A DNA stretch of 44,987 nt, from contig CALULJ010000017.1 of assembly GCA_944321445.1 (NCBI GenBank), positions 1-44,987 of the forward strand, in the 5' to 3' direction. A program made the translations under genes and the position numbers. Positions 1 through 44,987 of the stretch are shown here, one piece after another. The first letter of the stretch is position 1; every line of letters starts with the position of its first letter. The notes beneath the pieces are model-generated. The model did not search any database, had not been told where the DNA came from, and saw only the letters and a list, made by a program, of their open reading frames with translations. The stretch comes from an uncultured Collinsella sp. GTDB taxonomy: Bacteria; Actinomycetota; Coriobacteriia; Coriobacteriales; Coriobacteriaceae.

Positions 1-1098
1 CGCCGGGGCGAAGAGAGTCGATGCCGCGTACACGGCGATGGCGACCACCGCGATGACCGCCACGATGGCGGCAATGATCTTGCCCTTGCTGGATTTCTGC
101 GCTTCTGCGGCGTAGGCGCTCGTGTCGAACTTGCCGGTCGTTGCGCGGCCAGTGGGGGTGACCGCCGCAGCGCCGCCCACAGGGCGCGCCATGGCCTGCG
201 TGGACTCGGACATCACGCGCGTGGTGGCGGCGCCGGCGGCGCTGATGACGCGTGTGGGCTCGGGCACGTCGACCGTGCGGCCGGCGAGGTAGCTGTTCAG
301 CACCTGGCGCAGCTCGTCGGCGGACTGGAAGCGGTTCTGCGGGTCCTTCTCCATGCAGCGCAAGATGATGCGCTCAAGGTCGCCGTCGACGTTGGGGTTG
401 ATCTGCGAAGGCGGAACGGGCAGTTCGTTGACCTGCTTCAGAGCGACGGAGATGGCGTCGTTGCCGTCGAAGGGAACCTTGCCCGTGGCGCACTCGTACA
501 TCACGACGCCCAGCGAGTAAATGTCGGAGGTGGGGCCCAGCTCCTGGCCGCGCGTCTGCTCCGGGCTTACGTAGTGGGCCGTGCCCAGCACGTTGTTGTC
601 CTGGGTGAGATGGCTGTTCTTGGCGCGCGCGATGCCGAAGTCCATCACCTTGATGCTGCCGTCGGGGAGCACCATGATGTTTTGCGGCTTGATGTCGCGG
701 TGGATGATCTCGTGCTTGTGTGCGACCGAGAGCGCGCCGCAAATCTGGCTGGCGATCTGCGCGACCTTCTTGGGGTCGAGCGCGCCGTGGCTGCGAATGC
801 CGCTCTTAAGGTCGGTGCCGCGCAGGTACTCCATCACGATGTAATACGTGTCGCCGTCCTTGCCCCAGTCGTAGACGCCCACGATGTAAGGGCTCTGAAG
901 GCCAGCGGCCGCCTGCGCCTCCTGCTTGAAGCGCGCGGCGAACGTCGCGTCGCTCGCGTACTGGGGAAGCATGATCTTGATCGCGACCGTACGGTCGAGC
1001 ACCTGGTCGGTCGCACGGTAGACCGAAGCCATGCCGCCCGCGCCGACCTTGTCTTTAAGGAGATACCTTCCTCCCAGCAACTTCTGCTGTTGCGCCAT
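1..1098 (-). CDS. pknB: Ser/Thr protein kinase PknB, C-terminus cut by window edge
   Basis: Membrane-anchored Hanks-type Ser/Thr kinase. The first 366 residues are in the window and the gene runs off at base 1. The catalytic Lys is K41 in VAIK and the helix-C Glu is E60. HRD lies at 133-135 and DFG at 153-155, followed by GTAHYVSPE in the activation segment, so it is an intact RD kinase. After the kinase domain (to about 270) comes a Thr-rich juxtamembrane linker and one membrane segment at about 340-362. The family usually continues into extracellular PASTA repeats that sense wall fragments, but that part is outside the window. The start ATG at 1098 is preceded by a good GAGGAG site. It is the last visible gene of the minus-strand wall and phospho-signalling operon, 61 bp after the FtsW-PBP fusion. 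PstP upstream is the likely opposing phosphatase. Confidence 0.93.
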   Translation of the reverse strand, partial: MAQQQKLLGGRYLLKDKVGAGGMASVYRATDQVLDRTVAIKIMLPQYASDATFAARFKQEAQAAAGLQSPYIVGVYDWGKDGDTYYIVMEYLRGTDLKSGIRSHGALDPKKVAQIASQICGALSVAHKHEIIHRDIKPQNIMVLPDGSIKVMDFGIARAKNSHLTQDNNVLGTAHYVSPEQTRGQELGPTSDIYSLGVVMYECATGKVPFDGNDAISVALKQVNELPVPPSQINPNVDGDLERIILRCMEKDPQNRFQSADELRQVLNSYLAGRTVDVPEPTRVISAAGAATTRVMSESTQAMARPVGGAAAVTPTGRATTGKFDTSAYAAEAQKSSKGKIIAAIVAVIAVVAIAVYAASTLFAPA

Positions 1099-1159
1099 CT
1101 CTTACTCCTCATCCATCACATGCGCATGCATCGTATAAACCATTCAGAAGCGGGCGGTC

Positions 1160-4060
1160 TTACGCGCCCTGTGCCTCGAGCGCGACCCGTAGGACGGCTC
1201 CGGCGATCTCTGCGGCGGATTCGTCGCGGTCCTCGTCGTAATCCTCAATCATGACCGAGATGGCCACGGTCGGGGTGTCATAGGGGGCAAAGCCAACGAA
1301 GGCGGTGTTGATCTGGCTCTTGGTGGCCTCGGCGGTACCGGTCTTGCCGGCAACCTGGACGCCCGCGACGGAAGCGGCCGAACCGCTGCCCTCGTCGACG
1401 ACCTCGAGCATGGCCTCCTTCACCAGCGCGGCGGTGTCGGAGCTCACGACCTGGCCCAGCGAGCGGGCCTGGGTGGTGCGCACCACCGTGCCGGCGGGCG
1501 AAAGGGTCTGGGCAACCACGTAGGGGTTCATGGCAAGGCCGTTGTTGGCGATGGCGGCGACCATCACCGCGTTCTCCATGACCGTGGTCTGCGGACCGGC
1601 GGTGTGACCCTGGCCGACCGGCTGGCCGGAGCCTGCCCACGCGAGCTCCCACTCGGTCATCTGGGCGGGATCTGCCATGATCGACGTCGCGGTATTGAAG
1701 TCCTGGCCGATGGCCTGGCCGTAGCCGAAGGCGTTGGCGTATTGCACGAGCTTGTCGGCGCCGAGCTCGACGGCCACCTGGCCGAAGACGACGTTGGACG
1801 AATAGGCGAACGCGCTCTCCAGGCTCATGGTGCCGAAGTCGGTATCGCCCACGTTGGTCACCTTGTTGTCGCCGATCTGCATCGACGCGGGCGACTCGTA
1901 GCTGCTGCGCAGCGTGGCAGTGCCGGTGTCGAGCGCCGCCGCGAGCGTGATGACCTTGAAGGTCGAGCCCGGGGTATAGAGCGCCTGGGTGGTGCGGTCG
2001 TAGAGCGAGGCCTCGTCCTCGGATAGCTCGCCGTTCATGACGGCGCCGACGTTCGAGATCTCAAAGGTGGGAGCGCTTGCCTTGGCAAGTACGGCACCCG
2101 TGCGCGGATCGAGCACCACGATGGCGCCCTTCTTGCCCGAAAGCGCCTGCTCGGCGGCGGACTGGATGCGCGAATTGATGGTCAGCTGCACCGAGTTGCC
2201 GGGCTGCGTCATGCCGGCGAGCGAGCTGATGGCGTTCTGCCAGCTCGAGTAATCCTGCGAACCGGTGAGCGTCTCGTTTTGCGACAGCTCGATGCCCGTC
2301 AGACCATACTGCGTGGAGTAGTAGCCCACGGTATGGGCGGCCAGACTGCCGTTGGGATAGGAACGCGTGTAGGTGCCGTCCTCCTGCTGGATAGACTCGG
2401 CAAGCGTCACACCGTCGGCGGTGATGATGGAGCCGCGCTTGATGTAGGAGGCCTTGGCGATGGTGTGGTTGTTGCTCGGCATCTCCTGGTATTCCTTGGC
2501 CTTGATGACCTGGATGTAGGTGAGGTTGCCGATGAGGATCGCGAACAGGCCGGTGAACAGCACGACTTCGCGGGTCAGGCGCTTGGCAAGCGCCACGCGG
2601 CCCAGCACGCCGGACTCGGGCGTGTCGAGCAGGCGACGGCGCACGCGGGAGCCGGGGCGCGCGTGGCTGCCCAGCGACTCCTCGACCTCGTTGGTCTCAT
2701 CGGAGCGGAAGAAGCGCGTGCCGGCCTTGTTGACGGCAGAGACCGCGGCGGCAACGGGGCCAGATTCGGTACCCGAGCCCGCGAGCTCGACGTTGCGGCC
2801 GGTCGCCTCATCGCCGGCGCGCATGAGGAGCGCGACGATGATGAAGCTCGCCAACAGCGAGGTGCCGCCCTGGCTCATGAAGGGCAGGGTCACACCGGTG
2901 AGGGGCACCAGGCGGGTGACGCCGCCCACGATGAGGAAGGCCTGGAACGAGATGGACGCGGTGAGGCCGCTCGCGATGAACGCGGCAAGGTCGGACTTGG
3001 CGCGCGCGGCGACGGTGAGGCCGCGCACGGCGAAGAGCATGAACAGCAGCAGCACGGCGGAGCCGCCGAGCAGGCCCATCTCCTCGCCGATGGCCGAGAA
3101 GATGAAGTCGGACTCGACGACCGGAATGCTGGTCGCCATGCCGCGGCCGATGCCCACGCCCACAAGGCCGCCGTCAGCCAGCGAGTACAGCGACTGCACG
3201 AGCTGGTAGCCGCCGCCCTGGGCGTCCGCGAACGGGTCGATCCAAATCTGGAAACGGGTCTGCACGTGGTGCATCACCTGGTAGGCGCCAAAGCCGCCCA
3301 CCAGCAGCAACAACAGGCCGATGATCACATACGACACGCGGCCGGTTGCCACGTAGAGCATCATGAGGAACACGGTATAGAACAGAAGCGCGCTGCCCAG
3401 GTCGGTCTCGAATGCGACGATGGCCAGGCAGATGCCCCACACCACGAACAGCGGGAGCAGCAGGCGGAAGCGCGGGATCTTGAGACCCAGGAAGCTGTGG
3501 TTGGAGATGGAGAGCAGCTCGCGGTTCTCGGACAGGTAGCCAGCCAGGAACAGCACCAAGAAGATCTTGGCGAACTCACCGGGCTGGAAGCGGCCAATGC
3601 CGGGAATCTGCACCCACAGCTTGGAGCCGTACACCTCGGTGCCCACGAACATGGGCAAAACGAGCAGCAAGATACCGATGATGCCGAAGGTGTACTTGTA
3701 GCGCTTGACCATGTCGAGGTTCTTCACCAGCGCGAGCGTGACGCACATGAGCGCGATGGCGCCGAACAGGATGGTCAGCTGGTTCATGGCGAGTTCGGGC
3801 GCCAAGCGCGTGACGAAGGTGATGCCGATGCCCGAGAGCGCGAACACCACCGGCAGAATCGCGGGGTCGGCGCCGGGCGCGAAGAAGCGCGTGGCGATGT
3901 GCGCGGCGGTGAAGGCCGCAAACAGGCCGATGGGCACCGCAAGCGTCTCGAAGCTGAGCGCCACGCCGTTGGTGGTGACGTAGAGCGCGTACAGCAGCGT
4001 CACGGGGAACGCAGCGGCGACGAGCAGGAAGAGCTCGGTGTTGCGACGACTGCCCATCAT
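1160..4060 (-). CDS. FtsW/RodA (SEDS) - class B PBP fusion protein
   Basis: A single 966-residue polypeptide carries both halves of a peptidoglycan synthase. Residues 1-415 are a SEDS glycosyltransferase with about ten membrane segments. The conserved Asp of the DFIFSAIGEE loop is D318, the GRFQPGEFAK motif is at 156-165, and LPFMSQGG is near 392. A polar linker (about 420-495) leads to a new membrane helix (498-516) and a penicillin-binding transpeptidase with STFK at 699-702, SSN at 754-756 and KTGT at 906-909. All catalytic motifs are present, so both activities are probably intact. In most bacteria these are two genes (rodA/ftsW and pbpA) that act as a complex. The first ATG (4060) overlaps the phosphatase stop as ATGA. 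The next ATG (4057) sits better behind AGGAGG and may be the true start. Whether it serves elongation or division cannot be told from the sequence. Confidence 0.93.
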   Translation of the reverse strand: MMGSRRNTELFLLVAAAFPVTLLYALYVTTNGVALSFETLAVPIGLFAAFTAAHIATRFFAPGADPAILPVVFALSGIGITFVTRLAPELAMNQLTILFGAIALMCVTLALVKNLDMVKRYKYTFGIIGILLLVLPMFVGTEVYGSKLWVQIPGIGRFQPGEFAKIFLVLFLAGYLSENRELLSISNHSFLGLKIPRFRLLLPLFVVWGICLAIVAFETDLGSALLFYTVFLMMLYVATGRVSYVIIGLLLLLVGGFGAYQVMHHVQTRFQIWIDPFADAQGGGYQLVQSLYSLADGGLVGVGIGRGMATSIPVVESDFIFSAIGEEMGLLGGSAVLLLFMLFAVRGLTVAARAKSDLAAFIASGLTASISFQAFLIVGGVTRLVPLTGVTLPFMSQGGTSLLASFIIVALLMRAGDEATGRNVELAGSGTESGPVAAAVSAVNKAGTRFFRSDETNEVEESLGSHARPGSRVRRRLLDTPESGVLGRVALAKRLTREVVLFTGLFAILIGNLTYIQVIKAKEYQEMPSNNHTIAKASYIKRGSIITADGVTLAESIQQEDGTYTRSYPNGSLAAHTVGYYSTQYGLTGIELSQNETLTGSQDYSSWQNAISSLAGMTQPGNSVQLTINSRIQSAAEQALSGKKGAIVVLDPRTGAVLAKASAPTFEISNVGAVMNGELSEDEASLYDRTTQALYTPGSTFKVITLAAALDTGTATLRSSYESPASMQIGDNKVTNVGDTDFGTMSLESAFAYSSNVVFGQVAVELGADKLVQYANAFGYGQAIGQDFNTATSIMADPAQMTEWELAWAGSGQPVGQGHTAGPQTTVMENAVMVAAIANNGLAMNPYVVAQTLSPAGTVVRTTQARSLGQVVSSDTAALVKEAMLEVVDEGSGSAASVAGVQVAGKTGTAEATKSQINTAFVGFAPYDTPTVAISVMIEDYDEDRDESAAEIAGAVLRVALEAQGA

Positions 4061-5979
4061 GCGCCTCCTTCTTGGGTCTGGGTGTTGGGGTCAGCGGTGG
4101 TTGCAGGGACTTCGGGTGCGGCTTGCTCCTCGGTGGGAGCCGCCTCGCCGCCTCCGCCGTCTTGAGGCTGGGCGTCACCGGCCGCCTCCGCTTCGGCCTT
4201 GGCCTTCTCCTCGGCCTCGGCGCTCTCGCGGATCGCATCGGCGGTCTCTTGCTGCTGCGCCTGCGCCTCGCTGATCTGCTCGCGATAGTCCGAGAGCGTG
4301 TCCCATGCCTGCTCGAGGCTTTCTTGGGCAATGCCCTCGCTCAAGCGGTTGCGGGTGTCCTCCGGCAGATCGGAGAGCTTGATTGACGTCTCCTCTTCCA
4401 ACCGATGGAACGGCACGCCCAAAACGGTGGCGGGGATGCCGCGGTACACGGCCACGGTCTCGCCGTTCACTCCCAGGTAGACGGAGCCGGCGATGGAGAA
4501 GAACGTGATGACGGCGCCCACGATGAGCGCTGCGGCGAGCGCCGCGAGCGAGATGAACAGGTTGCGGCGATGCGTGCGGATGACCTGCTTCAGGCGGCCG
4601 TCGTCGACGACGTCGACGACCACGACCGACACGTTGTCCGCGCCGCCCGCGGCGAGCGCCGCGTCGACCAGGTTGTCGGTGCACATCTGCGCCGTTGAGG
4701 ACTTCTGGGCGATGTTTTCGATCTCGCTGTCCGGAACCATGCTGGAAAGGCCGTCCGAGCACAGGATGAGGCGGTCGCCCTCGTCGATGTTCAGCTGGAA
4801 GTGGTCCGCGTACATGGCGGGGTCCGACCCCAGTGCGCGGGTGATGACCGAGCGGTTGGGGTGGATGCGCGCCTCGTCGGCCGTGATCTCGCCGGCGTCG
4901 ACGAGCTCCTCCACATAGGAGTGGTCATGCGTGATGCGCGTGAGCACGCCCTCGTGCATGAGGTAGGCGCGCGAGTCGCCCACGTGCGCGATGGCGATGG
5001 TGTGTCCCTCGATATAGGCAACGGTCGCGGTGCAGCCCATGCCGGGGCGCCCCACGCCGTTGGCGGAAGCCTCGATGATGGCCGCGTTTGCGGCCTCGAC
5101 GCCCGCAGCCAGGCGCGCGGCGTCGGCCGTGCCCGGCGACATCTTGGCGATGGTCTCCACGGCAATGGAGCTTGCGACCTCGCCCGCCGCATGGCCGCCC
5201 ATGCCGTCGCAGACGGCGAACAGCGGGGAGGCTACCAGGTAGGAGTCCTCGTTGTGCGCGCGCACGCAGCCCACGTCGGAGCGGGCGCCCCACATGAGCG
5301 TGGTCGTCGTGCCCGCGTCGTAGGTCGAGTCGGTCGTGATGCGCTCCTCGGCGAGCGGCATGAAGCTCTGCGTCGTGCCGGGGTCCTTGAGCTTGGATTC
5401 CACTTTCGCAGCGTCGAGCTCGGCGGTATCGCCCGGTGCGACCTGCTTGGCTGCAGCCGCGGCGGCCTCGATGGCGTCGATGGGCGGAAGCTCGCCGGTA
5501 TCCTGGTCGCCCAGGATGTCCTCCACAACCGCGGGATCGTCTTCTGCGGCGCTGTGATCGGTGAGGTCGGCGAACAGCGGATCCGCCGCGGGCACGACAT
5601 CGTCTGCCGCGGTATCCCCGTCGGCGAAGTGCGCTGCCTCCGGGTAGGGATGTTCCTCCTCCACCGGCGCGGGGGCATCGTATGCGGCGGGTGCCTGCTC
5701 GGGCTCCGCGAAGTGCGCCGGCTCCGCATCGGCGGGCGCGCCGTCGGCAAAAGCGGGCTGTGCGAAGTGCGCGGCCTCGATCTCGTGCGGGGCGGTGTCG
5801 CCCAGCGGGTCGATCGAGGCGTCAGCGTCCTCGCCGACAGCCGGCTCGGCAAAATGCGCAGGGGATGCCTGCGCCTCCGCTTCCTGCCCAAAGACGGGCG
5901 GGAGGTCGGAGGCGTGCGATGCGTCCCAGAGTTCGGTGGGTTCGGGCGCGTTCGAGAAGTTGTGCTTCTCTTCTGTCAT
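4057..5979 (-). CDS. pstP: PP2C-family Ser/Thr phosphatase (PstP-like) with repeat-bearing N-terminal extension
   Basis: Metal-dependent protein phosphatase that should reverse phosphorylation by PknB and the second kinase of this operon. The catalytic domain spans about residues 228-458, with HNED at 242-245, DGMGG at 258-262, GDSRAYL from 334, SDG at 408-410 and GGADNVS from 445, which supply the metal-binding Asp residues. A membrane helix follows at about 474-497, then a soluble segment and a charged, probably coiled-coil Glu/Ala tail. Unlike the usual PstP, the protein starts with about 225 acidic, disordered-looking residues that contain the tetrapeptide AHFA four times (41, 70, 88, 116). 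The start at 5979 overlaps the fhaB stop (ATGA), and its own stop overlaps the FtsW-PBP start, so translation is probably coupled. Confidence 0.92.
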   Translation of the reverse strand: MTEEKHNFSNAPEPTELWDASHASDLPPVFGQEAEAQASPAHFAEPAVGEDADASIDPLGDTAPHEIEAAHFAQPAFADGAPADAEPAHFAEPEQAPAAYDAPAPVEEEHPYPEAAHFADGDTAADDVVPAADPLFADLTDHSAAEDDPAVVEDILGDQDTGELPPIDAIEAAAAAAKQVAPGDTAELDAAKVESKLKDPGTTQSFMPLAEERITTDSTYDAGTTTTLMWGARSDVGCVRAHNEDSYLVASPLFAVCDGMGGHAAGEVASSIAVETIAKMSPGTADAARLAAGVEAANAAIIEASANGVGRPGMGCTATVAYIEGHTIAIAHVGDSRAYLMHEGVLTRITHDHSYVEELVDAGEITADEARIHPNRSVITRALGSDPAMYADHFQLNIDEGDRLILCSDGLSSMVPDSEIENIAQKSSTAQMCTDNLVDAALAAGGADNVSVVVVDVVDDGRLKQVIRTHRRNLFISLAALAAALIVGAVITFFSIAGSVYLGVNGETVAVYRGIPATVLGVPFHRLEEETSIKLSDLPEDTRNRLSEGIAQESLEQAWDTLSDYREQISEAQAQQQETADAIRESAEAEEKAKAEAEAAGDAQPQDGGGGEAAPTEEQAAPEVPATTADPNTQTQEGGA

Positions 5980-6389
5980 CGGCGATTCACTTTCATGACA
6001 ACATCGCCGATCTGGACCTCGTCGCCCTCGCGAAGCGTTGCGGGCTCAGCGAGCGGGCGGCCGTTGACCAGCGTGCCGTTCAGGGAGTTCAGGTCCTCAA
6101 TGACCAGCGCCGGGCCCTGCAACGAAAAGCGCGCGTGGGAGGCGGAGACAAAGGGCTCGTTGATGCAGATGTCGGAGCTGGGGGAGCGGCCCACGATGAC
6201 CGGTCCCAGCATGTCGACGTGGATGCCGCGGATGCCGCGGGGACCCTTGTCGACGTCGATGGTCCAAATGGCCGAGTCGCGGCGCTGGCCGCGCACGAGG
6301 CCCACGCCGGTCTTCATGACGGCGAACAGGAAGATGTAGAGCAGAACGACGAGAACGATGCGGCCTGCGAACAGGATGATATCGATCAT
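5976..6389 (-). CDS. fhaB: FHA-domain membrane protein (FhaB-like)
   Basis: 137-residue protein with one N-terminal membrane helix (about 3-25) and a cytoplasmic FHA domain. GRSPSSD, the SASHA motif and the N-x-NGT motif are all present; these residues bind phosphothreonine. In actinobacteria FhaB (FipA) recruits kinase substrates to the cell-wall machinery. The start at 6389 was chosen over an upstream in-frame alternative at 6428 because it begins directly with the hydrophobic helix and avoids overlapping the end of fhaA. It lies between fhaA (7 bp upstream) and pstP (4-bp overlap), the standard actinobacterial order. Confidence 0.9.
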   Translation of the reverse strand: MIDIILFAGRIVLVVLLYIFLFAVMKTGVGLVRGQRRDSAIWTIDVDKGPRGIRGIHVDMLGPVIVGRSPSSDICINEPFVSASHARFSLQGPALVIEDLNSLNGTLVNGRPLAEPATLREGDEVQIGDVVMKVNRR

Positions 6390-6396
6390 AGGTGCA

Positions 6397-7305
6397 TCAG
6401 CCCCTGAACTCGAAGGTGGAGAGGCCAAACGTCAGCAGGTCGCCGTCGCGCAGCGGGCAGCGCGTGATGCGGCGGTTGTTGACGAGGGTGCCGTTGGTGG
6501 AGTTGAGGTCCTCGATGGACCAGTCGGACCCGGTGAAGGTGAGCTCGGCGTGGCGACGGCTCACGTTGGGGTCGCGCAGGACCACGTCGGCGGCAGCGCG
6601 CTCGCGTCCCACGGTGCAGCGCGAGCGGGTGATCTCGAGCACGTCGCCCGTCACGACGTCGATGAGCTGTGCGAGCGGGGCTGCCTGGGGCGCACGCTGG
6701 GCGCGGGAGCCCGCCATGTTGGCGGCGACGCTGGCACCGGCCGCCGCGGCTCCGCCCGCCATACCGGCCATCGCGTCGCGCGAGATGGTCTGCGGGACGG
6801 GGATGGGGGCAGCCGGGTCGGGGACATTGGGGGCAAACGGGTCGTTTGCCTGCTCGCGGCGCGGTTGCGGCGCGGGGTTCACGATGTTCATCTGGCCCGA
6901 GAGGCCCTTCTGGTAGGCGCGCTCCTCCTCATAGAGGCGGCCCAGGGTGGGCGCATCGACGTTCTCTGCGAACACAGAGAACTTGCCGCCCTTCAGCGAC
7001 GGGTCGATCATGAAGCGCACGAGCGGCTCGCCCACGAACAGGTAGCCCTTCTTCTCCGCGCTTGCCTTCACGAACTCGCTGACCTCACGGGTGAGCTGCG
7101 GGTAGTAGGGCGCCATCAACGGGTCGTCGTCGTTGGCGATGAGGATGGTATAGAGGGCGGGCGCCGTGTTGATGCCGTTGACCACGAGGGTCTGGTCTTC
7201 CATCTCACGGGCCGCCTGCTTGGCGAGCTTCTTGAACGAGAACGGCGCGCGGGCGGCACCGAAGATACCTGCCACGTGGTCCTCAAAGGTAGTCAGGAAG
7301 TTCAC
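6397..7305 (-). CDS. fhaA: FhaA-like protein (DUF3662 plus FHA domain)
   Basis: 302-residue cytoplasmic scaffold protein. Residues 1 to about 120 match the N-terminal FhaA domain (DUF3662: FEDHVAGIFG at the start and the Y-LFVGEP-VRF region). A proline- and alanine-rich linker follows, then a C-terminal FHA domain with TVGRERAAADVVL, SRRHA and N-STNGT motifs. FhaA is known to bind phosphorylated partners of PknB and the lipid II flippase complex. I use GTG at 7305, which overlaps the upstream stop (GTGA). A TTG at 7311 lies 5 nt after GGAG and is the alternative, adding two residues. Confidence 0.88.
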   Translation of the reverse strand: MNFLTTFEDHVAGIFGAARAPFSFKKLAKQAAREMEDQTLVVNGINTAPALYTILIANDDDPLMAPYYPQLTREVSEFVKASAEKKGYLFVGEPLVRFMIDPSLKGGKFSVFAENVDAPTLGRLYEEERAYQKGLSGQMNIVNPAPQPRREQANDPFAPNVPDPAAPIPVPQTISRDAMAGMAGGAAAAGASVAANMAGSRAQRAPQAAPLAQLIDVVTGDVLEITRSRCTVGRERAAADVVLRDPNVSRRHAELTFTGSDWSIEDLNSTNGTLVNNRRITRCPLRDGDLLTFGLSTFEFRG

Positions 7306-9161
7306 GAACAATCACGCTCCGGTCGTTCTTTGCGATAGCCGAACAGATACACATAAATCCAAACGATTATAGAGGATACCGCTCCCGCACCGAACACTGT
7401 TGCCCAGTGCAGCGGCGATAAGCTGGTAATTTCCATAGGGTGTGCAAGACACGTCAACACGATTTCCGCAAGAAGCGGGGCTGCGAAGGCAAGGACATAT
7501 GTCCCGGCGCCGCGTCCGTCGAGGTAGCGCATCCAGGCGAATTTCAGCAGGAACGCCAAAGCAGCCGCGCCGCCTGCCGCCAGCGCTGCCGAGGCGAGCA
7601 ACGGCAGCTGGGCGAGCGCCGTCGCGGCAGCGGCGACGTCAAGCGCGCCCCCGGTTTGCTGCGTGGCCCCAACCAATGCTCCCAGCACCGCGCCCAGCGC
7701 CACAGACGACGCAGAGCCCGACCCGCGGGTGAGGCACCCGCCCGCGACGAGGGCAAACGGTGCGGCCAAGACGGGGTCGAAAAACGCCATGCCCGCGCAG
7801 GCGACGGCGAGCGCCGCCGAGGCACCGATATCGACGCGCCCCCATACGAGCCACCAGCTGCAGGCGAGCGCACAGGTTATGGCGGCAACGGGCAGCACGG
7901 CGATGATGGGGGTGGCATTCAAGATGGCCACCAAAAAGCCGGTGAGGATAAGGGCCGACCCAATTTGCGGGGCAATGCCCGCGGCGGCGCCTATGGCGAG
8001 GGCGGCAGCGATGCGCTCAACAGTCGATTCAAGCCCTAGAGGTCCGAGCAGCACCCACGAGGCTGCAGCGACCGAGACGCCGCACACGGCGCCGGCAAGA
8101 GCGCGTCGCGCATGCGGTGTGCGGCTGCCCAGATAGCCCTCTGCGGGGTCGAGCTCCCAGGCGCGCGCCGCGCCGCCGTGGGCGGGCTCCTCGTCATCCA
8201 TCTCTTCATCCGAGGTGAGGTAGGCAATCATGCGCGCAAAGCTCTTGCGCCCCTCGCGCGCGTTGCCCAGCCCATCGAGCAGCAGGTCGCCAAAGGCCCC
8301 CATGGTGCCCGGGCGCGCCTCCGGTGCGATGGAAAGGGCCGAGATGAGGGCTTCCTCCGTCGTGGGGGGAATGTCGGGCAGCAGGTCAGAGGGGAGGATG
8401 ACGCCTTTCTCGATGCGCGCTTCGGAGTCGGCCGGGGTCGCGGCGCGGAAGGGCGCGGTGCCGCACAGGGCCTCGTACATCACGCAGGCGAGTGCGAAGA
8501 TGTCCGTGCGCTCATCGACGGTTTGCCCCATGAGCTGCTCGGGCGGCATGTAGCCTATCGTGCCGCCGCGCGCTCCGCCAAAGCCCGCCGCACTCGCGAG
8601 CGTGGCCATGCCGAAGTCCGTGATCTTCACGTGGCCGTTGCGGTCGATGAGCACGTTGGCGGGTTTGATATCCAGGTGAAGCACGCCGTTTTCATGTGCG
8701 AACGTGAGCGCCTGCACCAGGGCGTCGGCGATATTTGCCGCCTCGTCGTAGGTGAGGGAGTGTCCCTCCACACCGGAGAGGAACTCCTCGAGGCTCATGC
8801 CGTCCACATATTCCATAACCAGGTAGGCATAGGCGGCGTCATAGGTGAAGTCGATGACCGAAACGATATTGGGATGCTGCAGCAAGCTTGCGGTGCGCGC
8901 CTCGGCAAGCGCTTGCGACACGGTTTCGGCCGTGGTGCGCACATCGGGCGAGGCAAGCGGGATGCGCTTGATGGCAACCCTGCGCTGCAGGCGCGAATCC
9001 AGGCAGATTTCCACGCTTCCGAACCCGCCCGTGGCGCGCGTTTCGAGCGGCCGGTAGCGGCGCAGCAGGCTCGACGCCGTAGCGCCGGGAGCAGGCACGT
9101 TTTCGTGCCCGGAACCCCGTGAGAGCACATGGGTGCGCTGTTGTGACGGAAAAAGCGGCAT
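7302..9161 (-). CDS. Ser/Thr protein kinase with polytopic membrane C-terminus
   Basis: 619-residue kinase that heads the minus-strand operon. With ATG 9161 as residue 1, the kinase domain (about 30-300) has the glycine loop TGGFGSV, catalytic K65, HLD at 162-164 and DFG at 182-184, then GTIGYMPPE. The Arg before the catalytic Asp of HRD is replaced by Leu, which makes it a non-RD kinase whose activity may not depend on activation-loop phosphorylation. Residues from about 345 on form eight to ten hydrophobic segments rich in Ala and Gly, in place of the single helix plus PASTA layout. The function of that part is unknown; I recognise no transporter family. ATG 9161 is preferred over ATG 9167 because it lies 5 nt behind AAGGA, while the other directly abuts the site. 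Confidence 0.88.
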   Translation of the reverse strand: MPLFPSQQRTHVLSRGSGHENVPAPGATASSLLRRYRPLETRATGGFGSVEICLDSRLQRRVAIKRIPLASPDVRTTAETVSQALAEARTASLLQHPNIVSVIDFTYDAAYAYLVMEYVDGMSLEEFLSGVEGHSLTYDEAANIADALVQALTFAHENGVLHLDIKPANVLIDRNGHVKITDFGMATLASAAGFGGARGGTIGYMPPEQLMGQTVDERTDIFALACVMYEALCGTAPFRAATPADSEARIEKGVILPSDLLPDIPPTTEEALISALSIAPEARPGTMGAFGDLLLDGLGNAREGRKSFARMIAYLTSDEEMDDEEPAHGGAARAWELDPAEGYLGSRTPHARRALAGAVCGVSVAAASWVLLGPLGLESTVERIAAALAIGAAAGIAPQIGSALILTGFLVAILNATPIIAVLPVAAITCALACSWWLVWGRVDIGASAALAVACAGMAFFDPVLAAPFALVAGGCLTRGSGSASSVALGAVLGALVGATQQTGGALDVAAAATALAQLPLLASAALAAGGAAALAFLLKFAWMRYLDGRGAGTYVLAFAAPLLAEIVLTCLAHPMEITSLSPLHWATVFGAGAVSSIIVWIYVYLFGYRKERPERDCS

Positions 9162-9211
9162 GGACATCCTTGAGTTCGGTTGGGTTGCGTGTGCGGAATG
9201 TCGTTTGGGCT

Positions 9212-9239
9212 ATGGTACCACGCACGGCCCGGGGGCAAA
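9212..9239 (-). promoter_or_regulatory. Candidate promoter of the kinase/fha/pstP/PBP operon
   Basis: On the minus strand a TTTGCC (9239-9234) and a TACCAT (9217-9212) are separated by 16 nt, about 50 nt ahead of the chosen kinase start. The match to the vegetative consensus is moderate. It is the best candidate in the 245-bp divergent region. Confidence 0.4.
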
Positions 9240-9283
9240 GAAACTCCCCGGCGATATTGGGTTCCAGGTAGGCGGCCCCCGGT

Positions 9284-9309
9284 GTTCCAGATTCCGCGAA
9301 TTCTGGAAC
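9284..9309. repeat. 26-bp near-perfect inverted repeat, operator-like
   Basis: GTTCCAGA (9284-9291) and TCTGGAAC (9302-9309) are perfect 8-bp arms. The 10-bp centre is itself close to palindromic (TTCCGCGAAT). It lies between the divergent kinase operon and the small protein gene, has no T-tract, and so looks like a protein-binding site rather than a terminator. The binding protein is not known. Confidence 0.55.
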
Positions 9310-9339
9310 GCGATTTCGGCGTTTGTGCAGATAAACGTC

Positions 9340-9370
9340 TTTACCATCAGCGAGAATACGCATATTCTCG
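9340..9370 (+). promoter_or_regulatory. Promoter with palindromic operator over the -10 box
   Basis: TTTACC (9340-9345) and TATTCT (9363-9368) are spaced by 17 nt, a good sigma-70-type promoter for the rightward genes. A perfect inverted repeat, CGAGAATA-CGCA-TATTCTCG (9351-9370), covers the spacer and the -10 box, where a repressor would act. It precedes the 64-residue protein gene and possibly dnaX-ybaB-recR. Confidence 0.6.
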
Positions 9371-9406
9371 TGCTACGGTGCCGCGCAAGATGAGAAGGAG
9401 ATGGGC

Positions 9407-9601
9407 GTGAACGACCGGGAGAGACTCGAAGCATTCGAGGCGTTTGCGCGCGACGTGCGCGACGAGCTGGAACAAACCAATGCGCGCATGGAAGAGCTGC
9501 GCGTGGCGGGACGTGTAAAGACCGCGACGTATCGCCAGCTGTTCGCCCTGCGCATGACGCTGAAGGACATCGACCGAAGGCTCGAAGAGCACGGTCTGTA
9601 G
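9407..9601 (+). CDS. Small helical protein of unknown function
   Basis: 64 residues, highly charged and predicted all-helical, with heptad-like spacing (LEAFEAFARDVRDELEQ, then MEELR, then a C-terminal KDIDRRLEEHGL). No cysteine, no membrane segment and no signal peptide. I do not recognise the family. GTG 9407 lies 6 nt behind AAGGAG and is preferred to ATG 9401, which directly abuts the site. It is the first gene after the operator-promoter at 9340-9370 and precedes dnaX by 86 bp in the same direction. It could be a DNA- or protein-binding helical hairpin, possibly the regulator of its own palindrome, but nothing in the sequence proves this. Confidence 0.7.
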   Translation: MNDRERLEAFEAFARDVRDELEQTNARMEELRVAGRVKTATYRQLFALRMTLKDIDRRLEEHGL

Positions 9602-9687
9602 CTGCCGCGGCGCGACCCTCGGTTCGCGACGGTGCTTCAGCGGGTATCATGGGAGCATTCGATTCGCCTGAAGGGAAACGGTGCTCC

Positions 9688-12144
9688 ATGGAGTCGCTCT
9701 ACAGAAAATACCGTCCGCTCACCTTTGAGAGCGTTGTGGGCCAGCAGCACATCGTGTCCACGCTCGAGCACGCCGTGCAGGAGGGGAGGCTGTCGCACGC
9801 CTACCTGTTCTGCGGCCCGCGCGGTACGGGTAAGACCACCATGGCGCGCATCCTCGCCAAGGCCCTGCTGTGCGAGCACGCCGATGCCGCTCGCGCTCAG
9901 GGCGCAAGCGGGTGCATGCCCGACGGCACATGCCCCGAATGCGAAGCCATCGCCGAGGGCACGCATCCGGATGTCTACGAGCTCGACGCCGCATCGCGCA
10001 CCGGTGTCGACAGCGTGCGCGAGGAGATCATCAGCTCGGTGAACTTCGCCCCGGTGCGCGGCGCCTACAAGGTCTACATCATCGACGAGGTCCACATGCT
10101 CACGGCGGCAGCGTTCAACGCGCTGCTCAAGACGCTCGAGGAGCCGCCGAGCCACGTGGTCTTCATCCTGTGCACCACCGACCCGCAAAAGATCCTCGAG
10201 ACCATTCTCTCGCGCTGCCAGCGCTTCGACTTCCACCGCATCTCCAATGAGGACATTATCGGCCGCCTGCGCTATATCTGCGAGCAGGAGGGCTTCGACG
10301 CCGATGACGAGGCGCTCGAAATCGTGGCGCGCCATGCCCGCGGCGGCATGCGCGACGCGCTGTCCACGCTCGAGCAGCTGTCCGTGTTCGGCGACGGGGC
10401 CGTGCACGCAAGCGACGCCCGCGCGCTTCTGGGCGAGGTTTCGGGCACGGTGCTGGCGGAGTTTTCCCGCGGAATCGCGGCGCGCGACGTCGTAGGTCTG
10501 TTCAATATGATTCGCTCTCAGGTGGATGAAGGCAACGACCTGCTCGAGTTCGCGCGCGACGCCGTGGCGCACATGCGCGACGTGTACACGGCCCGCGTTG
10601 CCGGCGGAAACCCCGAGCTCTTCGACGGCACGCCCGACGAGGTTGCCGCGTTGGTGGACGAGGCCTCCCTGTTCGAGGGGCCGGACCGCTTGGCGCGCGT
10701 GCTCACGGTACTCGACGACGCCGCGATCGAGATGCGCGGTGCCTCCGATCCCCGTCTGGTGCTCGAGATTGCCTGTACCCGTCTTGCCCGTCCCGAGTCC
10801 GACCTGACGCTCGAGGCCCTGGCGGAGCGTATCGCTCGCTTGGAAGCGCAGCTTGCGGCAGGCGTTCCGAGTGCTCCGATGGGCGCTGCCGGCATGGCGG
10901 CGCTGGCCGACGCCGGCCGTCGCACAGAGGCGGGTGAGCGGCGCGCGCCGGATTCCATGCCCGCACGCGGCCAGGCGCCGCAGGCCGCACCGGCGAGTAA
11001 AGACGATCTGCCGTGGAACGCGCCTGCACAGGTGGCGGCGCCTCAAAAGCCCGCTTCCGCTCCTGCACCGTCCGCGGCGCGCTCGAATCCTGCCGCTTCT
11101 ACAACGCCCGCGCCTGTGGAGGAGCCCCCTGCTCCCGAACAATCGGCGCGCGCGGAGGCCCCTGTGCCGCCTGAGGTCGCCGCTGCACCATCTGCCGTGG
11201 AGCCCCGCACATCGGCTGCGGCCCCGAAGCCTGAGGTTAAGCCCGCGCAGCCGGAGGCGCCGCACACGGCCACTGCCCCTGCTCCTACGCAGGCAGCCGA
11301 TACCGCGCCCGCTTCTCAGCCCGCAACCGATGCCGTCGCCGATGCCGGTGAGCTGCAGCGCAAGTGGGCCGAGGTGGTCAAGCGGGTCACGGCGGCGCAG
11401 GCGTCGCGCGGCGCCCTGCTGCAGTCGTCGCGTGCGAAGTCCGACGACGGCGCGCGCTTGGTCGTCGGCTTTCCCAAGGGCTCGAACTTCGCCATCAAGA
11501 TGCTCGGACGTGCCGACTCCCACAACGTGATCACGCCCATCGTGAGCGCTGTGTTCGGCCCACGCACCGTGGACTATGTCATGGACGGCGGCTCGCCTGC
11601 CCCTTCCGCCGCGCCCTCCGCACCGACGGCGCCCTCGGCGTCTGAAGCGAAACCTGCGGCACCCGTTTCCGCGGCAGCCCCCAAACCCGCGTCCGCACCT
11701 GTTGCGATCCCCGCGAGCGCGCCTGTGTCTGCACCCGTGGCACCCGCCACGCAGCCGGCAGCGGCTTCCGTTTCTGCCCCCGCGGCCGCGACGCCCCAGG
11801 TCGATCAGACGAGCGGCCCCACCATCGTCCCCGAGCCTGATATCGAGGCGGACCGTCGCGCATGGGAAGACGAGCAGGTCCCCTATGACGACGCCGCCAT
11901 CGCTTCCTACGAAGACGATGAGCTGCCGCCCTTCGACATTCCGGGCAACCCCGCTCCCGCCGCCGCGGCACCCCAGCAACCCAGCACTCCTCCCGCCGCA
12001 AAGCCTGCCGCACCTGCCGGCGCTGCACCCTGGGTGGGGGCGGCCACGCCCGCTGCCGGCAACGACCAGGTTCCTCAGACGGAGGAGGAGGCGAAGGAAC
12101 TGCTCGACAGCATCTTCGGCAACGTGGTATATAAGGACGCCTAA
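9688..12144 (+). CDS. dnaX: DNA polymerase III subunits gamma/tau
   Basis: Clamp-loader ATPase of the replisome, 818 residues. Walker A GPRGTGKTT is at 43-51, the zinc-module cysteines are C62, C76, C82 and C85, Walker B with DEVH is near 133-136, and the sensor and arginine-finger region LSRCQRF follows. Domain III runs to about 370. A very long Ala/Pro-rich low-complexity linker (about 390-550 and again about 640-790) flanks the tau C-terminal domain (about 560-630). The ATG at 9688 begins the canonical MESLYRKYRP; an upstream in-frame start at 9649 would add 13 residues unlike the family. No A-rich slippery heptamer is visible, so gamma may not be made by E. coli-type frameshifting. It forms the conserved dnaX-ybaB-recR set. 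Confidence 0.95.
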   Translation: MESLYRKYRPLTFESVVGQQHIVSTLEHAVQEGRLSHAYLFCGPRGTGKTTMARILAKALLCEHADAARAQGASGCMPDGTCPECEAIAEGTHPDVYELDAASRTGVDSVREEIISSVNFAPVRGAYKVYIIDEVHMLTAAAFNALLKTLEEPPSHVVFILCTTDPQKILETILSRCQRFDFHRISNEDIIGRLRYICEQEGFDADDEALEIVARHARGGMRDALSTLEQLSVFGDGAVHASDARALLGEVSGTVLAEFSRGIAARDVVGLFNMIRSQVDEGNDLLEFARDAVAHMRDVYTARVAGGNPELFDGTPDEVAALVDEASLFEGPDRLARVLTVLDDAAIEMRGASDPRLVLEIACTRLARPESDLTLEALAERIARLEAQLAAGVPSAPMGAAGMAALADAGRRTEAGERRAPDSMPARGQAPQAAPASKDDLPWNAPAQVAAPQKPASAPAPSAARSNPAASTTPAPVEEPPAPEQSARAEAPVPPEVAAAPSAVEPRTSAAAPKPEVKPAQPEAPHTATAPAPTQAADTAPASQPATDAVADAGELQRKWAEVVKRVTAAQASRGALLQSSRAKSDDGARLVVGFPKGSNFAIKMLGRADSHNVITPIVSAVFGPRTVDYVMDGGSPAPSAAPSAPTAPSASEAKPAAPVSAAAPKPASAPVAIPASAPVSAPVAPATQPAAASVSAPAAATPQVDQTSGPTIVPEPDIEADRRAWEDEQVPYDDAAIASYEDDELPPFDIPGNPAPAAAAPQQPSTPPAAKPAAPAGAAPWVGAATPAAGNDQVPQTEEEAKELLDSIFGNVVYKDA

Positions 12145-12222
12145 TCCCGGCGCCGCCGTGGCCGTCGCCCCGTCTCCAACGGGCGGCGCGCTCATGGTAC
12201 GATGCCAAAGGAAAAAACGGAC

Positions 12223-12242
12223 CCGCCGGCCCACGCCGGCGG
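12223..12242 (+). repeat. GC-rich hairpin in the ybaB leader
   Basis: CCGCCGGC (12223-12230) and GCCGGCGG (12235-12242) form an 8-bp stem with a 4-nt loop. It starts about 20 nt after a possible -10 box (TACGAT, 12198-12203) and ends 8 nt before the ybaB ribosome site. There is no T-tract, so it is more likely a transcript-stabilising or weak attenuating stem than a terminator. Confidence 0.4.
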
Positions 12243-12261
12243 CGCACACGAAGGAGCTCAC

Positions 12262-12579
12262 ATGCCCAACATCAATATGCAGCAGATGATGAAGCAGGCC
12301 CGCAAGATGCAGGAGCAGCTTGCGTCCGTTCAGGATAACCTCGCCCAGACCTCGGTCGAGGCGAGCGCTGGCGGCGGCATGGTCAAGGTGAGCGTCAACG
12401 GCAGCATGCAGCTGGAGTCCATCACCATCGACCCCGACGCGCTCGATCCCGAGGACGTCGACATGCTCCAGGACATGATCATCGCCGCGGTGAACGAGGG
12501 CCTGCGCCAGGTCATCGAGATCTCCAACAAACAGATGGGCGCCATCACCGGCGGCCTCAACATCCCGGGCCTGTTCTAA
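12262..12579 (+). CDS. ybaB: YbaB/EbfC-family nucleoid-associated protein
   Basis: 105-residue DNA-binding protein of the YbaB/EbfC family, which forms dimers and binds DNA without high sequence specificity. It starts MPNINMQQMMKQARKMQEQL, the usual helical N-terminus, followed by the conserved GGGMVKVSVNG strand region and the C-terminal GLNIPGLF. ATG 12262 sits behind AAGGAG. An in-frame start at 12202 would add 20 residues that run through the leader hairpin and is unlikely. It lies between dnaX and recR, a widely conserved order linked to recombinational repair. Confidence 0.93.
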   Translation: MPNINMQQMMKQARKMQEQLASVQDNLAQTSVEASAGGGMVKVSVNGSMQLESITIDPDALDPEDVDMLQDMIIAAVNEGLRQVIEISNKQMGAITGGLNIPGLF

Positions 12580-12627
12580 GCGGCGCGAACGGGTTCGTCC
12601 CGTGCGCGTTCTGGGGAGATCGCATTC

Positions 12628-13224
12628 ATGAGTGCAGACCGCAGCCTACAGATTCTTCTCGATGAGCTGGGCAGACTTCCGGGCATTGGCCCCAAGTCGG
12701 CCCAGCGCATTGCCTATTACCTGCTCGAAGCCGATGCCGAGGAGGCGCGCCGCCTGGCCGACGCCATCCTGGCCGTGAAGGCGCAGGTCCATTTCTGCAG
12801 CCGCTGCTTCAACTACGCCACCGACGACGAATGTGCCATCTGCCAGGATTCCTCCCGCGACCGCACGCGCATCTGCGTGGTCTCGGAGCCCCGCGACGTC
12901 TCGGCCATCGAGCGAACGGGCAGCTATCGCGGGCTCTACCACGTGCTCGGTGGCGTCATCAGTCCCATCGACAAGATCGGTCCGGAGCAGCTGCACGTCC
13001 GCGAGCTGCTCGCGCGCCTGGGCGCCGAGGACATCCAGGAGGTCATCATCGCCACGAACCCCAACATCGAGGGCGAGACCACCGCAAGCTACCTCGCCCG
13101 CGTCATCAAGCCGCTCGGCGTGACGGTGAGCCGCCTGGCAAGCGGCCTTCCCGTGGGCGGCGACCTGGAATACGCCGACGAACTTACGCTCGGACGCGCC
13201 ATCGAGGCGCGCCGCGCGCTGTAA
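12628..13224 (+). CDS. recR: Recombination mediator RecR
   Basis: 198 residues, full length for RecR. It acts with RecF and RecO to load RecA onto gapped DNA. A helix-hairpin-helix motif ([19 protein letters not shown], 15-33) is followed by a zinc finger with C57, C60, C69 and C72, a Toprim domain ([14 protein letters not shown] onward) and the C-terminal Walker-B-like region ending in [12 protein letters not shown]. Third gene of the dnaX-ybaB-recR unit. It converges on the LytTR gene with a gap of only 17 bp, which holds no obvious terminator. Confidence 0.95.
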
Positions 13225-13241
13225 ATCTATCGTTTGTACAG

Positions 13242-14482
13242 CTACATCTTGGTATCGCTGCGCGTCAGCAGCTCGCGCAGCTGAACCTGTCGGCGGCGGC
13301 TCACCGGCAGGTGCGTGCCGTCGTCGAGCACGAGCTCGCCGGTTGTCAGCGAGCGGACGCATTCCAAATTGACCACGATGGACCGGTGGCAGTAGACAAA
13401 CTGCTCTTCTGGTAGCTCGCGCGCAATCTGCTCGAGTGAAGCGCTCAGGTGAATGGGCTCTCCTTCCACAAGGTGCACGATGCGCTCGCGTTTGAGCGAC
13501 TCGACATAGCGCACGTTGGAAGCGAAAAAGCTCGTCGCCTGCGTTGCCGTCGAGACGATGATGGGCGCTCGCGCTGCTCTGCAGCAGCAGTGCTCGCCTC
13601 GGCGATCTCGGCTTCGAGTTCGCGCACCCTGCCCGCGGCAGTCCGGAGCTTGCGGGCCAGTTCGCTTCGCTGCTCGGCGCTACGCGTGAGCGCGTCTTCG
13701 AGCGCATTTTGGCGCAGCGTGCTTTCCTGCAGCGTTTCGATGGTGCGCAGCGTCCACCACACCACGATGACGATGGCGACGGTCGTGAGGTACACGATGG
13801 AGGTGAACTCCCTGCCACGGCCCTCAGGCGTCAGCCAATAGCCCAACAGCAGCGCCACGATGGGAATCGCCGGTAAAATGGACATATGCCACCACACGGA
13901 CGCGTCGATGTCGGTGGAGAAGAGCGTGCGCACGTAGCGCATGAGCGCCGCCATGGGCACAAAGCTCACCACCGTGATGGGCAGCAGCGCTGCCAAGGTC
14001 ATAACCTCATAGGTCTGATCGGGGTTACGTGCCAGGTCAAACGTGTTGATTGCGAAATACCAGACCATGCCGACGGCATAGCCGTAGCAGATGGCGAGCA
14101 CGAAGGCGAAGGTTTTGTGCGATGTATCGGCTTCGATGGCGCGAATATAATAGGCGCACAGCACGCCGATGATGCCGAAGCCCAAGAAATTGTGCGTGAG
14201 GAAGCGCACGTAGTCCGAAAGCGGCCGCAGGGCGAGGGCGGTGAACGGTATGAGCGATACGCCGAGGATGATGCCCACGTGCCTCCACGCCTCGGCCATG
14301 TTGTTCTGCTTCCCGGCGAACGGGATGACGCAAAGCGCGGCGCAGGGCACAATCTGCAGAAGGAGCCCGACGATGGTGCAAAGTGCAACAACGGCGAATT
14401 CCGTGGGTATCGGTCCTCTCGAGCGTAAATGTACGTGCCAGGATGGCCCATTGTGCCCCGACACGTTTGCACCGGGCGCCAT
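13242..14482 (-). pseudogene. Membrane LytTR-type transcriptional regulator, frameshifted
   Basis: Reading from ATG 14482, the first frame encodes about seven membrane segments and then a coiled coil (about 65 residues, up to AEASTAAAEQRER). Directly after this the reading frame changes. The continuation that matches a LytTR DNA-binding domain (PIIVSTATQ, RYVESLKRERIVHLVEGE, VYCHRSIVVNLECVRSL) lies in the -1 frame and ends at 13242. The switch maps to the CCC run at 13563-13565 (plus-strand GGG). One extra C would join both parts into a protein of about 413 residues. The first frame runs on for about 35 Arg/Ser-rich residues before stopping. This is either a real mutation, a sequencing error in a short homopolymer, or slippage. 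The LytTR part alone has no credible start or ribosome site. The start is uncertain: 14482 has GGAG 11 nt upstream. Confidence 0.75.
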
Positions 14483-14542
14483 CTTGTCGGGTGCTCCAAA
14501 CCTCCGTTTTGCGCCCAGAACTTCCCGTTCGCGCCGCCTTGG

Positions 14543-14572
14543 TTGTGCGGCACGAGGGGGTGCGTCTACAAT
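14543..14572 (+). promoter_or_regulatory. Promoter of the surface 5'-nucleotidase gene
   Basis: TTGTGC (14543-14548), 18 nt, TACAAT (14567-14572). Transcription would start near 14579, just ahead of the leader hairpin at 14582-14606. Confidence 0.6.
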
Positions 14573-14581
14573 CACCGTGCA

Positions 14582-14606
14582 GGCAATACGGGCTTTATTG
14601 CCTTTT
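14582..14606 (+). promoter_or_regulatory. Hairpin with T-tract in the 5' leader of the nucleotidase gene
   Basis: GGCAATA (14582-14588) and TATTGCC (14596-14602) form a perfect 7-bp stem with a 7-nt loop, followed at once by TTTT. It begins within a few bases of the predicted transcription start and ends 24 nt before the ATG. It could be an operator, or a weak terminator-like stem affecting early elongation. Confidence 0.45.
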
Positions 14607-14630
14607 CGAATAAGAAATGAGGCGATCGCC

Positions 14631-16616
14631 ATGCATCAGGGCATCCATAATCGAGGCGTCGGTTTTCCGACGCGCATAGCGTCGGCGGCAGTCGCGCTCG
14701 CCGTTGCCGGTGGTCTTCTGTGCCCCGCGGCGGCGTTCGCTGAACCGATCGGCTCCCTCGACATCGTGCACATCAACGACATCCACGGGCACTATGCGGT
14801 CGATTACGAGAACGAGGAGGATGGCGCCGAGGCCACCATCAACGCGTTCTCGGCGCTCAAGCAGGTCATCGACGAGGTCGACCCTGCCCTCGCGCTCGAC
14901 GCGGGCGACACGTTCCACGGCGATTCGTTCGCGACGGTTTGCTCTGGCACCTCGGTGGCGGAGCTGCTCGAGACCGCGGGCGTCGATGCCACAACACCGG
15001 GTAACCACGACTGGAGCTACGGTTCCGAGCAGCTCGAATCGATCGATACGGCCTTCGATTTCTCGGTGCTCGCCGCGAATGTGGTGGACGCCGGGACGGG
15101 AGAGTCCTACTTCGAGCATCCCTACCTGCTGCGCGAGGTCGCGCTCGAGGATGAGGACGGCAATCCCACGTCGACCACGGTAACCGTGGGCGTGTTCGGC
15201 GTCATCGACGAGGATTTCTATACCTCCACTCCCGCGAAGAACGTCGAGGACGTTCGCTTTGAAGATGCCGCCGAGACCGCGGACGACATGGCCGAGGAGC
15301 TGCGCGCCCAGGGTGCCGACATCGTCGTGTGCCTCTCGCACAACGCCGACCCACAGGAGCTTGCCCAGCAGACAAGCGGCATCGATGCCATCGTCGCCGG
15401 TCACGAGCACATTGCGATCGATGATACCGTGACCTCTGCCGATGGCACCGAGGTCGCCGTGGTCGAGGCTCCTTCGAGCCCCGCTGCCGACTACTTCGGT
15501 ACCGTCGGCGTGCTCACGCTCGACATCGCAGATGACGGCGACGGCACCTATTCGGTGGAAGACCACGCCGAGGAGCAGATTGCGACGGCCGACCCCGCGT
15601 TTATCGATACCGACCCGGAAATCGCCGCAGCGACCGAGACGATCCTCGAGATGAACGCCGAGATCCTCGACGAGCCTGTTGGTACAAGCGAGAGCGACTA
15701 CCCGTATAGCACGAGCACCGCTCCGGGCGGCTGGGAGCTCATCCGCACGCAGGATGAGCCCATCGGCCACCTGGTGACCGGTTCCTATCTGGTGCAGACC
15801 GGCGCCGACCTCGCCTTCGAGAACGCCGGCGGCATCCGCGGCGGCGTGACCGCGGGCGATGTGACCGCGGGCGACCTCATCTCCATCTCGCCGTACGGCA
15901 ACACGCTCTCCACCTACAAGCTCGCCGGCGCGCAGATCCGCGAGGCGCTCGAGACCTCGCTCGACATCTCCAAGGCCTGCCGCGACGTGCTCGCCCTGCA
16001 GATCGAGGCCCTCGAGAACGGTGAGGATCCCTTCCAGTACAGCTGGCCGAGCAACTCGGGCTCGGTGCTCGTGGTGGGCGGCGCCGTCATGGAGATCGAT
16101 TGGGATCAGCCGCGCGGTTCGCGCCTCGTGTCCATCGAGGTCGGTGGCGCGCCGCTCGATGACGCGCGCACCTACACCGTGGCGATCAACAGCTACCTGC
16201 CGGGCTGCACGGACGAGTACCCGATGTTCGGTGACATGGAGCTCGTTGCCGAGTGGGGCACGTGCGAGGAGGCCCTGCGCGATCTGGTGTCTCAGGACGG
16301 ATGGGAACAGCTCGTGACCGAGGTGTCCGGCTCGACGACCTATGTCGAGGCGGGGGAGGACCCCGAGCCCGAGCCGACGCCGGAACCCGAGCCCGCGCCG
16401 GCACCGGGTGATGACGAGCCCGCCGACGATAAACCCGTCGACAACGAGCCGGCAGACACCCCTGCCGATTCCCAGAAGCCCGGCTCCACCACCGCGTCCG
16501 GCACGCTTCCGCAGACCGGTGACGCCAGCGCGGTCGCGGGCCTGGTATTCGCCGCCGGCGCCCTGTGCTCCGGCATCGGCGCCGGCATGATCGTGCGCCG
16601 GCCGCGCCGGAAGTAA
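14631..16616 (+). CDS. LPXTG-anchored 5'-nucleotidase / metallophosphatase family protein
   Basis: Secreted, wall-anchored phosphoesterase of the UshA/5'-nucleotidase family, 661 residues. The signal peptide covers about 1-37 (AAAFA, then EP). The metallophosphatase domain shows VHINDIHGH, LDAGDTFHGDS, PGNHDWSYG, the LSHNAD region and AGHEH, which together supply the two-metal site. The C-terminal nucleotide-binding domain contains ENAGGIRGG and ISPYGNTL. A Pro/Glu/Asp-rich spacer (about 573-620) leads to LPQTG, a hydrophobic helix and a basic tail, the sortase signal. The likely role is dephosphorylation of extracellular nucleotides; the exact substrate is open. ATG 14631 begins the signal peptide. 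It diverges from the LytTR regulator, which could control it, although that gene is frameshifted here. Confidence 0.93.
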   Translation: MHQGIHNRGVGFPTRIASAAVALAVAGGLLCPAAAFAEPIGSLDIVHINDIHGHYAVDYENEEDGAEATINAFSALKQVIDEVDPALALDAGDTFHGDSFATVCSGTSVAELLETAGVDATTPGNHDWSYGSEQLESIDTAFDFSVLAANVVDAGTGESYFEHPYLLREVALEDEDGNPTSTTVTVGVFGVIDEDFYTSTPAKNVEDVRFEDAAETADDMAEELRAQGADIVVCLSHNADPQELAQQTSGIDAIVAGHEHIAIDDTVTSADGTEVAVVEAPSSPAADYFGTVGVLTLDIADDGDGTYSVEDHAEEQIATADPAFIDTDPEIAAATETILEMNAEILDEPVGTSESDYPYSTSTAPGGWELIRTQDEPIGHLVTGSYLVQTGADLAFENAGGIRGGVTAGDVTAGDLISISPYGNTLSTYKLAGAQIREALETSLDISKACRDVLALQIEALENGEDPFQYSWPSNSGSVLVVGGAVMEIDWDQPRGSRLVSIEVGGAPLDDARTYTVAINSYLPGCTDEYPMFGDMELVAEWGTCEEALRDLVSQDGWEQLVTEVSGSTTYVEAGEDPEPEPTPEPEPAPAPGDDEPADDKPVDNEPADTPADSQKPGSTTASGTLPQTGDASAVAGLVFAAGALCSGIGAGMIVRRPRRK

Positions 16617-16740
16617 GTCCAGGGCGGCCGTTCGGCCACATGGGACGAGTCGATTGCGTGCGCCGCGCGCCGTGAGGGGTGGTCTCCCGCGCGGCGTGCG
16701 GTCATTTCGTTCTCAAAACACCCCGTTCGTGCCTGTTCGG

Positions 16741-16769
16741 TTGCGGCCGTCTATGGCGCTGGTTACGAT
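16741..16769 (+). promoter_or_regulatory. Promoter of the partner-switching/exporter operon
   Basis: TTGCGG (16741-16746), 17 nt, TACGAT (16764-16769), 54 nt before the SpoIIE-type phosphatase start. The spacing is ideal and each box matches the vegetative consensus at four of six positions. I see no alternative-sigma-type box. Confidence 0.5.
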
Positions 16770-16823
16770 GTTCTAATACGTTTTTGTCGGTTACGCATGC
16801 GGTTGATGCAGGGAGGTGGACGC

Positions 16824-18674
16824 ATGACGGACGATATTCGCTCCGGCAAGTTGGTGCGCAAGCTCATGATCGCGTTCGTGCTGTTTGCGCTTGTGGCTAT
16901 CACCCTTTCCGCCGCGTTCATCTACACCAGCGTGCGCAGCACCTACTTGGGCACGCAGGCGAATCGCCTGGCCCAGCTGGCCGACTATGCGGGCGCTTCC
17001 GCCTCGTCGAACGGCTACGATGCGGGAAACGACCTTCCCGTCTGGCTCGAGATGGACGACATCATCGACCGCGATATCTCCTACGAGGAGTTCGTGGCGT
17101 CCCAGCAACAGGCCATCGACGACTACAACGCGCTGGTCATCCAATATAACGAGGCAGAAGCTGCGGGAGATACCGCCACCACGGCGGCGCTGCTTCCCCA
17201 AATGGAGGAGGCGGGCGCGCTCACCGAGCGCATGGGCATCGCATCCTACTACTACGCGCTCCTCAACATGATGAGTCGCCTCAAGGCTGCCTATGAGATT
17301 TCCGATTTCGTCATGATCGCGCCCGAAGACGATCGCGAGACGGTCGTCTGCGTTGCCGCGGGCATCGCGGGCGAGGAATCCTCGGGAGAGGGCGACGTTC
17401 CGTTCTTGGGCGATACCCTCGAGCGCTCCGAGGCAGATTACCCCGCGCTGTGGCGCGCCTACGACGAGCAGAAGGCGGCGAACGAACTTGAGCTTTCGCC
17501 CGACGGTTCGCGCTACCTCGTGTACGTTCCCGTCTCGTCGGTGCTCGTCGACACCTGGCTCGTCGTGGTCTCCATCCCCTCCGCTGCGCTCGATAGCGCA
17601 GTGATGGCGCAAATGGTGCCCACGCTGAGCGTGACGGTGGCGGTCTACATCGTGTGCCTGGCGGCGTTGCTCGTGTTGTTCCGCAGCCAGCTGGTGCGGC
17701 CCCTCATCGCGCTTTCCGGCTTGGTGAGCGGGTACGCGCACACACACGAGGCGAGCTGTGCCGACGAGATCCGCAGCCATGCGTGGCCCCGTGACGAGGT
17801 GGGCATCTTGGCCGACCGCACCGCCGCGATGATCGATGAGACCGACGCGCACACTCAGCGCCTCGCTGCGCTGACGGCGGAGCGCGAGCGCGTACGCAGC
17901 GAGCTCGCGGTCGCCACGCGCATTCAGGCCTCGGCACTGCCCGAGGTCACGCCGGCCTTCACCGGCGAGGGCGGTTTTGTGCTGTCGGCGTCGATGGAGC
18001 CCGCCAAGGAGGTCGGTGGCGACTTCTACGACTTCTTCATGGTCGATGGCTCGCATGTTGCCGTCGTGGTTGCGGACGTGTCCGACAAGGGGGTTCCCGC
18101 CGCGCTGTTCATGATGCGTGCCAAGGCCATCATCAAGCAGTTGCTCATGGAGGGGTTGGCGCCGGCGGAGGCCATGGCGCGCGCCAACGACGACCTGTGC
18201 CACGACAACGAACAGGGCATGTTCGTGACGGCGTGGATCGGTGTGCTCGATACGCAGGATGGTACGCTGTCCTACGCATGCGGTGGCCACAACCCGCCGC
18301 TCGTGCGCGCGCATGACGGTGCTGTCACGTGGCTTCGCGACCGCTCCGGCCTTATGCTCGGGTCGTTCGAGGGTGTGGGCTACCGCGCCTTCTCGCGTAC
18401 GCTCGAGCTCGATGACATGCTCGTGCTGTATACCGACGGCGTGACCGAGGCCATGGACGAATCCGGTACCTGCATGGGCGAGCCTGCGCTCGAGCAGATT
18501 GTAGCCCAAGCGGCTGATTCACCGGACGACCTCATGGCGTCCGTGCTGGCGGGTGTGCACGCATATGCCGGAAGCGCGCCCCAGGCAGATGACATTACCA
18601 TGCTGTGCCTGCAGCGCACATCGGCGCCGCAGGACGCAGCGAACGATACTGACGAGGATGGGAGCGACCGATGA
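16824..18674 (+). CDS. Membrane sensor with SpoIIE-type PP2C phosphatase domain
   Basis: 616 residues. TM1 lies at about 14-36, an extracytoplasmic sensor region at about 37-260, TM2 at about 265-290, then a HAMP-like and coiled-coil linker and a SpoIIE/RsbU-type phosphatase domain from about 370. Visible metal-site motifs are KEVGGDFYDFF, VVVADVSDKGVPAALFM, YTDGVTEAMD and ADDITML. In partner-switching systems such a phosphatase dephosphorylates a STAS antagonist in response to a signal, here probably extracellular. ATG 16824 follows GGGAGGTG. The stop overlaps the STAS gene (ATGA), so the two are translationally coupled. It is the first gene of an operon that continues into a peptide exporter. 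Confidence 0.92.
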   Translation: MTDDIRSGKLVRKLMIAFVLFALVAITLSAAFIYTSVRSTYLGTQANRLAQLADYAGASASSNGYDAGNDLPVWLEMDDIIDRDISYEEFVASQQQAIDDYNALVIQYNEAEAAGDTATTAALLPQMEEAGALTERMGIASYYYALLNMMSRLKAAYEISDFVMIAPEDDRETVVCVAAGIAGEESSGEGDVPFLGDTLERSEADYPALWRAYDEQKAANELELSPDGSRYLVYVPVSSVLVDTWLVVVSIPSAALDSAVMAQMVPTLSVTVAVYIVCLAALLVLFRSQLVRPLIALSGLVSGYAHTHEASCADEIRSHAWPRDEVGILADRTAAMIDETDAHTQRLAALTAERERVRSELAVATRIQASALPEVTPAFTGEGGFVLSASMEPAKEVGGDFYDFFMVDGSHVAVVVADVSDKGVPAALFMMRAKAIIKQLLMEGLAPAEAMARANDDLCHDNEQGMFVTAWIGVLDTQDGTLSYACGGHNPPLVRAHDGAVTWLRDRSGLMLGSFEGVGYRAFSRTLELDDMLVLYTDGVTEAMDESGTCMGEPALEQIVAQAADSPDDLMASVLAGVHAYAGSAPQADDITMLCLQRTSAPQDAANDTDEDGSDR

Positions 18675-18979
18675 GCGACCTGTTGACCATTGAAACCCAT
18701 GACGGACAGCCCGGGGTGCTGAAACTTTCCGGGCGCCTGAACACCTCGACTGCATCGGAGTTTGAGCGTGCCCTCACGCAGACGCTCGAGCAAACGGGCG
18801 ATATCGAGCTCGACTGCTCGGCTCTTGAGTATCTTTCGTCAGCGGGCCTGCGCGTGCTGGTGGGCGCCCATAAGCGCGCCGTTGCGGCAGGCGGTGGCGT
18901 GAAGCTGGTGTCGTGTACGCCCGACGTACGCGAGGTGTTCGAGATCACCGGGCTCATCGACATCTTCGAGGTGAGCTGA
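18671..18979 (+). CDS. STAS-domain anti-sigma factor antagonist (SpoIIAA/RsbV-like)
   Basis: 102 residues, a complete single STAS domain. The conserved phosphorylation loop reads DCSALEYLSSAGLRVL, and S57, just before AG, is the expected phospho-acceptor. By family rules the unphosphorylated form binds the RsbW-like kinase encoded next and frees its sigma-factor partner. The kinase phosphorylates S57 and the SpoIIE-type phosphatase upstream removes the phosphate. It overlaps the upstream gene by 4 bp and sits 2 bp before the kinase gene. No sigma-factor gene lies in the window. Confidence 0.93.
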   Translation: MSDLLTIETHDGQPGVLKLSGRLNTSTASEFERALTQTLEQTGDIELDCSALEYLSSAGLRVLVGAHKRAVAAGGGVKLVSCTPDVREVFEITGLIDIFEVS

Positions 18980-18981
18980 TC

Positions 18982-19563
18982 ATGGGCGTCAGCGTGTACG
19001 AGCTTCACCTTCCCGCTCGCTTGGATGCCGAGCCCACTGCGCAGGAACTGCTCTCCCAGGCGCTCGAGGCCGCATCGGTGCCCCCGCGTGTGCGCAAAGA
19101 GCTGTCGCTTATGCTCGAGGAGCTCTTGGTGAACGTTGCCCGCTACGCGTACCCGACCGATGCGGAGGGTCCGTTCGTCGACGTCCGCATCCGTATCGAC
19201 AAAGATGAAGGCATCGCCGAGGTCGCCCTGACCGATGCGGGAATTCCATTCGACCCGTTCGAAGGCCCGCTGCCGGAGCGTCCCACCCGTGTGGAGGATG
19301 CAAAGATCGGCGGACTGGGTATCGTATTAGTGAGGAAGCTGTCCGATGGCTACGACTACCGAAGGGAGGATGCCATGAACAAGACCCGTTTCTTCAAGCT
19401 GTGGGGCGCCGACCGCACCGACCGAGCAGATCGTGCGACCGAGGACGCCAAGGCACCCAAGGGCGCGGAGCTTGCTGCGCGACTGGACGATAAGGACCTG
19501 GACGCCGTCGTGGGCGGCATTGCCGCTTACGTGCCCAGCCGTCCGAATCCTGGCGTTCGGTAG
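18982..19563 (+). CDS. RsbW-like anti-sigma kinase with C-terminal double-glycine leader-like tail
   Basis: 193 residues. Residues 1 to about 141 are an HATPase_c anti-sigma kinase: N-box EELLVNVARYAY (E47, N51), G1 box DAGIPF (D85), G2 box GGLGIVLVRKL from 110, and the last strand through FFKLW. A charged linker (142-160) follows, then residues 161-179, in which LDDKDLDAVVGG fits the double-glycine export leader at every key position: L at -12, acid at -8, L at -7, V at -4, GG at -2/-1. Fourteen residues remain after the GG (IAAYVPSRPNPGVR). Ordinary RsbW proteins end at about residue 141. The next genes encode a C39 peptidase exporter that cleaves such leaders, so the tail is probably a substrate (inference). 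GAGGTGAG precedes the ATG. A strong internal start lies at codon 132. Confidence 0.9.
   Translation: MGVSVYELHLPARLDAEPTAQELLSQALEAASVPPRVRKELSLMLEELLVNVARYAYPTDAEGPFVDVRIRIDKDEGIAEVALTDAGIPFDPFEGPLPERPTRVEDAKIGGLGIVLVRKLSDGYDYRREDAMNKTRFFKLWGADRTDRADRATEDAKAPKGAELAARLDDKDLDAVVGGIAAYVPSRPNPGVR
19375..19563 (+). other. Candidate internal start giving a 62-residue GG-leader precursor
   Basis: Within the anti-sigma kinase gene, AAGGGAGGA (19362-19370) stands 5 nt before an in-frame ATG (19375). This is among the best ribosome sites in the operon. Translation from it would yield 62 residues with GG at 47-48 and a 14-residue putative core. That is the size and layout of a bacteriocin-type precursor, with a 48-residue leader. 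The same bases encode the last beta-strand of the ATPase domain, so the site may simply be chance codon usage (CGA AGG GAG GAT). Confidence 0.4.
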
Positions 19564-19663
19564 GTGGTCTCGCCCGCACGCTTCGGTCCGGTTTGCCGGT
19601 TTCGCGGAATGCGGCGCGGCCCTGCAATAAAGGTGAACAGTCGTATTCCGTTTGAGGTGTGGC

Positions 19664-20131
19664 ATGGCCGGACCGTTTAGAGAAAAAAGCCTCGAGCACA
19701 TGAGCTCCCCGGACCGCTTGGACGATTACATCCAGGTTTCGAGTCCGGGGTCATGGCTCGTGCTCATCGTTATCGCACTGCTGCTCGGAGCCGCCCTCGT
19801 GTGGGGCGCGTTCGGGCGCATCGACGATACGCGCGACGCCCTCATCATCGTAGGGCGCAGCGGTGCGACCTGCTATGTCGATAACGAACTGGGTTCGGGC
19901 ATCTCGCGCGGCGACGCTGTGGTGGTCGATGGCGTCGAGGGCACCATAAGCTCGGTGGGCGATAGTGCTGTTCCGGCGAGCTCTGTGGAGGAGGCTGCGA
20001 GCTACGCCGCGCCGCAAAGCGGTTGGTACACCGTAGGCGTTGCGCTTATCGACCTTGAGCCGGGCGTGTACGAGGGGACGGTCACCGTGGAGTCCTACGA
20101 ACCGTTCCAGCTGCTACTGGGGGCCGCATGA
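19664..20131 (+). CDS. Very short HlyD/NHLM-type secretion adaptor
   Basis: 155 residues. The N-terminus (FREKSLEHMSSPDRLDDY, then a membrane helix at about 30-50 ending WGAFGRI) matches the start of NHLM bacteriocin-system secretion proteins (HlyD family). The C-terminal part resembles the family's beta-domain ending (GVYEGTVTVESYEPFQLLL). The long coiled-coil hairpin and lipoyl halves that make normal adaptors about 300-420 residues long are missing. It may be a minimal adaptor that guides peptide through the thick wall, or an assembly subunit of the transporter. ATG 19664 follows GAGGTG. The stop overlaps the next gene (ATGA). A 100-bp gap separates it from the kinase gene and contains no clear terminator. 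Confidence 0.75.
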   Translation: MAGPFREKSLEHMSSPDRLDDYIQVSSPGSWLVLIVIALLLGAALVWGAFGRIDDTRDALIIVGRSGATCYVDNELGSGISRGDAVVVDGVEGTISSVGDSAVPASSVEEAASYAAPQSGWYTVGVALIDLEPGVYEGTVTVESYEPFQLLLGAA

Positions 20132-22326
20132 GGTCCGCTGCACGCACGAGGGGCGTGACGGAACCGGGGCAGATGGCGCACCACGTACCGCAGATCATGC
20201 AGATGGAGGCACTCGAATGCGGTGCCGCCTGCCTGGCCATGATTTCGGCATACTATGGAAAATGGCTGCCGCTCGAGCAGGTGCGTCGCGACTGCGGCGT
20301 CTCGCGCGACGGCCAAAGCGCCCTGAACATCGTCAAGGCTGCCCGCAGCTACGGGTTCGACGCCAAGGGCTACCGCTTTGAGGTCGAAAGCCTTGTCGAG
20401 CAGGGGCAGTTTCCCTGCATCGTTCACTGGGGTTTCAACCATTTCGTGGTCGTGCGCGGGTTCGCGCACGACAAAGCCTATATCAATGACCCCGGCCGTG
20501 GCGAGGTCAAGCTGCCCATGGAGGAGTTTGACCGGGAGTTCACGGGTGTCGTTTTGACCATGACTCCCACGGAGGAGTTCGAGCCGTCCGGCGAGCCCGC
20601 GAAGGTCACCACCTTCGCGCTCGAGCGCCTGCGCGGCACCTCTGCTGCCATCGTCTTCGTTATGCTCACCTGTGCCATCACCTCGTTGCTCGCCATGGTG
20701 AACCCTGCATTCTCGCAGGTGTTCACCGACCGGTTGCTCACGGGTCAAAGTACCGAGTGGGCCGTTCCTTTCATGGTGCTGCTCGGTGCGGTATGTGCCA
20801 TCCAGGTCATCGTCTCGGCGCTCAACGCCGTGTACCTGTTGCGCCTTGAAGGCAAGATGGCCGTGTCGTCCAATTCGAGCTTTATCTGGCATGTGCTGCG
20901 ACTCCCCATGGAGTTTTTCTCTCAGCGCATGGCAGCCGATATCACCGCGCGCGCCTCCACAAATGCCTCCATTGCGCAGACGCTCGTGGGGGCTTTGGGG
21001 CCGCTTGCCATCAACGGCATCATGCTCGTGGTGTATCTGGTGATTATGGTGACCTATTCGCCCCTGCTTGCGTCGATCGGCATCGTGTCGGTCTTGCTGA
21101 ACATCGGCGTCGCCTATCTCATTTCCAGCCGTCGCATCAATATCGCCCGTGTGCAGATGCGCGACGAGGCGAACCTCGCCTCCACCACCGTGGCAGGCAT
21201 CTCTATGATCGAGACGCTCAAGGCTTCGGGCGTGGAGACCGGGTTCTTCCGTCGTTGGGCGGGATACCAGGCGAACGCCAACGCCCAGCGCGTCCGGTAT
21301 GCAAAGATCGACGAGACGTTGGGCCTCATCCCCGAACTCGTGACGACTGCCGCGAACGTCGCTGTGCTCGTATGCGGCGTATGGCTCATCATGACCAGCG
21401 ATTTCACGGTCGGTATGCTGTTGGCGTTCCAGGGGTTCGCCGCGCAGTTCGCCGCACCCGTCCAGTCGCTCATCAGCAGCATGCAGCAGTTCCAAGAGAT
21501 GCGCACCGAGATGGAGCGCATCAAGGACGTCATGGATTACGACATCGACCCGCTGTGCGCCGACGATGGCGTTGCGGAAGAGGACCGCGACGGAGATCTC
21601 GAGAAGCTTGCCGGCCGCGTGACGCTCGATCATGTTACCTTCGGCTATTCGCCGCTCGCGGCTCCTCTGCTTACGGATTTCTGCCTGGACGTGAAGCCCG
21701 GCGGAAGCGTGGCGCTTGTGGGCGCGTCCGGCTGCGGCAAGTCCACGCTCGCCAAGCTCATCAGCGGCCTGTACCGCCCGTGGTCCGGCGAGGTGCGTCT
21801 CGATGGAAAGCCGTTGGAACAGGTGCCGCGCGATGTGCGCTGCGCCTCGCTTGCGGTGATCGACCAAGACATCACGCTGTTCAACGACACCATTTCCAAC
21901 AACATCCGCCTGTGGGACGAGTCCATTAAGGACTACGAGGTCGTGCTCGCTGCGCGCGATGCCGGCGTGCACGATGTGGTCATGCAGCGCGAGGGCGGCT
22001 ACGACGGCAAGCTTGCCGAAGGGGGCCGCGATTTGTCCGGCGGGCAGCGTCAGCGCCTCGAAATCGCCCGCGCCCTGGCGGCCGATCCGGTGATTCTCAT
22101 CTTGGATGAGGCGACGAGTGCGCTCGATGCCCAAACCGAGGATGAGGTCATGGAAGCCATTCGCCGTCGCGGTATCACCCTGGTGGTCATCGCGCACCGT
22201 CTGTCTGCCGTGCGCGATTGCGACGAGATCATCGTGCTCGATCGCGGCCAAGTGGTGGAACGCGGAACGCATGACGAACTCATGGCTGCAAGCGGCGCCT
22301 ACACGCGCCTGGTGACGGCGGAGTAG
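20128..22326 (+). CDS. NHLM-type peptidase/ABC transporter (C39 peptidase, permease, ATPase)
   Basis: 732 residues, a peptidase-containing ABC exporter. The C39 peptidase domain (about 18-150) has QMEALECGAACLAM with catalytic C31, H105 in HWGFNHF and D121 in INDPGRG. It cleaves leaders after Gly-Gly. About six membrane helices lie between 170 and 450. The ATPase domain shows Walker A GASGCGKST (532-540), signature LSGGQ (636-640) and Walker B LILDEATSALD. All active-site residues are intact. By family it removes a double-glycine leader and exports the remaining peptide. The only leader-like sequence I find nearby is the tail of the anti-sigma kinase two genes upstream. The start overlaps the adaptor gene by 4 bp, and 9 bp separate it from the second transporter. 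Confidence 0.95.
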   Translation: MRSAARTRGVTEPGQMAHHVPQIMQMEALECGAACLAMISAYYGKWLPLEQVRRDCGVSRDGQSALNIVKAARSYGFDAKGYRFEVESLVEQGQFPCIVHWGFNHFVVVRGFAHDKAYINDPGRGEVKLPMEEFDREFTGVVLTMTPTEEFEPSGEPAKVTTFALERLRGTSAAIVFVMLTCAITSLLAMVNPAFSQVFTDRLLTGQSTEWAVPFMVLLGAVCAIQVIVSALNAVYLLRLEGKMAVSSNSSFIWHVLRLPMEFFSQRMAADITARASTNASIAQTLVGALGPLAINGIMLVVYLVIMVTYSPLLASIGIVSVLLNIGVAYLISSRRINIARVQMRDEANLASTTVAGISMIETLKASGVETGFFRRWAGYQANANAQRVRYAKIDETLGLIPELVTTAANVAVLVCGVWLIMTSDFTVGMLLAFQGFAAQFAAPVQSLISSMQQFQEMRTEMERIKDVMDYDIDPLCADDGVAEEDRDGDLEKLAGRVTLDHVTFGYSPLAAPLLTDFCLDVKPGGSVALVGASGCGKSTLAKLISGLYRPWSGEVRLDGKPLEQVPRDVRCASLAVIDQDITLFNDTISNNIRLWDESIKDYEVVLAARDAGVHDVVMQREGGYDGKLAEGGRDLSGGQRQRLEIARALAADPVILILDEATSALDAQTEDEVMEAIRRRGITLVVIAHRLSAVRDCDEIIVLDRGQVVERGTHDELMAASGAYTRLVTAE

Positions 22327-22335
22327 GGGGTATCC

Positions 22336-24501
22336 GTGGGTTGGTTTGAAAGCCAGGTGGAGGAGCGCCGTCGCTCGGACGACGAACGTCTCGAGGCCGC
22401 CCTGCGCAGGCTCTCCGATTCGGTGACCGGCGGGCATACCGCCGACGCCGGCTCCAAGGTCGCCCAAGCGACCGGCGCGCTCGATATCGTGCTCGCCTAT
22501 TACGGCGTGGAGGGCAGCGATGCCTCGCGCGGCGTGAAGGACATGAATGAGCTCATCGACGCGCGTCTGCGCTCGACGGGCATTATGTATCGTCCGGTCA
22601 GTTTGGATCACGAGTGGTACCACGACGCCATGGGCGCCATGCTCGGCTTTGCCGACGATGGTCTGCCCGTCGCGCTTGTTCCTCAGGGGAGGGGCGGGTA
22701 TCGCTTCTATGACGGCATGGGCGCCGTCACGGTCAATGCGCGCACGGCAAAGCGCCTGGCGCGCGAGGCGTACTGCTTCTATCGCCCGCTGCCGCAAAAG
22801 GAGCTTGGTGTCATCGACATCCTGCTGTTCATGGCGCGCTCGCTCGATCGCAGCGATTATCTCGCCGTGCTGTTGTCGACGCTGGCCGCGACGCTGCTCG
22901 GCTTGGTTGCGCCTATGGTCAACCAGGTCGTGTTCGGCCCGGTGGTCGAGGTCGCAGACGCCAGCATTATCGGCCCGGTTGCGGCCCTGCTGGTCGGCGT
23001 GTTGTTCGCCCAGGTGATCGTGGGCGCCATTAAGCACATGGTGCTGGTGCGCATATCCACCAAGCTCGACGTGCCGCTCGAGGCGGCGGTCATGATGCGC
23101 GTGCTGTCGCTGCCCGCGTCATTCTTCTCCTCGTGGCAGTCGGGCGATTTGGCGACGCGCGTGAACGTGGTGGGCGACATCGCGCGCCAGCTGCAGGACA
23201 TCTTGCTCACGGCGGTGCTCAACTCGGCGTTCTCGCTTGTCTACATCGCGCAGATCTCGAACATCGCCCCTTCGCTCGCGATGCCTGCTTTGTTGGTGAC
23301 CGCGGCGACCACTGCGGTTACGATCATCGTCGCCCTGGCGCAGGTCCGCGTCGTTCGCAAGCGCCTCGATCTTGCCATGCAACTCAACGGTTGGCAGCTT
23401 GCGCTCATCTCGGGCGTGCAGAAGATCCGCCTTGCCGGTGCCGAGAAGCGAGCGTTCTCCACGTGGGCGGATATCTACCAGCGCGAAGCCCGTCTCACGT
23501 ATAACGGTCCGTGGATCGTCCGTCTCGCCTCGACCATCCAAACGCTCGTTTCGCTGGGTGGCACCATGCTCATCTACGGCGCTGCCCTGGCCGGTGGTGT
23601 CACCGTGGCGCAATACATGGCGTTCTCGTCTGCCTACGGTTCGGTGTCTGCCGCATTTGCCGCCCTCGCGGGCGCCGCGGTGCAGATCGCCAACATCCGA
23701 CCCTACCTGAACTTGGCGGAGCCCCTGCTCAAAACGGTTCCGGAGGTCTCGGAGCACAAGCGCCCCGTCGAGCGTCTGTCTGGAGGCTTCGAGCTCAACA
23801 ACGTGACCTTCTCGTATCGCGAGGGGCAGCCGGCTGTGCTTTCCAACCTCACGCTCAAGGTGCGCCCCGGCGAATACGTCGCCGTGGTGGGCAAGACCGG
23901 CTGCGGCAAGTCGACGCTTATGCGCCTGTTGCTGGGCTTCGAGCATCCGCAGCGCGGTGCGGTCTACTACGACGGGCACGACCTGGCAAGTGTGGACGCC
24001 GGCAGCATCCGCAAGCGCATCGGCGTGGTGCTGCAAGATGGCAAGCTCTTTCTGGGAAGCATCTACGACAACATCGCTATCTCGGCTCCCGGCCTCACGC
24101 AGGAAGAGGCATGGGAGGCCGCCGAGCTCGCCGGTATCGCCGACGATATCCGCGCCATGCCCATGGGCATGCACACCATGCTCACCGAGGGCAGCGGCGG
24201 TGTTTCCGGTGGTCAGCGCCAACGCATCATGATTGCCCGCGCCATCGCCTCGAAGCCGAAGATTCTCATGTTCGATGAGGCCACGAGCGCGCTCGACAAC
24301 GTGACGCAGCGCATCGTGTCCGATTCGCTCGACACGCTCAAGTGTACGCGTCTGGTGATCGCGCACCGCCTGTCCACCATCCGCAACTGCCATCGCATCG
24401 TGGTGCTCGATGGAGGGCGCATCGTGGAGGACGGCACCTACGAGGAACTCATGGCCAACAACGGCCTGTTCGCGTCGCTCGTGGCGCGCCAGCAGGTGTA
24501 G
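22336..24501 (+). CDS. NHLM-type ABC transporter without peptidase (permease/ATPase)
   Basis: 721 residues. An N-terminal domain of about 150 residues without peptidase motifs is followed by six membrane helices (about 165-470). The ATPase domain has GKTGCGKST as Walker A, VSGGQRQR as signature, LMFDEATSALD as Walker B and AHRLST as H-loop. NHLM (nitrile hydratase leader microcin) systems typically pair such a subunit with a peptidase-bearing one, probably as a heterodimer. The start is GTG 22336, 9 bp after the previous stop and behind a GGGGGT site. It is the last gene of the operon; a strong terminator follows at 24551. Confidence 0.93.
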   Translation: MGWFESQVEERRRSDDERLEAALRRLSDSVTGGHTADAGSKVAQATGALDIVLAYYGVEGSDASRGVKDMNELIDARLRSTGIMYRPVSLDHEWYHDAMGAMLGFADDGLPVALVPQGRGGYRFYDGMGAVTVNARTAKRLAREAYCFYRPLPQKELGVIDILLFMARSLDRSDYLAVLLSTLAATLLGLVAPMVNQVVFGPVVEVADASIIGPVAALLVGVLFAQVIVGAIKHMVLVRISTKLDVPLEAAVMMRVLSLPASFFSSWQSGDLATRVNVVGDIARQLQDILLTAVLNSAFSLVYIAQISNIAPSLAMPALLVTAATTAVTIIVALAQVRVVRKRLDLAMQLNGWQLALISGVQKIRLAGAEKRAFSTWADIYQREARLTYNGPWIVRLASTIQTLVSLGGTMLIYGAALAGGVTVAQYMAFSSAYGSVSAAFAALAGAAVQIANIRPYLNLAEPLLKTVPEVSEHKRPVERLSGGFELNNVTFSYREGQPAVLSNLTLKVRPGEYVAVVGKTGCGKSTLMRLLLGFEHPQRGAVYYDGHDLASVDAGSIRKRIGVVLQDGKLFLGSIYDNIAISAPGLTQEEAWEAAELAGIADDIRAMPMGMHTMLTEGSGGVSGGQRQRIMIARAIASKPKILMFDEATSALDNVTQRIVSDSLDTLKCTRLVIAHRLSTIRNCHRIVVLDGGRIVEDGTYEELMANNGLFASLVARQQV

Positions 24502-24550
24502 GGGCGTGCCTGGGTAACGGGGACATGGGCGAGTACTATGCACAAAGAAG

Positions 24551-24592
24551 AAGCCGCCCGCATCCGGAGCGTTCCGAATGCGGGCGGCTTTT
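24551..24592 (+). terminator. Rho-independent terminator of the exporter operon
   Basis: AAGCCGCCCGCAT (24551-24563) pairs perfectly with 24578-24590 across a 14-nt loop, ending in TTTT (24589-24592). The left flank is A/G-rich, so weak leftward function is possible too. Confidence 0.88.
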
Positions 24593-24633
24593 CGCTGACA
24601 GTTTGGTAGGGATCCAAAAGGGCCCAGTGCGAA

Positions 24634-24818
24634 CTACTTGCGCGGATCGGTGCAAGCGACGTTAGCGCCGAAGCCGGCCTTCAAGCTGTCGGCAGAGCCC
24701 TTCAGGCTGTCACCAAAGTCGGCGGCAACGGGGTCCGAATCGGCGATAACACCCTTGACTCCCGTGACGACCTCGATGCGCTTGCCGCCGCTCGCGCCTC
24801 CCGCCCGAACGGTTTCGA
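24634..24818 (-). pseudogene. C-terminal remnant of an unrecognised protein gene
   Basis: In the minus strand an open frame ends at 24634. It encodes GGKRIEVVTGVKGVIADS, then DPVAADFGDSLKGSADSLK, then AGFGANVACTDPRK, with GC-rich third codon positions typical of real genes here. Going upstream, the reading runs into the 48-bp inverted repeat at 24819-24866, and no start codon with a ribosome site is visible. I read it as the tail of a gene whose front was lost, possibly when the inverted repeat was inserted. The family is not recognised. It lies in the 429-bp region between the exporter terminator and the amylase gene. Confidence 0.4.
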
Positions 24819-24866
24819 CATCCGTGCGATTTGCTCCTATTTTTACCGGAGCAAATCGCACGGATG
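24819..24866. repeat. Inverted repeat, 19-bp perfect arms, 10-bp loop
   Basis: CATCCGTGCGATTTGCTCC (24819-24837) and its exact reverse complement (24848-24866) flank TATTTTTACC. No T-tract follows either arm, so it is not a typical terminator, although it is placed 65 bp after the amylase stop. It abuts the gene remnant at 24634-24818. Confidence 0.85.
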
Positions 24867-24930
24867 CTCGAAAGGTTTTCGGGCGCAACCCTTCTTGCGG
24901 AGTTCGCGCCGGAAGGCCCTGGTGTGGCGG

Positions 24931-26451
24931 CTAGGCGCGCATCTCCTCGGTGTCCTCGGCCGTCTCGCGAACGATGCGGTACAGCTCGCGGTCGTGCTCC
25001 AGCGCATCGGCCGTGGTTTCCGGCAGATACACCGACAGGCGGCCACCCAGCGTACGGAAGGTCGTCCAGCCCTCGGCGTCGACAACCACGTCGTCCTGCT
25101 CGCCGACGACGCACGACCAGGTCTCGCCCGCATGGCGCTCGCCCACGAACATGCGCTTCTCGCCGCCGTCGCGGTCGGTGAGCACCACGGCCGCGCCGCT
25201 GCCCTCGTGCTCGTCGTCGCCCTCGCGCGTCCAGCCGATCACATCGGGCGCATCGAGGAAGTCGTGCTGCGTGCCATAGGCAAAGCGTCGGCGGATCTCC
25301 ATCAGCAACGGCAGCTCGCGCACCGCCGGAATGTTGCCGTCGTTGGGCATGCCGTACAGGTCGCCATAGAACACGCAGGGGTAGCCCGCTTCGCGCAGCA
25401 AGATGAGCGCATAGGCGGCGGGCTTGAACCATGTTTGCACGAAGGACTGCAGCGCCTGGCCGGGCTGGGTGTCGTGGTTCTCGGCAAAGGTCACGGCGTG
25501 TACGGGGTCTGCCGCCACGAGGGTTCCCTCAAAGATGCGGGAGAGGTCCACGTCGCCGTTGGAGCAGCTCGCACGGTAGAGGTTGTAGTGCAGCGGCACG
25601 TCGAACAGCGACATCGTGCGCTCCTCGCCCAAATACGCCTGCAGCTCCTCGACCGTGCGGCCCCAGTACTCGCCCACGCAGAACAGCTCGCGGCCAGCGT
25701 GCTTGCGCACGTCGGACAGCCAGCGCAAATAGAAGCCGCGGTCGATGTGCTTCAGCGCGTCCAAGCGGAAGCCGTCGAGCCCGCAGGTGTCCACATACCA
25801 GCAGCCCTAGCGCACGAGCTCCTCGTACACGCGCGGGTCGTTGACGTCCACGTCCGCGCCCATCAGGTAGTCGTAGCTGCTGTTTTCCGTGCAGTCAACG
25901 GCAGCGTCCCAATGCTTGCCGTCGAAGAGGAACACGGCCTTGCGCTTGGCGCGATCGTCCCAGTCAACGCCGTGGAAGCAGGTCCAGTCCCACGTGAAGT
26001 CGGAATAGGCGCCCGCGCGTCCGGGGAAGTCGAAGCGCGTCCAGGCCGAGATGGTCTGCTTGTCGCCGATCGTCTGCGTGCGATTACTGCCCGAAACTTC
26101 CTGGGCAAGCACATCCTCGCAGCCGTCCGTGCCCAGACGCTGGTTGAGCACGATATCCGCGATGGCCTGGATGCCGTTATCCTGCAGCGCGCGGATTGCC
26201 GTCTCATATTCGGCGCGCGTGCCGTACTTGGTGCGCACCGAGCCCTTCTGGTCAAATTCACCCAGGTCATAGGTATCGTACACGCCATATCCCACGTCTT
26301 CGGCACCCTTTTCGGCCTTGTAGGCGGGCGGCATCCACACGGCGGTGATGCCCTCGTAGGCAAAGTCGGGCGCCTGCTCGGCCAGGCGCTTCCAGTGCGA
26401 GCCGTCGGCGGGCAGGTACCACGAGAATCCCTGCAGGATGGTTCCGTTCAT
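24931..26451 (-). pseudogene. Cytosolic alpha-amylase (GH13) interrupted by an amber codon
   Basis: Without the stop this would be a 506-codon GH13 subfamily 5-like alpha-amylase with no signal peptide, acting on intracellular glucans or maltodextrins. It starts MNGTILQGFSWYLPADG behind GAGGAGG. Codon 215 (25809-25807) is TAG. The flanking sequence reads YEELVR, stop, GCWYVDTCGLDGFRLDALKH, and relatives have Trp here, so TGG to TAG is the likely change. The nucleophile D231 (GFRLD), the acid E261 (CVGEYWG) and D327 (ENHDTQ) all lie after the stop, so the truncated 214-residue product cannot be active. The rest of the frame is intact, suggesting a recent mutation or readthrough. Conserved region I reads DIVLNQ (Q104) where most GH13 enzymes have His. 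Confidence 0.88.
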
Positions 26452-26607
26452 ATATACATCCTCCTCGATGCGAAATGGGGTGGGGCGAATAAAGCCCGGC
26501 GCAGTCTTTCAGAGCCGCGCCCCCTCGGCCAAAACCGCACGAGCGCGCCGCGCAGCCTCAACCGCCGGTGGGGGCCGGTAGGGCAGAACGACCGATTTAC
26601 CATGACT

Positions 26608-26641
26608 GCATGCAATATGCATGCTAAACTCATGCTATGAG
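26608..26641 (+). promoter_or_regulatory. Promoter/operator of the toxin-antitoxin pair
   Basis: GCATGC-AATAT-GCATGC (26608-26624) and CTCAT-GCT-ATGAG (26629-26641) are two adjacent palindromes. Between and over them lies an extended -10, TGCTAAACT (26622-26630). This suits autorepression by the antitoxin encoded at 26661. A TTTACC at 26596 is too far away for a standard -35. Confidence 0.6.
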
Positions 26642-26660
26642 ATGCGGAAAGGAGAAGCGT

Positions 26661-27050
26661 ATGCCCGCATTGCAGATTCGCGATTGCCCACAACCCGTTT
26701 ACGACCGTCTGTGCGGCTCGGCATCCAAAGCTCGGCGAAGCATTTCCCAGCAGATGCTGGTGCTTATCGAACACGGCCTTGACCTCGATGAACGCACGCC
26801 GTCGGGTGCAGTTGAAGGGCATTTTGCTTTGCAGTGGGGTGCGGAGGGCACGGCCTTGCCGCCCGCAGTCGAATACGATTCCTCGAATTACCGGGCTTCT
26901 CTTGCGCGGTGGAGGCTGATGGGCGCCAAGGAGCGCATCCGGGCGCGAGCGCAGGCGCTTTCCGCCCTGCGGGCGCTGCCATCGCGGGGCGTTGCGCCAG
27001 ACGCCCCCGATGCCGCCGAGTTGGTGCGCGAGATCCGGGAGGAGCGATAG
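26661..27050 (+). CDS. Antitoxin of a VapBC/FitAB-like pair
   Basis: 129 residues. The N-terminus (MPALQIRDCPQPVYDRLCGS, then ARRSISQQMLVLIEHGLD) has the layout of a FitA/Arc-type ribbon-helix-helix antitoxin: one strand, then helix-turn-helix with SISQQ. The remainder is unrelated and probably wraps the toxin. ATG 26661 lies behind AAAGGAG. The toxin gene begins 2 bp after the stop. By family it neutralises the PIN toxin and represses its own promoter, which carries two palindromes. Confidence 0.82.
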   Translation: MPALQIRDCPQPVYDRLCGSASKARRSISQQMLVLIEHGLDLDERTPSGAVEGHFALQWGAEGTALPPAVEYDSSNYRASLARWRLMGAKERIRARAQALSALRALPSRGVAPDAPDAAELVREIREER

Positions 27051-27052
27051 CC

Positions 27053-27463
27053 ATGTACGTGCTCGATTGCAGCGCCGCCGCAGAGATGGTTCGGGGAACG
27101 GAGCGCGGTGAGCGCTTCGTCTCGGTGCTCGAGGCGGGGGAGGCGGTCGTTTCGTCCGAACTCATCCAGGCGGAACTCCCCAGTGTCTTTTGGAAGTATG
27201 CGCGTGGAGGATGGTGCACAAAAGCGGTCGCGCTAGCCTCGGTGGATGCGGCGCTCGATCTCGTTACCGCCTTCGTCCCATTGGGCGAGACGCGCACGGA
27301 GGCCCTATCGGAGGCGATACGGCTGGATCACTCTCCGTACGATATGGCCTATTTCGTGCTGGCGCGTCGCTTTGGGGCCACACTGCTCACCTGTGACAAG
27401 CGCCTGTCTGCGCTGTGCCGCCGCGAAGGGGTCGAGGTGTTCGATGGCGGCACGCGGGCATAA
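27053..27463 (+). CDS. PIN-domain ribonuclease toxin (VapC-like)
   Basis: 136 residues, a PIN domain. The acidic residues expected at the metal site are D5 (YVLDCSAAAE), E36 or E41 (SSELIQAELPS), D97 (SPYDMAYFVLA) and D115 (LLTCDKRL). VapC toxins cleave specific RNAs, often tRNA or rRNA. The partner antitoxin is 2 bp upstream, the usual type II order. The 137 bp after the stop (27464-27600) hold nothing I can recognise. Confidence 0.88.
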   Translation: MYVLDCSAAAEMVRGTERGERFVSVLEAGEAVVSSELIQAELPSVFWKYARGGWCTKAVALASVDAALDLVTAFVPLGETRTEALSEAIRLDHSPYDMAYFVLARRFGATLLTCDKRLSALCRREGVEVFDGGTRA

Positions 27464-27600
27464 AAGCTCGCGTCCTGCACAGACGTGTCGTGCCGTCCGC
27501 ACATTGTCCTGCCGCTGTTCTTTTTGAATCGCAAATTGCAGTCGCCGGGTTGCCCTCAACCAACTAAACCGCTGGTCGGCATAACAGTTCGCTAGGGCAA

Positions 27601-27615
27601 AAACTGCAACAGTTT
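27601..27615. promoter_or_regulatory. Inverted repeat upstream of the PFOR promoter
   Basis: AAACTG-CAA-CAGTTT, perfect 6-bp arms with a 3-bp centre, ending 26 bp before the -10 box at 27642, that is just upstream of and touching the expected -35 zone. It suits an activator or repressor site. It resembles neither an FNR nor a Rex box. Confidence 0.5.
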
Positions 27616-27641
27616 CTGCCTGCCGCACACGGCGTTGGGAG

Positions 27642-27647
27642 TACAAT
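27642..27647 (+). promoter_or_regulatory. -10 box of the PFOR gene
   Basis: TACAAT with no good -35 at 17-18 nt, 126 nt before the ATG. The weak -35 fits a regulated promoter using the inverted repeat at 27601-27615. The leader of about 120 nt (27655-27773) contains no structure I recognise. Confidence 0.5.
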
Positions 27648-27773
27648 AATCGTGCATGTGGATTTTCAATCCAACGATGCCCGCCAATCGCCGGCGCGGC
27701 ATCCATGCGCGGTAACTCCCGGGGGCCAGAAGCTTCCGGAACATGTACACCCAACTTGAGAGGAGAGGGGTAT

Positions 27774-31307
<3,534 letters not shown>

Positions 31308-31341
31308 GGCGTATCGGCTGAGCTGACGTTTCGTGCCCAAG

Positions 31342-31373
31342 GGCCCCGAGGCTTCGCGCCTCGGGGCCTTTTT
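31342..31373 (+). terminator. Rho-independent terminator of the PFOR gene
   Basis: GGCCCCGAGGC (31342-31352) pairs with GCCTCGGGGCC (31358-31368) over a 5-nt loop, followed by TTTTT. A textbook terminator 34 bp after the stop. Confidence 0.95.
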
Positions 31374-31397
31374 GCGCTGCAGGGGGTACAGCCAACT

Positions 31398-31406
31398 TGC
31401 TATGCT
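31398..31406 (+). promoter_or_regulatory. Extended -10 promoter of the DUF389 gene
   Basis: TGCTATGCT, an extended -10 (TG-n-TATGCT), 34 nt before the ATG and just after the PFOR terminator. No -35 is visible, which extended -10 promoters do not need. Confidence 0.45.
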
Positions 31407-31440
31407 GTAGTGCGCAGGGAAGGCAACGGAAGGGTGGGCC

Positions 31441-32439
31441 ATGAACGCGATATCGAAGATGCTGCTGGGAGGACCGCTCGATCTCGATGTCTTGCGCAAC
31501 GCCGAGCGATCGACGCTCATCTTGATCGACAACCCGTGCCGTCAGTACTCCTCGTTTGCGCTGCGGCTGCTTGCGGCGACCGTTATCGCTACCGCCGGCG
31601 TTGCGGCAGACTCTGCTACGACCATCATCGGCGCTATGCTCGTGGCGTCGCTCATGTCGCCCATGTTGGGCACGGCGCTCGCTACGGCCCTGGGCCGCCC
31701 GCTTGCCGCCATCCGTGCGCTGCTGATCACCGTTGCGGGCATGTGCCTGGTGGTTTTGGTATCTGCGGCGCTCACGGCGGTGATTCCGGTGGCTGTAGAT
31801 ATGGAGACCAATTCCCAGGTGCTCGCCCGCGTGTCCCCGCGTTTGGTCGATCTCATCATCGCGCTCGCCTCGGGGTTCGTCGCCGCGTTGGCATCGGTGC
31901 GCAGCGATATTCCCGATGCGGTACCCGGCATCGCCATTTCCGCTTCCATCGTGCCGCCCCTGTGCGTGGTGGGTGCGGCGCTCTACGAGGGTGCGCCCGA
32001 TGCCGCCTTGGGCGCGTTTCTGCTGTTCATAACCAATTACGTTGCCATCCAAATTACCGGAGCGGCTGTGTTTCTGCTCATGGGCCTAGGTGCGCGTCAG
32101 TTCTCGAGTGTGGGCGAGCAGGCGCGTAAGCTGTGGTACGTGCTGGTGGGCATTGCCGCTGCGGTCGTGCTGGCGCTGCTGCTCAATACAAGCATGAGCG
32201 TGGTGCGGACCTCGGAATACGAGCGCCTTATTCAAGACGTGACGGCATCGTGGCTGTCGGACACATCGTATCGGGTTAAAAGTCTCGATTACGACGATGC
32301 GGGCAACCTGTACGTACAGATCGCCGGTACCGGTGTGCGCCCCTCGGTGCAGCAGCTCAATAAAGACCTGCTTGCTGCCGATGTGACCTGCGCAAGCGTT
32401 TCGCTGTCGGTGGTCAACGAGGTGCGCGTCACCAACTAA
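31441..32439 (+). CDS. DUF389-family membrane protein
   Basis: 332 residues, the TIGR00341/DUF389 family of unknown function. About six membrane segments (residues about 42-215 and 232-250) contain the characteristic ADSATTIIGAMLVASLMSPMLG and SIVPPLCVVGAAL motifs. A soluble C-terminal domain (about 255-332) follows. The N-terminal cytosolic domain seen in longer members is short here. It is monocistronic as far as the sequence shows, and the neighbours give no functional clue. Confidence 0.85.
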   Translation: MNAISKMLLGGPLDLDVLRNAERSTLILIDNPCRQYSSFALRLLAATVIATAGVAADSATTIIGAMLVASLMSPMLGTALATALGRPLAAIRALLITVAGMCLVVLVSAALTAVIPVAVDMETNSQVLARVSPRLVDLIIALASGFVAALASVRSDIPDAVPGIAISASIVPPLCVVGAALYEGAPDAALGAFLLFITNYVAIQITGAAVFLLMGLGARQFSSVGEQARKLWYVLVGIAAAVVLALLLNTSMSVVRTSEYERLIQDVTASWLSDTSYRVKSLDYDDAGNLYVQIAGTGVRPSVQQLNKDLLAADVTCASVSLSVVNEVRVTN

Positions 32440-32666
32440 GCCGCTTACCTGTTCGACATGGTGGGGCCGTTGAGGATCTGTTACCAAGGCCGCTAGCGCT
32501 ATGCCTGTGCCTTTCAACGCTATAAACCTATTTAGCATGTAGGAAATATGGGGTATCAGCGGGTTTCTCGTCGCCTGATTAGGAATTCCTGTGAGGGTAG
32601 AAGAGCATCACCCTTATGGCTCCTTGGGTTTCGTGCAAGGGGCCGCCGATGTTCGAGGTGAGCACC

Positions 32667-33257
32667 ATGCAGATGTTCGATTCCAGATTCGACTACAAAA
32701 AAGATTTCGTGGGCCGGTGGAACGCGCAGGTCAAACGCACCAAGACGGCGATGATCGCCTGGGGCGCGGTGCTCGTGCTCGCCGGCGTGTTCGCCATTGC
32801 CGCACCGTACAGCCTGTACGCCGCAATTCAACTGGTTGCGGGTGTGGCGCTAGTGGTTCACGGCGTGGCGCAGGTGTATGCGTACATCAAGACCCCGGAG
32901 CTGTTCCGCAACTCGGCGCTGGTGGTCTCGGGCATCCTCAACGGCCTGTTGGGCATCATGTTCCTCGCGCTTCCCGCTGTTCTCACCGCGGGCACCTTGG
33001 TGTACCTGCTGGCCTTCCTCTTCATTCTCACTGGCGTCGAGCGCATCTCGTTTGCGCGCCAAATGAAGTACTTCCGCATGCCCCATGCGTCAATGGGCAC
33101 GGTAACAGGCGTGTTCAATATCGTGCTGGGCATCGTCTTCATCCTCATGCCGGTCTTTTCGAGCTTGGTGCTGGGCTACCTGCTGGCCGCCTATCTTATC
33201 GTCGGCGGCATCACGCTGCTTGTGGAGGCGTTTGCGGCCAAGCGGCTCGATCTGTAA
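32667..33257 (+). CDS. HdeD/DUF308-family membrane protein
   Basis: 196 residues with six hydrophobic segments in three pairs, as in the HdeD (DUF308) family, whose E. coli member is linked to acid resistance at high cell density. A charged 30-residue N-terminus precedes the first helix (IAWGAVLVLAGVFAIAA). ATG 32667 follows GAGGTG at 6-nt spacing. ATG 32649, behind AAGGGG, is the alternative. The 209-bp gap before it (32440-32648) has a perfect 10-bp palindrome AGGAATTCCT (32581-32590) and a TATAAA (32521) without a good -35, so its promoter is unclear. Confidence 0.82.
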   Translation: MQMFDSRFDYKKDFVGRWNAQVKRTKTAMIAWGAVLVLAGVFAIAAPYSLYAAIQLVAGVALVVHGVAQVYAYIKTPELFRNSALVVSGILNGLLGIMFLALPAVLTAGTLVYLLAFLFILTGVERISFARQMKYFRMPHASMGTVTGVFNIVLGIVFILMPVFSSLVLGYLLAAYLIVGGITLLVEAFAAKRLDL

Positions 33258-33298
33258 GGGGAAAGGCCCTTCCGGCATGGTGCCGCAGCGCACGGTTC

Positions 33299-33340
33299 GG
33301 CTGCCCCGCCTCCCCATAAAGGAGTGGCAGGGCAGCCTTC
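33299..33340 (+). terminator. Imperfect hairpin terminator after the HdeD-like gene
   Basis: GGCTGCCC (33299-33306) pairs with GGGCAGCC (33330-33337), extended inward by an imperfect GCC and TCC stem, then TTCTT. The T-tract is weak. Confidence 0.5.
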
Positions 33341-33426
33341 TTGCTGTTGTGGGAATACCGACACCTCAACGGTGGGTACATATGCCGTAACGGCAACACC
33401 CCACCAACAGAAAGGTTGAGGAGTCC

Positions 33427-33741
33427 ATGAAGTGTCCGGTATGCAAAGATGTTACCCTGCTCATGTCCGAGAAAAACGGCGTTGAGATCGACTACTGTCC
33501 CGAGTGCCGCGGCATTTGGCTCGATCGCGGCGAGCTGGACAAGATCGTCGAGCGCGCTCGCGGGGCGCAGCACGAATACGCGGTATATGACGAGCGCCGC
33601 GACGACCGCGACCGTCGTGACAGCCACGACCATCGCGACTATCACGATTACGCGCGCAAGGATTACAAGGCGAAGAAGAAAAACAGCCCGCTGTCCGCCT
33701 TGGGTGACATCATGGAGATCTTCGGTGGGGGAGACGATTAA
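33427..33741 (+). CDS. Zinc-ribbon (zf-TFIIB) small protein
   Basis: 104 residues. The N-terminal zinc ribbon has C3-x2-C6 and C24-x2-C27 with the family signature CPECRGIWLDRGELDKI. The second half is a remarkable charged stretch of Asp, Arg, His and Tyr (from about residue 57), then a Lys-rich segment and a Gly/Asp tail. zf-TFIIB proteins of bacteria are small and of unknown role. GAGGAG precedes ATG 33427. The leader carries a possible long stem: CTGTTGTGGG at 33344 against CCCCACCAACAG at 33399, with GCCGTAACGGC inside. A strong bidirectional terminator follows the gene. Confidence 0.82.
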   Translation: MKCPVCKDVTLLMSEKNGVEIDYCPECRGIWLDRGELDKIVERARGAQHEYAVYDERRDDRDRRDSHDHRDYHDYARKDYKAKKKNSPLSALGDIMEIFGGGDD

Positions 33742-33765
33742 CCGTTTGTCCCACCCAAAGGAAAA

Positions 33766-33809
33766 AAAGCGGCCGGCTTCCGCACAATCGGGCGGAAGCC
33801 GGCCGCTTT
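33766..33809. terminator. Bidirectional terminator, 18-bp perfect stem
   Basis: AAAGCGGCCGGCTTCCGC (33766-33783) pairs with its exact complement at 33792-33809 over an 8-nt loop. On the minus strand seven U residues follow (A-run 33762-33768), on the plus strand only TTT. It serves the convergent zinc-ribbon and scrB genes, mainly scrB, whose stop is 25 bp away. Confidence 0.92.
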
Positions 33810-33834
33810 GTGTGCGGGCAGGCGGGTATGGCAG

Positions 33835-35253
33835 CTACTGCGTATACGTTGCGCGCACGCCGTCGCCCATGGGCCATGCGACGGCTGCGGAGCACGTGCC
33901 CTCAAGGGATACGCGCAGCGCGTCGGCTGTGGGGAACCAGCGCGTGGCCAGTGCCAGGCGGCCTCCGTTCGCAAAGACCTCAACGGCCGAGTCATCAACC
34001 AGCACGCGCAGGTCGTGCAGGGCTTCAAGCGCGGAGTTGCGGAAGGTTCGACCGGCGCCGACGCCCTCGGTATCCAGGAAGCGCAGCGTGAATGCACTGC
34101 CGTCGTAGGCAATCTCGAGCGCATCGTCGAGGGTGAGGAAGAACGGGCCGTCGATACCGTCGACCTCTATATCGGCGCGGTGCTCAAGAAGCGCCGAGGT
34201 GCCCGCGCCGGCCAGCTCGACCTTCTCGCCGCGCAGGACCTTGAGCTCGGGGGCCGGTTGCTGCGCGATGCTTCCGTCCTCCAGGCGCGAAAGTACGCGC
34301 GGGACGGTCAGGCAGTGGCACCAGGTAAGATCGTTCGGTGCGCTCACATACGGCGCTTCGGGCATGCCCATCCAGGCGATGAGCAGCGTGCGGCCCTGTG
34401 CATCCGTAAACGTCTGCGGGGCATAGAAGTCAAAGCCGTTATCCCACAGCGCGAATTCATCGGCACGAACGGCGGAATCTGCATCGCTTAGATCGCATCC
34501 GGCGGGAAGCGGGAAGTAACCCGCCTGGTCGCGCAGGCCGTGCGACCAGGGATAGGCCTGCATACCCTGGGGACAGCAGGAGAGGTAGGTGTTGCCGTCC
34601 AGCACCACGCGGTCGGGACACTCCCACATGAAGCCAAACGGCGCGTCGGAGCGGACCTGGTGAGCATTTTCCCAGGTATAGCCGTCTTTGGAGCGCAGTA
34701 CGAGCACAAGGCCCGTGCTCTCGACGTCGCGGGCGCCCAGGATCATCCACCAGGTGCCGTCCGCGTCGCGCCACACCTTGGGGTCGCGCACGTGGCAGCT
34801 GCAAAACGCGGGGTAGTCGGCGTTGCGGAGCAAAACCTGCTTGTCGCCCATCGCAAAGCCGTCGTCGCTCTCAATGAGAATCTGCGTAGCGCGCCGGCCC
34901 GTAAGGATGTAGTCGAAATCTCCCTGCTCCTTAACGTTGCCCGTGTAATAGAAGCGCACGGCGTCGCTGCCGTTCGGAGCGGCCTTGGGCATCACGAGCG
35001 CACAGCCGGAGTAGGAGCCCGATGCCTCATCGGGCGTATCGGGGCTGATCACCATACCGTGATGTTCCCAGTGCGCCAAATCGGTGCTGGTCGCATGTCC
35101 CCAGCCGCGCGGTGCGCCGGGCTGCGGCCAGTCAGGGCTGTACTGATGAAACACGTGGTACACGCCGTTGAGCTGGCACAGGCCGTTCGGGTCGTTCAGC
35201 CAGCCGATGGGCGGCATGAGATGAAATCCCATGCGCCAGCGGTCATCTGCCAT
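33835..35253 (-). CDS. scrB: Sucrose-6-phosphate hydrolase / beta-fructosidase (GH32)
   Basis: 472 residues, intracellular (no signal peptide). The GH32 beta-propeller motifs are present: WLNDPNG with nucleophile D21, RDPKV with D157, and WECPD with acid/base E211. A C-terminal beta-sandwich follows (about 340-472). The neighbouring PTS transporter would deliver sucrose 6-phosphate, which this enzyme splits into glucose 6-phosphate and fructose. ATG 35253 follows AAGGAGG; an earlier in-frame start at 35277 is unlikely. It lies 112 bp after scrA in the same direction and is probably co-transcribed, with a stem at 35299-35326 between them. Confidence 0.93.
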   Translation of the reverse strand: MADDRWRMGFHLMPPIGWLNDPNGLCQLNGVYHVFHQYSPDWPQPGAPRGWGHATSTDLAHWEHHGMVISPDTPDEASGSYSGCALVMPKAAPNGSDAVRFYYTGNVKEQGDFDYILTGRRATQILIESDDGFAMGDKQVLLRNADYPAFCSCHVRDPKVWRDADGTWWMILGARDVESTGLVLVLRSKDGYTWENAHQVRSDAPFGFMWECPDRVVLDGNTYLSCCPQGMQAYPWSHGLRDQAGYFPLPAGCDLSDADSAVRADEFALWDNGFDFYAPQTFTDAQGRTLLIAWMGMPEAPYVSAPNDLTWCHCLTVPRVLSRLEDGSIAQQPAPELKVLRGEKVELAGAGTSALLEHRADIEVDGIDGPFFLTLDDALEIAYDGSAFTLRFLDTEGVGAGRTFRNSALEALHDLRVLVDDSAVEVFANGGRLALATRWFPTADALRVSLEGTCSAAVAWPMGDGVRATYTQ

Positions 35254-35298
35254 GGTGCCTCCTTGCAGTCGTTGCATCGAAACGTATACGAGAGGAGC

Positions 35299-35326
35299 GG
35301 CCGCCCGACGGTTGTGCCGGGCGGCC
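35299..35326 (-). repeat. Intercistronic hairpin between scrA and scrB
   Basis: GGCCGCCCG (35299-35307) and CGGGCGGCC (35318-35326), 9-bp stem with a 10-nt loop. No U-tract follows on the minus strand, so it more likely stabilises the scrA mRNA end or sets the scrA:scrB ratio than terminates. Confidence 0.55.
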
Positions 35327-35365
35327 GTGTGCGGCCGCGCGCGTGTATGCGCGGGACCGCGGGAG

Positions 35366-37318
35366 TTAGCGTACGGTGACGACCTGGTCGCCGACCTTCA
35401 CCGGGCCGTTCGCGCACGGCTCCACGGCCTCGTAGGATGCCGTGTTGGTGATGATGATGGGGGTGACGGTGTCGAGCCCCTGCGCGCGGATGTAGTCGAG
35501 GTCGATGTCCATGAGCAGCTGACCTGCGTTCACGTGGTCGCCCACCTTGACGTGCGCGGTGAAGGGCTTGCCTTCAAGCCCAACGGTGTCGATACCCACG
35601 TGCATAAGGATCTCGGCGCCGTTGTCGGCGGCGATGCCCACGGCGTGGCTGGTATCGGCGAGAACGATCACCTTGCCGTCGGCGGGGGCGTACAGCTTGC
35701 CCTCGCTGGGAACGATGGCGATGCCGCCGCCCATAACGCCGCTGGCAAAGACCGGGTCAGATACCTGTTCCATGGGGATGGCATTGCCGGCGAGGGGCGC
35801 CACGATCGAAGCGGGCAGGGCTGCAGCGGGCTCAGAGGTCGGAGTGGGACCAGAGGGGGCAGGTGCAGGCTCGGCCGCAGCGGGAGCGGCCTCAACAGCC
35901 GGGGTGGTACTGGCGGTGTCTTGGGCCGGCGTCTCGTCGCGATAGAGCATGAATGAGATGGCGAAGCTCACGATGCCTGCGATGGCGAACATGATGATGT
36001 ACTGCACGGGCTGGTTCAGGCACAGCAGGATGCCGAAGATGCCGGTGACGCCGGTGCCCGAGGCGGCCAGGCCGGCGACGGAGGCGAACATGGCACCCAG
36101 GCCGCCACCGATGCAGCCGGCCACGAAGGGCTTGAAGAAGCGCAGGTTCACACCGAAGATGGCCGGCTCGGTGATGCCCATGAACGCGGAGAGCGAGGAG
36201 GGCAGCGCCAGGGAGCGGATCTTGACGTCGCGGGTCTTGATGGCCACGGCGAGCGCGGCGCCGGCCTGGCCGATGTTCGCGGCGCTGGCGAGCGGCAGCC
36301 AGTAGGTCACGCCGTAGCTCGCGATCTGGCCGAGGTCGATGGTGGTGTACATCTGGTGGATGCCGGTGACGACGGTCGGTGCGTACAGGGCGCCCATGAT
36401 GAGGGAGCCGAGGCCGAGCGGCAGGGTGAGCAGCAGCTGGATGGCGCCGAGGATAGCATTCTCAGCCCACACGAAGACGGGGCCGACGGCGAGCATGACG
36501 ATGTAGGCCGTGGCCGCCACCGAGACGAGCGGCGTCACGAACAGGTCGAAGGCCTCGGGCACGATCTTGTGCAGGCGCTTCTCGATAAAGGCGAGGATGC
36601 CGGCGGCTATGACGATGGGGATGACGTGCCCCTGATAGCCGGTCCATTCGATGGAGTACAGGCCGGGGATGACGGTGAAAGTCTGCTGCACGCCCTCGGT
36701 GGCCACGGTGTTGGCATTCTGCAGGCCCGGGTTGATGAGCAGCATGCCGATGACGGCGCCGAGGTATGGATTGGCGCCGAAGGCGCTCGCCGCGGAGTAG
36801 CCGATCAGGATCTGCAGGAAGGTGAACGCCGTGTTGGAGACGAGGTTCAGGATCTGATACCAGGCGTTGTTGGTGTCGAGCGTGATGAAGCCGTTGGAGT
36901 CCATGAACGAGAGCGCCGATAGGATGCCCAGCAGCAGGCCGGAGGCCACGATGGCGGGAATGATGGGCACGAAGACATCGCCCAGCAGCTTGATGGCGCG
37001 CATGAACGGGTTCTTCTGCTGCTCGGCTGCGGCGGCCTTGGCCTCGGCCTTGGTGGCTGCGGTGATGTTGCCAAGGCGGATGAACTCGTCGTAGACCTTG
37101 TTGACGGTGCCGGTGCCGTAGATCACCTGCAGCTGGCCGGAAGCCTGGAAGTTGCCCTTGGCGCCCAAGGCGTTATCCACGGCCGCTTGGTCGACCTTGG
37201 AGTCGTCGGCCAGCACGAGGCGCAGGCGCGTTGCGCAGTGCGCAGCCGAAACGACGTTGTCCGCGCCGCCGATGGCGTCAAGCACCTCTTGAGCGGCCTT
37301 GGTGTAATCGAGTGCCAT
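35366..37318 (-). CDS. scrA: PTS sucrose-type transporter subunit EIIBCA
   Basis: 650 residues, all three PTS domains in one chain. EIIB (1-90) has the phospho-cysteine C28 in AAHCATRLRL. EIIC (about 105-460) has around ten membrane segments with the GITEPAIFGVNLRF motif. A Pro/Ala-rich linker (about 467-505) leads to EIIA (glucose type) with H558 and the phospho-accepting H573 in ILMHVGIDTVGL. Substrate assignment to sucrose rests on the adjacent GH32 enzyme and LacI regulator; a beta-glucoside or trehalose role is less likely. ATG 37318 follows AAAGGGG. The leader holds LacI-type operators and a tandem duplication. Confidence 0.93.
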   Translation of the reverse strand: MALDYTKAAQEVLDAIGGADNVVSAAHCATRLRLVLADDSKVDQAAVDNALGAKGNFQASGQLQVIYGTGTVNKVYDEFIRLGNITAATKAEAKAAAAEQQKNPFMRAIKLLGDVFVPIIPAIVASGLLLGILSALSFMDSNGFITLDTNNAWYQILNLVSNTAFTFLQILIGYSAASAFGANPYLGAVIGMLLINPGLQNANTVATEGVQQTFTVIPGLYSIEWTGYQGHVIPIVIAAGILAFIEKRLHKIVPEAFDLFVTPLVSVAATAYIVMLAVGPVFVWAENAILGAIQLLLTLPLGLGSLIMGALYAPTVVTGIHQMYTTIDLGQIASYGVTYWLPLASAANIGQAGAALAVAIKTRDVKIRSLALPSSLSAFMGITEPAIFGVNLRFFKPFVAGCIGGGLGAMFASVAGLAASGTGVTGIFGILLCLNQPVQYIIMFAIAGIVSFAISFMLYRDETPAQDTASTTPAVEAAPAAAEPAPAPSGPTPTSEPAAALPASIVAPLAGNAIPMEQVSDPVFASGVMGGGIAIVPSEGKLYAPADGKVIVLADTSHAVGIAADNGAEILMHVGIDTVGLEGKPFTAHVKVGDHVNAGQLLMDIDLDYIRAQGLDTVTPIIITNTASYEAVEPCANGPVKVGDQVVTVR

Positions 37319-37330
37319 TGAAACCCCTTT

Positions 37331-37362
37331 CTTCGATGGATCACTCCTTCGATGGATCACTC
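37331..37362. repeat. Tandem duplication of 16 bp in the scrA leader
   Basis: CTTCGATGGATCACTC occurs twice back to back (37331-37346 and 37347-37362), just upstream of the scrA ribosome site. It looks like a recent slippage duplication; it lengthens the leader without adding a recognisable signal. Confidence 0.9.
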
Positions 37363-37371
37363 GTGTGCAAA

Positions 37372-37454
37372 GAGAACGGTTTTATATGGAATCGTTCTCA
37401 TAACAAACGATATACGAGAAAGGGGAGCTATATTAATATGGAATCGATCTCATA
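37372..37454 (-). promoter_or_regulatory. scrA promoter with LacI-family operators
   Basis: The minus strand has a -10 TATAAA (37386-37381) with a weak -35 about 17 nt upstream. A 19-bp sequence, ATATGGAATCGTTCTCATA (37384-37402), recurs with one change at 37436-37454; both centre on CG as LacI-family sites do. A third related half-palindrome, GAGAACGGTTTT, lies at 37372-37383. The two main sites are 52 bp apart, about five helical turns, which would suit looping. The first overlaps the promoter spacer, so ScrR probably represses here. Confidence 0.65.
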
Positions 37455-37518
37455 TATGAACGGTACCAACCGATCGGTGAACGGTTGGGTGTTCGGGCGT
37501 GTGAAGTGCGGGGAGCTG

Positions 37519-38502
37519 CTACCGCGTCGAGGCGCGCTTGACGATCTCGTACCCCATCTTGATCTCGCGCGGGACGGTGTCGGTGCCGGTCATAAGGCCC
37601 AAAAGCATTTTGGCGGCCTCGGAGCCCGAGGTCTTGTAATGGTGGTGCACCGTTGTGAGCCGCGGGGTCACAATTTGCGATAGCTCGCCGTCGCCCACGC
37701 CGGTAACCTGGACGTCTTCGGGCACGCGAATGCCGTGTTCGCGCAGGTAGGTGAGGGCACCGTAGGCGATCGAGTCGGTCGCGCACACCAGGGCGTCGGT
37801 CTCGGGGCGTGCACCCATAATGGCCTCGGCGCACGAGTAGCCCGAGTCGACGGTGAATTCGGCTACGGCCTGCGCATCTTCGGCCACATCGACGCCGCGT
37901 GCGGCACAGCTGTCCAAAAATCCGCGATGGCGCAGTTCGCCGGCCGAGACGTCCTCTTCCAAAACGCCTATGTAGCCGGGGGCTTTGGAGGTTTCCAAAA
38001 CAAGGTCGGCAATCTCGCGCGTGGCGGCGTAGTCATCTTGGTGCACGCAGGGCCATCCGGCCAAAAGCTGGTCGAGGATGACAACGGGCACGCGACATTC
38101 CTTTAACGCGGTTTGGTGTTCCGGCGTGAATACCGTGCCCATCAAAATGATGCCGTCGACCTGGCGGCGCTCGGTGAACAGGCGCAAAAAGCCAATCTCG
38201 CGCGACGCGTCGTTGTCGGTGTTGGCGAGCAAGATCTGGTAGCCCGCATCGTTGAGAACCCGTGTGATGCCGGCGACCATGCGCGAGATCGATGCGGAGT
38301 TGATTTTAGGGATGATGACCCCCACAACGTCCGTTTTGCCGGTACGCAGCGTTTTCGCCTGGCGAGAGGGGACATATCCGGTCTGATCGATCACGCGTTT
38401 GATGGCCGCGCGCTTCTCCTGCGATACATAGCCGTCGTTCAGGTAGCGTGACACCGTGGCGCGCGACACGCCTGCCATCTGCGCGATCGTGTTGATGTCC
38501 AT
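37519..38502 (-). CDS. scrR: LacI-family regulator of the sucrose genes
   Basis: 327 residues. The N-terminal helix-turn-helix and hinge (MDINTIAQMAGVSRATVSRYLNDGYVSQEKRAAI at 1-34, hinge near 50) are followed by a periplasmic-binding-like sugar domain (VVGVIIPKINSASISRMVAG, then VDGIILMG, then DALVCATDSIAYGAL). By position it controls scrA-scrB, 200 bp downstream on the same strand, through the operators at 37372-37454. GAGAGGAG precedes the ATG. Its own promoter abuts the 72-bp palindrome. A 7-bp stem, CCAACCG/CGGTTGG (37466-37488), lies after the stop but lacks a T-tract. Confidence 0.92.
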   Translation of the reverse strand: MDINTIAQMAGVSRATVSRYLNDGYVSQEKRAAIKRVIDQTGYVPSRQAKTLRTGKTDVVGVIIPKINSASISRMVAGITRVLNDAGYQILLANTDNDASREIGFLRLFTERRQVDGIILMGTVFTPEHQTALKECRVPVVILDQLLAGWPCVHQDDYAATREIADLVLETSKAPGYIGVLEEDVSAGELRHRGFLDSCAARGVDVAEDAQAVAEFTVDSGYSCAEAIMGARPETDALVCATDSIAYGALTYLREHGIRVPEDVQVTGVGDGELSQIVTPRLTTVHHHYKTSGSEAAKMLLGLMTGTDTVPREIKMGYEIVKRASTR

Positions 38503-38527
38503 GCCGCTCCTCTCGTTGTCTGACTGG

Positions 38528-38554
38528 ATTGTACCTCAGCGCTCCCGCGTGAAA
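38528..38554 (-). promoter_or_regulatory. scrR promoter sharing the palindrome
   Basis: TACAAT (38533-38528, minus strand) lies 15 nt from TTTCAC (38554-38549) inside the left arm of the palindrome. The arrangement mirrors exactly the promoter on the other side (38597-38623). The -35 match is poor. Confidence 0.45.
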
Positions 38555-38611
38555 TCACCCCAGGGGTTTTGCACATGTGCAAAACCCCTGGGGTGATTTC
38601 ACGCGGGAGCG
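38540..38611. repeat. Perfect 72-bp palindrome
   Basis: Bases 38540-38575 are the exact reverse complement of 38576-38611, 36 bp per arm with no spacer. The centre reads TTTTGCACATGTGCAAAA, and each arm contains CCCCAGGGG. No T-tract follows. It occupies the divergent region between scrR and the UvrA-like gene and can form a cruciform or, if transcribed, a 36-bp hairpin. Confidence 0.97.
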
Positions 38612-38623
38612 TTTCCCTATACT
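38597..38623 (+). promoter_or_regulatory. Promoter of the UvrA-like gene
   Basis: TATACT (38618-38623) lies 15 nt after TTTCAC (38597-38602), which is within the right arm of the palindrome. The -10 is good, the -35 poor. The ATG is 26 nt further on. Confidence 0.5.
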
Positions 38624-38648
38624 TGAGGGTAGCACGAAAGGGGAGCCC

Positions 38649-41147
38649 ATGAAGCGTACGAGCTACGAGCAGCCAACGCATATCCAGGTGCGCGGCGCTC
38701 GCGTCCACAACCTCAAGAACATCGATGTCGATATCCCACTCGGTCAGCTTGTGGGCATCGCCGGCGTGTCCGGCTCGGGCAAGAGCTCGCTGGCGCTCGG
38801 CACGCTTTACGCGGAAGGGTCGCGCCGCTATCTGGACGCGCTGTCCACCTACACGCGCCGGCGCATCGCGCAGACCGGCCGCGCTACGGTGGACGAGGTC
38901 CTGCATGTGCCGGCAGCCCTGGCGTTGCGTCAGCGTCCCGGCATCCCCGGCGTGCATTCCACATTCGGCACCTCGACCGAGCTACTCAACTACCTGCGCC
39001 TGCTGTTCTCGCGCCTGGGCAGCCATGTGTGCCCCAACGGCCATCGCGTGCCGCCGTCCATGGATGTTGCCCTCGGGCAGATGACGACCTGCCCCGTCTG
39101 CGGCGTACAATTCATGGGGCCGGGCGCGGAGGATCTCGCCTTTAACAGCGGAGGCGCCTGCCCCACCTGCGGCGGAACGGGCATCGTGCGCACGGTGGAC
39201 GAGGCGACGCTCGTGCCCGACGAGTCCATCTCCATCGATGACGGCGCCGTTTTGCCCTGGGGTTCGCTTATGTGGGATCTCATGAAGCAGGTGTGCGGCG
39301 CCATGGGCGTGCGCACCAACGTGCCGTTCAACCAGCTTACGCCCGAAGAGCGCGACATCGTGTTCCACGGGCCGGCGGAAAAGAAGCACATCCTGTACCA
39401 ATCGAAGAAGGGCGACGACTTCGCAGAGCTCGATTTCACGTACTTTAACGCGGTATATACGGTGGAAAACGCGCTTTCCAAGGCGAAGGACGAAAAGGGC
39501 CTGGCGCGCGTGTCCAAGTTCCTGCGGGAGGACGTGTGTCCGGATTGTCACGGCACGCGTCTGTCCGAACGCGCCCGTGGGCCGATGGTCGATGGCATGA
39601 CGCTTGCCGACGCGACGTCCATGACGCTCGACGAGCTTGCAGCTTGGGTGCCCACGGTGCCCGGCCTGATGCCTTCTGACATGCAGGCTATGGCGCAGGC
39701 CATTTGCGCGGAGATGGTCGAGCCCATGGAGCGCCTGCAGCAGCTGGGTTTGGGCTACCTCTCGCTCGACCGTGCGAGCTCGACGCTTTCCACCGGCGAG
39801 CGCCAGCGCGTGCAGTTGGCGCGCGCGGTGCGCAACCGGACCTGTGGTGTGCTCTATGTGCTGGACGAGCCGTCGATCGGGCTGCACCCTTCCAACGTGG
39901 AGGGCCTGCTCGGCGTGGTGGACGACCTGCTTGCCGATGGCAACTCGGTGGTACTCGTGGACCATGACGTGCGCGTGCTTCGCCAGGCTGACCATCTGAT
40001 TGAGATTGGTCCCGGCTCGGGTGCGGACGGCGGGCGCGTCATCGCGCAAGGCACGGTGGAAGAGGTAGAGGCTGCGCCCGAAACGCGCATCGGGCCGTTC
40101 CTGTCGGGCACACGCTCTGTGCGCGTGCGCGAGCGCGCGGCGACGGAATCGGTGTTCGAGCAGGGCGCAATTCACTTGGATACGGACGCAATCCACACGG
40201 TGAAGCCGTTATCCGTCGATATCCCGCGCGGCAGGCTCACCGCGGTGACCGGAGTGTCGGGTTCGGGCAAGACCACCCTCGTGCTGGAGAGCCTCATCCC
40301 CGGACTGCGCGCCGCTATTGCGGGCGAGCAGCTGCCGGCGCACGTGCGCGCCGTGGATGCCGACGGAATCTTGCGCGCGAACCTTATCGACGCCACGCCC
40401 ATCGGCGCCAACGTGCGTTCCACGGTGGGAACGTATTCGGGCGTGCTCGACGACCTGCGCCGGGCGTATGCCAAACTGCCCGAGGCACGTGAGGCCGGCC
40501 TCAAGGCGGGCGCGTTCTCGTACAACACCGGATCGCTGCGGTGCTCCACGTGCGACGGCACCGGGCAGATATCGCTCGACGTGCAGTTTCTGCCCGACGT
40601 CGACATTCCCTGCCCCGAGTGCGGCGGTTCGCGCTATGCCCGCGCGGCGTACGGCATCAAGCTCGCAGGCGATATCTCGTTGCCTGAGCTGCTGTCCTAC
40701 ACGGTCGACCAGGCGGCGGAGGTGCTGGCCGAGACGAATCTGCGTACCGCCAAGGCAAAACTGCAGGTTCTGCACGATTTGGGCCTAGGCTACCTTACGC
40801 TCGGCGAGGCCACACCGGCGCTTTCGGGCGGCGAGGCGCAGCGCCTGAAGCTGGCGAGCGAGCTCACGCGCAAACAGGGCGATGCGCTGTTTGTGTTCGA
40901 CGAGCCCACGATCGGCCTGCATCCGCTCGACGTCGAAGTGCTGCTGCGCGTGCTGCAGCGGCTGATCGACAACGGCGCCACCGTCGTGGTAATTGAGCAC
41001 GACCTCGACATGATCGCGAATGCCGACTACGTGATCGACATGGGCCCGGGTGGCGGCGAGGGTGGCGGCCGCATCGTTTGCGCCGGCACGCCCGACCAAG
41101 TCGCTGCCTGCGCAGACTCCATCACCGGCCGCTACATGGGAAAATAG
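38649..41147 (+). CDS. UvrA-like ABC ATPase lacking the UvrB-binding domain
   Basis: 832 residues against about 940 for canonical UvrA. Two ABC halves are complete: Walker A GVSGSGKSS (near 40) with signature STGERQRVQLARA, and GVSGSGKTT with signature LSGGEAQRLKLASEL. Zinc cysteine pairs CPTCGGTG, CPDCHG, CSTCDGTG and CPECGG are retained. After SRLGSHVCPNGH the sequence passes almost directly to CPVCGVQFMG, so the domain that contacts UvrB (about 130 residues in UvrA) is missing. Such UvrA2-type proteins are associated with drug tolerance or auxiliary repair, not core excision repair. ATG 38649 follows AAAGGGGAG; an upstream in-frame start at 38577 would lie in the palindrome and is rejected. 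Confidence 0.9.
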   Translation: MKRTSYEQPTHIQVRGARVHNLKNIDVDIPLGQLVGIAGVSGSGKSSLALGTLYAEGSRRYLDALSTYTRRRIAQTGRATVDEVLHVPAALALRQRPGIPGVHSTFGTSTELLNYLRLLFSRLGSHVCPNGHRVPPSMDVALGQMTTCPVCGVQFMGPGAEDLAFNSGGACPTCGGTGIVRTVDEATLVPDESISIDDGAVLPWGSLMWDLMKQVCGAMGVRTNVPFNQLTPEERDIVFHGPAEKKHILYQSKKGDDFAELDFTYFNAVYTVENALSKAKDEKGLARVSKFLREDVCPDCHGTRLSERARGPMVDGMTLADATSMTLDELAAWVPTVPGLMPSDMQAMAQAICAEMVEPMERLQQLGLGYLSLDRASSTLSTGERQRVQLARAVRNRTCGVLYVLDEPSIGLHPSNVEGLLGVVDDLLADGNSVVLVDHDVRVLRQADHLIEIGPGSGADGGRVIAQGTVEEVEAAPETRIGPFLSGTRSVRVRERAATESVFEQGAIHLDTDAIHTVKPLSVDIPRGRLTAVTGVSGSGKTTLVLESLIPGLRAAIAGEQLPAHVRAVDADGILRANLIDATPIGANVRSTVGTYSGVLDDLRRAYAKLPEAREAGLKAGAFSYNTGSLRCSTCDGTGQISLDVQFLPDVDIPCPECGGSRYARAAYGIKLAGDISLPELLSYTVDQAAEVLAETNLRTAKAKLQVLHDLGLGYLTLGEATPALSGGEAQRLKLASELTRKQGDALFVFDEPTIGLHPLDVEVLLRVLQRLIDNGATVVVIEHDLDMIANADYVIDMGPGGGEGGGRIVCAGTPDQVAACADSITGRYMGK

Positions 41148-41171
41148 GGACAGGCACTTTTTTCCCAGATG

Positions 41172-41266
41172 GGGGGTCTGCAATTTCTACTTGCCGTTTC
41201 GTTCGCTAACTCGGTTGATTCGAGCAAGTTAGTGAACGAAACGGCAAGTAGAAATCAACGACCCCC
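41172..41266. repeat. 95-bp inverted-repeat element
   Basis: GGGGGTC (41172-41178) pairs with GACCCCC (41260-41266). After four unpaired bases per side, a 29-bp arm (41183-41211) pairs with 41227-41255 with a single mismatch over a 15-nt loop. No T-tract follows. A GGGACAGGCAC motif and a T6 run precede it (41149-41163). It occupies the start of the 455-bp region before nrdJ; the stretch 41267-41435 holds nothing I can recognise. Confidence 0.9.
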
Positions 41267-41435
41267 TACAGAACAAGTCAGCACGGGAACAAGGCGGGCC
41301 GTCTATTCCGTCCCACATCAGTTGCCGATTGAGGAGGCGGCTCCGCCAACGGTAGTGCGCGCTCGGCCCGGTCAACATGCAGTGCTCGCCTGAGCTGCGG
41401 CTCAGTGATACGGCCTGCACGTTTATCATCCGTAA

Positions 41436-41483
41436 ACACAACATATTGTGCTACCGTTCGCAGATGGAAACAATATGTTGGCA
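41436..41483 (+). promoter_or_regulatory. Pair of NrdR boxes upstream of nrdJ
   Basis: ACACAACATATTGTGC (41436-41451) and AAACAATATGTTGGCA (41468-41483) both fit the 16-bp NrdR consensus (ACACwATATATwGTGT). Their starts are 32 bp apart, three helical turns, as NrdR sites always are. The second overlaps the -35 zone of the nrdJ promoter. NrdR, encoded elsewhere, represses RNR genes when dATP is plentiful. Confidence 0.82.
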
Positions 41484-41500
41484 AACCTTCAAGCTTGCCT

Positions 41501-41509
41501 TGATAGAAT
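41501..41509 (+). promoter_or_regulatory. Extended -10 of the nrdJ promoter
   Basis: TGATAGAAT (TG-n-TAGAAT), 18 bp after the second NrdR box. A TTGGCA at 41478 is 20 bp upstream of the -10 hexamer, too far for an optimal -35. The leader to the ATG is about 87 nt. Confidence 0.5.
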
Positions 41510-41602
41510 CGGTATCGCTGGCCACCGCTGTGCCGCGCCAGCTCAAAACTATGTCCACGCAACGTGACACACTTTACCTACCCGATGAAAGCGAGGTAGC
41601 TC

Positions 41603-44600
41603 ATGGCCAACACGATCGACGAACTCATCACGCGACGGTTCACGGCAGCTCTCGATCAGCCTGAAAACGCTGGCAAAACCGTATACGATCTCTTCGAGTG
41701 GACGACCCGCGACGTGCACCTCACCGACTACAAAACGGGCAAGGTCCTCTGCGACATGCACGATCTGGAATTTCCTGCGCGCTATTCGCAAAACGCCGTG
41801 GACATCATCGCGTCGAAGTATTTCCGCCGTGCCGGCGTGCCGGGCTGCGGCCACGAGACCTCGATGCGCCAGGTTGCGCACCGCATGGTCGATTTCTGGG
41901 TTGCCGCGCTGATTGAAGAAGGCCTGGTGGAGGAAGGCGAGCAGGCGCAGATTCTTTACGACGAGCTCGTCTACATGATCCTTGACCAGCGCTTCGCCCC
42001 CAATTCCCCGCAGTGGTTCAACACGGGTCTCGAGCGCTCGTATGGTATCAAGGGCGAGCCGCAGGGCATGTTCTACATCGACCCGACGACAGGCGAGGTC
42101 GTGGAGTCCGCCGACCAGTACACGCGCACCCAGGCGAGCGCCTGCTTCATCGTGTCCGTCGAGGATAAGCTGCTGGGCGACCATTCCATCTCCGACGAGT
42201 TCGTGACCGAGACGAAGCTGTTCAAGGGCGGCTCGGGTACCGGCTCCAACTTTTCCGCGCTGCGTGCCGAAGGCGAGAGGCTGTCGGGCGGCGGTGTGTC
42301 GAGCGGCGTCATGAGTTTCCTACGTGGTCTCGACCGCAATGCCGATGCCATCAAGAGCGGCGGCACCACCCGTCGTGCGGCCAAGATGGTGTGCCTGGAC
42401 ATCAACCATCCCGATATCGAGAAGTTCATCACCTGGAAAGCGCACGAGGAGGACAAGGCGCTTGCCCTTATGAAGATGGGCTACGACGGCGATATCAACG
42501 GCGAGGCCTACGCCACCGTGTCGGGCCAGAATTCCAACAACTCACTGCGCATCGACAACGAGTTCATGAAGAAGGTCGACAACCTCGATGCCGACCCCGA
42601 TGCCACCTACCGCCTGCGCGGGCGCGTCGACCCCAGCAAGGACAGCGACGTGTCGGTCGCGCACATTTGGGATGTGTTCAACGAGAGCGCTTGGCGCTGC
42701 GCCGATCCCGCTCCGCAGTTCTCCGATACGTTCAACGAGTGGCATACCTGCCCTGCGGGCGAGGACGGCCAGGTGGGCGCGCCCTACAACCGTCTGAATT
42801 CCACCAACCCCTGCGGCGAGTACGCATTTTTGGACGATTCGAGCTGCAATTTGGGCTCCATCAACGTCTACCGCTTCTTCGACCCCGCCACCGGCGCGTT
42901 TGACGTCGACGGCTACGAGCACGCCATCGACATCGCACAGCTGGCGCTCGAGGCCTCGATCGAGTGGGGCCAGTTCCCCACGCGCGATATCGCGCGCCGC
43001 ACCTACCGCTTCCGCGCGACGGGCCTTGGCCTCTCCAACTTGGCGAGCCTGCTCATGGCGAGCGGCGTGCCCTACGATTCCCCCGAGGCTCGTGCCCTGG
43101 GCGCGGCGCTCGTGGGTACGCTCACCGGCCGCAGCTATGCGGTCTCGGCGCTGATGGCTGCCAAGGTGGGCCCGTTCGATTGCTTCGAGCTCAACCGTCC
43201 GCATATGATGCGCGTCATCCGCAACCACGCTCGCGTGGCCGGCGCGCGCACGGACACCTACGAGCGCCTGACGGTGCAGCCGCCCGCGGTGGATTTGGCG
43301 TTGCTGGAGCAGGTGGGCGCTGGCAACCTCTCCCAGGCGCTCGTTGCGTCGTGGAAGCGTGCCGAGGAGCTCGGCGAGAAGTACGGATACCGCAACGCGC
43401 AGGTGAGCGTCATGGCCCCGACGGGCACCATCTCGTTTGCCATGGACTGCGGCGCCACCTCCATCGAGCCGTTCTTCAGCCACATGATCTACAAGAAGCT
43501 CTCGGGCGGCGGCTTCATGACCATCGCCAACCCGGTCATCGGGGATGCGCTGCGCCACCTGGGCTATGCCGAGGATGAGGTCGAGGAGATCTTGGCCTAC
43601 GTGCAGGCGACCGACGACGCCGGCATGATCGTCGATGGCAAGATCGAGGGCGCCCCGCATCTGCGCGACGAGCACTTGGCTATCTTCGACACGGCCAACA
43701 CCTGCGGAACCGGTGAGCGCTACATTGACCCGCGTGGACACGTGCTCATGGTCGCTGCCATGACACCGCTCATCTCCGGCGCCATCTCCAAGACGGTCAA
43801 CCTGCCCAACTCCGCCACGGTTCAGGACTTCAAGGATGTCATCATGCTATCCTGGAAGACCGGCTGCAAGGGCATCACGCTTTACCGTGACGGCTCCAAG
43901 AACGCCCAGCCGCTCAACACCTCGCTGACGGAAGGCACAGGGGAGAAGGACCTGGGCGAGCTGTCCTACGAGGCGCTGCTCGAGTACGCGCGCGGTGCAA
44001 AGGAGCAGCTGGCGAGCGTGAAGCCGGCAGCGGAGCGCCGCCGCATCATGGGTATCCGTAGCGGGCACACGCACCTGGCGCAGATCGACGGTGTGAAGAT
44101 CTATACCACCGTGAACCGCAACGAGGACGACGACATCTCCGAGCTGTTCGTCACCACCGACCGCGAGGGCACGACCATCATGGGGCTGCTCAACTCGCTG
44201 TCCAAGACCATCTCGGTCATGCTGCAGTACGGCATTCCGGCGGAGCGCATCTCCAAGATGCTGCGCGGTCAGATGTACGAGCCCTACGGCTTCGTGCAGA
44301 GCCATCCCTACATCAAGTACGTGAACTCCATCTCGGATCTTATCTCCAAGGTGATTGACATCGAGATGGGCGATTTCACGCGCGTGCAGGTGAAACCTGA
44401 GGGCTGGGCGCAGGTGGCGGGAGCCGTGCCCGCGCCGGCGGCCGCGGCGCCCGCGGCGCCCGACCCGCTGTTTGACGACGAGCCCGCGGTGAGCGACGAG
44501 GAGATCTCGCGCCTCACGGCCGCCAAGCAGGATGAGCTGCTCGAGGAGACCGGCACCTTCGACAGCAAAGACCGCTATACGGCGGCGTTCGTGAACAAAG

Positions 44601-44737
44601 CCGTGCACGATACCGCCATCCACGGCGAGCGCCTCTACGATGGCAGCACTTGCCCCAACTGCGGCAGCTCGCGCATGGTCCAAAACGGCACCTGCAAAGT
44701 CTGCATGGACTGCGGGACCACCACCGGCTGCAGCTGA
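41603..44737 (+). CDS. nrdJ: Class II (B12-dependent) ribonucleotide reductase
   Basis: 1044 residues. It reduces ribonucleotides to deoxyribonucleotides with adenosylcobalamin as radical source, which needs no oxygen. Key residues are C181 (QASACFIVS), N402, C404 and E406 in NPCGEYAF (C404 as thiyl-radical site), and C415 in SSCNLGS; the C404-C415 spacing equals that of known NrdJ enzymes. The phosphate-binding region reads MAPTGTISFAMDCGATSIEP. A C-terminal Ala/Pro linker (about 935-950) leads to a zinc-binding tail with CPNCG and CKVCMDCG, ending TTTGCS. ATG 41603 follows GAGGTAG. Regulation by NrdR is indicated by two boxes upstream. Confidence 0.96.
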   Translation: MANTIDELITRRFTAALDQPENAGKTVYDLFEWTTRDVHLTDYKTGKVLCDMHDLEFPARYSQNAVDIIASKYFRRAGVPGCGHETSMRQVAHRMVDFWVAALIEEGLVEEGEQAQILYDELVYMILDQRFAPNSPQWFNTGLERSYGIKGEPQGMFYIDPTTGEVVESADQYTRTQASACFIVSVEDKLLGDHSISDEFVTETKLFKGGSGTGSNFSALRAEGERLSGGGVSSGVMSFLRGLDRNADAIKSGGTTRRAAKMVCLDINHPDIEKFITWKAHEEDKALALMKMGYDGDINGEAYATVSGQNSNNSLRIDNEFMKKVDNLDADPDATYRLRGRVDPSKDSDVSVAHIWDVFNESAWRCADPAPQFSDTFNEWHTCPAGEDGQVGAPYNRLNSTNPCGEYAFLDDSSCNLGSINVYRFFDPATGAFDVDGYEHAIDIAQLALEASIEWGQFPTRDIARRTYRFRATGLGLSNLASLLMASGVPYDSPEARALGAALVGTLTGRSYAVSALMAAKVGPFDCFELNRPHMMRVIRNHARVAGARTDTYERLTVQPPAVDLALLEQVGAGNLSQALVASWKRAEELGEKYGYRNAQVSVMAPTGTISFAMDCGATSIEPFFSHMIYKKLSGGGFMTIANPVIGDALRHLGYAEDEVEEILAYVQATDDAGMIVDGKIEGAPHLRDEHLAIFDTANTCGTGERYIDPRGHVLMVAAMTPLISGAISKTVNLPNSATVQDFKDVIMLSWKTGCKGITLYRDGSKNAQPLNTSLTEGTGEKDLGELSYEALLEYARGAKEQLASVKPAAERRRIMGIRSGHTHLAQIDGVKIYTTVNRNEDDDISELFVTTDREGTTIMGLLNSLSKTISVMLQYGIPAERISKMLRGQMYEPYGFVQSHPYIKYVNSISDLISKVIDIEMGDFTRVQVKPEGWAQVAGAVPAPAAAAPAAPDPLFDDEPAVSDEEISRLTAAKQDELLEETGTFDSKDRYTAAFVNKAVHDTAIHGERLYDGSTCPNCGSSRMVQNGTCKVCMDCGTTTGCS

Positions 44738-44758
44738 GGTAGCTCCCCTCAACCCGAC

Positions 44759-44860
44759 CGGCCCGCCGTAGCACCCGACCTTCGCCTTCAATCGTCGCTC
44801 GCCGCACGCCAGGCGTGCTCGCTCCTCTTTCAGGCGAATCTCGGGCACTACGGCGGGCCG
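44759..44860. repeat. 102-bp multi-stem element after nrdJ
   Basis: Three nested stems stack with 2x2 internal loops: CGGCCCGCCGTAG (44759-44771) with 44848-44860, CCCGA (44774-44778) with TCGGG (44841-44845), and TTCGCCT (44781-44787) with AGGCGAA (44832-44838). An apical hairpin, GCACGC-CAG-GCGTGC (44804-44818), sits inside. It starts 21 bp after the nrdJ stop. The following TCTCCTTTG is too poor in T for a normal terminator. It may be a structured RNA end or a dispersed repeat. Confidence 0.7.
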
Positions 44861-44877
44861 TCTCCTTTGTTGTGTTG

Positions 44878-44910
44878 CGACGCACTTCTCCCCAGGGGAG
44901 AAGTGCGTCG
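44878..44910. repeat. 33-bp palindrome with 16-bp arms
   Basis: CGACGCACTTCTCCCC (44878-44893), A, and its exact complement (44895-44910). It directly joins the tandem repeats that begin at 44911. Confidence 0.93.
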
Positions 44911-44987
44911 TTGTCCTCTCTGGGGACGGGGGTGAGAGGAGACATTTTGTCCTCTCTGGGGACGGGGGTGAGAGGAGACATTTTGTC
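44911..44987. repeat. 36-bp tandem repeats running off the window
   Basis: Two identical 36-bp units (44911-44946, 44947-44982) and the first 5 bp of a third. Each starts TTGTCCTCTCTGGGGACG and ends GTGAGAGGAGACATT. Within a unit TGTCCTCTC and GAGAGGAGACA are near-complementary, so each unit can fold. There are no spacers between units. Confidence 0.95.

Follow-up and report, generated by a model that had tools for sequence, protein, structure and literature searches.

The perfect 72-bp palindrome that lies between two divergent genes of an uncultured Collinsella sp. is highly likely to be a non-autonomous mobile hairpin, formed by a REPIN/TIR-type inverted pair of repeat units of the RAYT/TIRYT kind. 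Unless another locus is named, coordinates refer to the window, the 44,987-nt stretch of DNA that was analysed. In our model, units of this family would be moved in trans by their cognate RAYT/TIRYT-class enzyme, a Y1 (HUH) transposase that would act on hairpins in single-stranded DNA by analogy with the TnpA-REP enzymes of E. coli, Stenotrophomonas, and Marinomonas. One such element would have landed between the two divergent promoters, replacing upstream DNA while sparing both -10 boxes. With no cognate transposase in the source genome, this copy would now be an orphan.

Palindrome anatomy and the repeat family

The palindrome occupies positions 38540-38611. As the preliminary description had proposed, its arms (38540-38575 and 38576-38611) are each 36 nt long and 100% complementary, with a spacer of 0 nt and 0 mismatches. 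The chance expectation for such a palindrome in the whole window was ~1e-17, and block-shuffled sequence of the source genome (~145 kb) contained zero hairpins, even at a score of 12. Folded as a DNA hairpin, the palindrome gave -49.4 kcal/mol (z = -14.7) with a 4-nt loop. Comparison with Rfam returned only sub-threshold microRNA-precursor matches, none of which reached a family's gathering score.

Each arm consists of a 27-bp unit (GTGAAATCA-CCCCAGGGG-TTTTGCACA) and a 9-bp outer stem, and the unit is itself nearly self-complementary, centred on CCCCAGGGG. The left unit lies on the plus strand (38549-38575) and the right unit, its exact inverse, on the minus strand (38576-38602), giving a REPIN-like inverted pair of CCCCWGGGG-family units. 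The left outer stem, CGCTCCCGC (38540-38548, plus strand), is private to this copy relative to other members of the family. The right outer stem, GCGGGAGCG (38603-38611, plus strand), is its exact inverse.

To delineate the distribution of the family, its core, AAATNRCCCCWGGGGT, was searched across 65 genomes of the same taxonomic family, with the reversed pattern as a control. The core was present in 8 of the 65 genomes and amplified in three: Collinsella tanakaei ET10 (G040; 59 matches at 37 places), G059 (97 matches), and G061 (134 matches), where a perfectly palindromic unit contributes 2 to the count. The reversed pattern gave 0 matches in every genome. Many copies in the amplified genomes were inverted pairs with cores ~27-66 bp apart. 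Counting against a mobile hairpin, the source genome (G000) holds a single copy, with no second member of the family, and the 27-mer of the window departs at several positions from the unit that prevails in the amplified genomes. Searches of phages, plasmids, and viral contigs found no copies. Separately, an uncultured Coriobacteriaceae bacterium carries a CCCCWGGGG-family core match within a UvrA-like coding region (L154, 4663-4678).

Y1 transposases and known repeat systems

The three amplified genomes each encode a Y1_Tnp (IS200-like) protein of ~250-264 aa (C13 in G040, C29 in G059, and C53 in G061), and several CCCCWGGGG-family units flank each of these genes on both sides. Among the genomes examined, only these three have a Y1_Tnp gene flanked by the window-family unit. 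The remaining Y1 genes examined in the genus and family had different palindromes at their flanks, for example GGGAAAATAGGGACAG for C5 of the source genome and GGTTGGGGACGTGTTCC for both C13b of G040 and C3 of G041 (C. tanakaei ET30), or none that we recognised. In a tree of 33 Y1 transposases from the genus and family, C13, C29, and C53 grouped with two orthologues bearing CCCTAGGGA-variant flanks in one clade (support 100/98). The probability that all three flanked genes would fall in this 5-member clade of 33 was ~0.002. Within the clade, the proteins with CCCCWGGGG flanks did not form a clade of their own. The preliminary description had listed a mobile palindrome among several options, and the amplified relatives, the flanked Y1 genes, and the transposase clade support that option well.

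The source genome encodes two Y1 transposases, C5 and C2, which share only 44% and 35% identity with the cognate enzyme, belong to other clades of the tree, and go with other palindromes. A C-terminal helix-turn-helix (HTH) domain counts among the features of TIRYT transposases; a search for one gave sub-threshold HTH-like matches for C5 but nothing for the cognate enzyme. In ET10, the cognate transposase gene is followed by a gene that has a counterpart on contig 22 of the source genome, where it is preceded by a different palindrome and by no transposase. As the cognate gene is absent from this draft (97% complete), the window copy is an orphan, and it is very probably immobile in its present genome.

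Among described systems, TIRtrons (TIRYT) provide the closest comparison. In these, long inverted repeats that lack a GTAG tag lie on either side of a RAYT-like Y1 transposase gene; the repeats, some of them self-complementary, are dispersed as singles, dimers, and clusters at moderate copy numbers and carry a GGGGWSAS motif (PMC3733652). They probably correspond to TnpA-Y1 subclass 2.1 of a later classification (PMC6006769). The window family resembles TIRtrons in its repeat-flanked Y1 genes and in its dispersal as singles, dimers, and clusters, both seen in G040, G059, and G061. In contrast, the window's own genome has no Y1 gene flanked by this unit, only one copy, and no cognate transposase. 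The 59-134 matches also seem to exceed the moderate numbers described for TIRtrons. Moreover, an exact GGGGWSAS is missing from the window family: the window arm (GGGGTGAT) agrees at 7 of 8 positions and the common unit (GGGGTTAT) at 6 of 8, while the repeat of the C5 transposase (GGGGACAG) matches in full.

The classical, GTAG-tagged REPIN/RAYT systems share with the window family two units inverted in one hairpin, one repeat type per transposase, clusters beside the transposase gene, and compensatory spacer changes, the last already described for REPINs (PMC3116915). Similarly, the BIMEs and REPtrons of E. coli, Stenotrophomonas, and Marinomonas combine palindromic units and inverted pairs with an adjoining TnpA-REP gene. 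The biochemistry of hairpin recognition is known for these systems, in which GTAG takes part in recognition and cleavage to an extent that varies by system (PMC8266576). However, the window family lacks such a tag: no GTAG stands beside either window unit, and the units of relatives start with GTAA, GTCA, GCAA, or GTAG inside the paired stem rather than with an unpaired GTAG foot. In addition, the arms in the window family are perfect and the spacer may be absent. Owing to the missing tag, TIRYT/TIRtron (PMC3733652, PMC6006769) fits better than GTAG-tagged REPINs (PMC3116915, PMC8266576). The literature that we searched described no such systems in Collinsella or Coriobacteria.

Divergent promoters and the corresponding gap in relatives

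On the minus strand, the palindrome is flanked by a gene for a LacI-family regulator (37519-38502; named scrR in the preliminary description), which adjoins genes for a sucrose-type PTS and a sucrose-6-phosphate hydrolase. On the plus strand, it is flanked by a gene for an 832-aa UvrA-like ABC ATPase (38649-41147) that narrowly misses the curated cut-off of TIGR00630, the UvrA model. Operator-like dyads, each with CG at its centre, lie upstream of the PTS gene at 37372-37399 (GAGAACG...CGTTCTC) and ~37430-37450 (TGGAATCGATCTCA), and TGAAATCGATTCCA-like sites are found at the corresponding position in four relatives.

The -10-like box of the LacI-family gene, TACAAT (38528-38533, minus strand; ATTGTA on the plus strand), and that of the UvrA-like gene, TATACT (38618-38623, plus strand), lie where they had been placed previously. 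They are equidistant from the palindrome, as had been noted, although the gap on each side is 6 bp and not 7, with each box starting at the 7th base. The upstream -35 zones are indeed identical. This identity follows from the symmetry of the two arms, and the placement of one palindrome between two boxes accounts for it together with the equal distances. As promoter elements these zones are poor: neither contains a good -35 hexamer, and scans for sigma-70 promoters and terminators across 38400-38800 recognised nothing. Neither the equal spacing nor the identical zones had a parallel among relatives.

The same gap in relatives proved informative. The ATTGTA box on the scrR side was conserved in each of the four Collinsella relatives that share the gene order, palindrome or not, and the TATACT box on the uvrA side in three of the four. 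C. tanakaei An368 (G039) and C. ihumii GD8 (G014) retain the divergent gene pair and the two -10 boxes around a gap that is free of palindromes. By locus, the junction was without a palindrome at L145 and L148, and held a palindrome of another family at L146. The gap of ET10 contains an inverted pair of the GGGGACGTGTTCC family, and the contig of ET30 ends at the junction with part of a GGGGACGTGTTCC-family palindrome upstream of the UvrA-like gene. In An791 (G020), a different gene lies upstream and a 24-bp hairpin is found near TATACT. These junctions indicate that unrelated palindromes have come to occupy the gap on more than one occasion. The public ET30 contig opens with AGATGTGTATAAGAGACAG (L144, 1-19), which we take to be a Nextera transposon end, an untrimmed adapter at a contig end that lies within a hairpin.

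The -10 boxes are separated by 84 bp in the window; the spacers of three relatives measure 160, 58, and 102 bp, and none of these sequences can be aligned with one another. A clean empty site or target duplication is therefore not definable, which also counts against a mobile hairpin.

The preliminary description also offered a bidirectional control element. In such a role, the palindrome would supply both -35 regions or serve as the binding site of a regulator dimer, which might be the neighboring LacI-type protein, and so co-regulate both genes. Its position exactly between the -10 boxes, 6 bp from each and necessarily within both upstream regions, speaks for such an element. Nevertheless, we consider this role very unlikely. 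Divergent genes with both promoters but no palindrome were what the preliminary description had named as refuting it, and An368 and C. ihumii show this state. Both boxes persist in relatives that lack this palindrome sequence, and two relatives have no palindrome in the gap at all, so it is dispensable for the divergent arrangement. An acceptable -35 hexamer is also absent. In the window as in relatives, LacI-type operator-like sites (TGGAATCGATTCCA-like) precede the PTS gene, and a search of 38500-38650 for half-sites of the PTS-side dyad found none. These data suggest that the element is unnecessary for regulation.

Hairpin density was estimated in a 445-kb sample of the source genome that included the window. 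This sample held ~12 hairpins with arms of at least 27 bp and high identity, belonging to at least four sequence families, and a block-shuffled control held no such hairpins. Several of the ~12 match repeats of the genome's own C5 transposase. A second long palindrome in the window (41172-41266; 47-nt arms, 83% complementary) is of another family; related palindromes lie on contigs 1 and 3 of the source genome (L229 and L239). At its 3' end, the UvrA-like gene runs into a single unit (41137-41167) of the GGGAAAATAGGGACAGGCACTTTTTTCCCA family, that of the C5 transposase, from which it takes its final codons and stop (M-G-K-stop).

The abundance of comparable hairpins in other settings bears on two further proposals of the preliminary description. 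A cruciform or supercoiling switch, whose extrusion would toggle both promoters, could draw on the perfect and very stable hairpin with its 4-nt loop. However, cruciforms this large with a GC-rich core extrude slowly, and An368 and C. ihumii manage without any palindrome here. Considering also the many similar hairpins elsewhere in the genome, we regard such a switch as exceedingly improbable. The neighboring DNA-structure-binding ATPase had been thought to add interest, but with around a dozen such hairpins in 445 kb its proximity is probably a coincidence.

Arm identity beyond the unit

The two 27-mers were identical in 13 of 23 inverted pairs (12 of 22 when the window pair is set aside), while 27-mers from different pairs differed at 4.4 positions on average. 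In a draft of 84 contigs, and with hairpins often breaking assemblies, one might suspect that misassembly gave two imperfect arms the look of a perfect pair. This is extremely unlikely here, as copies just as perfect are present in other genomes that were assembled independently and the gap is flanked by the same gene order in four relatives.

In 7 pairs, the match between arms ran 9-14 bp further outward into copy-private sequence, and in several pairs it ran 11-13 bp inward, again into sequence private to the copy. Identity in such private sequence is not what one would predict if a fixed element had been inserted. It could reflect landing in existing hairpins, copying between arms after insertion, or selection for a perfect hairpin. 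One locus of An791 (L008, 1473-1599) holds a 60-bp perfect-arm hairpin that looks like a nesting of two palindrome families, with an CCCCTGTCCCG-type pair placed at the apex of an GGGGACGTAGCC-type palindrome, as landing in an existing hairpin could produce.

We tentatively suggest, as a possibility that we think rather doubtful, that after an element lands in or beside a hairpin one arm is copied onto the other by template switching. A perfect palindrome would then grow outward into its private flanks until selection stopped it, and here selection for the two -10 boxes might have halted growth. If true, arm copying would explain the exact match of the arms in inner and outer parts that are unique to one copy.

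Read as a mobile hairpin, the sequence no longer counts as the striking control element that it seemed to be, and becomes linked to a transposase-repeat system of gut Collinsella-type bacteria. The palindrome is most likely an ordinary mobile element, an orphan of its family, sited between two promoters, and in a sister strain the same two-promoter gap holds a palindrome of a different family. The copies of its family provide material for studying the origin and persistence of long perfect palindromes in bacterial genomes.
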